A DNA stretch of 45,206 bases from Opitutales bacterium (GTDB taxonomy: Bacteria; Verrucomicrobiota; Verrucomicrobiia; Opitutales; Opitutaceae): contig JABITN010000261.1 in NCBI GenBank assembly GCA_018700525.1, forward strand, positions 1 through 45,206, given 5' to 3'. Positions 1 to 45,206 of this stretch are shown one piece after another. Position 1 is the first letter of the stretch. Each line of letters opens with the position of its first letter. Position numbers and translations under genes: made by a program. Below the pieces are notes generated by a model. The model saw only the letters and a list, made by a program, of their open reading frames with translations. It made no database searches and had not been told where the DNA came from.

Positions 1-1051
1 AAGTCAATCCAGCACTCGCATAAAACCCGGACCTCGCCATTTTTTGGGTCCAGGTTGAAATTCCGGCTCGATGACGCTGTAGATGCTGAACACCACGAAT
101 CAATACGAAAAGCGTCACCGGAAAAATGCACCATCGCATCAAAAACGTCGCTCCACTATGATAGATCGTATCCAAGGGTCCGCGAAGTGTAAGAATCGGC
201 ATAATGAAATGCGGTGCGATCAATGTTCCAAAAACCATGTTCGCCTGACGCGGTGCGAACAACGACTGCCCAGTTGCTCGCTTCATCAGCCACATCCAAA
301 CCGCGAGCATCGCAGCAACATTGGCCACTTGCAGCACATGCCCCGCTCCCCAAACTGAAAACTCAAAATGCGTTTCAATATCAAGGTTGCCTGGCATGCC
401 AGCAGTCGTCGAAATCCAGGTCGCTCCCGCCAAAACCACAACAATAGCAGAAGCCTGTAATCCAATCGCTGCCTCACTCGGCACCCAGGCTGGCAATGCT
501 AAGCTCGCCGACTCTCTTTTAGAAGAAATCAACGCATGGACGAACTGACCAATCACTCCCAGGAAAAACAGCCCAAGTCCTCCTAGGAAAAACGGATGAT
601 CAATCACCGGTATATAGTTCGCTAATACTGGTTGAGCCCCCTTTGCAACTCCCCCCATGAGCATTCCCACCACGCCAACAACCGAAACGATAAAAGCACC
701 TTTACGAATCGCCGACTCCGACCCTTTCTTCACCAACGATATCAATCCAGCGATGAATGCGTAAAACCAAACCACCAATGCCAGATCCACATGGACGACC
801 AAACACCGTTTGAACCAGAGCGGATCATCGATGAACTGTGAAATGAACGGCAGCCGACCGATCACAACAGCTAATGAAAGCAATCCCGCAATAACGATAC
901 TTCCAATCGCTAGAAGGATCCATCGCCGCGTTTCCGCCGACACGATTTCAGCGTCAATTTCAGTAGCTACTTCAACTCGGCTCGAAACATTAGGAGCATA
1001 CGAAGTTTCAGGTCTAAAAACTCGGAGGAAATTACTGATGAGCACTTGCAT
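1..1051 (-). CDS. heme-copper oxidase subunit I-like membrane protein (3' end outside window)
   Basis: The minus-strand frame is open from an ATG at 1051 to the window edge, giving 350 residues with no stop. It encodes many hydrophobic helices. One helix carries VVHVDLALVVWFY, with H87 placed like the low-spin heme ligand of heme-copper oxidases. A later helix has WGAGHVLQVAN, with H238 placed like a CuB ligand. H281 and H298 lie in the following helices. This resembles the cytochrome c/quinol oxidase subunit I superfamily, but it is not a clear cbb3, aa3 or NorB protein. A stop codon lies shortly upstream of 1051, and this is the first ATG after it. A perfect FNR-type box lies 50-63 bp upstream of the start, suggesting low-oxygen or NO control. 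The superfamily is fairly secure; the substrate is unknown. Confidence 0.72.
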   Translation of the reverse strand, partial: MQVLISNFLRVFRPETSYAPNVSSRVEVATEIDAEIVSAETRRWILLAIGSIVIAGLLSLAVVIGRLPFISQFIDDPLWFKRCLVVHVDLALVVWFYAFIAGLISLVKKGSESAIRKGAFIVSVVGVVGMLMGGVAKGAQPVLANYIPVIDHPFFLGGLGLFFLGVIGQFVHALISSKRESASLALPAWVPSEAAIGLQASAIVVVLAGATWISTTAGMPGNLDIETHFEFSVWGAGHVLQVANVAAMLAVWMWLMKRATGQSLFAPRQANMVFGTLIAPHFIMPILTLRGPLDTIYHSGATFLMRWCIFPVTLFVLIRGVQHLQRHRAGISTWTQKMARSGFYASAGLT

Positions 1052-1100
1052 AGTGGGGATCTTCAGCTCCAGGTTATAACCTGCTCACCGCCCCTTAGCT

Positions 1101-1114
1101 TTGATCCAGATCAA
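1101..1114. promoter_or_regulatory. FNR/Dnr/NNR-type operator
   Basis: The sequence TTGATCCAGATCAA is a perfect match to the TTGAT-N4-ATCAA consensus of Crp/Fnr-family regulators (FNR, ANR, Dnr). It sits just upstream of the minus-strand oxidase-like gene. If centred at -41.5, transcription would start near 1066, about 15 bases before the start codon. The match is seen directly; which regulator binds is inferred. Confidence 0.7.
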
Positions 1115-1289
1115 GAAGGCACCCGAATTGCCCCTTTCCGTGAAAGAACATCTCCACCCTCGACCACTAACCCCAGACCAATGCCCGACCAAGCGTCGCA
1201 CGGCCTGTTAAATTACAATGTTCCAACCCTCGCAGTCAAACAATAGAGACTGACGATCAGTGCTCGTCGGCCTAGTAAATTCACATGGG

Positions 1290-1577
1290 TTAGGTCTTGA
1301 CAGCTCGTTCGAATCCGAGTTTTTCGTAAAACCCGATAGCCGCCCGGTCTGCAGTTATCATCCGCTGATGAAAACCTTCGTACTTTGCCTGCATAAGTTT
1401 CATCATGCCTCTTCCGATTCCACGCCCACCGTAGGCCAGACGAACGAGCATATGCGGATAATACACAACCAAATGGCTATCCGATATCGCATTCCCTAAT
1501 CCCACCAACCTAGAGCCTAGTCGAGCGGTCACGATCGAATACGAACGATCTCTCATCACAACCAGGCTTGCTTCCAA
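1290..1577 (-). pseudogene. GNAT-family N-acetyltransferase, N-terminally truncated
   Basis: The frame encodes the acetyl-CoA-binding half of a GNAT fold: YGGRGIGRGMMKLM is the R/Q-x-x-G-x-G/A loop, followed by DRAAIGFYEKLGF, the usual C-terminal motif. Upstream it also has RLVGLGNAISD. Only about 95 residues remain, while this subfamily usually has 130-145, so the first strand and helices are missing. A stop lies just upstream in frame, and the only start is a TTG at 1577. The phrase EEIMQILGSVG in another minus frame at about 1577-1615 could be part of the lost N-terminus, which would mean a frameshift. The 5' end abuts an opposite-strand remnant. It is probably non-functional. Confidence 0.6.
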
Positions 1578-2085
1578 CCGACCCGAGTATTTGCATTATT
1601 TCTTCGGATGGTGCCTTCAGCACTGCCCTCGAACTAGGAGCGGTAGCAGGACGGTCCGACAACCAAATTAATCTAAGCCTAAAAGACCTATCAGTCGAAG
1701 AGTTTGCTTCAAAACTAAAAAGCGACGCCCAACCTCCTATTAGCGACTGAACGATGATTATCGCAATCAGCGGAAAGCTAAGTTCCATCGATTCCAACTT
1801 GGAGATCAAACCAACATTCAAAGGCTCCATCTTATCAATCGCGGAAAACCAAATACCCGCCGACAGCCTAAGTATTCCAATCTCACTACGAGGCCCTATC
1901 GACAAATCCGCTTTCAAACTAGATTCCAAAGCCTTCCATAAAGCTATCGCCAAAGCCGGCAAAAAATGCTTCTAAGCGAAGCTACCAAAAAACTCGGTAT
2001 CGAATCGTCAGGCGACGAAAAACTAGAGGACACCGCCAAAACGTCTCTCTGTGGATTTCTTAAAAAGAAGAGTGAAGACAGGTAA
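1568..2085 (+). pseudogene. decayed AsmA-like gene, C-terminal remnant
   Basis: Coding-like sequence runs across two lesions. The first part ends at an in-frame TGA at 1748-1750 and the same frame continues with MIIAISGKLSSID. A second break follows the six-A run at about 1961-1966. Adding one A there restores a frame that continues LLSEATKKLGIESS and ends at TAA 2083-2085 after FLKKKSEDR. Text such as DSLSIPISLRGPIDKSAFKL followed by a helical, lysine-rich tail resembles the C-terminus of AsmA/DUF748-type envelope proteins. The N-terminal bulk is absent. The family assignment rests on pattern only; the decay is well supported. Confidence 0.55.
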
Positions 2086-2258
2086 ACTTTTCGAGCCTAG
2101 TAAGGGCACAATTTTCAACTTAGCTGAAATCAGCTGAAACTACACCGACAATTCGATGGGGAAGCTACATTAATTTCCTCACAATATAATTAGATTAGCG
2201 CCTATGGGCCTAGCGGCACCGCACAACATAGGCGTTTCTTCCCAATCCCAAAAACTCT

Positions 2259-3110
2259 TTGATCCCACCATACGATACGCGAAGCCCATTCGAGCTAACA
2301 GTTGTCATTCCCGCCTTCAATCGGCAGGCAACTCTAGCGCGCTGTCTTGACTCCGTCTTGAACCAAACGCGCTCCGTTGACCACGTTATCCTCGTTGATG
2401 ACGGATCGACCGATGGCACTAAAGAATGGATACGCTCTACCTATCCAAGCGTTCAGGTTATTTCCCAACCAAATAAAGGAGTAAGCGCCGCTCGCAATAC
2501 GGGAATCCAAGCTGCAACAACCGACTGGATTGCTTTCCTCGATTCCGACGATGCATGGCTACCGAACAAAACCGAATGCCAAATCGCATTTTTGCAATCG
2601 CATGTCGAATACAAGATCTGCCATACGGAAGAAAGATGGATCTACCAAGGCATACCAAAAAAAGTACCCGCTGCCTACGCCAAGCATGGTGGATGGATTT
2701 TCGAACACTGTCTACCTGTATGCGCTATATCGCCTTCGACAACGTTCATCCACCGAAGCGTGTTCGATAAAGTCGGACTTTTCGACGAAGCGTTTCTTGC
2801 CTGCGAAGACTACGATCTGTGGCTTCGTATCGCTTCCCGCTACCCTGTTGGCCTAGTCGACGAGGTGCTGATTGAAAAACATGGGGGCCACGCTGATCAA
2901 TTATCCAACCAACGAGGGCTCGACTCCTATCGAATCGAGGCGATCGAAAAAGCCCTCAATACCAACACCCTTAATTCGAATCACCGAATCCTCGCGATCG
3001 AGACTCTACAATCAAAATGCGCCATTCTCGCCAACGGAGCTGAAAAACACGGCCGAGTCGCAGAAGCGAAACGCTTCCGAGACATATCAAATCGATTTCA
3101 ACTTCTTTAA
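2259..3110 (+). CDS. glycosyltransferase family 2
   Basis: The protein has 283 residues and a GT-A fold. LTVVIPAFNRQATLARCL opens the Rossmann-like domain, VDDGSTDG binds the nucleotide sugar, NKGVSAARNTG follows, and FLDSDDAWLP is the DxD-type metal site. A later EDYDLWLR provides the ED acidic pair near the catalytic base position. Such enzymes transfer a sugar from a nucleotide donor, usually in cell-surface polysaccharide or glycolipid synthesis. There is no transmembrane segment. The frame has no upstream ATG; a stop (TAG) lies about 30 bases before the TTG at 2259, so TTG is the likely start. It converges on the DUF1080 gene with only two bases between. The acceptor cannot be told. Confidence 0.88.
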   Translation: MIPPYDTRSPFELTVVIPAFNRQATLARCLDSVLNQTRSVDHVILVDDGSTDGTKEWIRSTYPSVQVISQPNKGVSAARNTGIQAATTDWIAFLDSDDAWLPNKTECQIAFLQSHVEYKICHTEERWIYQGIPKKVPAAYAKHGGWIFEHCLPVCAISPSTTFIHRSVFDKVGLFDEAFLACEDYDLWLRIASRYPVGLVDEVLIEKHGGHADQLSNQRGLDSYRIEAIEKALNTNTLNSNHRILAIETLQSKCAILANGAEKHGRVAEAKRFRDISNRFQLL

Positions 3111-3112
3111 AC

Positions 3113-3730
3113 TCATAATTCTGAAATCCGAATATCCTTATACCAGGCTTCCATCGGCGCACCACTGTGTACTTGAACGGCAATGACACCAGAACGGTCA
3201 ATCGAATCATCCTCTTCTAAATAATCAACTGTCTTCATTCCATTTAGCCAAAGCTGGATATGCGGCCCCTCGGCCCGAATTACATACTCGTTCCAATCAT
3301 TCAAATTAACCTTCGCCATAACCGTCTCGAGGTCCGGTCCCTCTAGCACCTTGCGGCGACGCGCTTCATCGTAAAGTGCTCCCCAATACTTGCCGCCCAT
3401 ATCCGCTTGATAACCAATCACCTCATGATGATCCGGTATCCGCTTCGTACGAAATTGAACTCCCGCATTCGGGCTTTCGCCGATCATTTTGAAGGTCAAT
3501 CTAAGTTCGAAATCCCCATATGTCGCCTTCGTGCTCAGAAACTGATTCTTCTCGATCCGATCGTCCAGGGTGCCGCCCACAATTGCACCGCCCTCGATGC
3601 GAAAGGAATCAAGCGGACCTTCCCAACCGGCAAACGACTCTCCATCGAATAGGGAGACACTCCTTTTTCCGCAACCCGCCACAAGAACGGCCAGCGCAAG
3701 CAAACACGAATACGATTTGAGGTTTTTCAT
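3113..3730 (-). CDS. DUF1080 (3-keto-disaccharide hydrolase-like) lipoprotein
   Basis: The protein has about 205 residues. The N-terminus MKNLKSYSCLLALAVLVAGC is a lipoprotein signal with lipobox LVAGC, so it should be lipid-anchored in the envelope. The mature part is one DUF1080 domain: SLFDGESFAGWEG at the start, then FELRLTFKM, NAGVQFRTKR, WNEYVIRAEG, IQLWLNG and GVIAVQVHSG. The fold is concanavalin-like, and some members hydrolyse 3-keto-glycosides. DUF1080 proteins are abundant in Verrucomicrobiota and Planctomycetota. The ATG at 3730 is preferred to the TTG at 3736 because it starts the signal peptide directly. Confidence 0.88.
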   Translation of the reverse strand: MKNLKSYSCLLALAVLVAGCGKRSVSLFDGESFAGWEGPLDSFRIEGGAIVGGTLDDRIEKNQFLSTKATYGDFELRLTFKMIGESPNAGVQFRTKRIPDHHEVIGYQADMGGKYWGALYDEARRRKVLEGPDLETVMAKVNLNDWNEYVIRAEGPHIQLWLNGMKTVDYLEEDDSIDRSGVIAVQVHSGAPMEAWYKDIRISEL

Positions 3731-4071
3731 ACCCAAACCCTAACAACCAAAAATAATTTCGCCAGTATTTTTCTAATACCTTCGCAGACAAGAGCTTTCC
3801 CTTGCATTCCTCGCCCCTTTCAGTTCGTTACTCCTATTTATGTAGAATTTGTGGACTCATATTGCAACTTGGTTTCTCGGCCTCGGTGAAACCTACGGCG
3901 TCGATCCGATCATCGACGAACCCGCACCCTTCGCCATTCCTTAGCACTTTAACGGCAAACCTAGGTCGAATACTCGTCCGATTATAAGATCCCACTCTTG
4001 ATCTTAATCTCCATGGGTGATTTAGAGCATGAAGTAGCAAGCGAATTTACTCACCTCAAAACCATACTCAC
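3731..4071. other. intergenic region with one short coding-like stretch
   Basis: No full gene is visible. One stretch on the plus strand, 3849-3944 (TTG start, TAG stop, 31 codons), has codon use like the neighbouring genes and reads TWFLGLGETYGVDP followed by an acidic and proline-rich tail. It may be the end of a lost gene or a very small protein. The rest, including the leader of the downstream gene, shows no recognisable signal. Confidence 0.25.
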
Positions 4072-5040
4072 ATGAACTCCAGAAGACGATTTCTCACCCT
4101 ATCAACCCTCGGCTCCCTAACCGGACTCGGATCTCTCAAAGCATTTGGCCAAGTCAAGCCTGTCAAAGGCCCCATCATCATATCAACTTGGAATACGGGA
4201 ATCAGAGCTAACAACCTAGGTTACGAAATTTTGCAAAACGGAGGCAGCGTGCTCGATTGCGTAGAAAAAGGCGTCAACGTAATCGAGAACGACCCGAATA
4301 ATCGAACCGTAGGTATCGGCGGATTCCCTGATATCGAAGGCAATGTCACGCTCGATGCTTGTATCATGGACCAACACCAACACTGCGGATCCGTCGCGTT
4401 CCTCCAGCATATTAAGAATCCCGTTTCCGTCGCCCGTAAAGTAATGGAGAATACCAAGCATGTCATGCTCGTTGGCGAAGGAGCCCTAAAATTCGCCCTC
4501 GAACAAGGTTTCAAGAAAGAGGTACTCCTTACCGAAAAAACGCTGACCGCATGGAAGAAGCGTAAAGCGGAGGAAGACGACAAACTTCCAGAAATCAATA
4601 TCGAGAATCATGATACAATCGGTATGATCGCTCGCGACGCCGATGGCAATCTCTCCGGCTCCTGCACAACTAGCGGGGCGGGAATGAAACTGCATGGCCG
4701 AGTCGGCGACTCCCCAATTATCGGAGCAGGACTTTACGTCGACAACGATATCGGTGGAGCCGCAGCCACCGGTTGGGGCGAAGCCGTTATCGAAAACGCA
4801 GGAAGCGCAATGGTTGTCGAACTCATGCGCCACGGACGCTCGCCACAAGAGGCCTGCGAAGAAATCGTGCGTCGCATCGCCAACAAATTGGAAGATTGGC
4901 GATCCATCCAAGTCGGCTTCATCGCTCTCAACAAAGCCGGCCAAACCGGAGCTTTCTCCATTAAAAAAGGTTTTACCTACGCCCATCACTCCGGCGGTCA
5001 AAACACCGAAAGACCTGCCGACAGCCTAATAAAAGGATAG
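4072..5040 (+). CDS. exported glycosylasparaginase (N4-(beta-N-acetylglucosaminyl)-L-asparaginase)
   Basis: The protein has 322 residues. The N-terminus MNSRRRFLTLSTLGSLTGLG is a Tat-type signal (RRRFL). The mature part is an N-terminal-nucleophile hydrolase of the asparaginase-2 family. NPNNRTVGIGG-type text (DPNNRTVGIGGFPD) and MDQHQHCGSVAFL precede the processing site HDTIGMIARD, where T182 would become the nucleophile after autocleavage. SCTTSGAGMKLHGRVGDSP and ATGWGEAV build the active site of the small subunit. It should cleave GlcNAc-Asn bonds from glycopeptides outside the cytoplasm, fitting a scavenging role beside the secreted esterases. Confidence 0.92.
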   Translation: MNSRRRFLTLSTLGSLTGLGSLKAFGQVKPVKGPIIISTWNTGIRANNLGYEILQNGGSVLDCVEKGVNVIENDPNNRTVGIGGFPDIEGNVTLDACIMDQHQHCGSVAFLQHIKNPVSVARKVMENTKHVMLVGEGALKFALEQGFKKEVLLTEKTLTAWKKRKAEEDDKLPEINIENHDTIGMIARDADGNLSGSCTTSGAGMKLHGRVGDSPIIGAGLYVDNDIGGAAATGWGEAVIENAGSAMVVELMRHGRSPQEACEEIVRRIANKLEDWRSIQVGFIALNKAGQTGAFSIKKGFTYAHHSGGQNTERPADSLIKG

Positions 5041-5101
5041 AGACCGGTCGGGCCGAGCAAAACGCTCAGCCGCAGAACCTAAGTCTCTGTTAACCCGTCA
5101 A

Positions 5102-5122
5102 GGCGGCCTCGGCGAGGCCGTC
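5102..5122. repeat. GC-rich palindrome between convergent genes (REP-like or bidirectional terminator)
   Basis: GGCCTC at 5105-5110 pairs with GAGGCC at 5114-5119 around a GGC loop, and the stem extends to 5102/5122 with one G-T pair. A second small hairpin (GAGC...GCTC) lies about 40 bases upstream. The element is between the stop of the glycosylasparaginase gene and the stop of the convergent esterase gene. It has no T-run, so it looks more like a repetitive extragenic palindrome than a classical terminator. Copies elsewhere in the genome cannot be checked here. Confidence 0.5.
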
Positions 5123-6004
5123 CTACCCGCCAATAACGCGCGATAAAAAGCGGTGTATCCGATCCATGCGTTCCGCATCGTAAAACATCGCTCCTCCGTG
5201 CTTCGCTCCATGCAGAGCTTCGAAAATAACCGGGGCCCCTACTGACTCGTACCTTCCCTCCAGCTCATGAGATTGATTGATCGGCATTTGCGGATCCTGA
5301 TCTCCATGGATCATCAACAGCGGCGGATCATTTGCATCGACATGGAAAACCGGACTAGCCAAACGCGTTTCATCGACCAAATCATCCGGTTGCCCCCCGA
5401 TAAACAAATCCAATGCCGGTACTCGTACACTCAAACCATGTGGCGTCGATTGATTCAATATAGTCGTCAGATTACTAGCCCCATACAAAGAAACAATTCC
5501 CTGAATAGCCGAGCTCTCGCTTCGATAATCACCAACCTTCCCTTCGAGAACTTCATGACCATTTGTAATCCCCGCCAAAGCCGCCAAATGGCCGCCTGCC
5601 GAAGAACCAATTATAAATACGTTATCAGCTTTTATTCCGAACTTCTCGCTTTTCGCCCGCAAAAAACGAATCGCTGCCTTGATATCGTGAATCTGAGCAG
5701 GAAAGCGAGCCTCGCCACTTAAGCGGTAATCGACACTCGCAATCGCCCACCCTTTGTCGACTAGCCCCACTACCGGAACCTTGTCCTTCGAGCCAGAACG
5801 CCAAGCCCCTCCATGTATCCAAACAATAACTCCATTTATAGAGTAGTTCTCTGGAATATACAGGTCGAGTTTCAAATGCCGGCTTCCTACAACCGCATAT
5901 TCGACGTCCTTAGTCGCTTTTATAACTTCCTCGCTTCTACCGGACAACCATAGTAGACAACCCAACGCTCCCATCAACCATATCTTAGTCACTCGGTAAT
6001 TCAT
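5123..6004 (-). CDS. secreted alpha/beta hydrolase (esterase/lipase, BD-FAE-like)
   Basis: The protein has 293 residues. An N-terminal hydrophobic segment (IWLMGALGCLLWLSG) suggests export. VIVWIHGGAWRSGSKD carries the HGG oxyanion-hole motif of hormone-sensitive-lipase-like enzymes. GSSAGGHLAALAG is the nucleophile elbow. HGDQDPQMP supplies the acidic residue and HGAKHGG the histidine of the triad. Substrates in this group include acetylated or feruloylated xylans and small esters. It lies opposite to and convergent with the glycosylasparaginase gene. The class is certain; the substrate is not. Confidence 0.88.
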   Translation of the reverse strand: MNYRVTKIWLMGALGCLLWLSGRSEEVIKATKDVEYAVVGSRHLKLDLYIPENYSINGVIVWIHGGAWRSGSKDKVPVVGLVDKGWAIASVDYRLSGEARFPAQIHDIKAAIRFLRAKSEKFGIKADNVFIIGSSAGGHLAALAGITNGHEVLEGKVGDYRSESSAIQGIVSLYGASNLTTILNQSTPHGLSVRVPALDLFIGGQPDDLVDETRLASPVFHVDANDPPLLMIHGDQDPQMPINQSHELEGRYESVGAPVIFEALHGAKHGGAMFYDAERMDRIHRFLSRVIGG

Positions 6005-6123
6005 GCTACCAAAAGATCAGGGCACCAGCGCAATGACAACGGAAAATGTCCACAGCCTCCTGCAACCCTCGATCCTGCGATATGTTCTCGCCCTGAGCCA
6101 CTCTCACTTCTTCACTGATTCCC

Positions 6124-7035
6124 ATGAAAGCCTACCCAACTCTCGGAATCCTTTTCTTCGCGATCGTTCTGCCACTCGCCTGGTCCCAAGAACCGCAAAT
6201 CGAATCCGATTACCCGTTAAGCAAAGACTCGCTGCGACACAAAGGCGTACCGCAAGGCACTTTCACTCACCACGTCTGGAAGAACAGCCAAGTTTTCCCA
6301 GGAACAATTCGACGATACTACGTGTATGTCCCAGTGCAATACGACGCATCGAAACCAGCCGCCCTTATGGTTTTCCAAGACGGGCACACTTTCATCGGCG
6401 AAAACGGCGACTATCGAGCTCCTGCAGTTTTCGACAACCTGATTCACTCAAAAGAAATTCCCATAACCATTTGCGTATTCATCGACCCCGGACATTTAAC
6501 GCCCGAACTTCCCCCTGAGCCAGGTTGGAGGCCTCGCCCCGCCAATCGCAGCTTCGAATACGATACGCTAAGTGCCGACTATTCGAATTTCCTACTCAAG
6601 GAGATTCTACCTGAAGTCGAAAAATCGTACAACATCACCAATGACCCGAACGGCCGAGCCATCAGCGGAAACAGCAGCGGCGGCATCTGCGCATTCACTG
6701 TTGCCTGGGAGAGACCGGATCAATTTCGCAAAGTCCTCAGCCACATCGGTAGCTTCACAAACATCCGCGGGGGACACAACTACCCAGCTCTCATCCGAAA
6801 AGGTGGCGACCCAAGACCTCTGCGCGTATTCCTACAAGACGGCAGCGGCGACCTTGACAATCAACATGGTAACTGGCCCCTTGCTAACAAACAAATGTAC
6901 GCAGCCCTCAAATTCAGAGACTATGACGTAAAATTCGTCTACGGCACCGGCGGACACAACGGAAACCACGGAGGAGCCATATTCCCTAACTCTCTACGCT
7001 GGCTCTGGCGAGAGTACTCGCTACGCTCCAATTGA
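6124..7035 (+). CDS. secreted esterase, enterochelin-esterase-like (Fes/CE1 type)
   Basis: The protein has 303 residues with a signal peptide (TLGILFFAIVLPLAWSQ). The alpha/beta hydrolase core has RRYYVYVPVQYD, LMVFQDGHTFIG, the nucleophile elbow ISGNSSGGICAF, and a C-terminal GTGGHNGNHGG with the catalytic histidine. VFIDPGH replaces the usual NVGR-type strand of this family. The architecture is that of single-domain enterochelin-esterase/feruloyl-esterase-like proteins, common in Verrucomicrobiota. These probably act on plant or algal esters rather than on siderophores. It is read away from the preceding hydrolase gene, with 119 bases between. Confidence 0.88.
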   Translation: MKAYPTLGILFFAIVLPLAWSQEPQIESDYPLSKDSLRHKGVPQGTFTHHVWKNSQVFPGTIRRYYVYVPVQYDASKPAALMVFQDGHTFIGENGDYRAPAVFDNLIHSKEIPITICVFIDPGHLTPELPPEPGWRPRPANRSFEYDTLSADYSNFLLKEILPEVEKSYNITNDPNGRAISGNSSGGICAFTVAWERPDQFRKVLSHIGSFTNIRGGHNYPALIRKGGDPRPLRVFLQDGSGDLDNQHGNWPLANKQMYAALKFRDYDVKFVYGTGGHNGNHGGAIFPNSLRWLWREYSLRSN

Positions 7036-7073
7036 CAGTGTTTGATAACTAACAAAATTTTCTACTAACCTCT

Positions 7074-7730
7074 ATGTTTCGATTCACTCTATTCAAAATC
7101 CCTGTCTCCGTTCACGGATTTTTCTTCTTGCTAACCGCTTTTCTTGGTGGAGCGCTAAGGGCTCAAACACCTTCCCAATGGCACCAAGTGCTGATCTTCA
7201 TGGCAGCCGCGTTCATTTCGATTCTCATTCACGAACTCGGTCACGCATTGACAGGACTTCGCTTCGGAGCTCCTTCCACTCATATTTCGCTACATTCCAT
7301 GGGGGGAGCCGCATCATTCCCTGGCGCCAATTTCTCACGCAAGCATCGTATTCTAATGACTGCAGCCGGACCCGGAGCGAGTATCGCTCTCGCGGCCGTA
7401 TTCATTCTTCTAAGCGTTTTCGCAATAGATATTGACCCCAACACAACGAATCTCCCACCGCTTTTCGCCTCGTTCATCGGAACGCTGATAACGATCAATC
7501 TCTTTTGGAGTTTCATAAACCTTTGCCCTATCCTGCCTATGGACGGTGGTCAAATACTCAGAGACGTGCTCGGCCCAAACCGAACAAGGCTAACATGTAT
7601 CATAAGTTTCATAACACTAGGAATTCTAGCCTTCCTGCTTTGGAACCTCACCCATTCCCTCTACAATATGATTATCATGATATTCCTAGGCACCTACACT
7701 TGGAAACTCTATCAACAAACATCGAGATAG
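7074..7730 (+). CDS. M50-family (site-2-type) membrane zinc protease
   Basis: The protein has 218 residues with about six hydrophobic segments. The zinc motif HELGH (H53, E54, H57) lies in the second membrane segment, and LPMDGGQ supplies the third ligand (D157), as in site-2 proteases. A GGAASFPG loop lies between them, as in the SpoIVFB-like and Rip-like group. No PDZ or CBS domain is present, so it is a minimal core protease. It starts 38 bases after the esterase gene on the same strand and may be cotranscribed. The substrate is unknown. Confidence 0.9.
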   Translation: MFRFTLFKIPVSVHGFFFLLTAFLGGALRAQTPSQWHQVLIFMAAAFISILIHELGHALTGLRFGAPSTHISLHSMGGAASFPGANFSRKHRILMTAAGPGASIALAAVFILLSVFAIDIDPNTTNLPPLFASFIGTLITINLFWSFINLCPILPMDGGQILRDVLGPNRTRLTCIISFITLGILAFLLWNLTHSLYNMIIMIFLGTYTWKLYQQTSR

Positions 7731-7909
7731 ATTACCCAAATATGTCGCAAATCGACTGTATAATAGATTCTCAGGATCCGCTTCCCGGATACAGGTCGGC
7801 TAACATCGAATAGGTTTTCGAAAGTCGACCTTGCTTTAATCACGCCAAAACTGATTGTCGTTTCCTTGTCGCAACATAGCAAAACGAAACTCAATTTACG
7901 ATCTTCACG

Positions 7910-8518
7910 CTAAGGCTGCTTTGGACGAGCGATCTCGAATAGATCCCTCGTTCTCGTATAACCCGCCCGACCATGCATACGTCCAACTGGACGTAGTTGT
8001 TCCGTCAGGATGCGGTTTGTTTCACGATCAACGAATCGATCATCCACCGATCCGTGAACAACTTTACCGAGAATCAATCGATTCCCTCCGATTTCTTGAG
8101 TCGAAATTTCCTGGCACTCCAAATGAACCGGCGACTCCGCGACACGCGGCGGGCCGACTTTCACCGAAGGAGAAGCAGTCAAACCAACCCTGGAAAGCTC
8201 GCTCTCGCCGCGAGCATATTCGAAAGACGTTTGAACCATTTGCTCAGCCAGCTCCTCCGTAACCATATTGATAACAAACTCCCCTCCTCCTCGAATATTG
8301 AATGCCGTATCTTTTGGTCCGCCATCGCTCCGATTTCCAATACCCAACGCAACCATCGCTGGATTGGATCCGAAAACATTGAAAAAGCTAAACGGAGCCG
8401 CGTTCACTTGGCCGGCTTCATTTACTGTAGTCACCCAAGCGATCGGACGCGGCACGATCACCTGGGTTAAAAACGAATATCGCTCTGATGAAGAGACTGC
8501 TTCAAAATCAATTTCCAT
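7910..8518 (-). CDS. flavin reductase-like FMN-binding protein
   Basis: The protein has 202 residues and the flavin_reduct/split-barrel fold of the DIM6/NTAB family. VIVPRPIAWVTTVNEAG is the strongly conserved opening. NAAPFSFFNVFGSNPAM binds the FMN phosphate, and KDTAFNIRGGGEFVINMV follows. The C-terminal RPVGRMHGRAGYTRT is typical of this group. It would bind FMN and could reduce flavin or a small substrate with NAD(P)H. It stands alone, with no partner monooxygenase beside it. Confidence 0.92.
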   Translation of the reverse strand: MEIDFEAVSSSERYSFLTQVIVPRPIAWVTTVNEAGQVNAAPFSFFNVFGSNPAMVALGIGNRSDGGPKDTAFNIRGGGEFVINMVTEELAEQMVQTSFEYARGESELSRVGLTASPSVKVGPPRVAESPVHLECQEISTQEIGGNRLILGKVVHGSVDDRFVDRETNRILTEQLRPVGRMHGRAGYTRTRDLFEIARPKQP

Positions 8519-8579
8519 AAATCGATCTAACTAAAATTTACAGCGAAGCTTCAACCTGAATCGCGCTTACGAAACAACC

Positions 8580-8594
8580 GGTTGAGGCTCAACC
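8580..8594. other. short perfect palindrome between flavin-reductase start and DUF1592 gene end
   Basis: GGTTGAG and CTCAACC flank a single G. The site lies about 60 bp upstream of the flavin reductase start codon, so it could be an operator. The remaining 8519-8778 shows no gene. Chance occurrence is possible. Confidence 0.25.
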
Positions 8595-8778
8595 CAAACT
8601 TGCCTAAACGCAACGAGCCTTCCACCTCAGCTCCCAAGGCCCAACCAGACAACGAGCATGGAACCTTACAATCGAGTCGGGCGAAACAAAGAGTCAGCAG
8701 GCTTCATCTCTTGGTGCCAGCCAACTGGTTTGGAAACGTGAAGGGACAAACCGTTCGAAAGAAGACCTTTAACCGAGC

Positions 8779-11376
8779 CTATTTAGTTCGAAACGCTTCA
8801 CTTTCGACGATCAGATAAACAAGCTCCTGGAGTCCGTTACCTTGGCGATCAAGATCGGCGACGATACGATCGACTTCCGGACGATCTGAATACTCCAATG
8901 TGCGCCCCGTCGAATACGCGAGCATCTTCTCGGTCAAACAACGCGAAAACTGATCTATCCTTTCCGCCAGAATCGCTTTCAACCCTTCAACGTTTTCGAA
9001 AGTCTCTCCATTCGGCAACTGACCCGACGCGTCAACTACCGGCCTCTCACTCCCTCCACGTCGATACCGATCGCGCCAACCGCCTATCGGATCGTAATTC
9101 TCAAGAGCGAACCCCAATGGATCGATTTTCCGATGACATTCGTTACAGGTCTCAACTGTACGGTGCTTCTTAAGTTGATCGCGAATCGTAGTGGCTCCTC
9201 GGATATCAGGCTCAAGTGGTTCTACATCTGGCGGAGGCGGAGAAGGCGGCGTACCGAGAATATTCTCCAACACCCAGATCCCCCGAATCACCGGCGACGT
9301 ATCGATCCCATTCGCGCTTGCCGTCAAAACGCTAGCTTGACCAAGCAATCCCCCACGTCGGGAATCCGGACCTAGCGGAATTTTTCGAAATTCCGACCCT
9401 GTCATTCCCTCGATCCCATACAACCGAGCTAAGCCGCTATCCACGAATGTGAAATCAGCATCCAAGAACCGATCAATAGGCAGATTCTCATCTAGGATAT
9501 TTTGAAAAAACAACTGCGTCTCTCGCTTCATCGAACGCTCCAAACCATCCACGTAATAACTCTCGAAATCCTTCGGACTCGGGGGCATCGACCCGATTTT
9601 GTACAATTCAAGCCAACGTTCCGTAAATTGTTCCGTAAAGGCCCGAGCACGCTCGTCCTTCAGCATTCGAGCCGCTTGTTTTCGTAACGTATTTGTTTTC
9701 CCAAGATCACCGCGTCTCGCAAGCTTCCGTAATTCTTTGTCTGGCTGCGACGACCACAAAAAATAGCTCAACCGAGATGCCAGAGCGTAATCATCCAAAG
9801 TTCCATCCGACTCCTGAAGGAAAAGAAAGCCCGGCGAGCAAAGAGCCGCCCTCAAGCCAATTTTAAGCGCTTCGAATTCGCTCAACCCCGCCTCGTGTTT
9901 CGCTTTGGCAAGTCCCACCAAGGCATTCAGCTCTTCCCTCTCAACTGGCCTACGAAACGCCCGCTCCGAAAAGCGTTTTAGAATTGGCTTAGCGTTAGAA
10001 ACCTTTGGCTCGAAATTGCCAAACAAAGCTCGATAACTCGGCGGCGGCCAACTTTCGAAAAATGGCCCTTCCAGCTCGATCTCGAAAACGCGAATACGCG
10101 GTCCGTGGTAACCTCGATAAAACGCCGCCCACCCATCTCTGGCGTTCATTCGACTCGAGGTTCCTTTCGTATCTAGATTTTCAGGAACAAATGTCGCTAT
10201 TCGTTTCGCCTCTTCCGCGATTTTCCGAGCAACCGATTCCTCAATCGAGTAGGGATAGATGTTATCGCTAGGCAAAAGGTACTCGTCTATGTATTCCTGG
10301 AAACTATCCGGATAATCCATCACCAGAGACTTGCGCAAAGGCTTCACGCGATTGGGTCCATTGGGAAATGTCAACCTCGGCTGAAAGCCGGCGTCCAACC
10401 AAATGCGCGACTCATACCACTTAGCCTCGTCTTCCGATATTACGAATTCCTCCAACGTACGATCGGAAGAGGTACGATTCTCGAGATCGCCATAAGCCGA
10501 CGAACCCGCCACCACCTCCACTCTCAATGGCTCGCTTTTCCGCGTGCCGACATATTTTTCTTCGTAAGGATACTCGCGGTCGATCGCCCGTGCCTTGAAC
10601 CGCAACTCGTAGTACCCGCTACTTGGTACTCCTTTTTCCAGTTTCGACAGCCAAAGATACCCACCTTCGTCCGTTGTATTCTTTCGAATATGCTGAAACT
10701 GACCGTCTACGTCCTTACCATCATGCCGATTAGAGGTCTTGTAGAAAGGCGCCTCAAACTGGTAGCGTTTCACCTGCGGCTTCCCCCCAGCCATGGCAGC
10801 CGCATCGACATACGCCTCCGCCGCATCCAAGTAGCCTTGCAGCAAAAAATCGGACGTCGACAAAGCGGAACCTATATTAACGAATCCTTCCTCCGTTTCA
10901 TCTGGCGGGAAAGTCTCCGTAGGATCGGACAACATAGGCTCTAAACTCAAAAGGTCCCGCACCGTTCGATCATACTCCACACGGTTCAATCGACGAAATA
11001 CCGTTTGTCCGCCCGTGCTCTTCAACGCATCGTAAGCCACGTCCAATTTTTCAGTTACCCAAGCCACTACCTCCAGCCTTTCACTCGAGCCCGGTTGCTT
11101 GGACTTGCTCGGCGGCATTTCCCCCAAATTCAACTGATCGGCTATGTCCTGCCATAACCACATTGATTCCTCGTCTGAGAAATCAACCGCTAAGGTATCG
11201 TAACGGCGATCCCCCTTTTGCTTATCGGGTCCATGGCACTTAATGCAATACGTATCCAAAAAAGGCCTAACGGTTTCTTCGTAGGAGGACGCCGCCCAAA
11301 CGCCCCCAAGAGAGACGAAAGTCGCGCCCAAAATCGAAATCGAGAAACGTATCAACTTCATAATGATGGGATTCAC
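8779..11376 (-). CDS. DUF1592/DUF1588/DUF1585 protein with planctomycete cytochrome c motif
   Basis: The protein has 865 residues. A signal peptide (about residues 6-29) is followed by a PSCyt1-like domain with C44-I-K-C47-H48, a c-type heme site. Next come a DUF1587-like region (TVFRRLNRVEYDRTVRDLL), a carbohydrate-binding-like middle part, DUF1595/DUF1592 (ERAFRRPVEREELNALV, YALASRLSYFLWSSQPD), DUF1588 (RRGGLLGQASVLTASANG) with a second CxxCH at 744-748 (CNECHRKIDPLGFALENYDP), and DUF1585 at the end. The order matches the standard family in Planctomycetota and Verrucomicrobiota, whose function is unproven. It starts with GTG overlapping the upstream stop as GTGA; the ATG at 11361 would start the signal peptide directly and is equally possible. 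It is translated with the DUF1552 gene. Confidence 0.93.
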   Translation of the reverse strand: MNPIIMKLIRFSISILGATFVSLGGVWAASSYEETVRPFLDTYCIKCHGPDKQKGDRRYDTLAVDFSDEESMWLWQDIADQLNLGEMPPSKSKQPGSSERLEVVAWVTEKLDVAYDALKSTGGQTVFRRLNRVEYDRTVRDLLSLEPMLSDPTETFPPDETEEGFVNIGSALSTSDFLLQGYLDAAEAYVDAAAMAGGKPQVKRYQFEAPFYKTSNRHDGKDVDGQFQHIRKNTTDEGGYLWLSKLEKGVPSSGYYELRFKARAIDREYPYEEKYVGTRKSEPLRVEVVAGSSAYGDLENRTSSDRTLEEFVISEDEAKWYESRIWLDAGFQPRLTFPNGPNRVKPLRKSLVMDYPDSFQEYIDEYLLPSDNIYPYSIEESVARKIAEEAKRIATFVPENLDTKGTSSRMNARDGWAAFYRGYHGPRIRVFEIELEGPFFESWPPPSYRALFGNFEPKVSNAKPILKRFSERAFRRPVEREELNALVGLAKAKHEAGLSEFEALKIGLRAALCSPGFLFLQESDGTLDDYALASRLSYFLWSSQPDKELRKLARRGDLGKTNTLRKQAARMLKDERARAFTEQFTERWLELYKIGSMPPSPKDFESYYVDGLERSMKRETQLFFQNILDENLPIDRFLDADFTFVDSGLARLYGIEGMTGSEFRKIPLGPDSRRGGLLGQASVLTASANGIDTSPVIRGIWVLENILGTPPSPPPPDVEPLEPDIRGATTIRDQLKKHRTVETCNECHRKIDPLGFALENYDPIGGWRDRYRRGGSERPVVDASGQLPNGETFENVEGLKAILAERIDQFSRCLTEKMLAYSTGRTLEYSDRPEVDRIVADLDRQGNGLQELVYLIVESEAFRTK

Positions 11377-12677
11377 GCTATTTTCAATCCACTCAAGGTT
11401 GAGCTTCCTCGATTAAATTGGTCCACTTCCAATCCAAAACGCTGCAACATTGACACGTACAAATTACATAAGGGCTCTCGGCGATGTTTCTCCCCTGGCA
11501 AGACCTTGTGCTCGCCATGACTGAATCCGCCTCCAGCCAATAGGACCGGTAAGTTTTTATTTGAATGGGAACTACCATTACCCATTCCACTGCCGAACAA
11601 CACCATCGTGCGATCAAGCAAACTCTGTCCATCGGGCTCTTGAACGGATTTCAAGCGATCCAGAAAGCGACTCAATTGCTTCACTTGAAATTGCTCGATC
11701 ACCATCAATCCGCGTCTCAGTTTCTCCGCTTTTCCATGGTGGGAAAAACCATGATAACTGCCAATTAAACCGAGATCGCTCGTATCGATAGATCCGGGAA
11801 TTCCGACCGATGCCACGCGAGTCGAATCAGTTTCTAAAGCCAAAGCCAACAAATCATAGAAAACCGGCAAACTATGGGTAAACGCCCCTTCTATCGGTTC
11901 ATCGATATCAACATTAGGCTTCGGTTTATCGAGCCATTCCCGAGACATCCCAAGCTTCTTCTCGATCTCCCGAACCGAATTCAAATATTCGTCCAACTTC
12001 TCTTGGTCAGCCTTTCCCAATTGGCGACTCAAGATCTTCGCATGGCTATTCACCGCATCCAAAATGCTCTCATTGATATCGTACGCATCGGCCCGCTTAG
12101 CACGTAGCGATGGAGCATCTTCTACAAACAAAGCCCGAAACAAATCGCGTGTCTTGCTCACCGGCGGAACATTCACCCCATTGCGAGTCCAGGAAAGCCG
12201 GCAATTCAAATCCCCGCTAGCCTCGCCAGGGCTGACCACTAATGACGAGAAACGCGTTCGAGCCCCGACAAATTCCGCAGCCCGTTGATCCACCGAAATA
12301 TTCCCTTCCGGCCAATCGGAAGCATCCTGATCCTTAATTCCGCTCAAAAAAGAATGCACCGCACTGTGGCCTCCGCCTACATCGTGATCCAGATTGGAAA
12401 AAATAGAGAAATTGTCGCGATGCCTCGTAAGCGGCTCCAACACCTCCGGCATTCGATAACCGCTTCCCTCGCCTTTCGGGAAAAAAGTGTCTGGCATCAA
12501 GCCCAAAGGATTTCCCACGCACACCATTCGTATCGGCGAGCCCACACCGCTACTCCGAGCCGCTTCGCCAACTGCCGCTCGGGCAATTGGCCCCATTGCT
12601 TCCAAAAATGGCAAAGCCATCGTAACTCCGGCGCCTCTTAAAAACGTACGACGATCCATATGCTTAAACGAGCTCAT
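11373..12677 (-). CDS. DUF1552 exported protein
   Basis: The protein has about 434 residues from the ATG at 12677. The N-terminus MDRRTFLRGAGVTMALPFLE is a Tat signal. The body is one DUF1552 domain: RMVCVGNPLGLMPDTFFP, GGGHSAVHSFLSG, SSLVVSPGEA, LNSVREIEKKL, YHGFSHHGK and a C-terminal FGSGMGNGSSHSNKNLPVL. This resembles the alkaline-phosphatase-like DUF1501 relatives. DUF1552 genes are nearly always paired with DUF1592 genes, as here, with stop and start overlapping. The likely role is an exported two-protein oxidative or degradative unit, which is inference. The upstream GTG/TTG extension to 12743 is not used because it would bury the Tat signal. Confidence 0.93.
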   Translation of the reverse strand: MSSFKHMDRRTFLRGAGVTMALPFLEAMGPIARAAVGEAARSSGVGSPIRMVCVGNPLGLMPDTFFPKGEGSGYRMPEVLEPLTRHRDNFSIFSNLDHDVGGGHSAVHSFLSGIKDQDASDWPEGNISVDQRAAEFVGARTRFSSLVVSPGEASGDLNCRLSWTRNGVNVPPVSKTRDLFRALFVEDAPSLRAKRADAYDINESILDAVNSHAKILSRQLGKADQEKLDEYLNSVREIEKKLGMSREWLDKPKPNVDIDEPIEGAFTHSLPVFYDLLALALETDSTRVASVGIPGSIDTSDLGLIGSYHGFSHHGKAEKLRRGLMVIEQFQVKQLSRFLDRLKSVQEPDGQSLLDRTMVLFGSGMGNGSSHSNKNLPVLLAGGGFSHGEHKVLPGEKHRREPLCNLYVSMLQRFGLEVDQFNRGSSTLSGLKIA

Positions 12678-12891
12678 ACGCGGTCTTTCTCTGCAGGGGT
12701 AATCATTTCGAATCAGCAAGATCCAAAACAACAAAAGTTGCAACCAATCCTACACGCATGTTACCAAGCCACCCCACTTTTTGGACAGGAAAGTTGCTGC
12801 CGATCTCCGAGCAGCCGATCTTGATGCTCTATGATCGCCCGGCCTAAACCATCTTAGTAGTGTAACGAAGTGAGCTCGGCCGTCGAAAACC
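12678..12891. other. intergenic region between LptF/G gene end and DUF1552 gene start
   Basis: No gene is visible. A stretch at about 12833-12886 contains GTAGTGTAACGAAGTGAGC followed by CTCGGCCG. It looks like an interspersed extragenic repeat, but no second copy is present in the window. Confidence 0.25.
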
Positions 12892-14085
12892 CTATGCCCT
12901 AGCCGTTTCCAGCCCCGCGGGAACGTCTTTCGATTTCTTTCCCCGGTCGGCTCGATAGAACAGCCAGCATCCAATTCCTTGATACAAAATATTCGGAATC
13001 CAAAATAGCAAATCAGGACGATATTGATGCAGTCCATCCATCCAGCTAATTGCCGCCATCATAAAGTAGTAAGCCAAAGCCAAACCCATCGCCAAAAACA
13101 AATTAGCCGACGTTTCTTTACGCGAAACCCTTACCCCCAATGGCACTCCGATCAAAGCGAACGAAAGCACCGAAAAACCCATGGCGAACTTTTCGTGAAA
13201 CGCCATTTTGGCTTTGTGATAAACAATCTCCGCCTCTTCCTGCTGCTCAGGAGTCCCTGTCTCCATCAGAACCAAGGCATCCAATTCCACGGTTTGCAGC
13301 TCTTTAAATGTCATCCATTTCAGTTTCTTCTGAAACGTTACTCGCCCGAAAATCTTATCGAGAGACAAAACAAAGCTCGTCGTATCGAATGACAAAGTCC
13401 CACGAATCTTCTTAAAATTCTCCGGATCCTCCGGATCGCGAACTTCGATCGTCCCCCGGTAAGGAATCAAGATAAGCGTATTCTCACCCTGATTATAACG
13501 AACCTCTCCCGACTCGGCCCGAATAAAACGCTTGGCTCGATTCTGTTCATCCAATTCCCAAATCCAAAGGTCATTCAGCTCAGCCCCATCTTTATCGCCG
13601 ACGTAAATAACCAACCCGGAAAACCCCTTTACGAAGGTCTTTTCCTGGATAAAACGCAACGGGTCTTTCTGGATAATAGACTCCTTCTCTTGGCGAAATG
13701 CCGCTGTCGCTCTCGGCCCATAGTAAAAATTCATGACAAGCGAGGCCACAGTTCCCAGTATCGACAAAACAACGACCGAACTAGCCAGGCGAAAAATCCC
13801 TACCCCTGAGGCCCTGAACGCAGTCACTTCGTTCTGTGCCGACAATCGCCCCATGGTGAGCAAAATTCCCGTCAACAACCCCACCGGCAAAGCGTAGACT
13901 AGCAGATCCGGAATCATCAACTGAACCAGTTGGAAGAATACCGAAATCGTTAGATGACCGTTAGCCGCCATGTCCAACATATCCTTGATAATCCTTCCCG
14001 CCAGAAGGAGAAACGCAAACATAGCGACCGCGCCCAAACTGGTTCCCAAAGCACCTCGCAGAATATATCGATGGATCAAATTCAC
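12892..14085 (-). CDS. LptF/LptG-family LPS export permease
   Basis: The protein has 397 residues. The N-terminus (NLIHRYILRGALGTSLGAV) opens the YjgP/YjgQ domain. Three membrane segments precede a large periplasmic beta-jellyroll region (about 120-290), and three follow it. LLVYALPVGLLTGILLTMGRLSAQNEVTAFRASG is the conserved coupling region that contacts the LptB ATPase. In the LptB2FG complex these permeases extract LPS and pass it to LptC/LptA. Only one permease gene is here, so F or G cannot be decided. The start is GTG. The gene is divergent from rlmN with 136 bases between. Confidence 0.93.
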   Translation of the reverse strand: MNLIHRYILRGALGTSLGAVAMFAFLLLAGRIIKDMLDMAANGHLTISVFFQLVQLMIPDLLVYALPVGLLTGILLTMGRLSAQNEVTAFRASGVGIFRLASSVVVLSILGTVASLVMNFYYGPRATAAFRQEKESIIQKDPLRFIQEKTFVKGFSGLVIYVGDKDGAELNDLWIWELDEQNRAKRFIRAESGEVRYNQGENTLILIPYRGTIEVRDPEDPENFKKIRGTLSFDTTSFVLSLDKIFGRVTFQKKLKWMTFKELQTVELDALVLMETGTPEQQEEAEIVYHKAKMAFHEKFAMGFSVLSFALIGVPLGVRVSRKETSANLFLAMGLALAYYFMMAAISWMDGLHQYRPDLLFWIPNILYQGIGCWLFYRADRGKKSKDVPAGLETARA

Positions 14086-14221
14086 TTACCCGTTTAAGAC
14101 ATGCGTGACAGCTGACTTGTTCAAGCTAGAACTCACAGTAGATACCCTCCCCATAACCGAAAAGACTAGCCACTCGACATTCTCGTCTGTCCTCTCAACA
14201 TTCCCCGCCTTAACCATTTCG

Positions 14222-15322
14222 ATGAAATACATTCCGGAAAAGAAGCCGATCTACGGCGAATCCCTCGAGTCGCTGCAAGCGTATCTCGAGCAGATCGGCC
14301 AACCCAAATTCCGCGCCAAACAGATTCTCGATTGGCTCTACAAAAAGCGGGCTCGCTCCTGGGACGCCATGAGCAACCTACCAAAACCGCTTCGCGAACA
14401 GCTGGAAATCGAATTCGAGATTGCGCCAACCAAACGCTTACTCGCCAAAGAATCAGCCGACGAAACTGAAAAACTCCTTCTCGAGATGGGCGATCGCTCC
14501 CTCGTCGAAACCGTCGTCATTCGCGCCCCCCAGGTCGGCGTAGGCCAGCAAAACTCTCGCAAAACCATCTGCATATCCACCCAAGTCGGCTGTGCCTATG
14601 GCTGCAAATTCTGCGCCTCCGGACTCGCCGGATGGAAACGCGACCTCAGCGTGGGCGAAATCGTATCCCAACTCATACATGTCTGCCACCTGGAAGACGC
14701 CACCACGGTTCGGGCCAAAGAAGAAATTGCTTCGTTTGACAACATCGTCGTCATGGGAATGGGGGAACCCATGGCCAACTATAAAAACCTACTCCCCGCC
14801 CTCCGTATCCTCAACGCACCTTGGGGACTCAATTTTGGAGCCCGGCGTATTACAATATCTACCTCAGGCATCGTCCCGAAAATCCTAGAACTCGCCGACG
14901 AACCCGAACAGTTCCGCCTCGCAGTCAGCCTTCACGGCGCCACCAACGAAGTACGCGAACAGATCATGCCCATCAACAAACGCTACCCTCTAGAGGAGCT
15001 CATCCCCGCAATTCGCCGCTACGGGCAGACCAAGGGACGCATGATCACTCTCGAATTCATCCTCATCGAAGCGATCAACGACACCTTTGAACAAGCCGAA
15101 ACCCTAATCCGGATCGCCCTCGACCTCAACGCCCACGTAAACCTGATTCCCTACAATACAGTCCCTGGGCTTGACTGGAAACGTCCAAGTATCACCCGCC
15201 AAGACAGCTTCTACAATCGCCTTAAACGCGAAGGCGTCAGCGCCACCATTCGCCGCGAGAAAGGCCACGACATCGCCGCCGCATGCGGACAACTAAAGCT
15301 CAAAACCGAACAGAAAGAGTAA
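14222..15322 (+). CDS. rlmN: 23S rRNA (adenine2503-C2)/tRNA(adenine37-C2) methyltransferase RlmN
   Basis: The protein has 366 residues, a normal length. It is a radical-SAM enzyme that methylates C2 of A2503 in 23S rRNA and of A37 in some tRNAs. The cluster motif is C124-AYG-C128-KF-C131. The methyl-transfer cysteines are C117 (TICIST) and C355 (AAACGQL), which match C118 and C355 of the E. coli enzyme. GMGEPMANY and ISTSGIVP are the SAM-binding signatures. The start at 14222 (MKYIPEKKPIYG) is chosen because upstream in-frame sequence overlaps the divergent lptF/G start and has no homology. No Shine-Dalgarno sequence is present. Confidence 0.96.
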   Translation: MKYIPEKKPIYGESLESLQAYLEQIGQPKFRAKQILDWLYKKRARSWDAMSNLPKPLREQLEIEFEIAPTKRLLAKESADETEKLLLEMGDRSLVETVVIRAPQVGVGQQNSRKTICISTQVGCAYGCKFCASGLAGWKRDLSVGEIVSQLIHVCHLEDATTVRAKEEIASFDNIVVMGMGEPMANYKNLLPALRILNAPWGLNFGARRITISTSGIVPKILELADEPEQFRLAVSLHGATNEVREQIMPINKRYPLEELIPAIRRYGQTKGRMITLEFILIEAINDTFEQAETLIRIALDLNAHVNLIPYNTVPGLDWKRPSITRQDSFYNRLKREGVSATIRREKGHDIAAACGQLKLKTEQKE

Positions 15323-15368
15323 TATCTGCGTAACGCACTTTAACGTTGCATTCAGTGATGCGTTTTAC

Positions 15369-15396
15369 ATATCAATAAATTCGCATATGTTGATAT
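15369..15396. promoter_or_regulatory. inverted repeat directly upstream of metF (candidate operator)
   Basis: ATATCAA at 15369-15375 is mirrored by TTGATAT at 15390-15396, with a 14-bp spacer, ending one base before the metF ATG. The position overlaps the expected leader or promoter and leaves no room for a Shine-Dalgarno sequence. Methionine-pathway repressors of the ArsR type (SahR-like) bind AT-rich inverted repeats, so this is a possible site. That link is inference. Confidence 0.5.
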
Positions 15397-15397
15397 C

Positions 15398-16276
15398 ATG
15401 TTAAAACAACAACCCATTACCGAACTTCTAGCGCGTAGCCAACCCCTACTGTCCGTCGAATTCTTTCCGCCAAAATCCCCTGAATCCGTCGACGGACTCG
15501 TTAGAGCCGCAAATCGAATTTCCGAATCCAAGCCCGATTTCATTTCCGTAACCTACGGAGCAGGCGGCAGCACCCGCGACCTTTCGGCCACCGTAAGCCG
15601 TCGTATGAAAGACGAAGTTGGCCTTCAAGTGATGCCCCATTTCACTTGCGTCGGGTCGACCCGCGAAGAACTGGGCGAGATCGTCGACGAGTTCTACAAC
15701 GAAGGCTACCGCAACATCATGGCATTGCGCGGCGACCCCACAAAGGGGCACGATACCTTCCAAGTTACCGAAGGCGGATTCGCCTATGCCTCCGACCTCG
15801 TGGCCTTCATCAAAGAACGCCACCCCGACATGTGTCTCGGCATCGCTGGCTACCCAGAGAAGCACCCAGAAGCCCCTTCGCTCGACACCGACCTTAATGC
15901 CCTCAAGATTAAGGCCGACTCTGGCGGGTCTTTTATTACAACTCAGCTCTTCTTCGATAACGAAGCCTACTTTCGGTTCGTCGACCAAGTCCGCGATCGC
16001 GGAATCGAGTTGCCGATCATTCCAGGCATCATGCCCGTGCTCTCCCTCAAGCAAATCATACGCATCACTCAACTCTGCCAATCCCAACTGCCGAAAAGGC
16101 TTGAATTAGCTCTTCGTCAAGTTGAAGACGATCCCAACGCAGTACGCAGTATCGGAGTCGAATGGGCCCAACGCCAGATCGCGGAATTGATCGAACAAGG
16201 AGCCGACGGCGTCCACATCTACGCCCTTAACAAAGTCAAATCTGCAATCGAGCTGATCAACGCAGCCCGAGGATAA
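15398..16276 (+). CDS. metF: 5,10-methylenetetrahydrofolate reductase MetF
   Basis: The protein has 292 residues, typical of the short bacterial type. It reduces 5,10-methylene-THF to 5-methyl-THF with FAD, feeding methionine synthesis. E21 in LLSVEFFPPK is the catalytic glutamate, and D113 in MALRGDPTKG matches the FAD-tuning aspartate. SVTYGAGGSTR, GIAGYPEKHPEAPS, DSGGSFITTQLFFDN and PIIPGIMPVLS are all family signatures. No SAM-binding regulatory domain is present, as usual for bacteria. It follows rlmN with 75 bases between and has its own candidate operator. Confidence 0.96.
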   Translation: MLKQQPITELLARSQPLLSVEFFPPKSPESVDGLVRAANRISESKPDFISVTYGAGGSTRDLSATVSRRMKDEVGLQVMPHFTCVGSTREELGEIVDEFYNEGYRNIMALRGDPTKGHDTFQVTEGGFAYASDLVAFIKERHPDMCLGIAGYPEKHPEAPSLDTDLNALKIKADSGGSFITTQLFFDNEAYFRFVDQVRDRGIELPIIPGIMPVLSLKQIIRITQLCQSQLPKRLELALRQVEDDPNAVRSIGVEWAQRQIAELIEQGADGVHIYALNKVKSAIELINAARG

Positions 16277-16337
16277 AGCGTTTAACCAAAATAATAGTAG
16301 GGCTGGCGCTTGAGCCACGCCCAGAAGTCAAAGGAGG

Positions 16338-16592
16338 ACTTTTTATCATAGTACGGCCCAAGCCTCGGCCCCACAGTGGCTTATCTACCGGTTTCTTAAT
16401 CCACCCAAAACCTTCCTTGGCAACTCAGGAGGCGCCTTTATAGACCAGATGTCATCGCCCCTCGGGATCGCAACTATAGAACTAGACGATGGAACCACCC
16501 CAAAAGGTTTCTGCTGCGAACAATGGGCTACGAATGGAGCAGAAGAAATCACCCAACTTGGCAGCTGGCGAACGTTTGTCGAAACGTTCTAA
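16338..16592 (+). pseudogene. remnant of an allophanate-hydrolase C-terminal (AtzF-like) domain
   Basis: An open frame without a suitable start codon reads STAQASAPQWLIYRFLNPPK, then GGAFIDQMSSPLGIATIELD, then GFCCEQWATNGAEEITQLGS and WRTFVETF before TAA at 16590-16592. The PLGIATIEL, KGFCCE and GAEEIT..GSWR elements match the gamma-glutamylcyclotransferase-like C-terminal domain of AtzF and its stand-alone relatives. The N-terminus is missing, and the segment between GGAFI and SSPLG is shorter than in intact domains. It is a decayed gene, not covered by any long ORF. No urea or biuret genes are nearby. Confidence 0.6.
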
Positions 16593-16647
16593 AAGACTAC
16601 CTAACGGATTGATTGAATAGCTTCTAATCTAGCGATCCTCAATCGAC

Positions 16648-17772
16648 CTAGTCAGTCACTGTGACCACATCGATCGTTTCGGTACGCTCTTCGCCGTTAC
16701 GCAGGAAAACGAGCACGACGTTCGACCCTGCCTTTTTCTCGTCAAAGGCATTGTACATGTCGTCGTAATTCCGAATCGGATCTCCATCGATCGACACGAT
16801 AATATCCCCAAGGATAATTCGTCCGTATTGATCGCGAGACGTTCCCTTTAGGCCCGCTTTCTCAGCAGGAGAATCGGAATACACTTCACGCAAAACCACG
16901 CCTTCAACTCCAATCGATTGCGTTATCCGGTCCTCGAAGATTTCGATACCAATACCCAACTGCACAGGCCGTCCGTATTGAATAATCTGATTCACGATTC
17001 GTTTTATCGTATTGGAAGGCACCGCAAAACCAATGCCAGTCGAGTTTCGAAGGATCATCGTATTCATCCCGATTAATCGTCCTCGGCTATCCAAAAGCGG
17101 CCCGCCGGAATTGCCCGGATTGATAGGCGCATCCGTTTGAATCATATCGCGAATAGTCACTCCCTCCATAACTGAAGGCATGCTGCGACTCAAAGCTGAA
17201 ACGTTCCCAACGGTCAACGTATGATCCAGTCCATATGGATTACCGATCGCTATCGCCTTTTGCCCGACCAACACTTCAGCGGAATTCGATACCTTCTCGC
17301 CAAAAGGGATCACATTGGTTTTGCGCAAATCGATTTTCAAAATCGCCATATCCTTGCGTGGCTCGGCCCCAACGATATCCGCATTGTAGGTCTTGCCGTC
17401 GATCAGCGTAACAGCAACTCGAGTCGCCCCTTGAACGACATGATAATTCGTGACGATATGCCCCTTGCCATCCCATAGAAAACCAGACCCCGTACCCGCT
17501 TGTACTTCCGTCACGTTAAAGGAGAAAAACTCTCTTCGTTTTTGTAGGTTATGAACGAATACGACCGCCGAAGAGGCTTGCTGAAACACATCTATCGTAT
17601 TTCGCTCGTATGCAAGCAAATCGCCTGACATTTCCGCAGACGGAGCAGCGACGATAGACGCGCTTCTCGATTCTTCGAAAAATCTCTTGAAGATTACGCT
17701 AAACGCAAAAAGCGTGAACGCGGCGACCACGAACACATAAATCCAACGCAAGATACGATTTCCTTGAAACAT
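16648..17772 (-). CDS. HtrA/DegQ-like S1C serine protease, membrane-anchored
   Basis: The protein has 374 residues. One N-terminal membrane segment (about 8-29) anchors it facing the periplasm. The trypsin-like domain has H111 (VTNYHVVQG), D141 (EPRKDMAIL) and S222 (NPGNSGGPLLD). A single PDZ domain occupies about 275-370 (VLREVYSDSPAEKAGLKG, GDIIVSIDG). One PDZ plus an anchor is the DegS/HhoA-like layout rather than that of DegP. It would degrade misfolded or signalled envelope proteins. It is divergent from the Fur-family gene, with 108 bases between. Confidence 0.93.
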   Translation of the reverse strand: MFQGNRILRWIYVFVVAAFTLFAFSVIFKRFFEESRSASIVAAPSAEMSGDLLAYERNTIDVFQQASSAVVFVHNLQKRREFFSFNVTEVQAGTGSGFLWDGKGHIVTNYHVVQGATRVAVTLIDGKTYNADIVGAEPRKDMAILKIDLRKTNVIPFGEKVSNSAEVLVGQKAIAIGNPYGLDHTLTVGNVSALSRSMPSVMEGVTIRDMIQTDAPINPGNSGGPLLDSRGRLIGMNTMILRNSTGIGFAVPSNTIKRIVNQIIQYGRPVQLGIGIEIFEDRITQSIGVEGVVLREVYSDSPAEKAGLKGTSRDQYGRIILGDIIVSIDGDPIRNYDDMYNAFDEKKAGSNVVLVFLRNGEERTETIDVVTVTD

Positions 17773-17880
17773 AGGCTTAGGAGCACCACAAAAGGCAATT
17801 AGAGTTCGAGTTCAAGACTAGGCGACAAATACCCGCAAAAATGTTGAGCTTCCGAGAACTCGCTGCATACTAACCGCACA

Positions 17881-18306
17881 ATGACTACTTCCGAGCGCAA
17901 ATTCGATTCGTCCCTAGATAGCCTCAAAAAAGAGCGCTTGCGCATCACCGAGCCTCGAAAAGCCCTTCTTCGATTGCTCGTCGGCCTCGCGAAACCGCAT
18001 TCAGCCGAGGAAATCCACGAGTCCCTAGGTGCCGACGCTTTCGATCTCGTTACCATCTACCGTAACCTGGAAGCCTTTGAAAAAGCGGGGATAATCAATC
18101 GCATCCACACCGAATCAGGCAAATCGCTCTTCGAGCTAAACGCCGAGCAACACCATTACCATCACATCATTTGCCGTAAGTGCCATCGCACCGAAAAACT
18201 CAATACCTGCGAAGTCCTAAAACTCGAAAAGCTGGCTTCCGACCTCGGTTACTCGGAAGTCACCCATGTTCTCGAACTGTACGGCGTTTGCGAATCCTGC
18301 CGCTAG
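17881..18306 (+). CDS. Fur-family metal-dependent regulator
   Basis: The protein has 141 residues. The N-terminal winged helix contains RITEPRKALLRLLVG and DLVTIYRNLEAFEKAGII. The C-terminal dimerisation part has the histidine cluster HHYHH (91-95) and two CxxC pairs, C98/C101 and C137/C140, for the structural zinc. Both pairs are intact. Sequence alone does not separate Fur, Zur and PerR. It ends with TAG directly abutting the stop of the convergent gspF-like gene. It probably represses metal-uptake genes when metal-loaded. Confidence 0.92.
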   Translation: MTTSERKFDSSLDSLKKERLRITEPRKALLRLLVGLAKPHSAEEIHESLGADAFDLVTIYRNLEAFEKAGIINRIHTESGKSLFELNAEQHHYHHIICRKCHRTEKLNTCEVLKLEKLASDLGYSEVTHVLELYGVCESCR

Positions 18307-19260
18307 CTACTCCAATATTTTCAGGAGGCCGTCGAAGTAACCTTTATAGAACAAGATTACTTTCACTGCGATAAACGACGCGATCAGCCCAAACAGTAAC
18401 TGCGGGTAGACGAATGTCGCAAGAGTCAGTTTCTTTCGAGCCTGGCTCGAATACAACGCCGCGCCGCGCTCGATATTCTCATCCAATGCACCAGTGCGCT
18501 CCCCTACGTTGTAGAGCTGCCGTAACTCCCGCGGGAAGGCTCCCTTTTCAGGAATCGCTTCGCTAGCCGGTTGCCCCGATTTAATCGCCCGAATTATGCC
18601 CGCCCCATCACGATCCAGTCCGATACTATTAGCAGCGTCCAACCCCCATTGCCAACACGAATCGATTGACATGCCCGAACGGATACACACGGAAAACGTA
18701 CGGCAAAACCGGGCAAGATCTCTATTCATGGAGAATCCTCGAACAATCGGTATACAGAGCTGAAGGCCTTTCTTAAATCCCGGCGACAATTTAAAGCCGA
18801 TCGCCAACAACAAACCTACACACCAAAAAGGAACCAGAATCATTCCAACCGCGACAAGGTAAGCCTCAACGTCTCCCTTCCAAAGATAATCAGTCGGAAA
18901 AACAAACGCTCCGAAATGCAGCAAAACCAGTGGATAAATCGACGCAAACCGAATTCGACTTTTAAAGCTCGCCGATTCTTTGCGAAACCCACCCAATTCC
19001 TTAAAAGCTTCAGGAAGCGATCCAGACTGCTCGGCAGCATAAAGAATGGAACGTTCTCCACTCTCTAAAAATTTGCATTCCACCGCAAGCGCATCGCTCC
19101 AACTAGAGCCGCCTTCGAAACGGGCGATAAGCGAATCCTTCATTCTTCTCGGAATCCCGTCAGCCAACCCAATCGCCTCCGAGGCCTCGAAACCCGATGA
19201 CAGCGAGTCCGAAAGCTCGAAGAACCAAGAAGAAACATTTTTGTCCGAAGGTTGACCCAT
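18307..19260 (-). CDS. type II secretion system F-domain (GspF/PilC-like) membrane protein
   Basis: The protein has 317 residues with two T2SF-type halves. The first is cytoplasmic and helical (residues 5-95, AAEQSGSLPEAFKELGGFRKE) and is followed by membrane segments at about 108-125 and 135-155. The second half repeats the pattern (NRDLARFCRTFSVCIRSGMS, LYNVGERTGALDENIERGA) and ends in a membrane segment (295-312). GspF/PilC proteins form the inner-membrane platform under the assembly ATPase. At about 320 residues it is shorter than classical GspF (about 400). No other secretion or pilus gene is nearby. A UUCG-capped hairpin lies just before its start. Confidence 0.85.
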   Translation of the reverse strand: MGQPSDKNVSSWFFELSDSLSSGFEASEAIGLADGIPRRMKDSLIARFEGGSSWSDALAVECKFLESGERSILYAAEQSGSLPEAFKELGGFRKESASFKSRIRFASIYPLVLLHFGAFVFPTDYLWKGDVEAYLVAVGMILVPFWCVGLLLAIGFKLSPGFKKGLQLCIPIVRGFSMNRDLARFCRTFSVCIRSGMSIDSCWQWGLDAANSIGLDRDGAGIIRAIKSGQPASEAIPEKGAFPRELRQLYNVGERTGALDENIERGAALYSSQARKKLTLATFVYPQLLFGLIASFIAVKVILFYKGYFDGLLKILE

Positions 19261-19264
19261 CCAA

Positions 19265-19282
19265 TTTCAGCCGAAGCTGAAA
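19265..19282 (-). promoter_or_regulatory. UUCG-capped hairpin just before the gspF-like start codon
   Basis: On the minus strand, TTTCAGC and GCTGAAA form a perfect 7-bp stem around TTCG. The closing C-G pair makes the very stable cUUCGg tetraloop. The stem ends four bases before the ATG at 19260. No T-run follows. It could limit ribosome access, or stop or stabilise the 3' end of the araBAD transcript that comes from upstream. Confidence 0.55.
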
Positions 19283-19347
19283 CACGGAAAGCGAAAACTC
19301 AATGCCTATTGTTTGAGCCACTGAGGCGTATAGGGCGCCCGGAAACC

Positions 19348-20079
19348 CTACTTCTGTCCGTAATACGCGTTGGCGCCATGCTTTCGCAAATAGTGTTTAT
19401 CCAATTGAGCCTGAGAAAGCGACCCGGCCTCAGGGTTGAGCAATTGTGCCTTCATCGTCATTTCAGCGATGACCTCCAACGCAAAGGCGTTCTCGACCGC
19501 CTTCTTGCCGCTGGATCCCCAAACGAAGGGAGCGTGCCCATGAAAAAGCACGGCATTCACTTGGTTCGGATCGATATCTTGAAATGCCTCTATAATCACA
19601 TTTGCCGTCTCCCATTCGTAGTGACGCTCGATCTCTTCCGGTTTGATCGTACGCGTAATCGGCACCTCGCCATAAAAATAATCCGCGTGCGTAGTGCCCA
19701 TGCAAGGGATCGAACGACCGGCCTGAGCATAAGCAGTCGCATTTCGCGAATGCGTGTGCACGACTGACTTTATGTCGCCAAACGCTTGATACAATCGCAT
19801 ATGCGTTGGCGTATCCGATGATGAACGAAACTCGCCTTCGACCGTCAACGCCTCCAAATCCAATATATGGTTTTCGTCAGGCTTCCCATCGAGACGCAAA
19901 ACGACGATATCCTCCGGCCTCAAAACACCGTACCCAACGCCGCTTGGTTTTATCGCTAGCACACCGCGATCGCGATCCACTACCGAAACATTCCCGAATG
20001 TCAGGTCCACGATGTTCAAAGCGGGGAGCTGCTTATTCGCTTCGTAGCACTCTTCCTTTAAGGCTTGGTATTCGCTCAT
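19348..20079 (-). CDS. araD: L-ribulose-5-phosphate 4-epimerase AraD
   Basis: The protein has 243 residues, a class II aldolase-fold zinc enzyme. It converts L-ribulose 5-phosphate to D-xylulose 5-phosphate, the last step of arabinose entry to the pentose phosphate pathway. LTFGNVSVVDRD and KPSGVGYGVL bind the phosphate. VVHTHSRNATAYAQ supplies the zinc histidines, and HYEWETA and FHGHAPFVWG complete the site. The C-terminal DKHYLRKHGANAYYGQ is diagnostic for AraD/UlaF/SgbE. With araA and araB beside it, AraD is the right choice. It is the last gene of araB-araA-araD, 14 bases after araA. Confidence 0.96.
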   Translation of the reverse strand: MSEYQALKEECYEANKQLPALNIVDLTFGNVSVVDRDRGVLAIKPSGVGYGVLRPEDIVVLRLDGKPDENHILDLEALTVEGEFRSSSDTPTHMRLYQAFGDIKSVVHTHSRNATAYAQAGRSIPCMGTTHADYFYGEVPITRTIKPEEIERHYEWETANVIIEAFQDIDPNQVNAVLFHGHAPFVWGSSGKKAVENAFALEVIAEMTMKAQLLNPEAGSLSQAQLDKHYLRKHGANAYYGQK

Positions 20080-20093
20080 AGTAATTCAGGTGT

Positions 20094-21611
20094 TCATCCC
20101 GCAAACGAGAATCCACGGTTCATGTGATAATACGCATCATTGAATCGCAACTCTTTGCGAAGCTCATTTACATTCGTCGACCGATCGATACTCACCAACT
20201 CGATTCCAGCAATCGCAGCGAAGTCCTGTAAAACCTCAGAGTTTAGAGCTTGGCTAAAGACTGGATGATGCGAGCCTCCCGCGTATATCCATGACGCTGC
20301 CGAAGTCTTGAAATCAGGCTTCGGTTTCCAAACTGCTCGAGCTACGGGTAATTTCGGCAACGGAGCTTCCGGCTCCACCACATCGACTTCATTCACCACC
20401 ATTCGAAAGCGGTTACCAAGGTCCACGATCGTCGCGTTTACCGCCGGACCAGGAGGCGTATCGAAAACAAGCCGAACCGGGTCTTCCTTGCCGCCTATTC
20501 CTAAAGGATGAATCTCCAAAGATGGCTTCTTCGCTGCTATCGAAGGACAAATTTCTAGCATGTGGGAACCCAAGACCAAATTATTCTCCGGTTGGAGGTG
20601 ATACGTGTAATCTTCCATAAAAGATGTGCCTCCATCCAGCCCTTCAGCCATAGATTTCATAATGTAGACCAAAGCTGCAGTTTTCCAGTCCCCCTCGGCT
20701 GCGAAACCATAACCATCCTTCATCAGACGCTGCACGGAAAGCCCCGGCAACTGCTTGAGCCCATGAAGATCCTCGAATGTCGTCGTGAAGCCCGACGCTC
20801 CCTTATCGTTTAAAAACGCTCGCATGCCCAACTCGATTCGCGCTCCGTCGCGCAGCGATTCATGGGAATCGCCACCCTTCGACAATGAAGGAACCACATC
20901 ATATTCATCCGAATACGTCACACAAAGCGCATCGACATCGACATCGCTCTGCTCGTTCACAAATGCAACGACATCTCCTACACCGTATCCATTTACCGAA
21001 TAGCCGAATCGCACTTCCGCAGCCACCTTATCGCCTTCAGTTACCGACACCTCGCGCATATTGTCCCCGATGCGGCAAATCTTTGCTCCCTGAGCAGCAC
21101 GCCAACCAATCCCCGCCCGGGACCACGCTCCGATTCGATCATGAACTTCAGAATCCTGCCAATGGCCCACTACGACTTTGCGTTCTAAGCGCATTCGCGA
21201 GCATATAAACCCGAATTCACGATCCCCATGAGCCGCTTGATGCAGGTTCATATAATCCATATCGATCTCGCCCCATGGCAAATCACGATGATACTGAGTG
21301 TGCAAATGAACGAACGGCTTATTCAAAGCACCTAATCCGCCAATCCACATTTTGGCAGGCGAGAATGTATGGCACCAAATAATCAAGCCTACGCAATTCA
21401 GAGCATTGTTCGCCTCCAAGCAAATCGCTCGAATTGATTCCGGCGTTTCGCCCACCGCCTTAAATACCACCTTGGTGGGGATGCTCGCAGAGCGATCGAG
21501 AGCTTCAGCGACATCTTGGGAATTTGCTGCTACTGTGCTCAAGGCTTCCGGACCGTAAAGGTGCTGAGAGCCAGCAACGAACCAAAGCTCGAAATTGGAG
21601 TGATTATTCAT
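20094..21611 (-). CDS. araA: L-arabinose isomerase AraA
   Basis: The protein has 505 residues, close to the 500 of E. coli. It isomerises L-arabinose to L-ribulose using a divalent metal. [17 protein letters not shown] is the conserved N-terminus. [14 protein letters not shown] and [12 protein letters not shown] hold the two catalytic glutamates. [13 protein letters not shown] and [10 protein letters not shown] hold the metal histidines. The gene lies in the middle of the ara operon, 40 bases after araB. A single AAGTAAA half-site at 21632-21638, like the one in the operator upstream of araB, lies in that gap. Confidence 0.97.
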
Positions 21612-21651
21612 TTCGTAGATTTAATTCGAAAAAGTAAACCAAGACTCGAAG

Positions 21652-23328
21652 CTAAGTGCGAGCCCGTTCCTTGATAGCAAGCAGGTCCTTCATTATGCCC
21701 CCCAAGTCCTCAATATTCACACCGCCAAACGCGTCATGAATTTTCGTATACAAGACAAAAAGCTCGTTATAAACCGCTTGGGCTTCTGGATTCGGCTTGT
21801 AGCTGACATCTTTAAGCCGCGTCATCTTAGCCTGAGCCGTCTCGAAATCGGCATGACCGCCCTTCTCCGAACCAGCCAGTACCGCAGCTGAGACCGCCGA
21901 TCCGAGCGCGCACGTTTGCGAGCTTCCCGAGATCAACATTTCACGACCGGTTATGTCGGCATAAATCTGCATCAGCATCGGATTTTTTTCAGCGATCCCT
22001 CCCGCGCAGACAACTCTATTGACAGGAACACCGTACTCTTCGATCCGCTCAAGAATCATGCGGGCACCGAAAGCCGTAGCTTCAATCAATGCGCGATAGA
22101 TTTCAGCCTGAGTCGTATGCAGCGTTTGGCCAAGCAACACGCCAGCCAACAACGGATCGACGAGAATCGTGCGATTTCCGTTGTTCCAATCCAAAGCTAA
22201 AAGGCCAACGCCGCCGGGAGCATAGGCATCGGCTTCCTTCGTTAAACGAACGTGCGTATCGTCATCTCCCTTACAAACGTGATTGACGAACCAAGCGAAT
22301 ATATCGCCCACCGCGGACTGCCCTGCTTCAATTCCGTAGTAGCCCGGCAAGATAGCTCCCTTAACAATTCCGCAAATGCCTGGAATGTCCGCAATTTCCT
22401 TGTTCGCCTTAACCACTCCGCAATCGCAAGTCGAAGTCCCGATCACCTTGACTAAAGTACCTTCGTCAACTCCCGCCCCAATCGCGCCATAGTGAACATC
22501 GAACTCTCCCATTGCGATTGCAATGCCCTCAGGCAATCCCAGCCGCTTAGACCATTCGCCGCAAAGCTCGCCGGCTTTCTCGCTCGCATCGTAAGCCTTT
22601 TCGTAAAGCCGATCACGTAAGTCCGCAAGTTTCGGATCCAACATCGACAGAAATTCCTTGTCCGGTAAACCACCCCAATCATCCGCGTAAAAAGCCTTAT
22701 GACCCGCTGCGCAAATCCCGTGTCTAACCGCCTTCGGATCGGAAACGCCTCCGAGCAAAGACGGAACCCAGTCGCACAATTCCACCCAGCTATATGCGGC
22801 ATCGAAAACGTCCGGCGCAACGTTCAGACAATGCCAAAGCTTGGCCCAAAACCATTCCGAAGAATAAGTATTCCCGCACTTCGCCAAATACTGCGGACGA
22901 AACTCGCGACACAATTCCGTAATACGGGCCGCTTCCTCAACACTTGTGTGATCCTTCCACAACCAACACTCTGAAGCCAAGTTTCCCTTAAACGCATCCT
23001 GCATCGCCAAAGCGGCGTTTTGAGAATCAACCGGAATAGGACTTGATCCAGTCGAATCCACGCCAATACCGATCACCTTATCAGGAGAAAAATCTAAATC
23101 CGCTTTTGAAGCTCGGGCAATCGCTTCTTTAATCGTCGACTCCAAACCCGCAACATAATCGCCTGGATGCTGACGCGCCAAGTTGTGATCATTGGCATCC
23201 AAGAGAATTCCCATCTCCCCTGAAGGATAATTATACACCGAAGCACCTGCCTCAGCTCCATCGGCGCAACGTACCACAATGCTCCTAACCGAATTACTAC
23301 CGTAATCTACTCCTATCGTATATGCCAT
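21652..23328 (-). CDS. araB: ribulokinase AraB
   Basis: The protein has 558 residues, FGGY carbohydrate kinase family. It phosphorylates L-ribulose with ATP. AYTIGVDYGSNSVRSIVV is the phosphate-1 loop, GIGVDSTGSSPIPVD the sugar site, and AMGEFDVHYGAIGAGV with VVCAGGIAEKNPMLMQIYAD the ATPase fold of the second domain. EATAFGARMILERI and SCALGSAVSAAVLAG-type text (TCALGSAVSAAVLAG) are typical of AraB. It is the first gene of araBAD, divergent from a LacI-family gene. No arabinose transporter is in the window. Confidence 0.96.
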   Translation of the reverse strand: MAYTIGVDYGSNSVRSIVVRCADGAEAGASVYNYPSGEMGILLDANDHNLARQHPGDYVAGLESTIKEAIARASKADLDFSPDKVIGIGVDSTGSSPIPVDSQNAALAMQDAFKGNLASECWLWKDHTSVEEAARITELCREFRPQYLAKCGNTYSSEWFWAKLWHCLNVAPDVFDAAYSWVELCDWVPSLLGGVSDPKAVRHGICAAGHKAFYADDWGGLPDKEFLSMLDPKLADLRDRLYEKAYDASEKAGELCGEWSKRLGLPEGIAIAMGEFDVHYGAIGAGVDEGTLVKVIGTSTCDCGVVKANKEIADIPGICGIVKGAILPGYYGIEAGQSAVGDIFAWFVNHVCKGDDDTHVRLTKEADAYAPGGVGLLALDWNNGNRTILVDPLLAGVLLGQTLHTTQAEIYRALIEATAFGARMILERIEEYGVPVNRVVCAGGIAEKNPMLMQIYADITGREMLISGSSQTCALGSAVSAAVLAGSEKGGHADFETAQAKMTRLKDVSYKPNPEAQAVYNELFVLYTKIHDAFGGVNIEDLGGIMKDLLAIKERART

Positions 23329-23376
23329 ATGAACTATTCTCAGGTTGAGATTCTCTTTTAGATTGCTCCACCTATA

Positions 23377-23398
23377 AAGTAAAAACTTTTGTTTACTT
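23377..23398. promoter_or_regulatory. operator-like palindrome between araB and the LacI-family gene
   Basis: AAGTAAA at 23377-23383 and TTTACTT at 23392-23398 form a perfect inverted repeat around 8 bp. It lies 48 bp upstream of araB and 36 bp upstream of the divergent regulator start. A TTGACA hexamer (23397-23402) overlaps its right arm and could be the -35 of the regulator gene. The placement suits autoregulation and araBAD repression by the adjacent LacI-type protein. The pairing of site and protein is inferred. Confidence 0.6.
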
Positions 23399-23434
23399 GA
23401 CAGTAATCTCAGGCAGAGACCTTCTCAAGTTTGA

Positions 23435-24478
23435 ATGGAGCGTCGAGTATCCCTACAAGATATCGCTCAGGCATTGGGATATTCCAAGAATACGATCTCC
23501 CTGGCGCTCCGCAACAATCCGCAAATCCCGGAAAGCACTCGAGCACAGATTCAAAAAACGGCGAACGAAATGGGGTACCGCTCTAACGCGATCATATCCC
23601 ACCTAATGGCTCAACTAAGGGCCAACCAAACGCCAAAATTCCAAGCCAAGCTGGCATTGATCAACGCCAACGCAGACCCTAAAGCATTCACAAAACACCC
23701 AACAATTCCTACCTATATCGAAGGCTGTAAACGGCGCGCTTCCCAGCTCGGATACGACTTCGACACCTTCTGGCTACACGACAAGAGCCTCACCCCCAAG
23801 CGGCTCCTGCGCATCCTTAAAACACGCAACATCAAAGGTCTCATTTTAGTGGGTCTAATGGATACAGCGGTTCTCCCAGAAAACTACGAATCCGTTTGGC
23901 AACACTTCGCTTGCGTCGCAACAGGCGTTCGCACAACGCGCCCCACTCTCTCCTACTGCTGCGTCGACCACCACACGCTCGCCCTTCAATCCGTCGAAAA
24001 AGCAATTGAATACGGCTACCGCCGCCCAGCGCTCGTCATCGACGAAACCATCGATCTCCTCGTCCAACGTCGTTTTTCGGCTGGCTACTTGATCGGCCAA
24101 CAAGCGCTCCCCAAAAAGAACCGAATTCCTCCTTTTCTTAACGTCAACGAAACTGCCGCGGGATTGAGAGCGTTTACCGGATGGCTTACGCGCTACAAAC
24201 CGGACGCTCTTTTCACGCTATACAATCTTGTTATCCACTGGCTGGATGAACTCGGCTATTCCATCCCAGGCGACATTGGAGTATTTCAGCTCGAGTGGCG
24301 AGCGACCCAACCGGAAATAGCCGGTATGCACCAGCGCAACGAAATGACCGGCGAAGCCGCCGTAGACATGGTCATCAGCCAAATTCACAACAACGAATTC
24401 GGATCGCCTGATTTCCCACGCTCAATGCTCATCAGCCCCGAATGGAGAGATGGACCAAGCATTCAGAAAAAAGACTAA
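23435..24478 (+). CDS. LacI-family transcriptional regulator (probable arabinose operon regulator)
   Basis: The protein has 347 residues. The N-terminal LacI helix-turn-helix is VSLQDIAQALGYSKNTISLA followed by LRNNPQIPESTRAQIQ and the hinge KTANEMGYRSN. The remaining about 280 residues form a periplasmic-binding-protein-like sensor domain (IPTYIEGCKRRASQLGYDFD, IKGLILVG, GDIGVFQLEW). The sensor part is divergent from AraR and LacI. Position and the palindrome between the genes make it the likely regulator of araBAD. It converges on lpxA with 27 bases between. Confidence 0.9.
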   Translation: MERRVSLQDIAQALGYSKNTISLALRNNPQIPESTRAQIQKTANEMGYRSNAIISHLMAQLRANQTPKFQAKLALINANADPKAFTKHPTIPTYIEGCKRRASQLGYDFDTFWLHDKSLTPKRLLRILKTRNIKGLILVGLMDTAVLPENYESVWQHFACVATGVRTTRPTLSYCCVDHHTLALQSVEKAIEYGYRRPALVIDETIDLLVQRRFSAGYLIGQQALPKKNRIPPFLNVNETAAGLRAFTGWLTRYKPDALFTLYNLVIHWLDELGYSIPGDIGVFQLEWRATQPEIAGMHQRNEMTGEAAVDMVISQIHNNEFGSPDFPRSMLISPEWRDGPSIQKKD

Positions 24479-24505
24479 AGTATCTATTCTACGAATACGA
24501 ACATC

Positions 24506-25294
24506 TCAGGACCCGCCCGCCAATCCACGCTCCGAGGATTCCGCAAACGCGACAAAAGTTTTCACTTCCGCTTTAGCAGCGATATCGCTGCCTTTAATCG
24601 CCTCAATCGCTTGCTGGCGATTTAGCCCCTGACGGTAAAACAGCTTAAACAACTGCTTGATCGTCTGAATTTGGTCCTTATCAAAACCGTTCCGTTCGAG
24701 CCCTACTTTGTTGAACATTCGGATTTTAGCTGGATGCCCATCTCCAAGCATAAACGGAGGAATATCCTGCTCAACTTTACCACAGCCCCCAATAAACGAA
24801 TACTGCCCGATATGGCAAAATTGATGTATTGCAGTACCACCTCCGCCGATTCCAACATGATCCTCGACGACGACATGCCCCGCAAATGTCGCACCATTGC
24901 TCGCTATCAAGTGATTCCCGATCTTGCAGCAGTGCCCGACATGGCAATAAGCCAAAAATAAATTATCGTCCCCAATTTCCGTATACTCATCATCATTCGT
25001 TGCCGCGTTGATGGATACATATTCACGGATCACATTCCGGTCGCCAATCAGAGTCCCCGGATTTCCACCTTTGAACTTCATATCCTGGGTCTGCATCCCA
25101 ATGCTAGCGAAGGGATAGATTTCACATTCACTCCCAATGGAAGTGTTTCCCCAGATATTCGCCTGGTGCCAGATTTTTGTATTCGCTCCGATTTTCACAT
25201 CCGGTCCGATTACAGAAAAAGGACCGATAGATACACCGTCGCCCAACTCTGCTTGAGGGTCGACGATCGCCGAAGGATGAATATTAGTCGCCAT
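24506..25294 (-). CDS. lpxA: UDP-N-acetylglucosamine acyltransferase LpxA
   Basis: The protein has 262 residues, the usual length. It transfers a 3-hydroxyacyl chain from ACP to UDP-GlcNAc, the first step of lipid A synthesis. The left-handed beta helix of hexapeptide repeats covers about 1-190. The catalytic histidine is H140 in GATFAGHVVVEDH, equivalent to H125 of E. coli. AIHQFCHIGQYSFIGGC and KVEQDIPPFMLGDGHPA are family signatures, and the C-terminal helices hold the FRQGL-type ACP-binding region (LFYRQGLNRQQAIEAI). It lies 28 bases after lpxC/fabZ in the same direction. Confidence 0.96.
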   Translation of the reverse strand: MATNIHPSAIVDPQAELGDGVSIGPFSVIGPDVKIGANTKIWHQANIWGNTSIGSECEIYPFASIGMQTQDMKFKGGNPGTLIGDRNVIREYVSINAATNDDEYTEIGDDNLFLAYCHVGHCCKIGNHLIASNGATFAGHVVVEDHVGIGGGGTAIHQFCHIGQYSFIGGCGKVEQDIPPFMLGDGHPAKIRMFNKVGLERNGFDKDQIQTIKQLFKLFYRQGLNRQQAIEAIKGSDIAAKAEVKTFVAFAESSERGLAGGS

Positions 25295-25322
25295 AAGCCA
25301 GCAATCTTCTCTCTTTCGAAAT

Positions 25323-26657
25323 TCAGAATTCCGTTTCTTTGTCCACCAGCATGAATTTCAGCTCGCCGGATGAAGCCACCTTATCGCCTACTTTACAAGT
25401 CGCCACCGCAGTTCCAATCTTGCCACGCATTATTTTGACGAGCTTAACGTCGATCTTAAGCTGATCCCCCGGTATTACCTTGTTCCGAAATTTCACCTTA
25501 TCGATACTCATGAACACCGCGGTCATGCCTTCATTCTGAGTCACCCGCAACATGAGAATCCCAGCAGCTTGGGCCATCGCTTCGATTTGCAAGACTCCCG
25601 GCATTATAGGCTGCCCTGGGTAGTGGCCTTGGAAATACTCTTCGTTAATCGTGCAATTCTTGATTGCCGTCAGCTCATCGTCACCGCGAAACTCAAGCAC
25701 GCGATCTATCATCAACATAGGATAACGATGCGGTAGCGTTTCTAGAACGCGTCGAATATCGAGTTCGGTTTCCGTTTCGATAATCACCGGACTCTTTTTC
25801 GGAGCCTTCTGAGCAATGCCCTTCTCCAATTCATCCAACCGTTCGTGGAGCTTCTTCGTCAGCTCTGAATTGAGAGCATGTCCCGGGCGAACGGCAATGA
25901 TATGCGCTTTGATCGGTTTGCCCAATAAGAACAAATCGCCCACCACATCCAAAATCTTGTGACGCACCAATTCGTCCTCGAATCGCAGAGGTTCCTTGGA
26001 GAGAATCTTATCGCCCTTCAAAACAATCGCATTTTCAAGACTGCCGCCCTTGATCTTACCGAGCTTTATCAACTCTTCGATATCTTCAAAGACCGTAAAA
26101 GTACGCGCCGCCGCAATCTGCGTGGAAAAAACTTCAGGATCGATATCCAACGCAAGGTGCTGCGTGTGAATTCCTCGATCATCAGCCGAAGTGCAGGTAA
26201 CTTTAAAGCCGTCGTAAGGAAGCGCGATGAGCGAAGAATTGCCCTTCGAAACCGAAATCGGCCTATCCAAAACGAAACACTCGCGATCCGCGTCCTGCTC
26301 AACCGGCTCTCCTTCGAGAATCATATTTACATACGCCCGCCCCGAGCCATCCATGATCGGAGGTTCGCTAGAGTCCATCTCGATTTCCACGTTGTCGATT
26401 CCCATGCCATGCAAAGACGCCATCACATGCTCTACCGTATGCACTTTCATATGACCTACATTCAAGGTCGTATTACGTACGAGATCGCCTACCTGGGAAA
26501 TGTGAGGCCGAAATTCTGGTTTCTCATGCAAGTCCACGCGGCGAATCGTCACTCCGTGGTTAATCGGCGCCGGCTTGAGCGTCAGACGTGAATTATCGCC
26601 TGTATGCAATGCGGGACCGCTGATGGAAACTTCTCTCAAGATGGAGCGCTGCTTCAT
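25323..26657 (-). CDS. lpxC: bifunctional UDP-3-O-acyl-GlcNAc deacetylase / 3-hydroxyacyl-ACP dehydratase (LpxC-FabZ)
   Basis: The protein has 444 residues. Residues 1-290 are Lpx[19 protein letters not shown] at the start, zinc ligands H77 (VEHVMAS), H233 and D237 ([11 protein letters not shown]), and the catalytic H260 (RPGHALN). [15 protein letters not shown] is a conserved block. Residues 300-444 are Fab[17 protein letters not shown], and the hot-dog active site H345 with E359 in [20 protein letters not shown]. The fusion couples the committed lipid A step with the dehydratase that competes for hydroxyacyl-ACP. Such fusions are known in Bacteroidota and some other phyla. Both active sites look intact. 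The next gene is lpxA. Confidence 0.96.
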
Positions 26658-26734
26658 GAGGAAGGCTTACTGTCAGCAATCAAATGAAATGACAAGCAAT
26701 AGATGCTCCCCAAAGAACCAGGTAAACCCTCTTA

Positions 26735-26763
26735 TTGACAGCCATCGGATAAGCGTCTACTTC
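26735..26763 (+). promoter_or_regulatory. probable sigma-70 promoter of efp
   Basis: TTGACA at 26735-26740 is followed 17 bp later by TACTTC at 26758-26763. The -35 is perfect, while the -10 matches weakly. The start codon of efp is 28 bp downstream. The promoter also lies in the divergent lpxC/efp spacer. Confidence 0.45.
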
Positions 26764-26791
26764 GACACCCTTTCAAATAAATAATCGAATC

Positions 26792-27349
26792 ATGCCCATT
26801 GCTCTAGACCTTCGAAAAGGTAACGTAATCAACTACAACGGCAACTCTTGCCTCATCCTGGAATCGCATCACCGTACCCCAGGAAAAGGACAACCCGTCG
26901 TGCAAACGAAAATGCGCAATCTCACCACGGGGCGGTCAGGCGACGTACGATTCCAGTCCACCGAGAAGGTCGAGGTCCTCATGACCGAGCGCAAAAATCT
27001 CGAGTTCAGCTACGAAGATCGCGGCACATACTCTTTCATGGATCTCGAATCCTACGACTCGCTCGAACTTGATCCAGACATGCTCGAAGAAGCGATCCCC
27101 TTTCTTGTACCGAATACCGAATACGAAATACTTTTCGTCGACGACAAACCCGTTCAACTAATCCTACCCTCAACCGTAGAGCTCAAAGTCATCGAATCGG
27201 CCGTAGGCATCCGTGGCGACACCGCTAGCAACGTGCAAAAGCCTGCTACACTGGAAACCAACTTGGTTGTTCAAGTTCCGCTCTTCATCAAGGAAGGCGA
27301 GACGATCAAAGTAAACACCAGCGACCGCAGCTACTCAGGCAGAAGCTAG
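26792..27349 (+). CDS. efp: translation elongation factor P
   Basis: The protein has 185 residues with the three EF-P domains: KOW-like (1-60), OB (65-125) and C-terminal OB (130-185). It relieves ribosome stalling at polyproline stretches. The tip of the first loop is TPGKGQPVVQTKMRN with K32, the residue modified by lysylation in many species. The C-terminal NLVVQVPLFIKEGETIKVNT and DRSYSGR are diagnostic. The window encodes proline-rich clients, such as the TonB protein with runs of six prolines. Confidence 0.96.
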   Translation: MPIALDLRKGNVINYNGNSCLILESHHRTPGKGQPVVQTKMRNLTTGRSGDVRFQSTEKVEVLMTERKNLEFSYEDRGTYSFMDLESYDSLELDPDMLEEAIPFLVPNTEYEILFVDDKPVQLILPSTVELKVIESAVGIRGDTASNVQKPATLETNLVVQVPLFIKEGETIKVNTSDRSYSGRS

Positions 27350-27501
27350 CTGTCGAGCCCTCGGATCAATTTTCAATACGCGCCTCAATCCACTGCAGGC
27401 ACGTTTTTTGCAGCGAATGCCAAACCACCCCCGTCCAAGTGCGAAAAAAGCCGCCCCTCACTAAGAGAGCCAGCTTCGAGAACACTTTACTTGCGGACTA
27501 G

Positions 27502-28842
27502 CTACGCCACGCGCTCCACGATGAGCGGCGGAGGCGTCGGCCGCTTAGGAGCCAAACGATAAGCCGCCTTGAAGTACTCCAGTGCCTGCTCGAGCTTCGC
27601 TTCGTCGTTGTAATGAATCATCATCAACGGCTCGCCTTGCTTCACTTGCGTACCCACTTTTTTGATATCCGAAACGCCAACAGCAAAATCAATCACACCG
27701 TTTTCATCGGCGCCCGCACCGAGAAGGTGAACGCCTTTCGCTATTTGCGATGCGTTAATCGTATGCACATAACCACGCTTCGGAGCTGGTAACTTGCGAA
27801 TATGCTGAGCAGTCGGGAACTTGTCTGGATCATCGATGTAGCTGGTATCTCCACCTTGAGCCGCAATAATTTCCTTCAATTTCTCCAACGCCGTCCCATC
27901 TTCGAGATGACGCTGCACCGTCTGCTTAGCGGAAAGAGTCGATCCCGCTACGCCAGCGAGTCTTACGATTTCCATACCGAGCTTCAATACGAGCTCCTTC
28001 AAATCTTCCGGACCTTCACCCTTAAGAAGCTGGATAGCCTCCTTCAGTTCGAGAGCCGTGCCGACCGTGTCGCCTAACGGCTGGTTCATATCGGTAACCA
28101 ACGCAACGCAACGACGCTTCATCGATCGCCCTACGCGGGTCATGGAACGAGCCAATTGCTTCGCCTGCTCCAGATCGCGAATGAAAGATCCATTGCCCCA
28201 CTTTACGTCGATCACGAGCCCTTCGGCTCCTTCAGCAAGTTTCTTGGAAAGGACGCTTCCGGTGATAAGCGGCAAACTCGGAATCGTTCCCGTTTTCTTG
28301 CGGAGTTCGTAAAGCTTGGCATCGGCTGGAGCCAATTCCGGACTTTGACGCACCATTGCCCCGCCAATTCGTTCGAGCTGTGCAATGAACGGTTCAATCT
28401 CCATATTTGGATTGAAGCCTGGAACGGCGCTCAGTTTATCCAGGGCACTGACTGCGAAATCCTGATCAACGCTGCCCATCATAGGCAAAACGATTCCACT
28501 AGCCACAGCCAGAGGCACCAAAACCAAAGAAGTCTTATCACCTACTCCTCCGGTTGAATACTTATCAATCTTCGGCTTTGCGATGTGAGACAGGTCAATC
28601 ACTTCGCCGGAAAGCATCAGCTCTTCAGTCAAAATAGCCGTTTCCTGAGCAGACATGCCTTGAAAGAAAATCGCCATGGCCATTGCGGACATTTGATAAT
28701 CAGGCATATCTCCTTCGAGAATCGAATCTACTATGTAGCGGATCTCATCTTTGGTATATTCCTGCCCATCGCGTTTCTTTTCGATGAGATAGGCATAGCT
28801 CGGCTTGATGAATCTACGAGTGCTTAAGGTTTTTCTGACCAT
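27502..28842 (-). CDS. thymidine/pyrimidine-nucleoside phosphorylase family protein with altered phosphate site
   Basis: The protein has 446 residues from the ATG at 28842. It has the full family length and layout: N-terminal helical domain (LIEKKRDGQEYTKDEIRYIV), STGGVGDKTSLVLVP, APADAKLYELR, SKKLAEGAEGLVIDVKWGNGS, and the C-terminal PYNP_C domain with FAVGVSDIKKVGTQVKQGEP. The pyrimidine contacts corresponding to E. coli R171, S186 and K190 are kept. The glycine-rich loop GRGLGHTGGTLDK is replaced by SVDQDFAVSALDK, so T123 becomes A, S113 becomes G, and H85 is Y (KYSTGG). Family membership is sure; activity as a thymidine phosphorylase is not. The longer GTG/TTG-started form to 28893 is not supported by homology. 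Confidence 0.85.
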   Translation of the reverse strand: MVRKTLSTRRFIKPSYAYLIEKKRDGQEYTKDEIRYIVDSILEGDMPDYQMSAMAMAIFFQGMSAQETAILTEELMLSGEVIDLSHIAKPKIDKYSTGGVGDKTSLVLVPLAVASGIVLPMMGSVDQDFAVSALDKLSAVPGFNPNMEIEPFIAQLERIGGAMVRQSPELAPADAKLYELRKKTGTIPSLPLITGSVLSKKLAEGAEGLVIDVKWGNGSFIRDLEQAKQLARSMTRVGRSMKRRCVALVTDMNQPLGDTVGTALELKEAIQLLKGEGPEDLKELVLKLGMEIVRLAGVAGSTLSAKQTVQRHLEDGTALEKLKEIIAAQGGDTSYIDDPDKFPTAQHIRKLPAPKRGYVHTINASQIAKGVHLLGAGADENGVIDFAVGVSDIKKVGTQVKQGEPLMMIHYNDEAKLEQALEYFKAAYRLAPKRPTPPPLIVERVA

Positions 28843-29258
28843 CTTGTATGTGTGGAGATATCTATGAACACGGAGTTGTACCCAACGCCTCAAAGTTGCC
28901 TAAATCAGTTCAGGCATTCCAAGTCGCTCAGTACTATTTCAAAATCAACTAACAGAGATTTAAACGTACCGCATATTCGCGTTTCGCCTGAGCGCCTGCC
29001 AATGTTGAAAGCCCTATTATGCCACACGTGTCAAGCCCCTCAATTCAGCAAAAGATAAGTGCTAAGAATTAATTAAATAATTAATTACCCTTAACAATGT
29101 AGACCGATCAAATTATTCGCAGAATCCCGACCCTCTCGCTCCCAAACTATGAGTTCTCTTCGTCCGGTTCCCGATTAGCCAAATTCGAGCCGATTATAGC
29201 GCCCATCTGGAATCAGAGCTTGCTCGCAAGATCTATCGCCCTTTTATACCGCCATCTT
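28843..29258. other. intergenic region upstream of argS with a perfect AT palindrome
   Basis: No gene is recognised in these 416 bases. At 29067-29086 AATTAATTA and TAATTAATT form a perfect inverted repeat with a 2-bp spacer, in an otherwise mixed-composition region. It could be an operator or a promoter UP-like element. The argS leader 29090-29258 shows no further structure that I can support. Confidence 0.4.
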
Positions 29259-31019
29259 ATGGAGGAATGGTTCGACGTAGCGAAACGTATAGAAACAAGT
29301 GCCCTAGCAGCCGCTCAGCAGGCTGGCTTGGATACCGAAGCCTTTTCGGCTGACGTCCGACCTGCCGACCCGCGATTTGGAGATATGCAAGTCAACGGAG
29401 CGCTGCCCTACGCCAAACGCCTGAAGACCAATCCTCGCGAAATCGCTCAGAAACTGGTTGCTGCCCTCGAAAGCGACGACGCTGTATCTACAGTAGCCGA
29501 TCTTAGCATTGCCGGCCCCGGGTTCATCAACTTCCGCTTCAAGCCTGAGTTTTTCTTGAACTGGCTCAATGCCTTTTCGAGCGAAGACGCGTTCCGCAAA
29601 TCCGCGTCTCGCCTTTACGCCTGCGAGCGAGTCGTCGTCGACTACGGCTCTCCGAATACAGCCAAGCAGATGCACGTCGGGCACATCCGATCCATCGTGA
29701 TCGGGGAAGCAATTTGCAGATTGCTCGAATACTGCGGCGCCGAGGTCACGCGCGACAATCATATCGGTGACTGGGGTACTCCTTACGGAAAGCTTTTCTA
29801 CGCCTACAAAGTTCATTTAGACGCTGAAGCTCTCAAGAACGATCCGCTCGGCGAGCTCGAGCGCCTCTACAAACTTGGTAGCAATCTAGCGAATGAAGAC
29901 GAATCCGTTCTCGAGGAATGCCGACAAGAGCTCGTTCAACTCCAAGCTGGCGAAACCGAATCGATCGCTCTCTGGAAACGCGTCAATGAACTAAGTATCC
30001 AAGGCCTCACGGAAGTTTACGATCAGCTCGATGTCACCTACGACTACTACCTCGGCGAAAGCTTCTACCGCGACCAAGTAGCAGCCGTGTATCGAGAACT
30101 CGAAGACTGCGGCCTTGCCGAAGAGAGTAAAGGAGCGCTCGTAGTTTTTCATCCCGAACACAAACGCTACGCAGAGCAGCCTTTCATCATTCGAAAGTCG
30201 GATGGGGCCAGCAATTATGCCACTACCGATTTGGCGACCATGCTCTACCGTCACGAGCATTTCAAAGCGACTCGTGTGATCGTAGTAACCGACGACCGCC
30301 AAAAGGATCACTTCGAGCAACTCGACCTAACCACCGCCAAATGGTTTGAAAAGACAGGCCGCAAGCGCCCTATTTTCAATCACGTCATGTTCGGAAAGAT
30401 CAACGGCGACGACGGCAAGCCCATCAAGTCGCGATCCGGCGATCCAATACGCCTCAAAGCCCTCATCAACGAGGCCGTTGAACGCGCCTACGCGATCGTC
30501 AAAGAGAAAAATCCCGATTTCCCCGAAGACGAACTTGAAAATATTGCCCAAACAGTCGGCGTCAGTTCGATTAAGTACGCGGACCTCTCGACCAATCGCA
30601 CGAGCGACTACATTTTCTCCTGGGATAAACTACTCGCCTTCGAAGGCAACACCGCTCCCTACCTGCTCTATGCAGCTAGTCGCATTCAAAGCATATTCCG
30701 GAAAATAGATCCGACGGAATTAACCGATTTGGAATCGAAAGCATCGCCATTCGAGACGGACGAAGAAATGACGCTTGCCCGAAAAATTCTCGAATTCGTC
30801 GGAGCTCTCCAAGTCACGATCGAAACGCTACGCCCCCACATGCTGAGTACTTATCTCTACGAGCTTTCAGGGGCCTTCAGCGGCTTCTACAATGCCAACA
30901 AAGTCATCGTCGAGGACCCTGGCCAAAAAGCGCGTCGAATCATTCTTTGCCAACGGACTCTACTAGCCCTTGAAGCAGGCCTCTCCCTTCTTGGTATCAA
31001 GACCTTAAAACGTATGTAG
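29259..31019 (+). CDS. argS: arginyl-tRNA synthetase
   Basis: The protein has 586 residues, a class I synthetase. The N-terminal Add-1 domain (about 1-110) recognises the tRNA elbow. The HIGH motif is H139-VGH142 in SPNTAKQMHVGHIRS. The KMSKS-like loop is KPIKSRSGDPIRL, as usual for ArgRS, which often lacks a canonical KMSKS. YATTDLATMLYR and the C-terminal DALR anticodon-binding domain (about 465-586, YELSGAFSGFYNANKV) are present. The start is placed at the ATG at 29259 (MEEWFDVAKR), rather than the upstream TTG, because the known N-terminus begins there. Confidence 0.96.
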   Translation: MEEWFDVAKRIETSALAAAQQAGLDTEAFSADVRPADPRFGDMQVNGALPYAKRLKTNPREIAQKLVAALESDDAVSTVADLSIAGPGFINFRFKPEFFLNWLNAFSSEDAFRKSASRLYACERVVVDYGSPNTAKQMHVGHIRSIVIGEAICRLLEYCGAEVTRDNHIGDWGTPYGKLFYAYKVHLDAEALKNDPLGELERLYKLGSNLANEDESVLEECRQELVQLQAGETESIALWKRVNELSIQGLTEVYDQLDVTYDYYLGESFYRDQVAAVYRELEDCGLAEESKGALVVFHPEHKRYAEQPFIIRKSDGASNYATTDLATMLYRHEHFKATRVIVVTDDRQKDHFEQLDLTTAKWFEKTGRKRPIFNHVMFGKINGDDGKPIKSRSGDPIRLKALINEAVERAYAIVKEKNPDFPEDELENIAQTVGVSSIKYADLSTNRTSDYIFSWDKLLAFEGNTAPYLLYAASRIQSIFRKIDPTELTDLESKASPFETDEEMTLARKILEFVGALQVTIETLRPHMLSTYLYELSGAFSGFYNANKVIVEDPGQKARRIILCQRTLLALEAGLSLLGIKTLKRM

Positions 31020-31142
31020 TTAAGGATGGAATTCGGCCATTTCCGAGGCACGAAGCGTAAAATGCCAGATCAAGGTGCTCCAAGTCCCCCATCCTTGACT
31101 TTTCACTCAAAGAGAACGACTCATAACCCGTAGTTTCAATTG

Positions 31143-31916
31143 ATGCGCGAGTATTACATACGCAGAGAAGGCGACGAAGACGCAAAGGGTCCTTACGATA
31201 TCGATCAACTCAGTTCGTTGTTCGAAGCCGGCAAGGTTGAAAGAGACGCCTACGTTTACGATATCGACCAAGAAACCTGGATTACGATCGAAGAGTGCGG
31301 CGAGCTCATGAAGGCCCTTTTCCCTGAGAAGAAAAAACTCACATTGCGCTCGGAAGAATCAACTCCTGAGGACGACGATGAAACCTCGGACGAATCCGAG
31401 GAAAAGAAGCAGTCAGTTTCGGTATCTCAAATGCTGGCTCAGGCTGAAGGACGCGATTCCGATAAACCTGGCGGCAAATCTCCAATTGAAAAACGAGCCC
31501 AAGCCGCTTTCATCGGACTCCGCTTTGCTACACTATTTATTCTGGGTTCAGCCGCCGCGATGATTGGCCTAGAATTGGATCTAGTTCTCGCCGCCGATTT
31601 CCTAAAAATGATGGAGAGTCCCTACCTCATTTTCGCTGTCGTGGACCTTATCCTAGGATTTTTCCTTATTCTCCAAGTAACCGAAGTTTTTCCGCTCGTA
31701 AGATTTAGAGCTGCGATCGGTCTCGGAACGCTTTCGATTCTTTTCCTGGCTAGCGGCGACCCATGGCTAGCAGCCTCGAATGCCGTTCTAGCCATCAGCA
31801 CCTACTTGTGCACAGCAACCCTAAGCCTCACCCGTGCTGCAATTCCTTTCGGAATATTCGGCACATTAGGACTCGCAGGCTACATAGTGCTCGTAATCTT
31901 GCCCCTAGTTCCCTAA
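31143..31916 (+). CDS. GYF_2 (DUF4339) domain membrane protein
   Basis: The protein has 257 residues from the ATG at 31143. Residues 1-60 form a GYF_2-like domain (REYYIRREGDEDAKGPYDID, LFEAGKVERDAYVYD, WITIEE), a small fold thought to bind proline-rich or other peptides. An acidic, low-complexity linker follows (about 65-115, EDDDETSDESEEKK). The C-terminal half has four or five hydrophobic segments with no known motif. Such GYF_2-membrane fusions are common in Verrucomicrobiota and have no known function. It follows argS by 123 bases. Confidence 0.75.
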   Translation: MREYYIRREGDEDAKGPYDIDQLSSLFEAGKVERDAYVYDIDQETWITIEECGELMKALFPEKKKLTLRSEESTPEDDDETSDESEEKKQSVSVSQMLAQAEGRDSDKPGGKSPIEKRAQAAFIGLRFATLFILGSAAAMIGLELDLVLAADFLKMMESPYLIFAVVDLILGFFLILQVTEVFPLVRFRAAIGLGTLSILFLASGDPWLAASNAVLAISTYLCTATLSLTRAAIPFGIFGTLGLAGYIVLVILPLVP

Positions 31917-31993
31917 ATACTTCCCTCTATTTGGCACCTCATGTCTCCCCTAATCGAAAAATACTCAAACACAAGGAAGGCATTCGCAAGCGG

Positions 31994-32650
31994 ATGTGGA
32001 AAACCTTGCCGAAGACGGTACAAGCCAAAAAACGCTTCTCCTACGCCGGTTTACGTGTGACTGCGATCACTTTTGCAGGGATTAAGGAAAACCGACTCCT
32101 CAATCGTGCCGCAGCGCTAAGCTTTAGCTCTCTCATTGGACTGATTCCGATGATAGCGATCATTATCCTGGTTTCCGGTTTTGCCCTTGAGAAGAGCGAT
32201 CCCGATCTCGTCATCAACAATATTCGCAAAAGCATCAGCTACATCGCTCCTCATTTAAGCGGACTAGACACCGATGCCTGCAAAGAACTCGCGAAAATCT
32301 CAAACCCCCCGTTCAATTCGTCAACGCTAGCCAAGCGCGGCTTTGCGACCTACATCGCGTTTTCTCTCTTCCACCCGAAAAAGGCGAACCCTTCCAGAAC
32401 TACAAGTACCAAACCGCTTGATCAAATCGAACTCAGCGTCTTCAAAAGCCAATTCGACAATCACGGCAAAAACCCGCACGAAAACCATTTCGACGAATTC
32501 GACCCAATCGTCAAACGCTTCCACAACCTCATCGAACAAGTGCATAAAACCCCATTCAACCACCTTACGATCGAAGACATCATCGAACTTGACGATGACT
32601 CCACTTCCATTCCCTCGCCGAACCTGGACGACCCTTCGACCCTCGCCTAG
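31994..32650 (+). pseudogene. YihY/BrkB-family gene, internally deleted and frameshifted
   Basis: The open frame encodes 218 residues. The first about 90 (FAGIKENRLLNRAAALSFSS followed by LIGLIPMIAIIILVSGFALE) are a typical YihY N-terminus with its first membrane helix. The following four or five helices of the family are absent. From about 32290 to 32418 the better coding frame is a different plus frame (PPVQFVNASQARLCDLHRVF, then LPPEKGEPFQNYKYQT). After about 32420 the original frame again looks coding (LDQIELSVFKSQF, TPFNHLTIEDIIEL), like the C-terminal tail of long YihY proteins. One large deletion plus two frame changes best explains this. An expressed short protein cannot be excluded. 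Confidence 0.55.
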
Positions 32651-32773
32651 ACAATCGGCGATCATACGCTCTCGGACTTCAATCCAAGAAAAAGTCGCCT
32701 CCACTGGAAGAGCGTTCTCTCGAACACTCCGCTCAGCCCCTAAAAATAGGCAGGAACATTGCTGTTTTGCCCA

Positions 32774-32801
32774 TTGACAGAGTTAGGCCCGATCCTACTT
32801 T
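32774..32801 (+). promoter_or_regulatory. possible sigma-70 promoter of the PpiD-like gene
   Basis: TTGACA at 32774-32779 is separated by 16 bp from TACTTT at 32796-32801, 27 bp before the start codon. The layout and -10 resemble the candidate efp promoter in this window. It would give the gene its own transcription start after the decayed YihY gene. Confidence 0.4.
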
Positions 32802-32827
32802 AGCCGTTCCTTTAACGCCGAACTAAC

Positions 32828-34519
32828 ATGATCTCCTGGCTTCAAAACAATCTCCAAAAGCATTTTCGTTTCGTTTTCATCATACTCCTCGCAGGCGTTA
32901 TCGTCGCGTTCGTATTTACGATAGGAGCAGGGCCCGGTATTGGCGACGGACGTAACCGCTCGACTAATCTAAGCTATTTCGGAAACGAACTCAACACAGA
33001 GGCCGAACGCCAAGAGTTTTTCAACGCCGCTTTCTACAGTGCCCTTTTGCAATTCGGCAGCGCCCAAATCAACCAAGACCAGCTCAACCAATACGCCTTC
33101 AATCGCGGCGCGGCCCTCCATTTGGCTGACTTGCACAACGTCCCTGGACCCACGGGAGAGCAATTGTCCGAACACATCCAAGAACTTGGCATGTTCCTAG
33201 GAGCTGACGGACAATTCAGCGCCGAAGCCTACACAAGTTTTCGCGACCAAACCCGAGCAAGCGGACAGATCAGCGAGGGAGCCCTCTCGGAAATCATCGC
33301 TGACGACTATCGTGTCAATCGCGTCTATGAAACCCTCTCCCAACCAGGATTCGTATTGGAATCCGAAGTACTTGACGAACTCGTAGCCGATCAAACCAAG
33401 TGGACGATCAATGTCGCCACCTTCGACTTCGAGAACTTCAAGCCCGAGATCGACACAGCCGAAGAGAAGCTCGAAACCTTCTTCGCTGCCAACAGCTTCC
33501 GCTACACCTCCCCTACACGTCGCGTTATCTCATACATCGAATTCAAGGCACTCGACTTCATCGAAATTCTCGTAGTTGATGAAAAAGACCTCAAGAACTA
33601 CTTCGCTCGCAATGCTTCGAAATACACAAAAACCGTAGCTGCCGAGCCTACCGAGCCTACGAAAGGCGAACCCGAAGTGCCTGCAGAACCAACAACCGAG
33701 CCAGCCAGCTTCGAAGAAGCTAAGAGCCAAGTCACCTCAGACTATAAATTGGAACAAGCCCAGTCTATCGCCCAGGCCAAAGCTGAGGAACTCGCATTGG
33801 CATTCGTTGAAGCCGACAACGCTTCCGGTACCGATTCTCTTGACCGCGACCGTATCGAAGCTCTCATAGAAACCAAAGGATACGAATCGAGACAAACCAC
33901 AGCGTTTGCCCGCAACGAAACGCCCATCGGACTCAATTGGAGCCAAAACCTCGTAGCCCTTTCCTATCAACTCAGCGAAGGACAAATCTATTCGCAGCCA
34001 GTCGTCGAAGGCGAATCCACTTTCGTCCTTTACCTTCAAGACGAAAATCCTGAATTCGTCCCTCACTTCAATACCGCCCGAAATCGCGTAATCGAAGATT
34101 ACTCCCAAGAAGAGTTTCGTCGCCTGAAAACAGTTCACGGCGAAGAACTCGCCGCTGCACTCAAAGCAACCTCCGACGAGGATGCATTCAAAGCCAAAGC
34201 CGAAAATAAAGGCCTAGTGGTCGCCGAATTTGCAGACTTCACGCGTCGCGAACCAGCCGAAGGCCTCGACACAAGTCTCCTTTACGCTATCACCGATCTG
34301 AACGAAGGAGATGTTTCGGACGCCAGCATTCGCGAAGAAAACGGGACCATTATTCATGTTTCAATGAAAGAGGTTCCCGAAGTATCCTCCGACGCCGACG
34401 AATACGAAAGCCGCATGGCACAGCTAAAAGCGAACTACGAGCGTTACGCAGTCGCGCAATACATCAGCAAGCTATCCAATGCGGAACTTATTCGCTCCGG
34501 ATTAGCCTCCGCCAACTAA
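32828..34519 (+). CDS. PpiD/SurA-like periplasmic folding factor
   Basis: The protein has 563 residues. One N-terminal membrane anchor (about 14-34, FRFVFIILLAGVIVAFVFTI) precedes a SurA_N-like helical region with repeated FxxA/E helices (EFFNAAFYSALLQFG, YTSFRDQTRASGQISEGAL). A linker rich in E, P and T (about 275-300) lies in the middle. Helices at about 510-555 close the fold. The layout is that of PpiD, an inner-membrane chaperone at the Sec exit. The PPIase signature of parvulins is not clearly visible, although 360-450 could hold a degenerate copy. The role in outer-membrane protein biogenesis is inferred. Confidence 0.75.
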   Translation: MISWLQNNLQKHFRFVFIILLAGVIVAFVFTIGAGPGIGDGRNRSTNLSYFGNELNTEAERQEFFNAAFYSALLQFGSAQINQDQLNQYAFNRGAALHLADLHNVPGPTGEQLSEHIQELGMFLGADGQFSAEAYTSFRDQTRASGQISEGALSEIIADDYRVNRVYETLSQPGFVLESEVLDELVADQTKWTINVATFDFENFKPEIDTAEEKLETFFAANSFRYTSPTRRVISYIEFKALDFIEILVVDEKDLKNYFARNASKYTKTVAAEPTEPTKGEPEVPAEPTTEPASFEEAKSQVTSDYKLEQAQSIAQAKAEELALAFVEADNASGTDSLDRDRIEALIETKGYESRQTTAFARNETPIGLNWSQNLVALSYQLSEGQIYSQPVVEGESTFVLYLQDENPEFVPHFNTARNRVIEDYSQEEFRRLKTVHGEELAAALKATSDEDAFKAKAENKGLVVAEFADFTRREPAEGLDTSLLYAITDLNEGDVSDASIREENGTIIHVSMKEVPEVSSDADEYESRMAQLKANYERYAVAQYISKLSNAELIRSGLASAN

Positions 34520-34542
34520 TACTAGCGTCTCCCCATTTATCC

Positions 34543-34791
34543 ATGCCTTTGCAGCGCTTCAGACCCATCTCTGGACGCTGCAAGCTTTGCCAAGGCGAAG
34601 TCGAACTCTCTATTAAACACTCGGAGTCCCTCCCAAAGGAATGCCCAAAATGCGGGCAAGAGATCGAACATTGTCCAAATTTGTCCGCTCCGGTGGCAAA
34701 GGTACTGAAAACGCCTAGTCCCTCGGATGCTAAAGCCGCCGGTTTTCAAGTCTACAAACGTCTGGGCAAAGGCGAATACGAAAAACAATAG
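34543..34791 (+). CDS. small zinc-ribbon protein
   Basis: The protein has 82 residues. CKLC at about 13-16 and CPKCG at about 34-38 form a two-knuckle zinc ribbon, followed by a further C at 44. The tail SDAKAAGFQVYKRLGKGEYE resembles FmdB-type and related zinc-ribbon proteins of Verrucomicrobiota, where a regulatory role is assumed but unproven. It begins 23 bases after the PpiD-like gene on the same strand, with no Shine-Dalgarno sequence. Confidence 0.7.
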   Translation: MPLQRFRPISGRCKLCQGEVELSIKHSESLPKECPKCGQEIEHCPNLSAPVAKVLKTPSPSDAKAAGFQVYKRLGKGEYEKQ

Positions 34792-34881
34792 CGAACAAAC
34801 GCAATTTTACCCCAGAGCTCGGTGTATAGAATACCGTAACCTCTTCTGGATACTGGGACGCTTCTTCGATTTCGACTGAGC

Positions 34882-35850
34882 ATGGACCGCGAAAAGCGAC
34901 ATATACTTTATAACCTAGACGAACGAGATCACTCGCTCAAAGGTTTGTGGCTGCTTGCTTTACTCTACTTCGGTTCTCTTTTCGCCGCCACGCTTCTCAG
35001 CCTAGCCGCTTGGCGTATAACTCACTACCTCGATCCGGAAGCGACTGGTTACCTAGCCAACAAACCGTACCCAAGATTCTTCGACAGATCTCGTTGGCTC
35101 TGCGTATTGCTTCTTCTCCCTTATCTTTTTTGGCAATGCCGCATCTCCTCGTTTAAAGCCGTTGGTTTCGCAAAGCCTATCCTATCAACCATTGGGCTCT
35201 GGTTTGCCTATGGTATTGGCATGATCGTCATCATCTATGGAGGTTCCTTCGCTCTCGGGGCCATTCAACTCAGACCGGAAGCCTCTTTTTCAAATGCGCT
35301 GGGAAATATCGATGACGCGATCCTAGCTGGCATTGCGATCGGCCTCCTTGAAGAAATCGTTTTCCGAGGGCTCGTATTTAGAATGTTCTATACTGCCATC
35401 GCTCCAATCAGCGCGATCATAGCATCGTCAGCGTTCTTCGCTGTTCTCCACTTCAGAGCCTCTCCGAACGAGTTAGGGGCGATCGCTCCCGGCGACGTAG
35501 GTATCGCCGAAGGATTAAGCATTGCTTGGGAAACGATCGCTTCATTAGTCACTCAATTCGACTTCACCTACCTGGCCGCGATATTTCTCGTCGGTATCCT
35601 TCTGCATCAGACGTTCCTTCTAAAAGGCAACCTATGGGCATGCGCCTCTCTCCACGCAGGATGGGTATTCACCATCAAGCTCGTCAGCAGCTCCTTTCAA
35701 ACTTCAGAACTCGCCAACGAGTTTACCGGCACCACCCGCGTAGCCGACGGCTATTGGGTCATAATAGTCCTCGCCATTTTCATCGGTCTTTTTGCCAAGC
35801 TACTGGCCTCGCAAGGGAATAGCCAATCGAATTCGCTCACAGAATCATGA
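34882..35850 (+). CDS. CPBP intramembrane metalloprotease (CAAX-like)
   Basis: The protein has 322 residues with about eight membrane helices. The ABI/CPBP core is complete: the EExxxR motif E157-E158-IVF-R162, FFAVLHF with a histidine in the next helix, and the histidine in the last core helix (ASLHAGWVFTIK). Prokaryotic members are proteases or chaperones linked to bacteriocin immunity or protein maturation. Its stop overlaps the start of the TolC-like gene by four bases (ATGA), so the two are translationally coupled. Confidence 0.9.
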   Translation: MDREKRHILYNLDERDHSLKGLWLLALLYFGSLFAATLLSLAAWRITHYLDPEATGYLANKPYPRFFDRSRWLCVLLLLPYLFWQCRISSFKAVGFAKPILSTIGLWFAYGIGMIVIIYGGSFALGAIQLRPEASFSNALGNIDDAILAGIAIGLLEEIVFRGLVFRMFYTAIAPISAIIASSAFFAVLHFRASPNELGAIAPGDVGIAEGLSIAWETIASLVTQFDFTYLAAIFLVGILLHQTFLLKGNLWACASLHAGWVFTIKLVSSSFQTSELANEFTGTTRVADGYWVIIVLAIFIGLFAKLLASQGNSQSNSLTES

Positions 35851-37334
35851 ACGCTCTCAACACTCTTTCTCATTTCATTAATCGCGGCGCAATTGTCTCG
35901 GCTACCTTGCTCCTCTTCACAGCCAGCAGCCATGGAGACCTTCTCAATATCGAAGACTGCATTCGCATCGCGTTGGAAAAAAACTACGACGTTCGAATCA
36001 GCGAGAACGCTACCAAACGGGCCGAACAAGATGTGGAGATAGCCAACGCCCAATTTCAACCATCGTTGGCAGTTTCGACATCCGATAGCTTCAATACGCA
36101 AATCCGATCCGGCGACCGACTCGACGGAGCTGCCCAACCGCAGTCGAATGCCCAAAGCAATCGATTAACTGTATCGAAAAGCATTGATACCGGCGGCACT
36201 GTATCCCTAAGCACCCGCCTCAACCGCAACTACTCGAATTCCACCAACAGCACCATCAATCCACGCTACAATGCAAGCACGACCTTGAGCATACGCCAAC
36301 CTTTACTCAGCGGATACGGCCCAGGAGTTGCTCGAGCCAACCGGAAACTCTCGAAACTCTCCTTAGAACAAACACAACTCGATTTCCAAGCTACCGTACT
36401 GACAATCATCAACACCACGGAAGCCGCCTACCACTCTCTCGTATTCGCCCAGGAACAACACGAAGTTCGAAAAGCCGCTCTCGATCTCGCTGAGGATCTA
36501 CTCGAAGAAAACAAAACCAAAGAAGAAACCGGTATAGCAACCAGCCTCGATGTCCTTCAGGCCAAGGTGGGGGTCGCCAATGCAACTGATCGATTGCTCC
36601 GGGCGGATAAGGCCGTCGAAGACGCGCAGGATCGCCTCCTGACGATTATAGGCGAAGACTCACTATTAGGGACCGCCCTCTCCGTCGAAGCTCCAGATGT
36701 AGGCAATCCGCCCATGCCAGAGATCGATTCGACCTTCACGAAAGTAATCGATAACGCTCCTCGCTACCTTACTCTTCTCAACCAGGAACAACGCCGCCAG
36801 GTTGAGCTCCGACGCTCCAAACGTAATCGCCTCGCCTCCCTCAATTTAAACGGCGACTACGCGCTCACCGGCCTGGAAGGGTCCGCCCTCGCCGCTTACC
36901 ACGACGTAACCGAGAGAGAAAGCTTCAACTGGCAATGGTCCCTCTCGCTAGATATCCCTTGGGGACTAAATGAGAAAAAGGCCAATTACATGAAAGCCCA
37001 AATTCAACTCGATACAGAAGAAGCCCGAACGTCCCGCGAGAAGCAACGTCTCATGCGCGACACTCGCATCGCTATTCGTGAAGTAACTACCGCCATTGAT
37101 GGCACCAGTATCAAAGAATTGGCGACAGAGCTGAGCACTCAGGAATTCGAAATGGAAAAAGCCAAATTCGATGCGGGACTCAGCACTGGGCGACGCGTAC
37201 TCGAAGCGCAACAGCGCATGGAAGAATCCAAAGTCAGCGAACTCCAATCCAAGATCGATCTGCTAAATGCCTACTCCGACCTGAGAGAGCTCGATGGCGA
37301 ATCGCTCAAACGATACGGTATTCAATTCGATTAA
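35847..37334 (+). CDS. TolC-family outer-membrane efflux protein
   Basis: The protein has 495 residues. A signal peptide (about 12-33, IVSATLLLFTASSHGD) is followed by two outer-membrane-efflux repeats. LNIEDCIRIALEKNYDVRIS opens the first. Long alpha-helical coiled-coil regions alternate with beta segments such as VSLSTRLNRNYS and LRQPL-type text (STTLSIRQPLLSGYGPG). The second repeat holds NWQWSLSLDIPWGL and the heptad-rich QLDTEEARTSREKQRL. Trimeric TolC proteins form the exit duct of RND, MFP/ABC or type I systems. No pump or adaptor is adjacent. It is coupled to the CPBP gene by a 4-base overlap. Confidence 0.92.
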   Translation: MNALNTLSHFINRGAIVSATLLLFTASSHGDLLNIEDCIRIALEKNYDVRISENATKRAEQDVEIANAQFQPSLAVSTSDSFNTQIRSGDRLDGAAQPQSNAQSNRLTVSKSIDTGGTVSLSTRLNRNYSNSTNSTINPRYNASTTLSIRQPLLSGYGPGVARANRKLSKLSLEQTQLDFQATVLTIINTTEAAYHSLVFAQEQHEVRKAALDLAEDLLEENKTKEETGIATSLDVLQAKVGVANATDRLLRADKAVEDAQDRLLTIIGEDSLLGTALSVEAPDVGNPPMPEIDSTFTKVIDNAPRYLTLLNQEQRRQVELRRSKRNRLASLNLNGDYALTGLEGSALAAYHDVTERESFNWQWSLSLDIPWGLNEKKANYMKAQIQLDTEEARTSREKQRLMRDTRIAIREVTTAIDGTSIKELATELSTQEFEMEKAKFDAGLSTGRRVLEAQQRMEESKVSELQSKIDLLNAYSDLRELDGESLKRYGIQFD

Positions 37335-37351
37335 GCCCGAGCCCGTCCGAA

Positions 37352-37801
37352 ATGCCGAACGACCTCATCATCGCCGTCATTTCGGACACTCACAATCACC
37401 TTCCTGAAGCGCTCGTCGACCGACTTAGCCCCGCCGAAGAGATCTGGCACTTGGATGACGTCTGCCGCCCAGAGACGCTCGAAAAACTCGACGAACTCCC
37501 AGCCGACCGCTTCACATTCCAAGGTAACAACGACCCCTATTTCCACTGGGAAGAACGCCTAACCCTCGAACGCAACGGACTGTGCTTCCAACTCCAACAC
37601 CTACCCCACCAAAGCATACCGCCTAAGCTCACCGCTATTCTCTTCGGCCATTTGCACTACCCGATCAAAGAAGACCTCGGCAGAGCATGGACTCTCAACC
37701 CGGGTGTGATCACCGGTCCCAGGAAACAATCCCAATCCAGTTTCGCGTGGCTTCGAATATCCAGCGTAGGCGACTGGACATGGGAACTCGAAACACTCTA
37801 A
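37352..37801 (+). CDS. calcineurin-like phosphoesterase (YfcE/MJ0936 type)
   Basis: The protein has 149 residues, the short stand-alone form. Metal-binding motifs are ISDTHNH, HLDDVCRPETLE, FQGNNDPY and FGHLHYP. In HLDDV the usual Gly before the second Asp is replaced by Asp, and the expected THGH is read as QHLPH, so this is a diverged member. The C-terminal LNPGVITGPRKQSQSSFAWL matches the common LNPGS-x-x-x-PR end. It probably hydrolyses phosphodiesters such as small nucleotides. It follows the tolC-like gene by 17 bases. Confidence 0.88.
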   Translation: MPNDLIIAVISDTHNHLPEALVDRLSPAEEIWHLDDVCRPETLEKLDELPADRFTFQGNNDPYFHWEERLTLERNGLCFQLQHLPHQSIPPKLTAILFGHLHYPIKEDLGRAWTLNPGVITGPRKQSQSSFAWLRISSVGDWTWELETL

Positions 37802-37831
37802 ACTCGTAATCAAACTGTATCAAACGGTCAA

Positions 37832-40306
37832 CTACATCTGCGGAAATCGTAACCGATGGCTCACACGCTGCTGCTGCCGAGGCTCCAATGGCGGCAGCGA
37901 ATCGAATGCGATTATATCTCGCTCTTCATCCAAATGAACCATCGCAGCCTGTTTTAATTCACGCCAGCGATCCCAGTCCAAATCAGGAGCATTGACAATC
38001 TGCCGCAACAAACTCTGCCACTCCAGCCGCGCGCGCTGCAAATCTCCTGGTTTCAAACGATCGTCGAACAACTGATGCGCCTTTCTCGGCGTAGACAAAC
38101 TTGAAGCAATCACCTCCGCCGCGCCTTCGCCATAATGCAAAGGCAACCCATGTTTGAGATAGCCATCGTAGCTGCGATCACTAAACGCCAAGCGACAGGA
38201 CCGCGCCAATCGGTGACTAAATTGGCTATGATCGTCGAACCGGAACCCAGCTCGCAAATTCGCAATATCTATCGCAATCGCATCCACCGAATAACTACTC
38301 TCCTCCAAAGCCGCCGCGATAGCCAAACCTTCCCCGCCATTGAAAAAGCTGAACACGCGCCCTCTTAAAGTCGGAACACCGTTCGGCTTCACAAGATTTA
38401 ACTGCTGCCACGCCAATGCCGGCGAACGGCGGATCGAGGCTGTTTCGCAAAACGCCAATTGATCGCAATCCTGACATTCCACTGGTAATGACTCTCTCGT
38501 CTGAGGGTTCATGATTCCAATTCCAGCAGCATCCCGATAAGCAGGAATTTCCATCGCGCTCAGATCTAAATGAATCACCCATCGGTTACCCTCAGGACGT
38601 GAACGAACGCATTCTCCTTGTTCCGCAATCTCGCTCAATACATCCAACTCAAGCTCAGCCAAAGCGTCCGCTTCCCATTTTTTAGGAATCTCCTCCAACG
38701 CAACTTTTCGCCGCGATGCCATTGATTGCCTAAACCATCCAGCGAGCGAATACACGGACTCCAAGCGCGGAGACCGAAATGCAATCGCCGATCGCTTACC
38801 GAAACGCTTTTCGTTTTTCGACCCAATCGAGATCAAACCACCCGGCCCAAGACCCCGAACGCTTTCTGCATCCGAAAGAAAAAGAATGAAATTCTGCTCC
38901 TCCCATAGTCTAACAGCTTTCAACGGAACGAGTCTCATTTCAGGGAGCGGTTCCCACTCGCCTGCCGTATTCAACATTTCCTGCTTGTCCGCTCGAGCAT
39001 AACGAGCTCGCGATACGTCAATTTGCAAACCGCAAGGAACCTCTGGGTTCGACAACGAATGCTCTACCCCGATTGGCACCGATTCTCGGCTAAACAATCG
39101 AGCGCATGCAGTTACCGCTGCTTGAAACGGAGAAACGCCCCGATCGCAAGCTACCGCCATTATTCCAATTAAACTCGGCCAATCAACAATAGCCGGGCGC
39201 TTCGTGGGTAATGGCCTCGCATCGCGTATTCGCGGCTTATCCGAAACCGCCAACGCATAGCCGACTTCATCCAATCCCCTACGCCCAGCGCGCCCGAACA
39301 TTTGCAATAGCTCATCCGGCCTCAGCAACTGCTGGGCGTGATCGACTTGATACTCCCCGCTTGTCACCAAAACCGAACGCATCGAGAAATTCACTCCCGC
39401 TGCCAACCCCGTAGTCGAAACCACCACCCGCAATTGACCCGCTTTCGCCAAGGGCTCGACCAGTCCTGCCCGCTGCTGATAGCTCAAGCCGCTGTGATGG
39501 AATGCAACGCGTTTCACGAGTAGTTTCTCCAGAGTCCGGCCGGCCAGCCGCTTTTGGTCAGCCGAAAGCGTAAGTGGAACCTCTATCGGCAGTGCTGCCG
39601 CTAAGTGTTTGGCCAACTTTTCCGATTCGCTACGCTTCGGAGCGAACAGCAAGACCGGCCCAAGATCTCCCATTAAAGCCCTCGCCATCAATCGAGGCCA
39701 AAAACCTCGCACCGCTTTCGGCGGATTATAATTCAAAGCCTCAAGCCGAACCTCTTCTAGAGGCACCGGGCGATCTTCGGTTTTCACCAAAACCGGATCG
39801 CGCCCCATCCGCTTCAGCCAATCGACCACCGCCTCAGGATTCGATACGCTTCCACTCAGAAGCAGCAGCCCCGTTTGCGGAGGCGTCATAGCGATCGTCA
39901 ATTCGTAGTTAATGCCGCGAACCGAATCGCCCAGCATTTGGTATTCGTCCACCACAAACAGGCCCGGGCCCTCTCCTTCGATAAATCGCTGCTTCTGCGT
40001 TTCCAAAGTAGCGACCACCAACGGAGCGTCCGCGTCGACCGACAAGTCACCCGTAACGATCCCCACTCGCCATCCTTTATCCTTCCACTCGCGCAGCTTG
40101 TCATTAGCCAAGGCACGCGTCGGAACACTGTGAACAATCTGTTTCTTGAAATTCGAAGAGAACAATAGCTCGACCAGATGAGTCTTGCCCGCTCCCGTCG
40201 GAGCATGAACCACCACGTCCCTTCCTTGGCGCAAGCTCGCCAAGGCTTGCTGCTGCCATAGATCCGGGATCCGCAAATGAATTTCCAGCGATTCGAACGA
40301 TTTCAC
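37832..40306 (-). CDS. Ski2-like DExH helicase with C-terminal cysteine cluster
   Basis: The protein has 824 residues. Motifs in order: Walker A HAPTGAGKT (34-42), motif Ia HSVPTRALANDK, DEYQ at 120-123 in place of DExH, LLSGSVSNP as motif III, motif IV-V region VVVSTTGLAAGVNFSMRSVL and motif VI QMFGRAGRRG (about 338-347). The DEYQ box and the Hel308/Ski2-type middle put it with bacterial Ski2-like helicases. A long C-terminal part (480-824) has no known domain, but includes C611-QD-C614-DQLAF-C620, a possible metal or Fe-S site. It converges on the phosphoesterase gene and is divergent from the EEP gene. RNA or DNA substrate is unknown. Confidence 0.88.
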   Translation of the reverse strand: MKSFESLEIHLRIPDLWQQQALASLRQGRDVVVHAPTGAGKTHLVELLFSSNFKKQIVHSVPTRALANDKLREWKDKGWRVGIVTGDLSVDADAPLVVATLETQKQRFIEGEGPGLFVVDEYQMLGDSVRGINYELTIAMTPPQTGLLLLSGSVSNPEAVVDWLKRMGRDPVLVKTEDRPVPLEEVRLEALNYNPPKAVRGFWPRLMARALMGDLGPVLLFAPKRSESEKLAKHLAAALPIEVPLTLSADQKRLAGRTLEKLLVKRVAFHHSGLSYQQRAGLVEPLAKAGQLRVVVSTTGLAAGVNFSMRSVLVTSGEYQVDHAQQLLRPDELLQMFGRAGRRGLDEVGYALAVSDKPRIRDARPLPTKRPAIVDWPSLIGIMAVACDRGVSPFQAAVTACARLFSRESVPIGVEHSLSNPEVPCGLQIDVSRARYARADKQEMLNTAGEWEPLPEMRLVPLKAVRLWEEQNFILFLSDAESVRGLGPGGLISIGSKNEKRFGKRSAIAFRSPRLESVYSLAGWFRQSMASRRKVALEEIPKKWEADALAELELDVLSEIAEQGECVRSRPEGNRWVIHLDLSAMEIPAYRDAAGIGIMNPQTRESLPVECQDCDQLAFCETASIRRSPALAWQQLNLVKPNGVPTLRGRVFSFFNGGEGLAIAAALEESSYSVDAIAIDIANLRAGFRFDDHSQFSHRLARSCRLAFSDRSYDGYLKHGLPLHYGEGAAEVIASSLSTPRKAHQLFDDRLKPGDLQRARLEWQSLLRQIVNAPDLDWDRWRELKQAAMVHLDEERDIIAFDSLPPLEPRQQQRVSHRLRFPQM

Positions 40307-40348
40307 TCAGACTCTATTTGAAAATGCTTGGCTACTCTTGTATCCGAT

Positions 40349-40376
40349 ATTCCGAAAAGCTTATCATTATCGGAAT
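40349..40376. promoter_or_regulatory. inverted repeat in the helicase/EEP divergent spacer
   Basis: ATTCCGA at 40349-40355 and TCGGAAT at 40370-40376 are exact inverse copies, 14 bp apart. They lie about 45 bp upstream of the helicase start and 55 bp upstream of the EEP start. The site could be a shared operator for both divergent genes or a hairpin. Confidence 0.45.
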
Positions 40377-40430
40377 CTTCGAATGTTAGTTCTTTCCTCC
40401 AACCAATAAGCGTGTACCTTCCAACACCTG

Positions 40431-41261
40431 ATGCCGCGCGAGTTGGGAAACGCAACGAAGTTTAGCTTAATGAGCTTCAATATCGCCCACGGAAGAGGCC
40501 TTTCTCTCTACCAGGGGTTTCATAATTCGAACAGTATTCGAAAGAATCTAGAGAAGATCGCACTAATTATACGCGAGCATTCGCCGGATATAGTCGCGTT
40601 CCAAGAAATCGATCAATCATCCCACTGGAACAAACACATCGACTTGCTCAAACACATTCAAGACGAGACCAATTACCGCTACTCAGAACACGGTATCCAT
40701 AATACCCGGTTTGGAAGAAAACCGCTTTGCTACGGAAACGCTTTCCTCTCGAAGCACCCAATACTCAGTTGCGAGGTCTATCCCTTCGGAGAAAAAACCG
40801 TGGGCGAAAAAGGCTTCATGGAAGCCCGAGTCCAAATTGAAAGCCAAGAAATAGACATCATAAATCTCCACCTGGATTTTCGTTCGCGACGGACACGCAT
40901 AACCCAAATCGAATCCATTCTAGAACGCATCAAGCGACTCCATCTGGCCGATAATGTCAACCCGCCCCTTATTTGCGGCGACTTCAATACTGGCTCCAAA
41001 GCCTTTAGCGATGCAGTAAGGCAATTCATGATACGTTCGGCACAGCACGTACAATACACCTATCATCCTCAAAACGAACGTACATTTCCCGCCCATTTTC
41101 CTTCTCGAGGCCTCGACTTCGTACTAGCGCCGAAGCCCTACAAAGTAAAAGCCGCTCGAGCCATCAAGAGTTTCGCCTCCGACCACCTGCCCGTTTTAAT
41201 CGATTTCAGCCTGTTTTCATACGCAAAAAAGCTCGAGACCAGGGTCTCGAGCTTGTCTTGA
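40431..41261 (+). CDS. endonuclease/exonuclease/phosphatase (EEP) superfamily protein
   Basis: The protein has 276 residues with the complete EEP/DNase I-like set: SFNIAHGRG, AFQEID (metal-binding Glu), LHLDFRS (histidine and aspartate pair), ICGDFNTG (D and N) and FASDHLPVLIDF (catalytic His). No signal peptide or other domain is present. Members cleave DNA, RNA or phospholipid headgroups, and sequence does not decide which. It is divergent from the helicase gene. Its last codons contain the hairpin used by the convergent SWIB gene as terminator. Confidence 0.9.
   Translation: MPRELGNATKFSLMSFNIAHGRGLSLYQGFHNSNSIRKNLEKIALIIREHSPDIVAFQEIDQSSHWNKHIDLLKHIQDETNYRYSEHGIHNTRFGRKPLCYGNAFLSKHPILSCEVYPFGEKTVGEKGFMEARVQIESQEIDIINLHLDFRSRRTRITQIESILERIKRLHLADNVNPPLICGDFNTGSKAFSDAVRQFMIRSAQHVQYTYHPQNERTFPAHFPSRGLDFVLAPKPYKVKAARAIKSFASDHLPVLIDFSLFSYAKKLETRVSSLS
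41225..41254 (-). terminator. strong intrinsic terminator of the SWIB gene, inside the 3' end of the EEP gene
   Basis: AAGCTCGAGACC at 41229-41240 pairs perfectly with GGTCTCGAGCTT at 41243-41254. On the minus strand the stem is followed by six T residues, the reverse of A at 41225-41230. It therefore ends transcription of the SWIB gene, which stops at 41281. The same bases encode the last residues of the EEP protein (KKLETRVSSLS). Confidence 0.85.
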
Positions 41262-41280
41262 AATTCATTGGACGTACGCC

Positions 41281-41553
41281 TTATTTGACAACGTGATTCG
41301 ACACGAGCTTCGTCATTTCGAACATCGATACTTTATCCTTACCATCGAATACGGCCTTAAGCTTGGCATCCGCAAGGATTTCACGTCTATTCTCCGGGTT
41401 CTGCAAATCATTAGATTTGATGTAGTCCCAGAGTTTTTTCGTCAATTCCGTACGGGGAATTGGATCGGCACCAACGACTGCCGCTAAAGCTGCATCAGGG
41501 GTGACAGGTTTCATAAATGCCGCATTGGGCTTTTTTGGAGAATCTTTAGCCAT
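41281..41553 (-). CDS. SWIB/MDM2-domain DNA-associated protein
   Basis: The protein has 90 residues from the ATG at 41553 (MAKDSPKKPNAAF). The rest is one SWIB/MDM2 domain: FMKPVTPDAALAAVVG, RTELTKKLWDYIKSNDLQ, NPENRREILADAKLKAVF and KVSMFEMTKLVSNH. Bacterial stand-alone SWIB proteins occur mainly in Chlamydiae and other PVC bacteria, and are linked to chromatin compaction; in Chlamydiae the domain is also fused to topoisomerase I. The ATG at 41574 (MKVSKRSMAK) and the TTG at 41589 are possible longer starts, adding basic residues that could suit DNA binding. Confidence 0.9.
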   Translation of the reverse strand: MAKDSPKKPNAAFMKPVTPDAALAAVVGADPIPRTELTKKLWDYIKSNDLQNPENRREILADAKLKAVFDGKDKVSMFEMTKLVSNHVVK

Positions 41554-41930
41554 AGATCTTTTGGATACCTTCATCTTAGCTTGAGGCAAACCAAAACAGT
41601 CTTCTAACCTTAAAAATTAACGGTTTCCGACAATTCAAGGGTTAAAAAGTCAGAAAACGCATGGTAATGCAGTAAACCGAATATTGGCCATTTTTCGGTT
41701 TTCAGGTCAAAAAAGACGCGATATCTCGGCAAAAATGAGGCATACGGCACTCTATCGCTTTGTATAGTCACCTTGTAATCTTTAAGATTACGCTTGTTTA
41801 CTTGCACCGAAAAATTCTTTCATCGATCTAACTAATAGATATGTTTTACTAGTTATTATGCATTTATCCTAGATAATAACCCTACAACAAGCGTTCCCTC
41901 GCTCCACGATTCCTGCAAATACAACCTACA
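41554..41930. other. divergent promoter region of SWIB and response-regulator genes with two palindromes
   Basis: No gene with native codon use is seen. A 65-codon AT-rich open frame on the minus strand (41610-41807) is probably leader sequence. GTAATCTTTAAGATTAC at 41775-41791 is a perfect 17-bp palindrome. GTTATTA at 41852-41858 and TAATAAC at 41874-41880 form a second inverted repeat. They may be operators for the SWIB gene, the response-regulator gene, or both. Confidence 0.45.
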
Positions 41931-42620
41931 ATGAATACAGCCCAAACACGCATAGTCGTGATTGAAGATCAAATTATGCTGAGAGACCTCGTCACCAGCA
42001 TGGCGGGTTCCATCACCGGGATGAACGTTGTCGCCGAAGCCACGGACGGGAGAGAAGGCATGAAATCCTGCGAAGACGAAAATCCCGATCTTGTCATTTT
42101 CGATCTCTTCCTACCCGGATTGAATGGTATGGAAATCCTGCGCCAATACGGCCACAAACATCCGAAAACGCGCTTCATCGCCATATCGGCTAATTTCACT
42201 CCGGACTCGATTCGCGAACTCCTCGAATTAGGCTGTCATGGCATTATCGCGAAAAGCTCCTCTGCTGCCAAACTCAAAGAAGGCATGAGAGAGGTTTGCA
42301 ATGGCAGCGGCTACCTTTGCCCGATTGCAGCTAGCCTTCTACGTGAATCCCACCTGACCCGGGGGACCAGCAAGAAAAAAGGTCGTCTCTCCAATCGCGA
42401 ACGCGAAGTTCTCCAGGCTGTTGCCGAAGGCTTTAGTACGAAACAAATAGCTGAAATGCTGCAGTTGAGCGTTAAGACAATCGAAGCCCATAGAGCGAAT
42501 CTAATGAAAAAACTCGATGCTCGAAGCGCAGTTGAGTTGACGCGTTGCGCATACGAGATGGGTATCATCGAATTACCCGCTCGGTACAACCAACCAGTTG
42601 CATCACCCCCTATCTCCTGA
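41931..42620 (+). CDS. NarL/FixJ-type response regulator
   Basis: The protein has 229 residues. The receiver domain (1-120) has the acidic pair E12/D13, phospho-acceptor D58 (VIFDLFLP), and K108 (IIAKSSS). An output LuxR-type helix-turn-helix occupies 150-215 (LSNREREVLQAVAEGFSTKQ, SVKTIEAHRANLMKKL). It binds DNA as a dimer after phosphorylation. No sensor kinase is adjacent, so it is an orphan here. A strong terminator follows the gene. Confidence 0.94.
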   Translation: MNTAQTRIVVIEDQIMLRDLVTSMAGSITGMNVVAEATDGREGMKSCEDENPDLVIFDLFLPGLNGMEILRQYGHKHPKTRFIAISANFTPDSIRELLELGCHGIIAKSSSAAKLKEGMREVCNGSGYLCPIAASLLRESHLTRGTSKKKGRLSNREREVLQAVAEGFSTKQIAEMLQLSVKTIEAHRANLMKKLDARSAVELTRCAYEMGIIELPARYNQPVASPPIS

Positions 42621-42648
42621 GGAAGCGACGACAATTTACCCGAAACAC

Positions 42649-42680
42649 GCCTGAGACGCTCATATGTCTCAGGCTTTTTT
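42649..42680 (+). terminator. intrinsic terminator after the response regulator
   Basis: GCCTGAGAC (42649-42657) and GTCTCAGGC (42666-42674) form a perfect 9-bp stem with an 8-base loop, followed by six T residues (42675-42680). It closes the response-regulator transcript. The following 42681-42956 holds no gene. Confidence 0.92.
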
Positions 42681-42956
42681 GCACACCAATCGACGCAAAA
42701 CCTTAGCGTTTTCCAACTTAAAACCAGTCATTTATACGATTCGCACCTTGGCTAATCCTACAGTCGTAGTACAAAGATTCTAGCCTGCGAAAGCCGTCTT
42801 TCGCATTCCTGCATTATAAACGCTTAGATACGCTTGACTCATCAGATGAAACGCTATTTCAAATTTGCTTCCTCTAACTAGTGCCTTTTACCAAGGAACT
42901 AACCTTTCAGGAGTGACGCACGAATTGTGCAGAAGTTTTAAAGCCATTTTACCTCA

Positions 42957-43553
42957 ATGAAAGATAAACCTTATCTCGATCAAGCGATTGAAATTATAGC
43001 TTCTGGCGGCTGGATAATGATCCCCCTATTCATACTGGGATTCCTAGCTTTCTACGTAGCAGCCCGCCTCTTTCTCTACTTTCTGAAAGGACACTTCGGC
43101 AAGACGTCCTTGGAAGTTTGCGAAGAATGGGTGAAAGACTCTTCTAAAGCTAAAGGACAGGTTGGCGAAATCATACGCTACTCGCAAGACGGAGTTGAGG
43201 ATCTCAGCGACATCCAAAACCGATTTGCAGAGATTCGGACGGCGGAAATGCCTCGCCTGAATCAAAATATCACCATGTTGACCATTCTCGTCAATACGGC
43301 TCCGCTCATGGGACTTTTAGGAACGGTTCTTGGAATGCTTCAAACCTTTTACGGCATCTCGCTTGGCGGATCGGAAAAAACGACCAACATCGTTGCGAGT
43401 GGTATCCACGAAGCCCTTATCACCACTCAAATGGGCCTTTGCCTAGCGATCCCTGGCTACTTCGTTATCTACTTCCTTCGCCAGAAAGTCATCGATTACG
43501 AAAGTTTCCTCGTTCGCCTCGAAAGCATCACCCTCCAACAATTCCGTAAATAA
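42957..43553 (+). CDS. MotA/TolQ/ExbB proton-channel protein
   Basis: The protein has 198 residues. Three membrane segments are at about 14-40 (SGGWIMIPLFILGFLAFYVAARL), 100-128 (NITMLTILVNTAPLMGLLGT) and 145-175 (EALITTQMGLCLAIPGYFVIYF). The hallmark APLMGLLGTVLGM loop and the polar TM3 of ExbB/TolQ are present. ExbB with ExbD converts proton-motive force to TonB or TolA motion. Here the next gene, 19 bases on, is tonB, with no room for exbD. Absence of ExbD in the window is notable. No Shine-Dalgarno sequence precedes the start. Confidence 0.93.
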   Translation: MKDKPYLDQAIEIIASGGWIMIPLFILGFLAFYVAARLFLYFLKGHFGKTSLEVCEEWVKDSSKAKGQVGEIIRYSQDGVEDLSDIQNRFAEIRTAEMPRLNQNITMLTILVNTAPLMGLLGTVLGMLQTFYGISLGGSEKTTNIVASGIHEALITTQMGLCLAIPGYFVIYFLRQKVIDYESFLVRLESITLQQFRK

Positions 43554-43572
43554 TTAGCTCGAGACACTTACT

Positions 43573-44226
43573 ATGAGCACGAATTACAAATCATCTAATC
43601 AGGAGGGGAATTTCTTTTCCAACGGTCTCCTCGGAATAGCATTCACCGCCTTGATTTTCGTCGTTTTGCCAGCCATGCACATTCTTGGCCAAATCACGAT
43701 GGAAAACCGTGAAGTAGCGACCAACGACGCTAGCGAGGCCCCACCTCCGCCTCCACCGGAAGACCTACCTCCTCCACCAGAGGAACAGGAAGAGCAAGAT
43801 AAGCCGGAAATGGAAGAGCCGCCTCCGCCAATGACCTTGAATCAATTGGAAATGGCCCTCAATCCTGGTGCTGGAAATGCAATGGGCGACTTCGGTTTCG
43901 GCGACTTCGACACCGGAATTGACGCCCTAGGTGACATGGAGATTTTCGATTTGCGCGACGTAGACAAACTCCCCCGCGCTCTCTTTCAGGTCGAGCCGAA
44001 CTACCCTTACTCGCTCAAACAAGCGAAGATCGGCGGATACGTCGATCTCGAATGGGTAATCGATGTTAACGGACGCGTCCTAAAACCCCGAGTCGTTAAA
44101 TCATCCCATCGCGAATTCAATCAGCCAGCGATCGAATCAATTATGCGGTCAAAATGGACCCCAGCGAGAAAAGGTGGCAAACCCGTTGCGGTACGCGTGA
44201 AGCAACGGATGGATTTCAATCCGTAA
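43573..44226 (+). CDS. TonB energy-transducing protein
   Basis: The protein has 217 residues. One N-terminal membrane helix (about 18-40, NGLLGIAFTALIFVVLPAMH) is followed by a proline- and glutamate-rich periplasmic stalk (about 55-90, runs of six and four prolines). The C-terminal TonB fold has PRALFQVEPNYPYSLKQAKI, YVDLEWVIDVNGRV and AIESIMRSKWTPARKGGKPV. The MSTNYKSSNQEGN start faces the cytoplasm. Proline runs make it a likely EF-P client. It is cotranscribed with exbB and followed by a terminator, then by a broken copy of itself. Confidence 0.95.
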   Translation: MSTNYKSSNQEGNFFSNGLLGIAFTALIFVVLPAMHILGQITMENREVATNDASEAPPPPPPEDLPPPPEEQEEQDKPEMEEPPPPMTLNQLEMALNPGAGNAMGDFGFGDFDTGIDALGDMEIFDLRDVDKLPRALFQVEPNYPYSLKQAKIGGYVDLEWVIDVNGRVLKPRVVKSSHREFNQPAIESIMRSKWTPARKGGKPVAVRVKQRMDFNP

Positions 44227-44256
44227 AATCCCGTCAACGCATACACAATTTTCCAA

Positions 44257-44286
44257 ACGGGCAGCTTAACCGCTGTCCGTTTTTTT
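44257..44286 (+). terminator. intrinsic terminator of exbB-tonB
   Basis: ACGGGCAGC (44257-44265) pairs with GCTGTCCGT (44272-44280) with one G-T pair, a 6-base loop, and seven T residues (44280-44286). It ends the exbB-tonB transcript before the second tonB copy. Confidence 0.9.
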
Positions 44287-44324
44287 GTGCCGGAACACCC
44301 AAGCTCAATCATAGGAATAGATGC

Positions 44325-44397
44325 GTCAATAAATTGACTACAATTGCAGGAATAAAACTTACCAAGCTCCTTTCTGTATCCTGCGCTTGTAGTCAAT
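44325..44397. repeat. long inverted repeat with two mutually exclusive stems
   Basis: ATTGACTACAATTGCAGGA at 44333-44351 pairs with its near-exact reverse complement at 44379-44397 (17 of 19 positions, mismatches at the TT/GC pair) around a 27-base loop. GTCAAT at 44325-44330 can instead pair with ATTGAC at 44333-44338, blocking the long stem. The element lies between the terminator of the first tonB and the second tonB copy. Confidence 0.65.
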
Positions 44398-44435
44398 AAG
44401 TCTACCACCTTTAACCCTCTATCGAAAGACGTACA

Positions 44436-45057
44436 ATGGATCGATCGCCAGCAGAGGCGCACTAGCTATCGCCTTCACCGCTGCCATCTTCGCCATGCTA
44501 CCTATCCTCCAGATTCTTCCGAATCTAATTACAGGCGACATAGAACCTACGGTCATCAATACCGCCCAAGACATTGCTCCAGTCACTATAGAAATTGTTC
44601 CGGAAGGACCGATCGAGAAAGAGGACCTAGAGAAGCCGAAACTCGAAAAGCCTAAGCCCAAACGCACAATCCACGAACTGGCAAATCTCCTAAACCCAGG
44701 AATGGGAGGCGTCGGAGGCACATCCCTCGCCACAGACCTTAATGGTTTAATGGATACCGACGAAGACCTAGCTAACTTCGACCTTAAGGATCTAGATAGA
44801 GAACCGCACGCATTATTTCAAGCCGAACCCACCTACCCTACTCCTTAAAAAACCGAAGAATCGAAGGTTGGGTGATTATCGAATGGGTCATAACCTACAC
44901 CGGACGTGTATCGCATCCCAGAGTTATCCAATCATCGCACCATGAATTCCAGCAAGCCGCGATCGACTCTATTGCGAGCTCGAAATGGAAACCTAGTGAA
45001 ATATCCGGCAAAACCGTTAATTCCCGCGTCCGCCAAAAAATCACCTTTTCACTCTAA
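44436..45057 (+). pseudogene. second TonB gene, frameshifted
   Basis: The sequence is a tandem paralogue of the preceding tonB. ATG at 44436 starts MDRSPAE, and a one-base loss near 44456 moves into the frame of GALAIAFTAAIFAMLPILQI (membrane helix). The frame continues through a charged stalk and FQAEPTYP. At about 44840 another single-base deletion (CCT ACT where CCT TAC TCC is expected) creates a TAA. Reading on one frame over gives SLKNRRIEGWVIIEWVI, then GRVSHPRVIQSSHHEF and the TonB end at TAA 45055-45057. The first tonB has YPYSLKQAKI at the same place. Two frameshifts point to a true pseudogene; sequencing error is the alternative for either one. Confidence 0.75.
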
Positions 45058-45154
45058 TCCAAACCGATCGTCCGTCCAATGAACAGGTGCCGAGAAATCG
45101 CCATTCGATCCTTGCAATGGCTCCAAGAGTCCCTTTGATCCCAGCTTTTCTGAC

Positions 45155-45206
45155 GGAGAAGTGCCAGAGTGGTCGAATGGGACTGACTCGAAATCAGTTG
45201 TAGGGG
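45155..45206 (+). tRNA. tRNA-Ser(CGA), 5' part only
   Basis: GGAGAAG starts the acceptor stem. The D arm (CCAGAGTGGTCGAATGG) is followed by an anticodon stem ACTGA/TCAGT with loop CTCGAAA, giving anticodon CGA, which reads TCG serine codons. The sequence ends in the variable arm at the window edge. The long variable arm expected for serine begins with TGTAGGGG. Confidence 0.88.

Follow-up and report, generated by a model that had tools for sequence, protein, structure and literature searches.

The window, i.e., the whole stretch of DNA analysed here, is an entire contig of 45,206 b, belonging to an assembly of 4.8 Mb in 268 contigs (96.5% complete). At its left edge lies an open reading frame, designated ORF1, which reads leftwards from the ATG at 1051 and continues without a stop codon up to the contig end at position 2. 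It is preceded by a -10-like hexamer and a box of the FNR/DNR type (Table 1). The box TTGATCCAGATCAA is found exactly where an earlier note on this DNA had placed it, and the distance of about 50 bp claimed between box and start codon holds as well. Its description as a 14-bp perfect palindrome requires correction: only 12 of the 14 bases pair (arms TTGATC/GATCAA), while the central CA is unpaired.

Table 1. Coordinates of ORF1 and its upstream elements in the window
Feature	Position	Strand	Remarks
ORF1	2..1051	(-)	350 aa can be read; the contig end removes the C-terminal part from TM10 HxH on
ORF1 start codon ATG	1049..1051	(-)	aligns with the starts of loci L022 and L023
-10-like hexamer TATAAC	1073..1078	(-)	22 nt downstream of the box
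FNR/DNR-type box, TTGATCTGGATCAA on the gene strand	1101..1114	(-)	exact half-sites TTGAT-N4-ATCAA

The truncated ORF1 product is poorly recognized by general searches. Its Pfam match to COX1 (21.4 bits) falls below the cut-off of 34.8, as does the only further match, to a short transmembrane model; the sole NCBIfam match is far under the cut-off. A single-sequence phmmer search of the PDB gave no match, and a search for ORF1 in plasmids was likewise negative. In the relatives, the full-length protein comprises ∼450-500 aa.

ORF1 was detected in 6 of 57 related genomes (its own included), and its distribution is patchy, since of 10 further genomes in the genus only one (G006) carries it; loci L010 and L022 represent a single contig of that genome and were counted once. 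A collection of genome contigs contributed 12 ORF1 loci. Among 387 genomes of the window's phylum, taken to be Verrucomicrobiota, 14 matched, eight of which were counted as ORF1 (470-649 bits; the window's and seven others), while in the remaining six the best match (35-53 bits) is a B-type protein or one resembling NorY, the catalytic subunit encoded downstream of ORF1 in the relatives. In the phylum of L033, ORF1 was present in 2 of 82 genomes, a third match being NorY-like. In a second phylum, that of L031, which we infer to be Myxococcota, 49 of 377 genomes matched, and 40 were counted as ORF1 (>190 bits); seven of the other nine matches score like NorY without an ORF1 match, and two are weak (20-25 bits). 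From these 40 genomes 30 loci were examined (27 new ones and L030-L032), the 10 lower-scoring ones being left out.

The promoter box and its putative regulator

The exact pattern TTGAT-N4-ATCAA occurs once in the window, at the ORF1 box, and sites with at most one mismatch number seven, versus 1.96 expected (none of 100 shuffles reached seven). Across the 4.8-Mb genome there are eight exact sites, versus three for the reversed pattern. Taken alone, this genome count makes the box mildly unusual and constitutes weak evidence. Three of the other seven exact sites lie within long frames, two lie between frames (L004 and L008) and two are ambiguous; by eye, no NO-related or anaerobic target was recognized among the seven.

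Conservation of the box was surveyed in the 390 bp before the conserved region of 20 ORF1 loci, 16 from the window's phylum (window included) together with L030-L033. A box matching TTGAT-N4-ATCAA at 9 or more of its 10 positions was present in 12 of the 20, and at all 10 in seven, as compared with 0.17 and 0.007 on average, and 3 and 1 at most, in 300 rounds of dinucleotide shuffles. Three further loci carry an exact TTGAC-N4-GTCAA. When either motif was accepted at 9/10 or better, 15 of the 16 loci of the window's phylum were positive (10 of the 16 with an exact match), versus a mean of 0.16 and a maximum of 2 in 500 mononucleotide shuffles, although these loci are related by descent and not fully independent, a kinship that shuffles do not model. 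The upstream regions of the window, L022 and L023 can hardly be aligned, yet CTTGAT(C/T)TG(G/T)ATCAA stands out in them. Within the window's phylum, L027 has no box before ORF1; none was seen before ORF1 in L030-L033, nor, at 9/10 or better, in any of 27 loci of the second phylum.

The distance between box and -10 element appears to be fixed. Among 17 boxes (16 from the 15 positive loci, plus one before nnrS, described below), 14 are followed at exactly 22 nt by a hexamer starting with TA. The mean match to TATAAT at this distance is 3.59 of 6, versus 0.47-2.24 for any other spacing between 5 and 49, and at spacings of 21-23 nt at least four of the six positions match in 13 of the 17 boxes (shuffle mean 1.0, maximum 5 in 2000). 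In class II CRP/FNR promoters the box is centred at -41.5, which corresponds to 22 nt between box and -10 element; the spacing therefore places the centre of the present box at -41.5, the predicted position of a class II activator. A sigma-70 scan of positions 900-1400, which also demands a -35 hexamer, returned no promoter. The comparative evidence is decisive, and the box is thereby confirmed, at the level of sequence conservation, as a real activator-like site. In a related locus (L081 8304-12540, genome G039), five FNR-like boxes at 9/10 or better, four of them exact, form a dense cluster of ∼4.2 kb that surrounds ORF1 and a CRP/FNR gene.

A PF13545 search of the window's own genome detected one intact CRP/FNR protein (62 bits), with cNMP-binding and HTH domains. 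The HTH contains the sequence ETLSR, and ETxSR in the recognition helix is the rule for TTGAT-type specificity. The C-x2-C-x5-C motif is absent from this protein, which thus combines a TTGAT-type recognition helix with the lack of an Fe-S cluster motif that is typical of DNR/NnrR regulators. Its gene follows an nnrS gene (PF05940, 98.8 bits). The 4.8-Mb genome contains the 13-mer TTGATCTGGATCA at two places only, in the window box and in the promoter of this nnrS-crp/fnr pair, 49-36 bp upstream of nnrS, where the box matches at 9/10; the reversed control of the 13-mer gave no match in the genome. Moreover, CRP/FNR homologs (44% and 48% identical to that of the window's genome) are encoded within ∼5 kb of ORF1 in G039 and G023, i.e., in 2 of the 12 loci compared. 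A second CRP-type HTH match (L021 1501-1713, minus strand, G000:C29; 39.7 bits, above the cut-off) falls in a frame of 121 aa that is interrupted by two TAG codons and is possibly a remnant.

Owing to the missing cysteine motif, the nnrS neighbour, the common 13-mer and the CRP/FNR homologs near ORF1, the regulator is best read as DNR/NnrR-like and presumably NO-responsive. NnrR is described without a cysteine-cluster motif (PMC8139620). The likeness to DNR/NnrR activators, as known here from sequence, extends to the box, the -41.5 geometry, the location of the regulator gene beside nnrS and the absence of the cysteine cluster.

Two other readings concern the box itself. The half-site is common to FNR and DNR/NnrR regulators, and the box might be read by an oxygen-sensing FNR that switches on a low-oxygen operon; this would alter only the signal and would be compatible with the role proposed below for ORF1. 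In its favour, the B-type operon of Nitrosomonas europaea, proposed as an sNOR, is induced by O2 limitation (PMC6967387). Nonetheless, an FNR is an unlikely reader of the box, given that the sole intact PF13545 gene in a 96.5%-complete assembly lacks the cluster motif and adjoins nnrS. A functionless chance match, with which the modest excess of sites in the genome and the absence of a recognizable target among the other seven would agree, has next to no probability and was rejected: it is contradicted by the footprint in nearly all loci of the phylum, by the fixed 22-nt spacing and by a 13-mer found elsewhere only at the nnrS promoter.

Fold, metal ligands and ancestry of the ORF1 protein

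The full-length relative encoded by L023 is 63% identical to the window protein, and its fold was predicted with a mean pLDDT of 82.9 and a pTM of 0.85. The model matches subunit I of heme-copper oxidases (HCOs), with a best Foldseek E of 2.8e-06 and VIA Z values of 25.1-28.1 over 396-429 residues among the 50 matches listed, which are subunit I throughout. The best solved match of the ORF1 profile is subunit I of the Thermus thermophilus ba3 oxidase (E 6.3e-06). Kinship with HCO subunit I, in both the 12-helix fold and the sequence relationship, is thus established on L023 and on the family profile.

The metal ligands were compared in an alignment of 49 ORF1, 15 NorY and 8 oxidase sequences. 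In ORF1, the TM2 and TM6 histidines are present in 49 of 49 sequences, and the TM10 HxH in all 48 that reach it (the window sequence ends earlier). Conversely, the TM7 His-His pair is present in none of the 49, its second position being Pro in 47. Four residues after the TM6 His, at the site of the catalytic, cross-linked Tyr of oxygen-reducing HCOs (Tyr in 8 of 8 oxidases), all 49 ORF1 sequences have V, L, A, F or C. Arg438 and Lys439 are each present in 47 of 47 sequences, where NorY and the oxidases have Arg-Arg. In the numbering of T. thermophilus ba3, we take the retained residues to be the counterparts of H72, H233, H384 and H386, and the missing ones those of H282/H283 and Y237; ORF1 thus lacks the CuB His pair and the Tyr of its best solved match. 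The catalytic subunit I of the HCO superfamily is defined by a histidine sextet (PMC3413370), and ORF1 keeps four of the six.

The suggestion in the earlier note that the gene does not encode a standard subunit I is borne out by the weak COX1 match of the window protein and by the missing TM7 CuB histidines in the relatives, and a standard catalytic subunit of an oxidase or NO reductase (NOR) was rejected on account of the absent TM7 pair. The same note had made HCO membership depend on the remaining metal ligands of the full protein, and here the outcome is divided: the relatives retain every heme ligand and a single CuB histidine, yet neither the TM7 histidines of CuB nor the Tyr is found in them.

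In a tree of 45 rows (22 of them ORF1, with no qNOR included), ORF1 forms one clade (100/100), sister to NorY (100/99). The stem of the ORF1 clade is very long (4.19), and the sister position may therefore be distorted. ORF1 also diverges faster than NorY, with identities of 58% versus 82% between L023 and L024 and of 42% versus 70% between L032 and L024.

Not every copy of ORF1 is uninterrupted. In L022, the nearest relative, an in-frame stop at 4208-4210 follows 403 codons while homology runs on behind it, and in G592, G840 and G856 ORF1 was matched in pieces; some copies may therefore be broken or misassembled. A decayed gene family was rejected, as the ligands are invariant in 49 rows and most frames are full length.

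Gene neighbourhood and the adjacent NorSY genes

In the relatives, ORF1 is followed by genes for a CuA subunit (NorS) and the catalytic NorY and then, where seen, by a SenC/SCO gene and a cytochrome b/ferredoxin gene. NorS is encoded directly downstream of ORF1 in 45 of the 47 loci with readable downstream sequence (15 in the window's phylum and 30 in the second phylum), and NorY is visible in 43 of these 45; the other two loci end at a contig end (L093) or in a run of N (L102). In the window and in L027 a contig end truncates the downstream sequence. In L033 and L079, the two loci that differ, ORF1 stands in front of an SCO gene and a caa3 oxidase.

At these two loci (L033 7935-15446 and L079 7752-14975), which carry the earliest-branching ORF1 sequences, the order after ORF1 is SCO and then caa3 (coxA, III, II and a UbiA-family gene). 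A UbiA-family gene, probably encoding heme O synthase, is also located divergently upstream of ORF1 in L024, L025, L028, G039 and G017. In L117 (G850) a run of N begins soon after the end of norS at 5199 and may hide norY.

Among the 387 genomes of the phylum, NorY (E ≤ 1e-100) was detected in the seven ORF1 genomes other than the window's and in G127. NorSY operons without an adjacent ORF1 occur in Thermus, Thermomicrobium, Defluviimonas and G127, so that reductases of this type do not generally require ORF1. In the window's own assembly, which is fragmented and whose contig ends inside ORF1, norY was not found, nor was a COX2-type gene, although the latter search is insensitive to NorS (21.3 bits versus COX2) and has no bearing on NosZ. 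The presence of the operon at the window is consequently deduced from the relatives.

Additional genes accompany the cluster in some relatives. An Rrf2 regulator is encoded in the L024 region, as are two hemerythrin proteins, of which one has a ScdA_N domain; this combination fits NO stress. A conserved operon protein of ∼700 aa (L024 12920-15034 and relatives; in G017 together with FlpD) combines cytochrome b and 4Fe-4S ferredoxin domains and could be the module through which electrons enter the NO reductase.

With respect to its identity, NorS falls just under the COX2 cut-off of 22 bits, and its CoxB match (45.8 bits) is below the cut-off of 147.7. As in eNOR, a cupredoxin (CuA) subunit II adjoins subunit I. 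The best solved match of NorY is again the T. thermophilus ba3 subunit I (E ∼1e-60), and all six histidines are present in 14 of 15 NorY sequences. The exception is the Thermus sequence, a NorY-like protein encoded on a T. thermophilus plasmid (L036 6983-8668), in which the motif GHFK places a Lys at the second TM10 position, where His stands in the 14 other NorY and the 8 oxidase sequences. At the Tyr site (+4) NorY has Gln in 15 of 15 sequences, and Asn occurs only at +6.

According to PMC8756737, Gln occupies the Tyr site in eNOR and, in its Table A4, Asn does so in sNOR. The Asn of sNOR, an enzyme known here by description alone, is thus missing from the Tyr site of NorY, and the partner is termed eNOR-like; an initial assignment to sNOR by gene order was dropped on this published basis. 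The NorSY of the relatives shares with eNOR a CuA cupredoxin subunit immediately before a Gln-bearing subunit I. The differences are that ORF1 is not the catalytic subunit of such an enzyme and that the accessible text of PMC8756737 mentions no third, CuB-less HCO-like gene.

In ammonia oxidizers, PMC4940428 and PMC4964001 describe a cluster norSY-senC-orf1, which resembles the present one in having a CuA subunit, an HCO subunit I and SenC in order together with an extra gene. However, orf1 stands last in that cluster while ORF1 stands first here, a comparison made by gene order only. The authors of PMC6967387 suggested that the sNOR of N. europaea may be a terminal oxidase, which calls for caution in naming any such enzyme an NO reductase.

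CuA-type NORs (eNOR, sNOR, bNOR and others) are known. A survey based on the database of Murali et al. 2024 sorted Nor types over genomes including Verrucomicrobiota (PMC12569097), and the NorSY side of the operon has therefore probably been catalogued already. The literature searched, Murali et al. 2024 (PNAS) and its supplement not among it, yielded no description of a subunit-I paralog that lacks CuB and belongs to a NOR operon.

A possible role for ORF1 and its alternatives

The explanation that we favour, with a confidence somewhat better than even, is that of an NO-induced, eNOR-like operon in which ORF1 is a non-catalytic diheme partner of NorSY. The edge of the window would hold the first gene of an operon for a CuA-type, eNOR-like NO reductase, its order being that of the relatives. 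In the presence of NO, a DNR/NnrR-like CRP/FNR protein without the cluster, encoded next to nnrS, would bind the box at -41.5 and activate transcription. NorSY would then reduce NO to N2O with electrons delivered via CuA. ORF1, in which the residues that ligate the low-spin heme and the former active-site heme are preserved, would bind two hemes and serve as a membrane-bound partner of NorSY, either an electron-relay or a structural subunit. A redox role is suggested by the strict conservation of the heme-site residues. In a more specific form, the invariant TM6 His, freed from CuB, would ligate the former active-site heme distally. The broader proposition of a third, so far undescribed class of NOR subunit, in which an HCO fold acts as a pure electron-transfer protein with two bis-His hemes, the TM6 His serving as distal ligand, and a catalytically silent subunit I dimerizes with an active one, is tentative, and we hold it to be rather doubtful. 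The earlier note had suggested that the gene may encode a superfamily member connected with NO or low oxygen; its kinship and its context, i.e., the adjacent CuA NOR genes of the relatives and the box shared with nnrS-crp/fnr, agree with this, but ORF1 is probably not itself the enzyme.

The alternatives differ in what ORF1 would do. It could be an assembly factor, an oxidase-like scaffold that loads heme or copper into NorY (or caa3) and remains outside the final enzyme, as the SCO/SenC and UbiA-family genes close by in several loci of both gene contexts would suggest. The change of partner, NorSY in most loci and caa3 in L033 and L079, and the faster divergence of ORF1 relative to NorY are in line with such a role, and the existence of NorSY operons without ORF1, together with ORF1 in front of a caa3 oxidase, keeps it alive. 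Yet the heme-site histidines do not vary across the 49 aligned sequences, which is more than a scaffold seems to need, and the Defluviimonas and Thermomicrobium operons that lack ORF1 still have heme O synthase (in Defluviimonas also SCO), so that we regard an assembly role as possible but less than likely. ORF1 might also be catalytic in its own right, with a reorganised site, e.g., an NO-binding high-spin heme without CuB or a chemistry like that of NO dismutases, in view of its invariant TM6 His and first TM10 His, the ligand of the active-site heme. The proposed NO dismutases are likewise HCO relatives with altered active-site ligands, one ligand His being replaced by Asn (PMC3413370). They keep all histidines but one, however, and group with qNORs, whereas four of the six histidines remain in ORF1, whose sister group in the tree is NorY. 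Since all 49 sequences lack two of the three CuB ligands and the Tyr, and a complete NO reductase is encoded next door in the relatives, catalysis by ORF1 appears quite improbable. Finally, ORF1 could be a buffer or signal protein that binds NO or O2 without direct contact to NorSY; the near-identical promoter box common to ORF1 and nnrS in the same genome would fit, and without CuB the heme might be left open to bind NO. The immediate succession of ORF1 and NorS in all but two of the readable loci, in two phyla and even where the box is missing, argues against this, and we consider it very improbable.

NO reductases produce N2O, a greenhouse gas, and to our knowledge regulation in the window's phylum has been little studied. 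The promoter described here would define a directly testable, probably NO-responsive regulon. In two phyla, many eNOR-like operons are marked by a conserved companion gene that retains the heme sites without the CuB pair, and ORF1 offers a clean test of the role of an oxidase fold after its active site has been dismantled. If the favoured explanation of ORF1 as a silent NorSY partner is true, the gene order would reflect an unusual pairing in which one subunit I is catalytic and the other silent. In annotation, NORs such as bNOR and sNOR are labelled by KEGG as cytochrome oxidase coxA (PMC11388526).

A second odd subunit I is encoded in the same genome (L018 1363-2841, minus strand, G000:C62), with a COX1 match of 99 bits. 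FixO-like and cytochrome c genes lie behind it, and in front of it lies a membrane gene without a Pfam match, which we presume to resemble ActF. By eye this protein lacks usual histidines (TM6 reads WYAENVFG), so that it is possibly a further oxidase subunit without catalytic activity.
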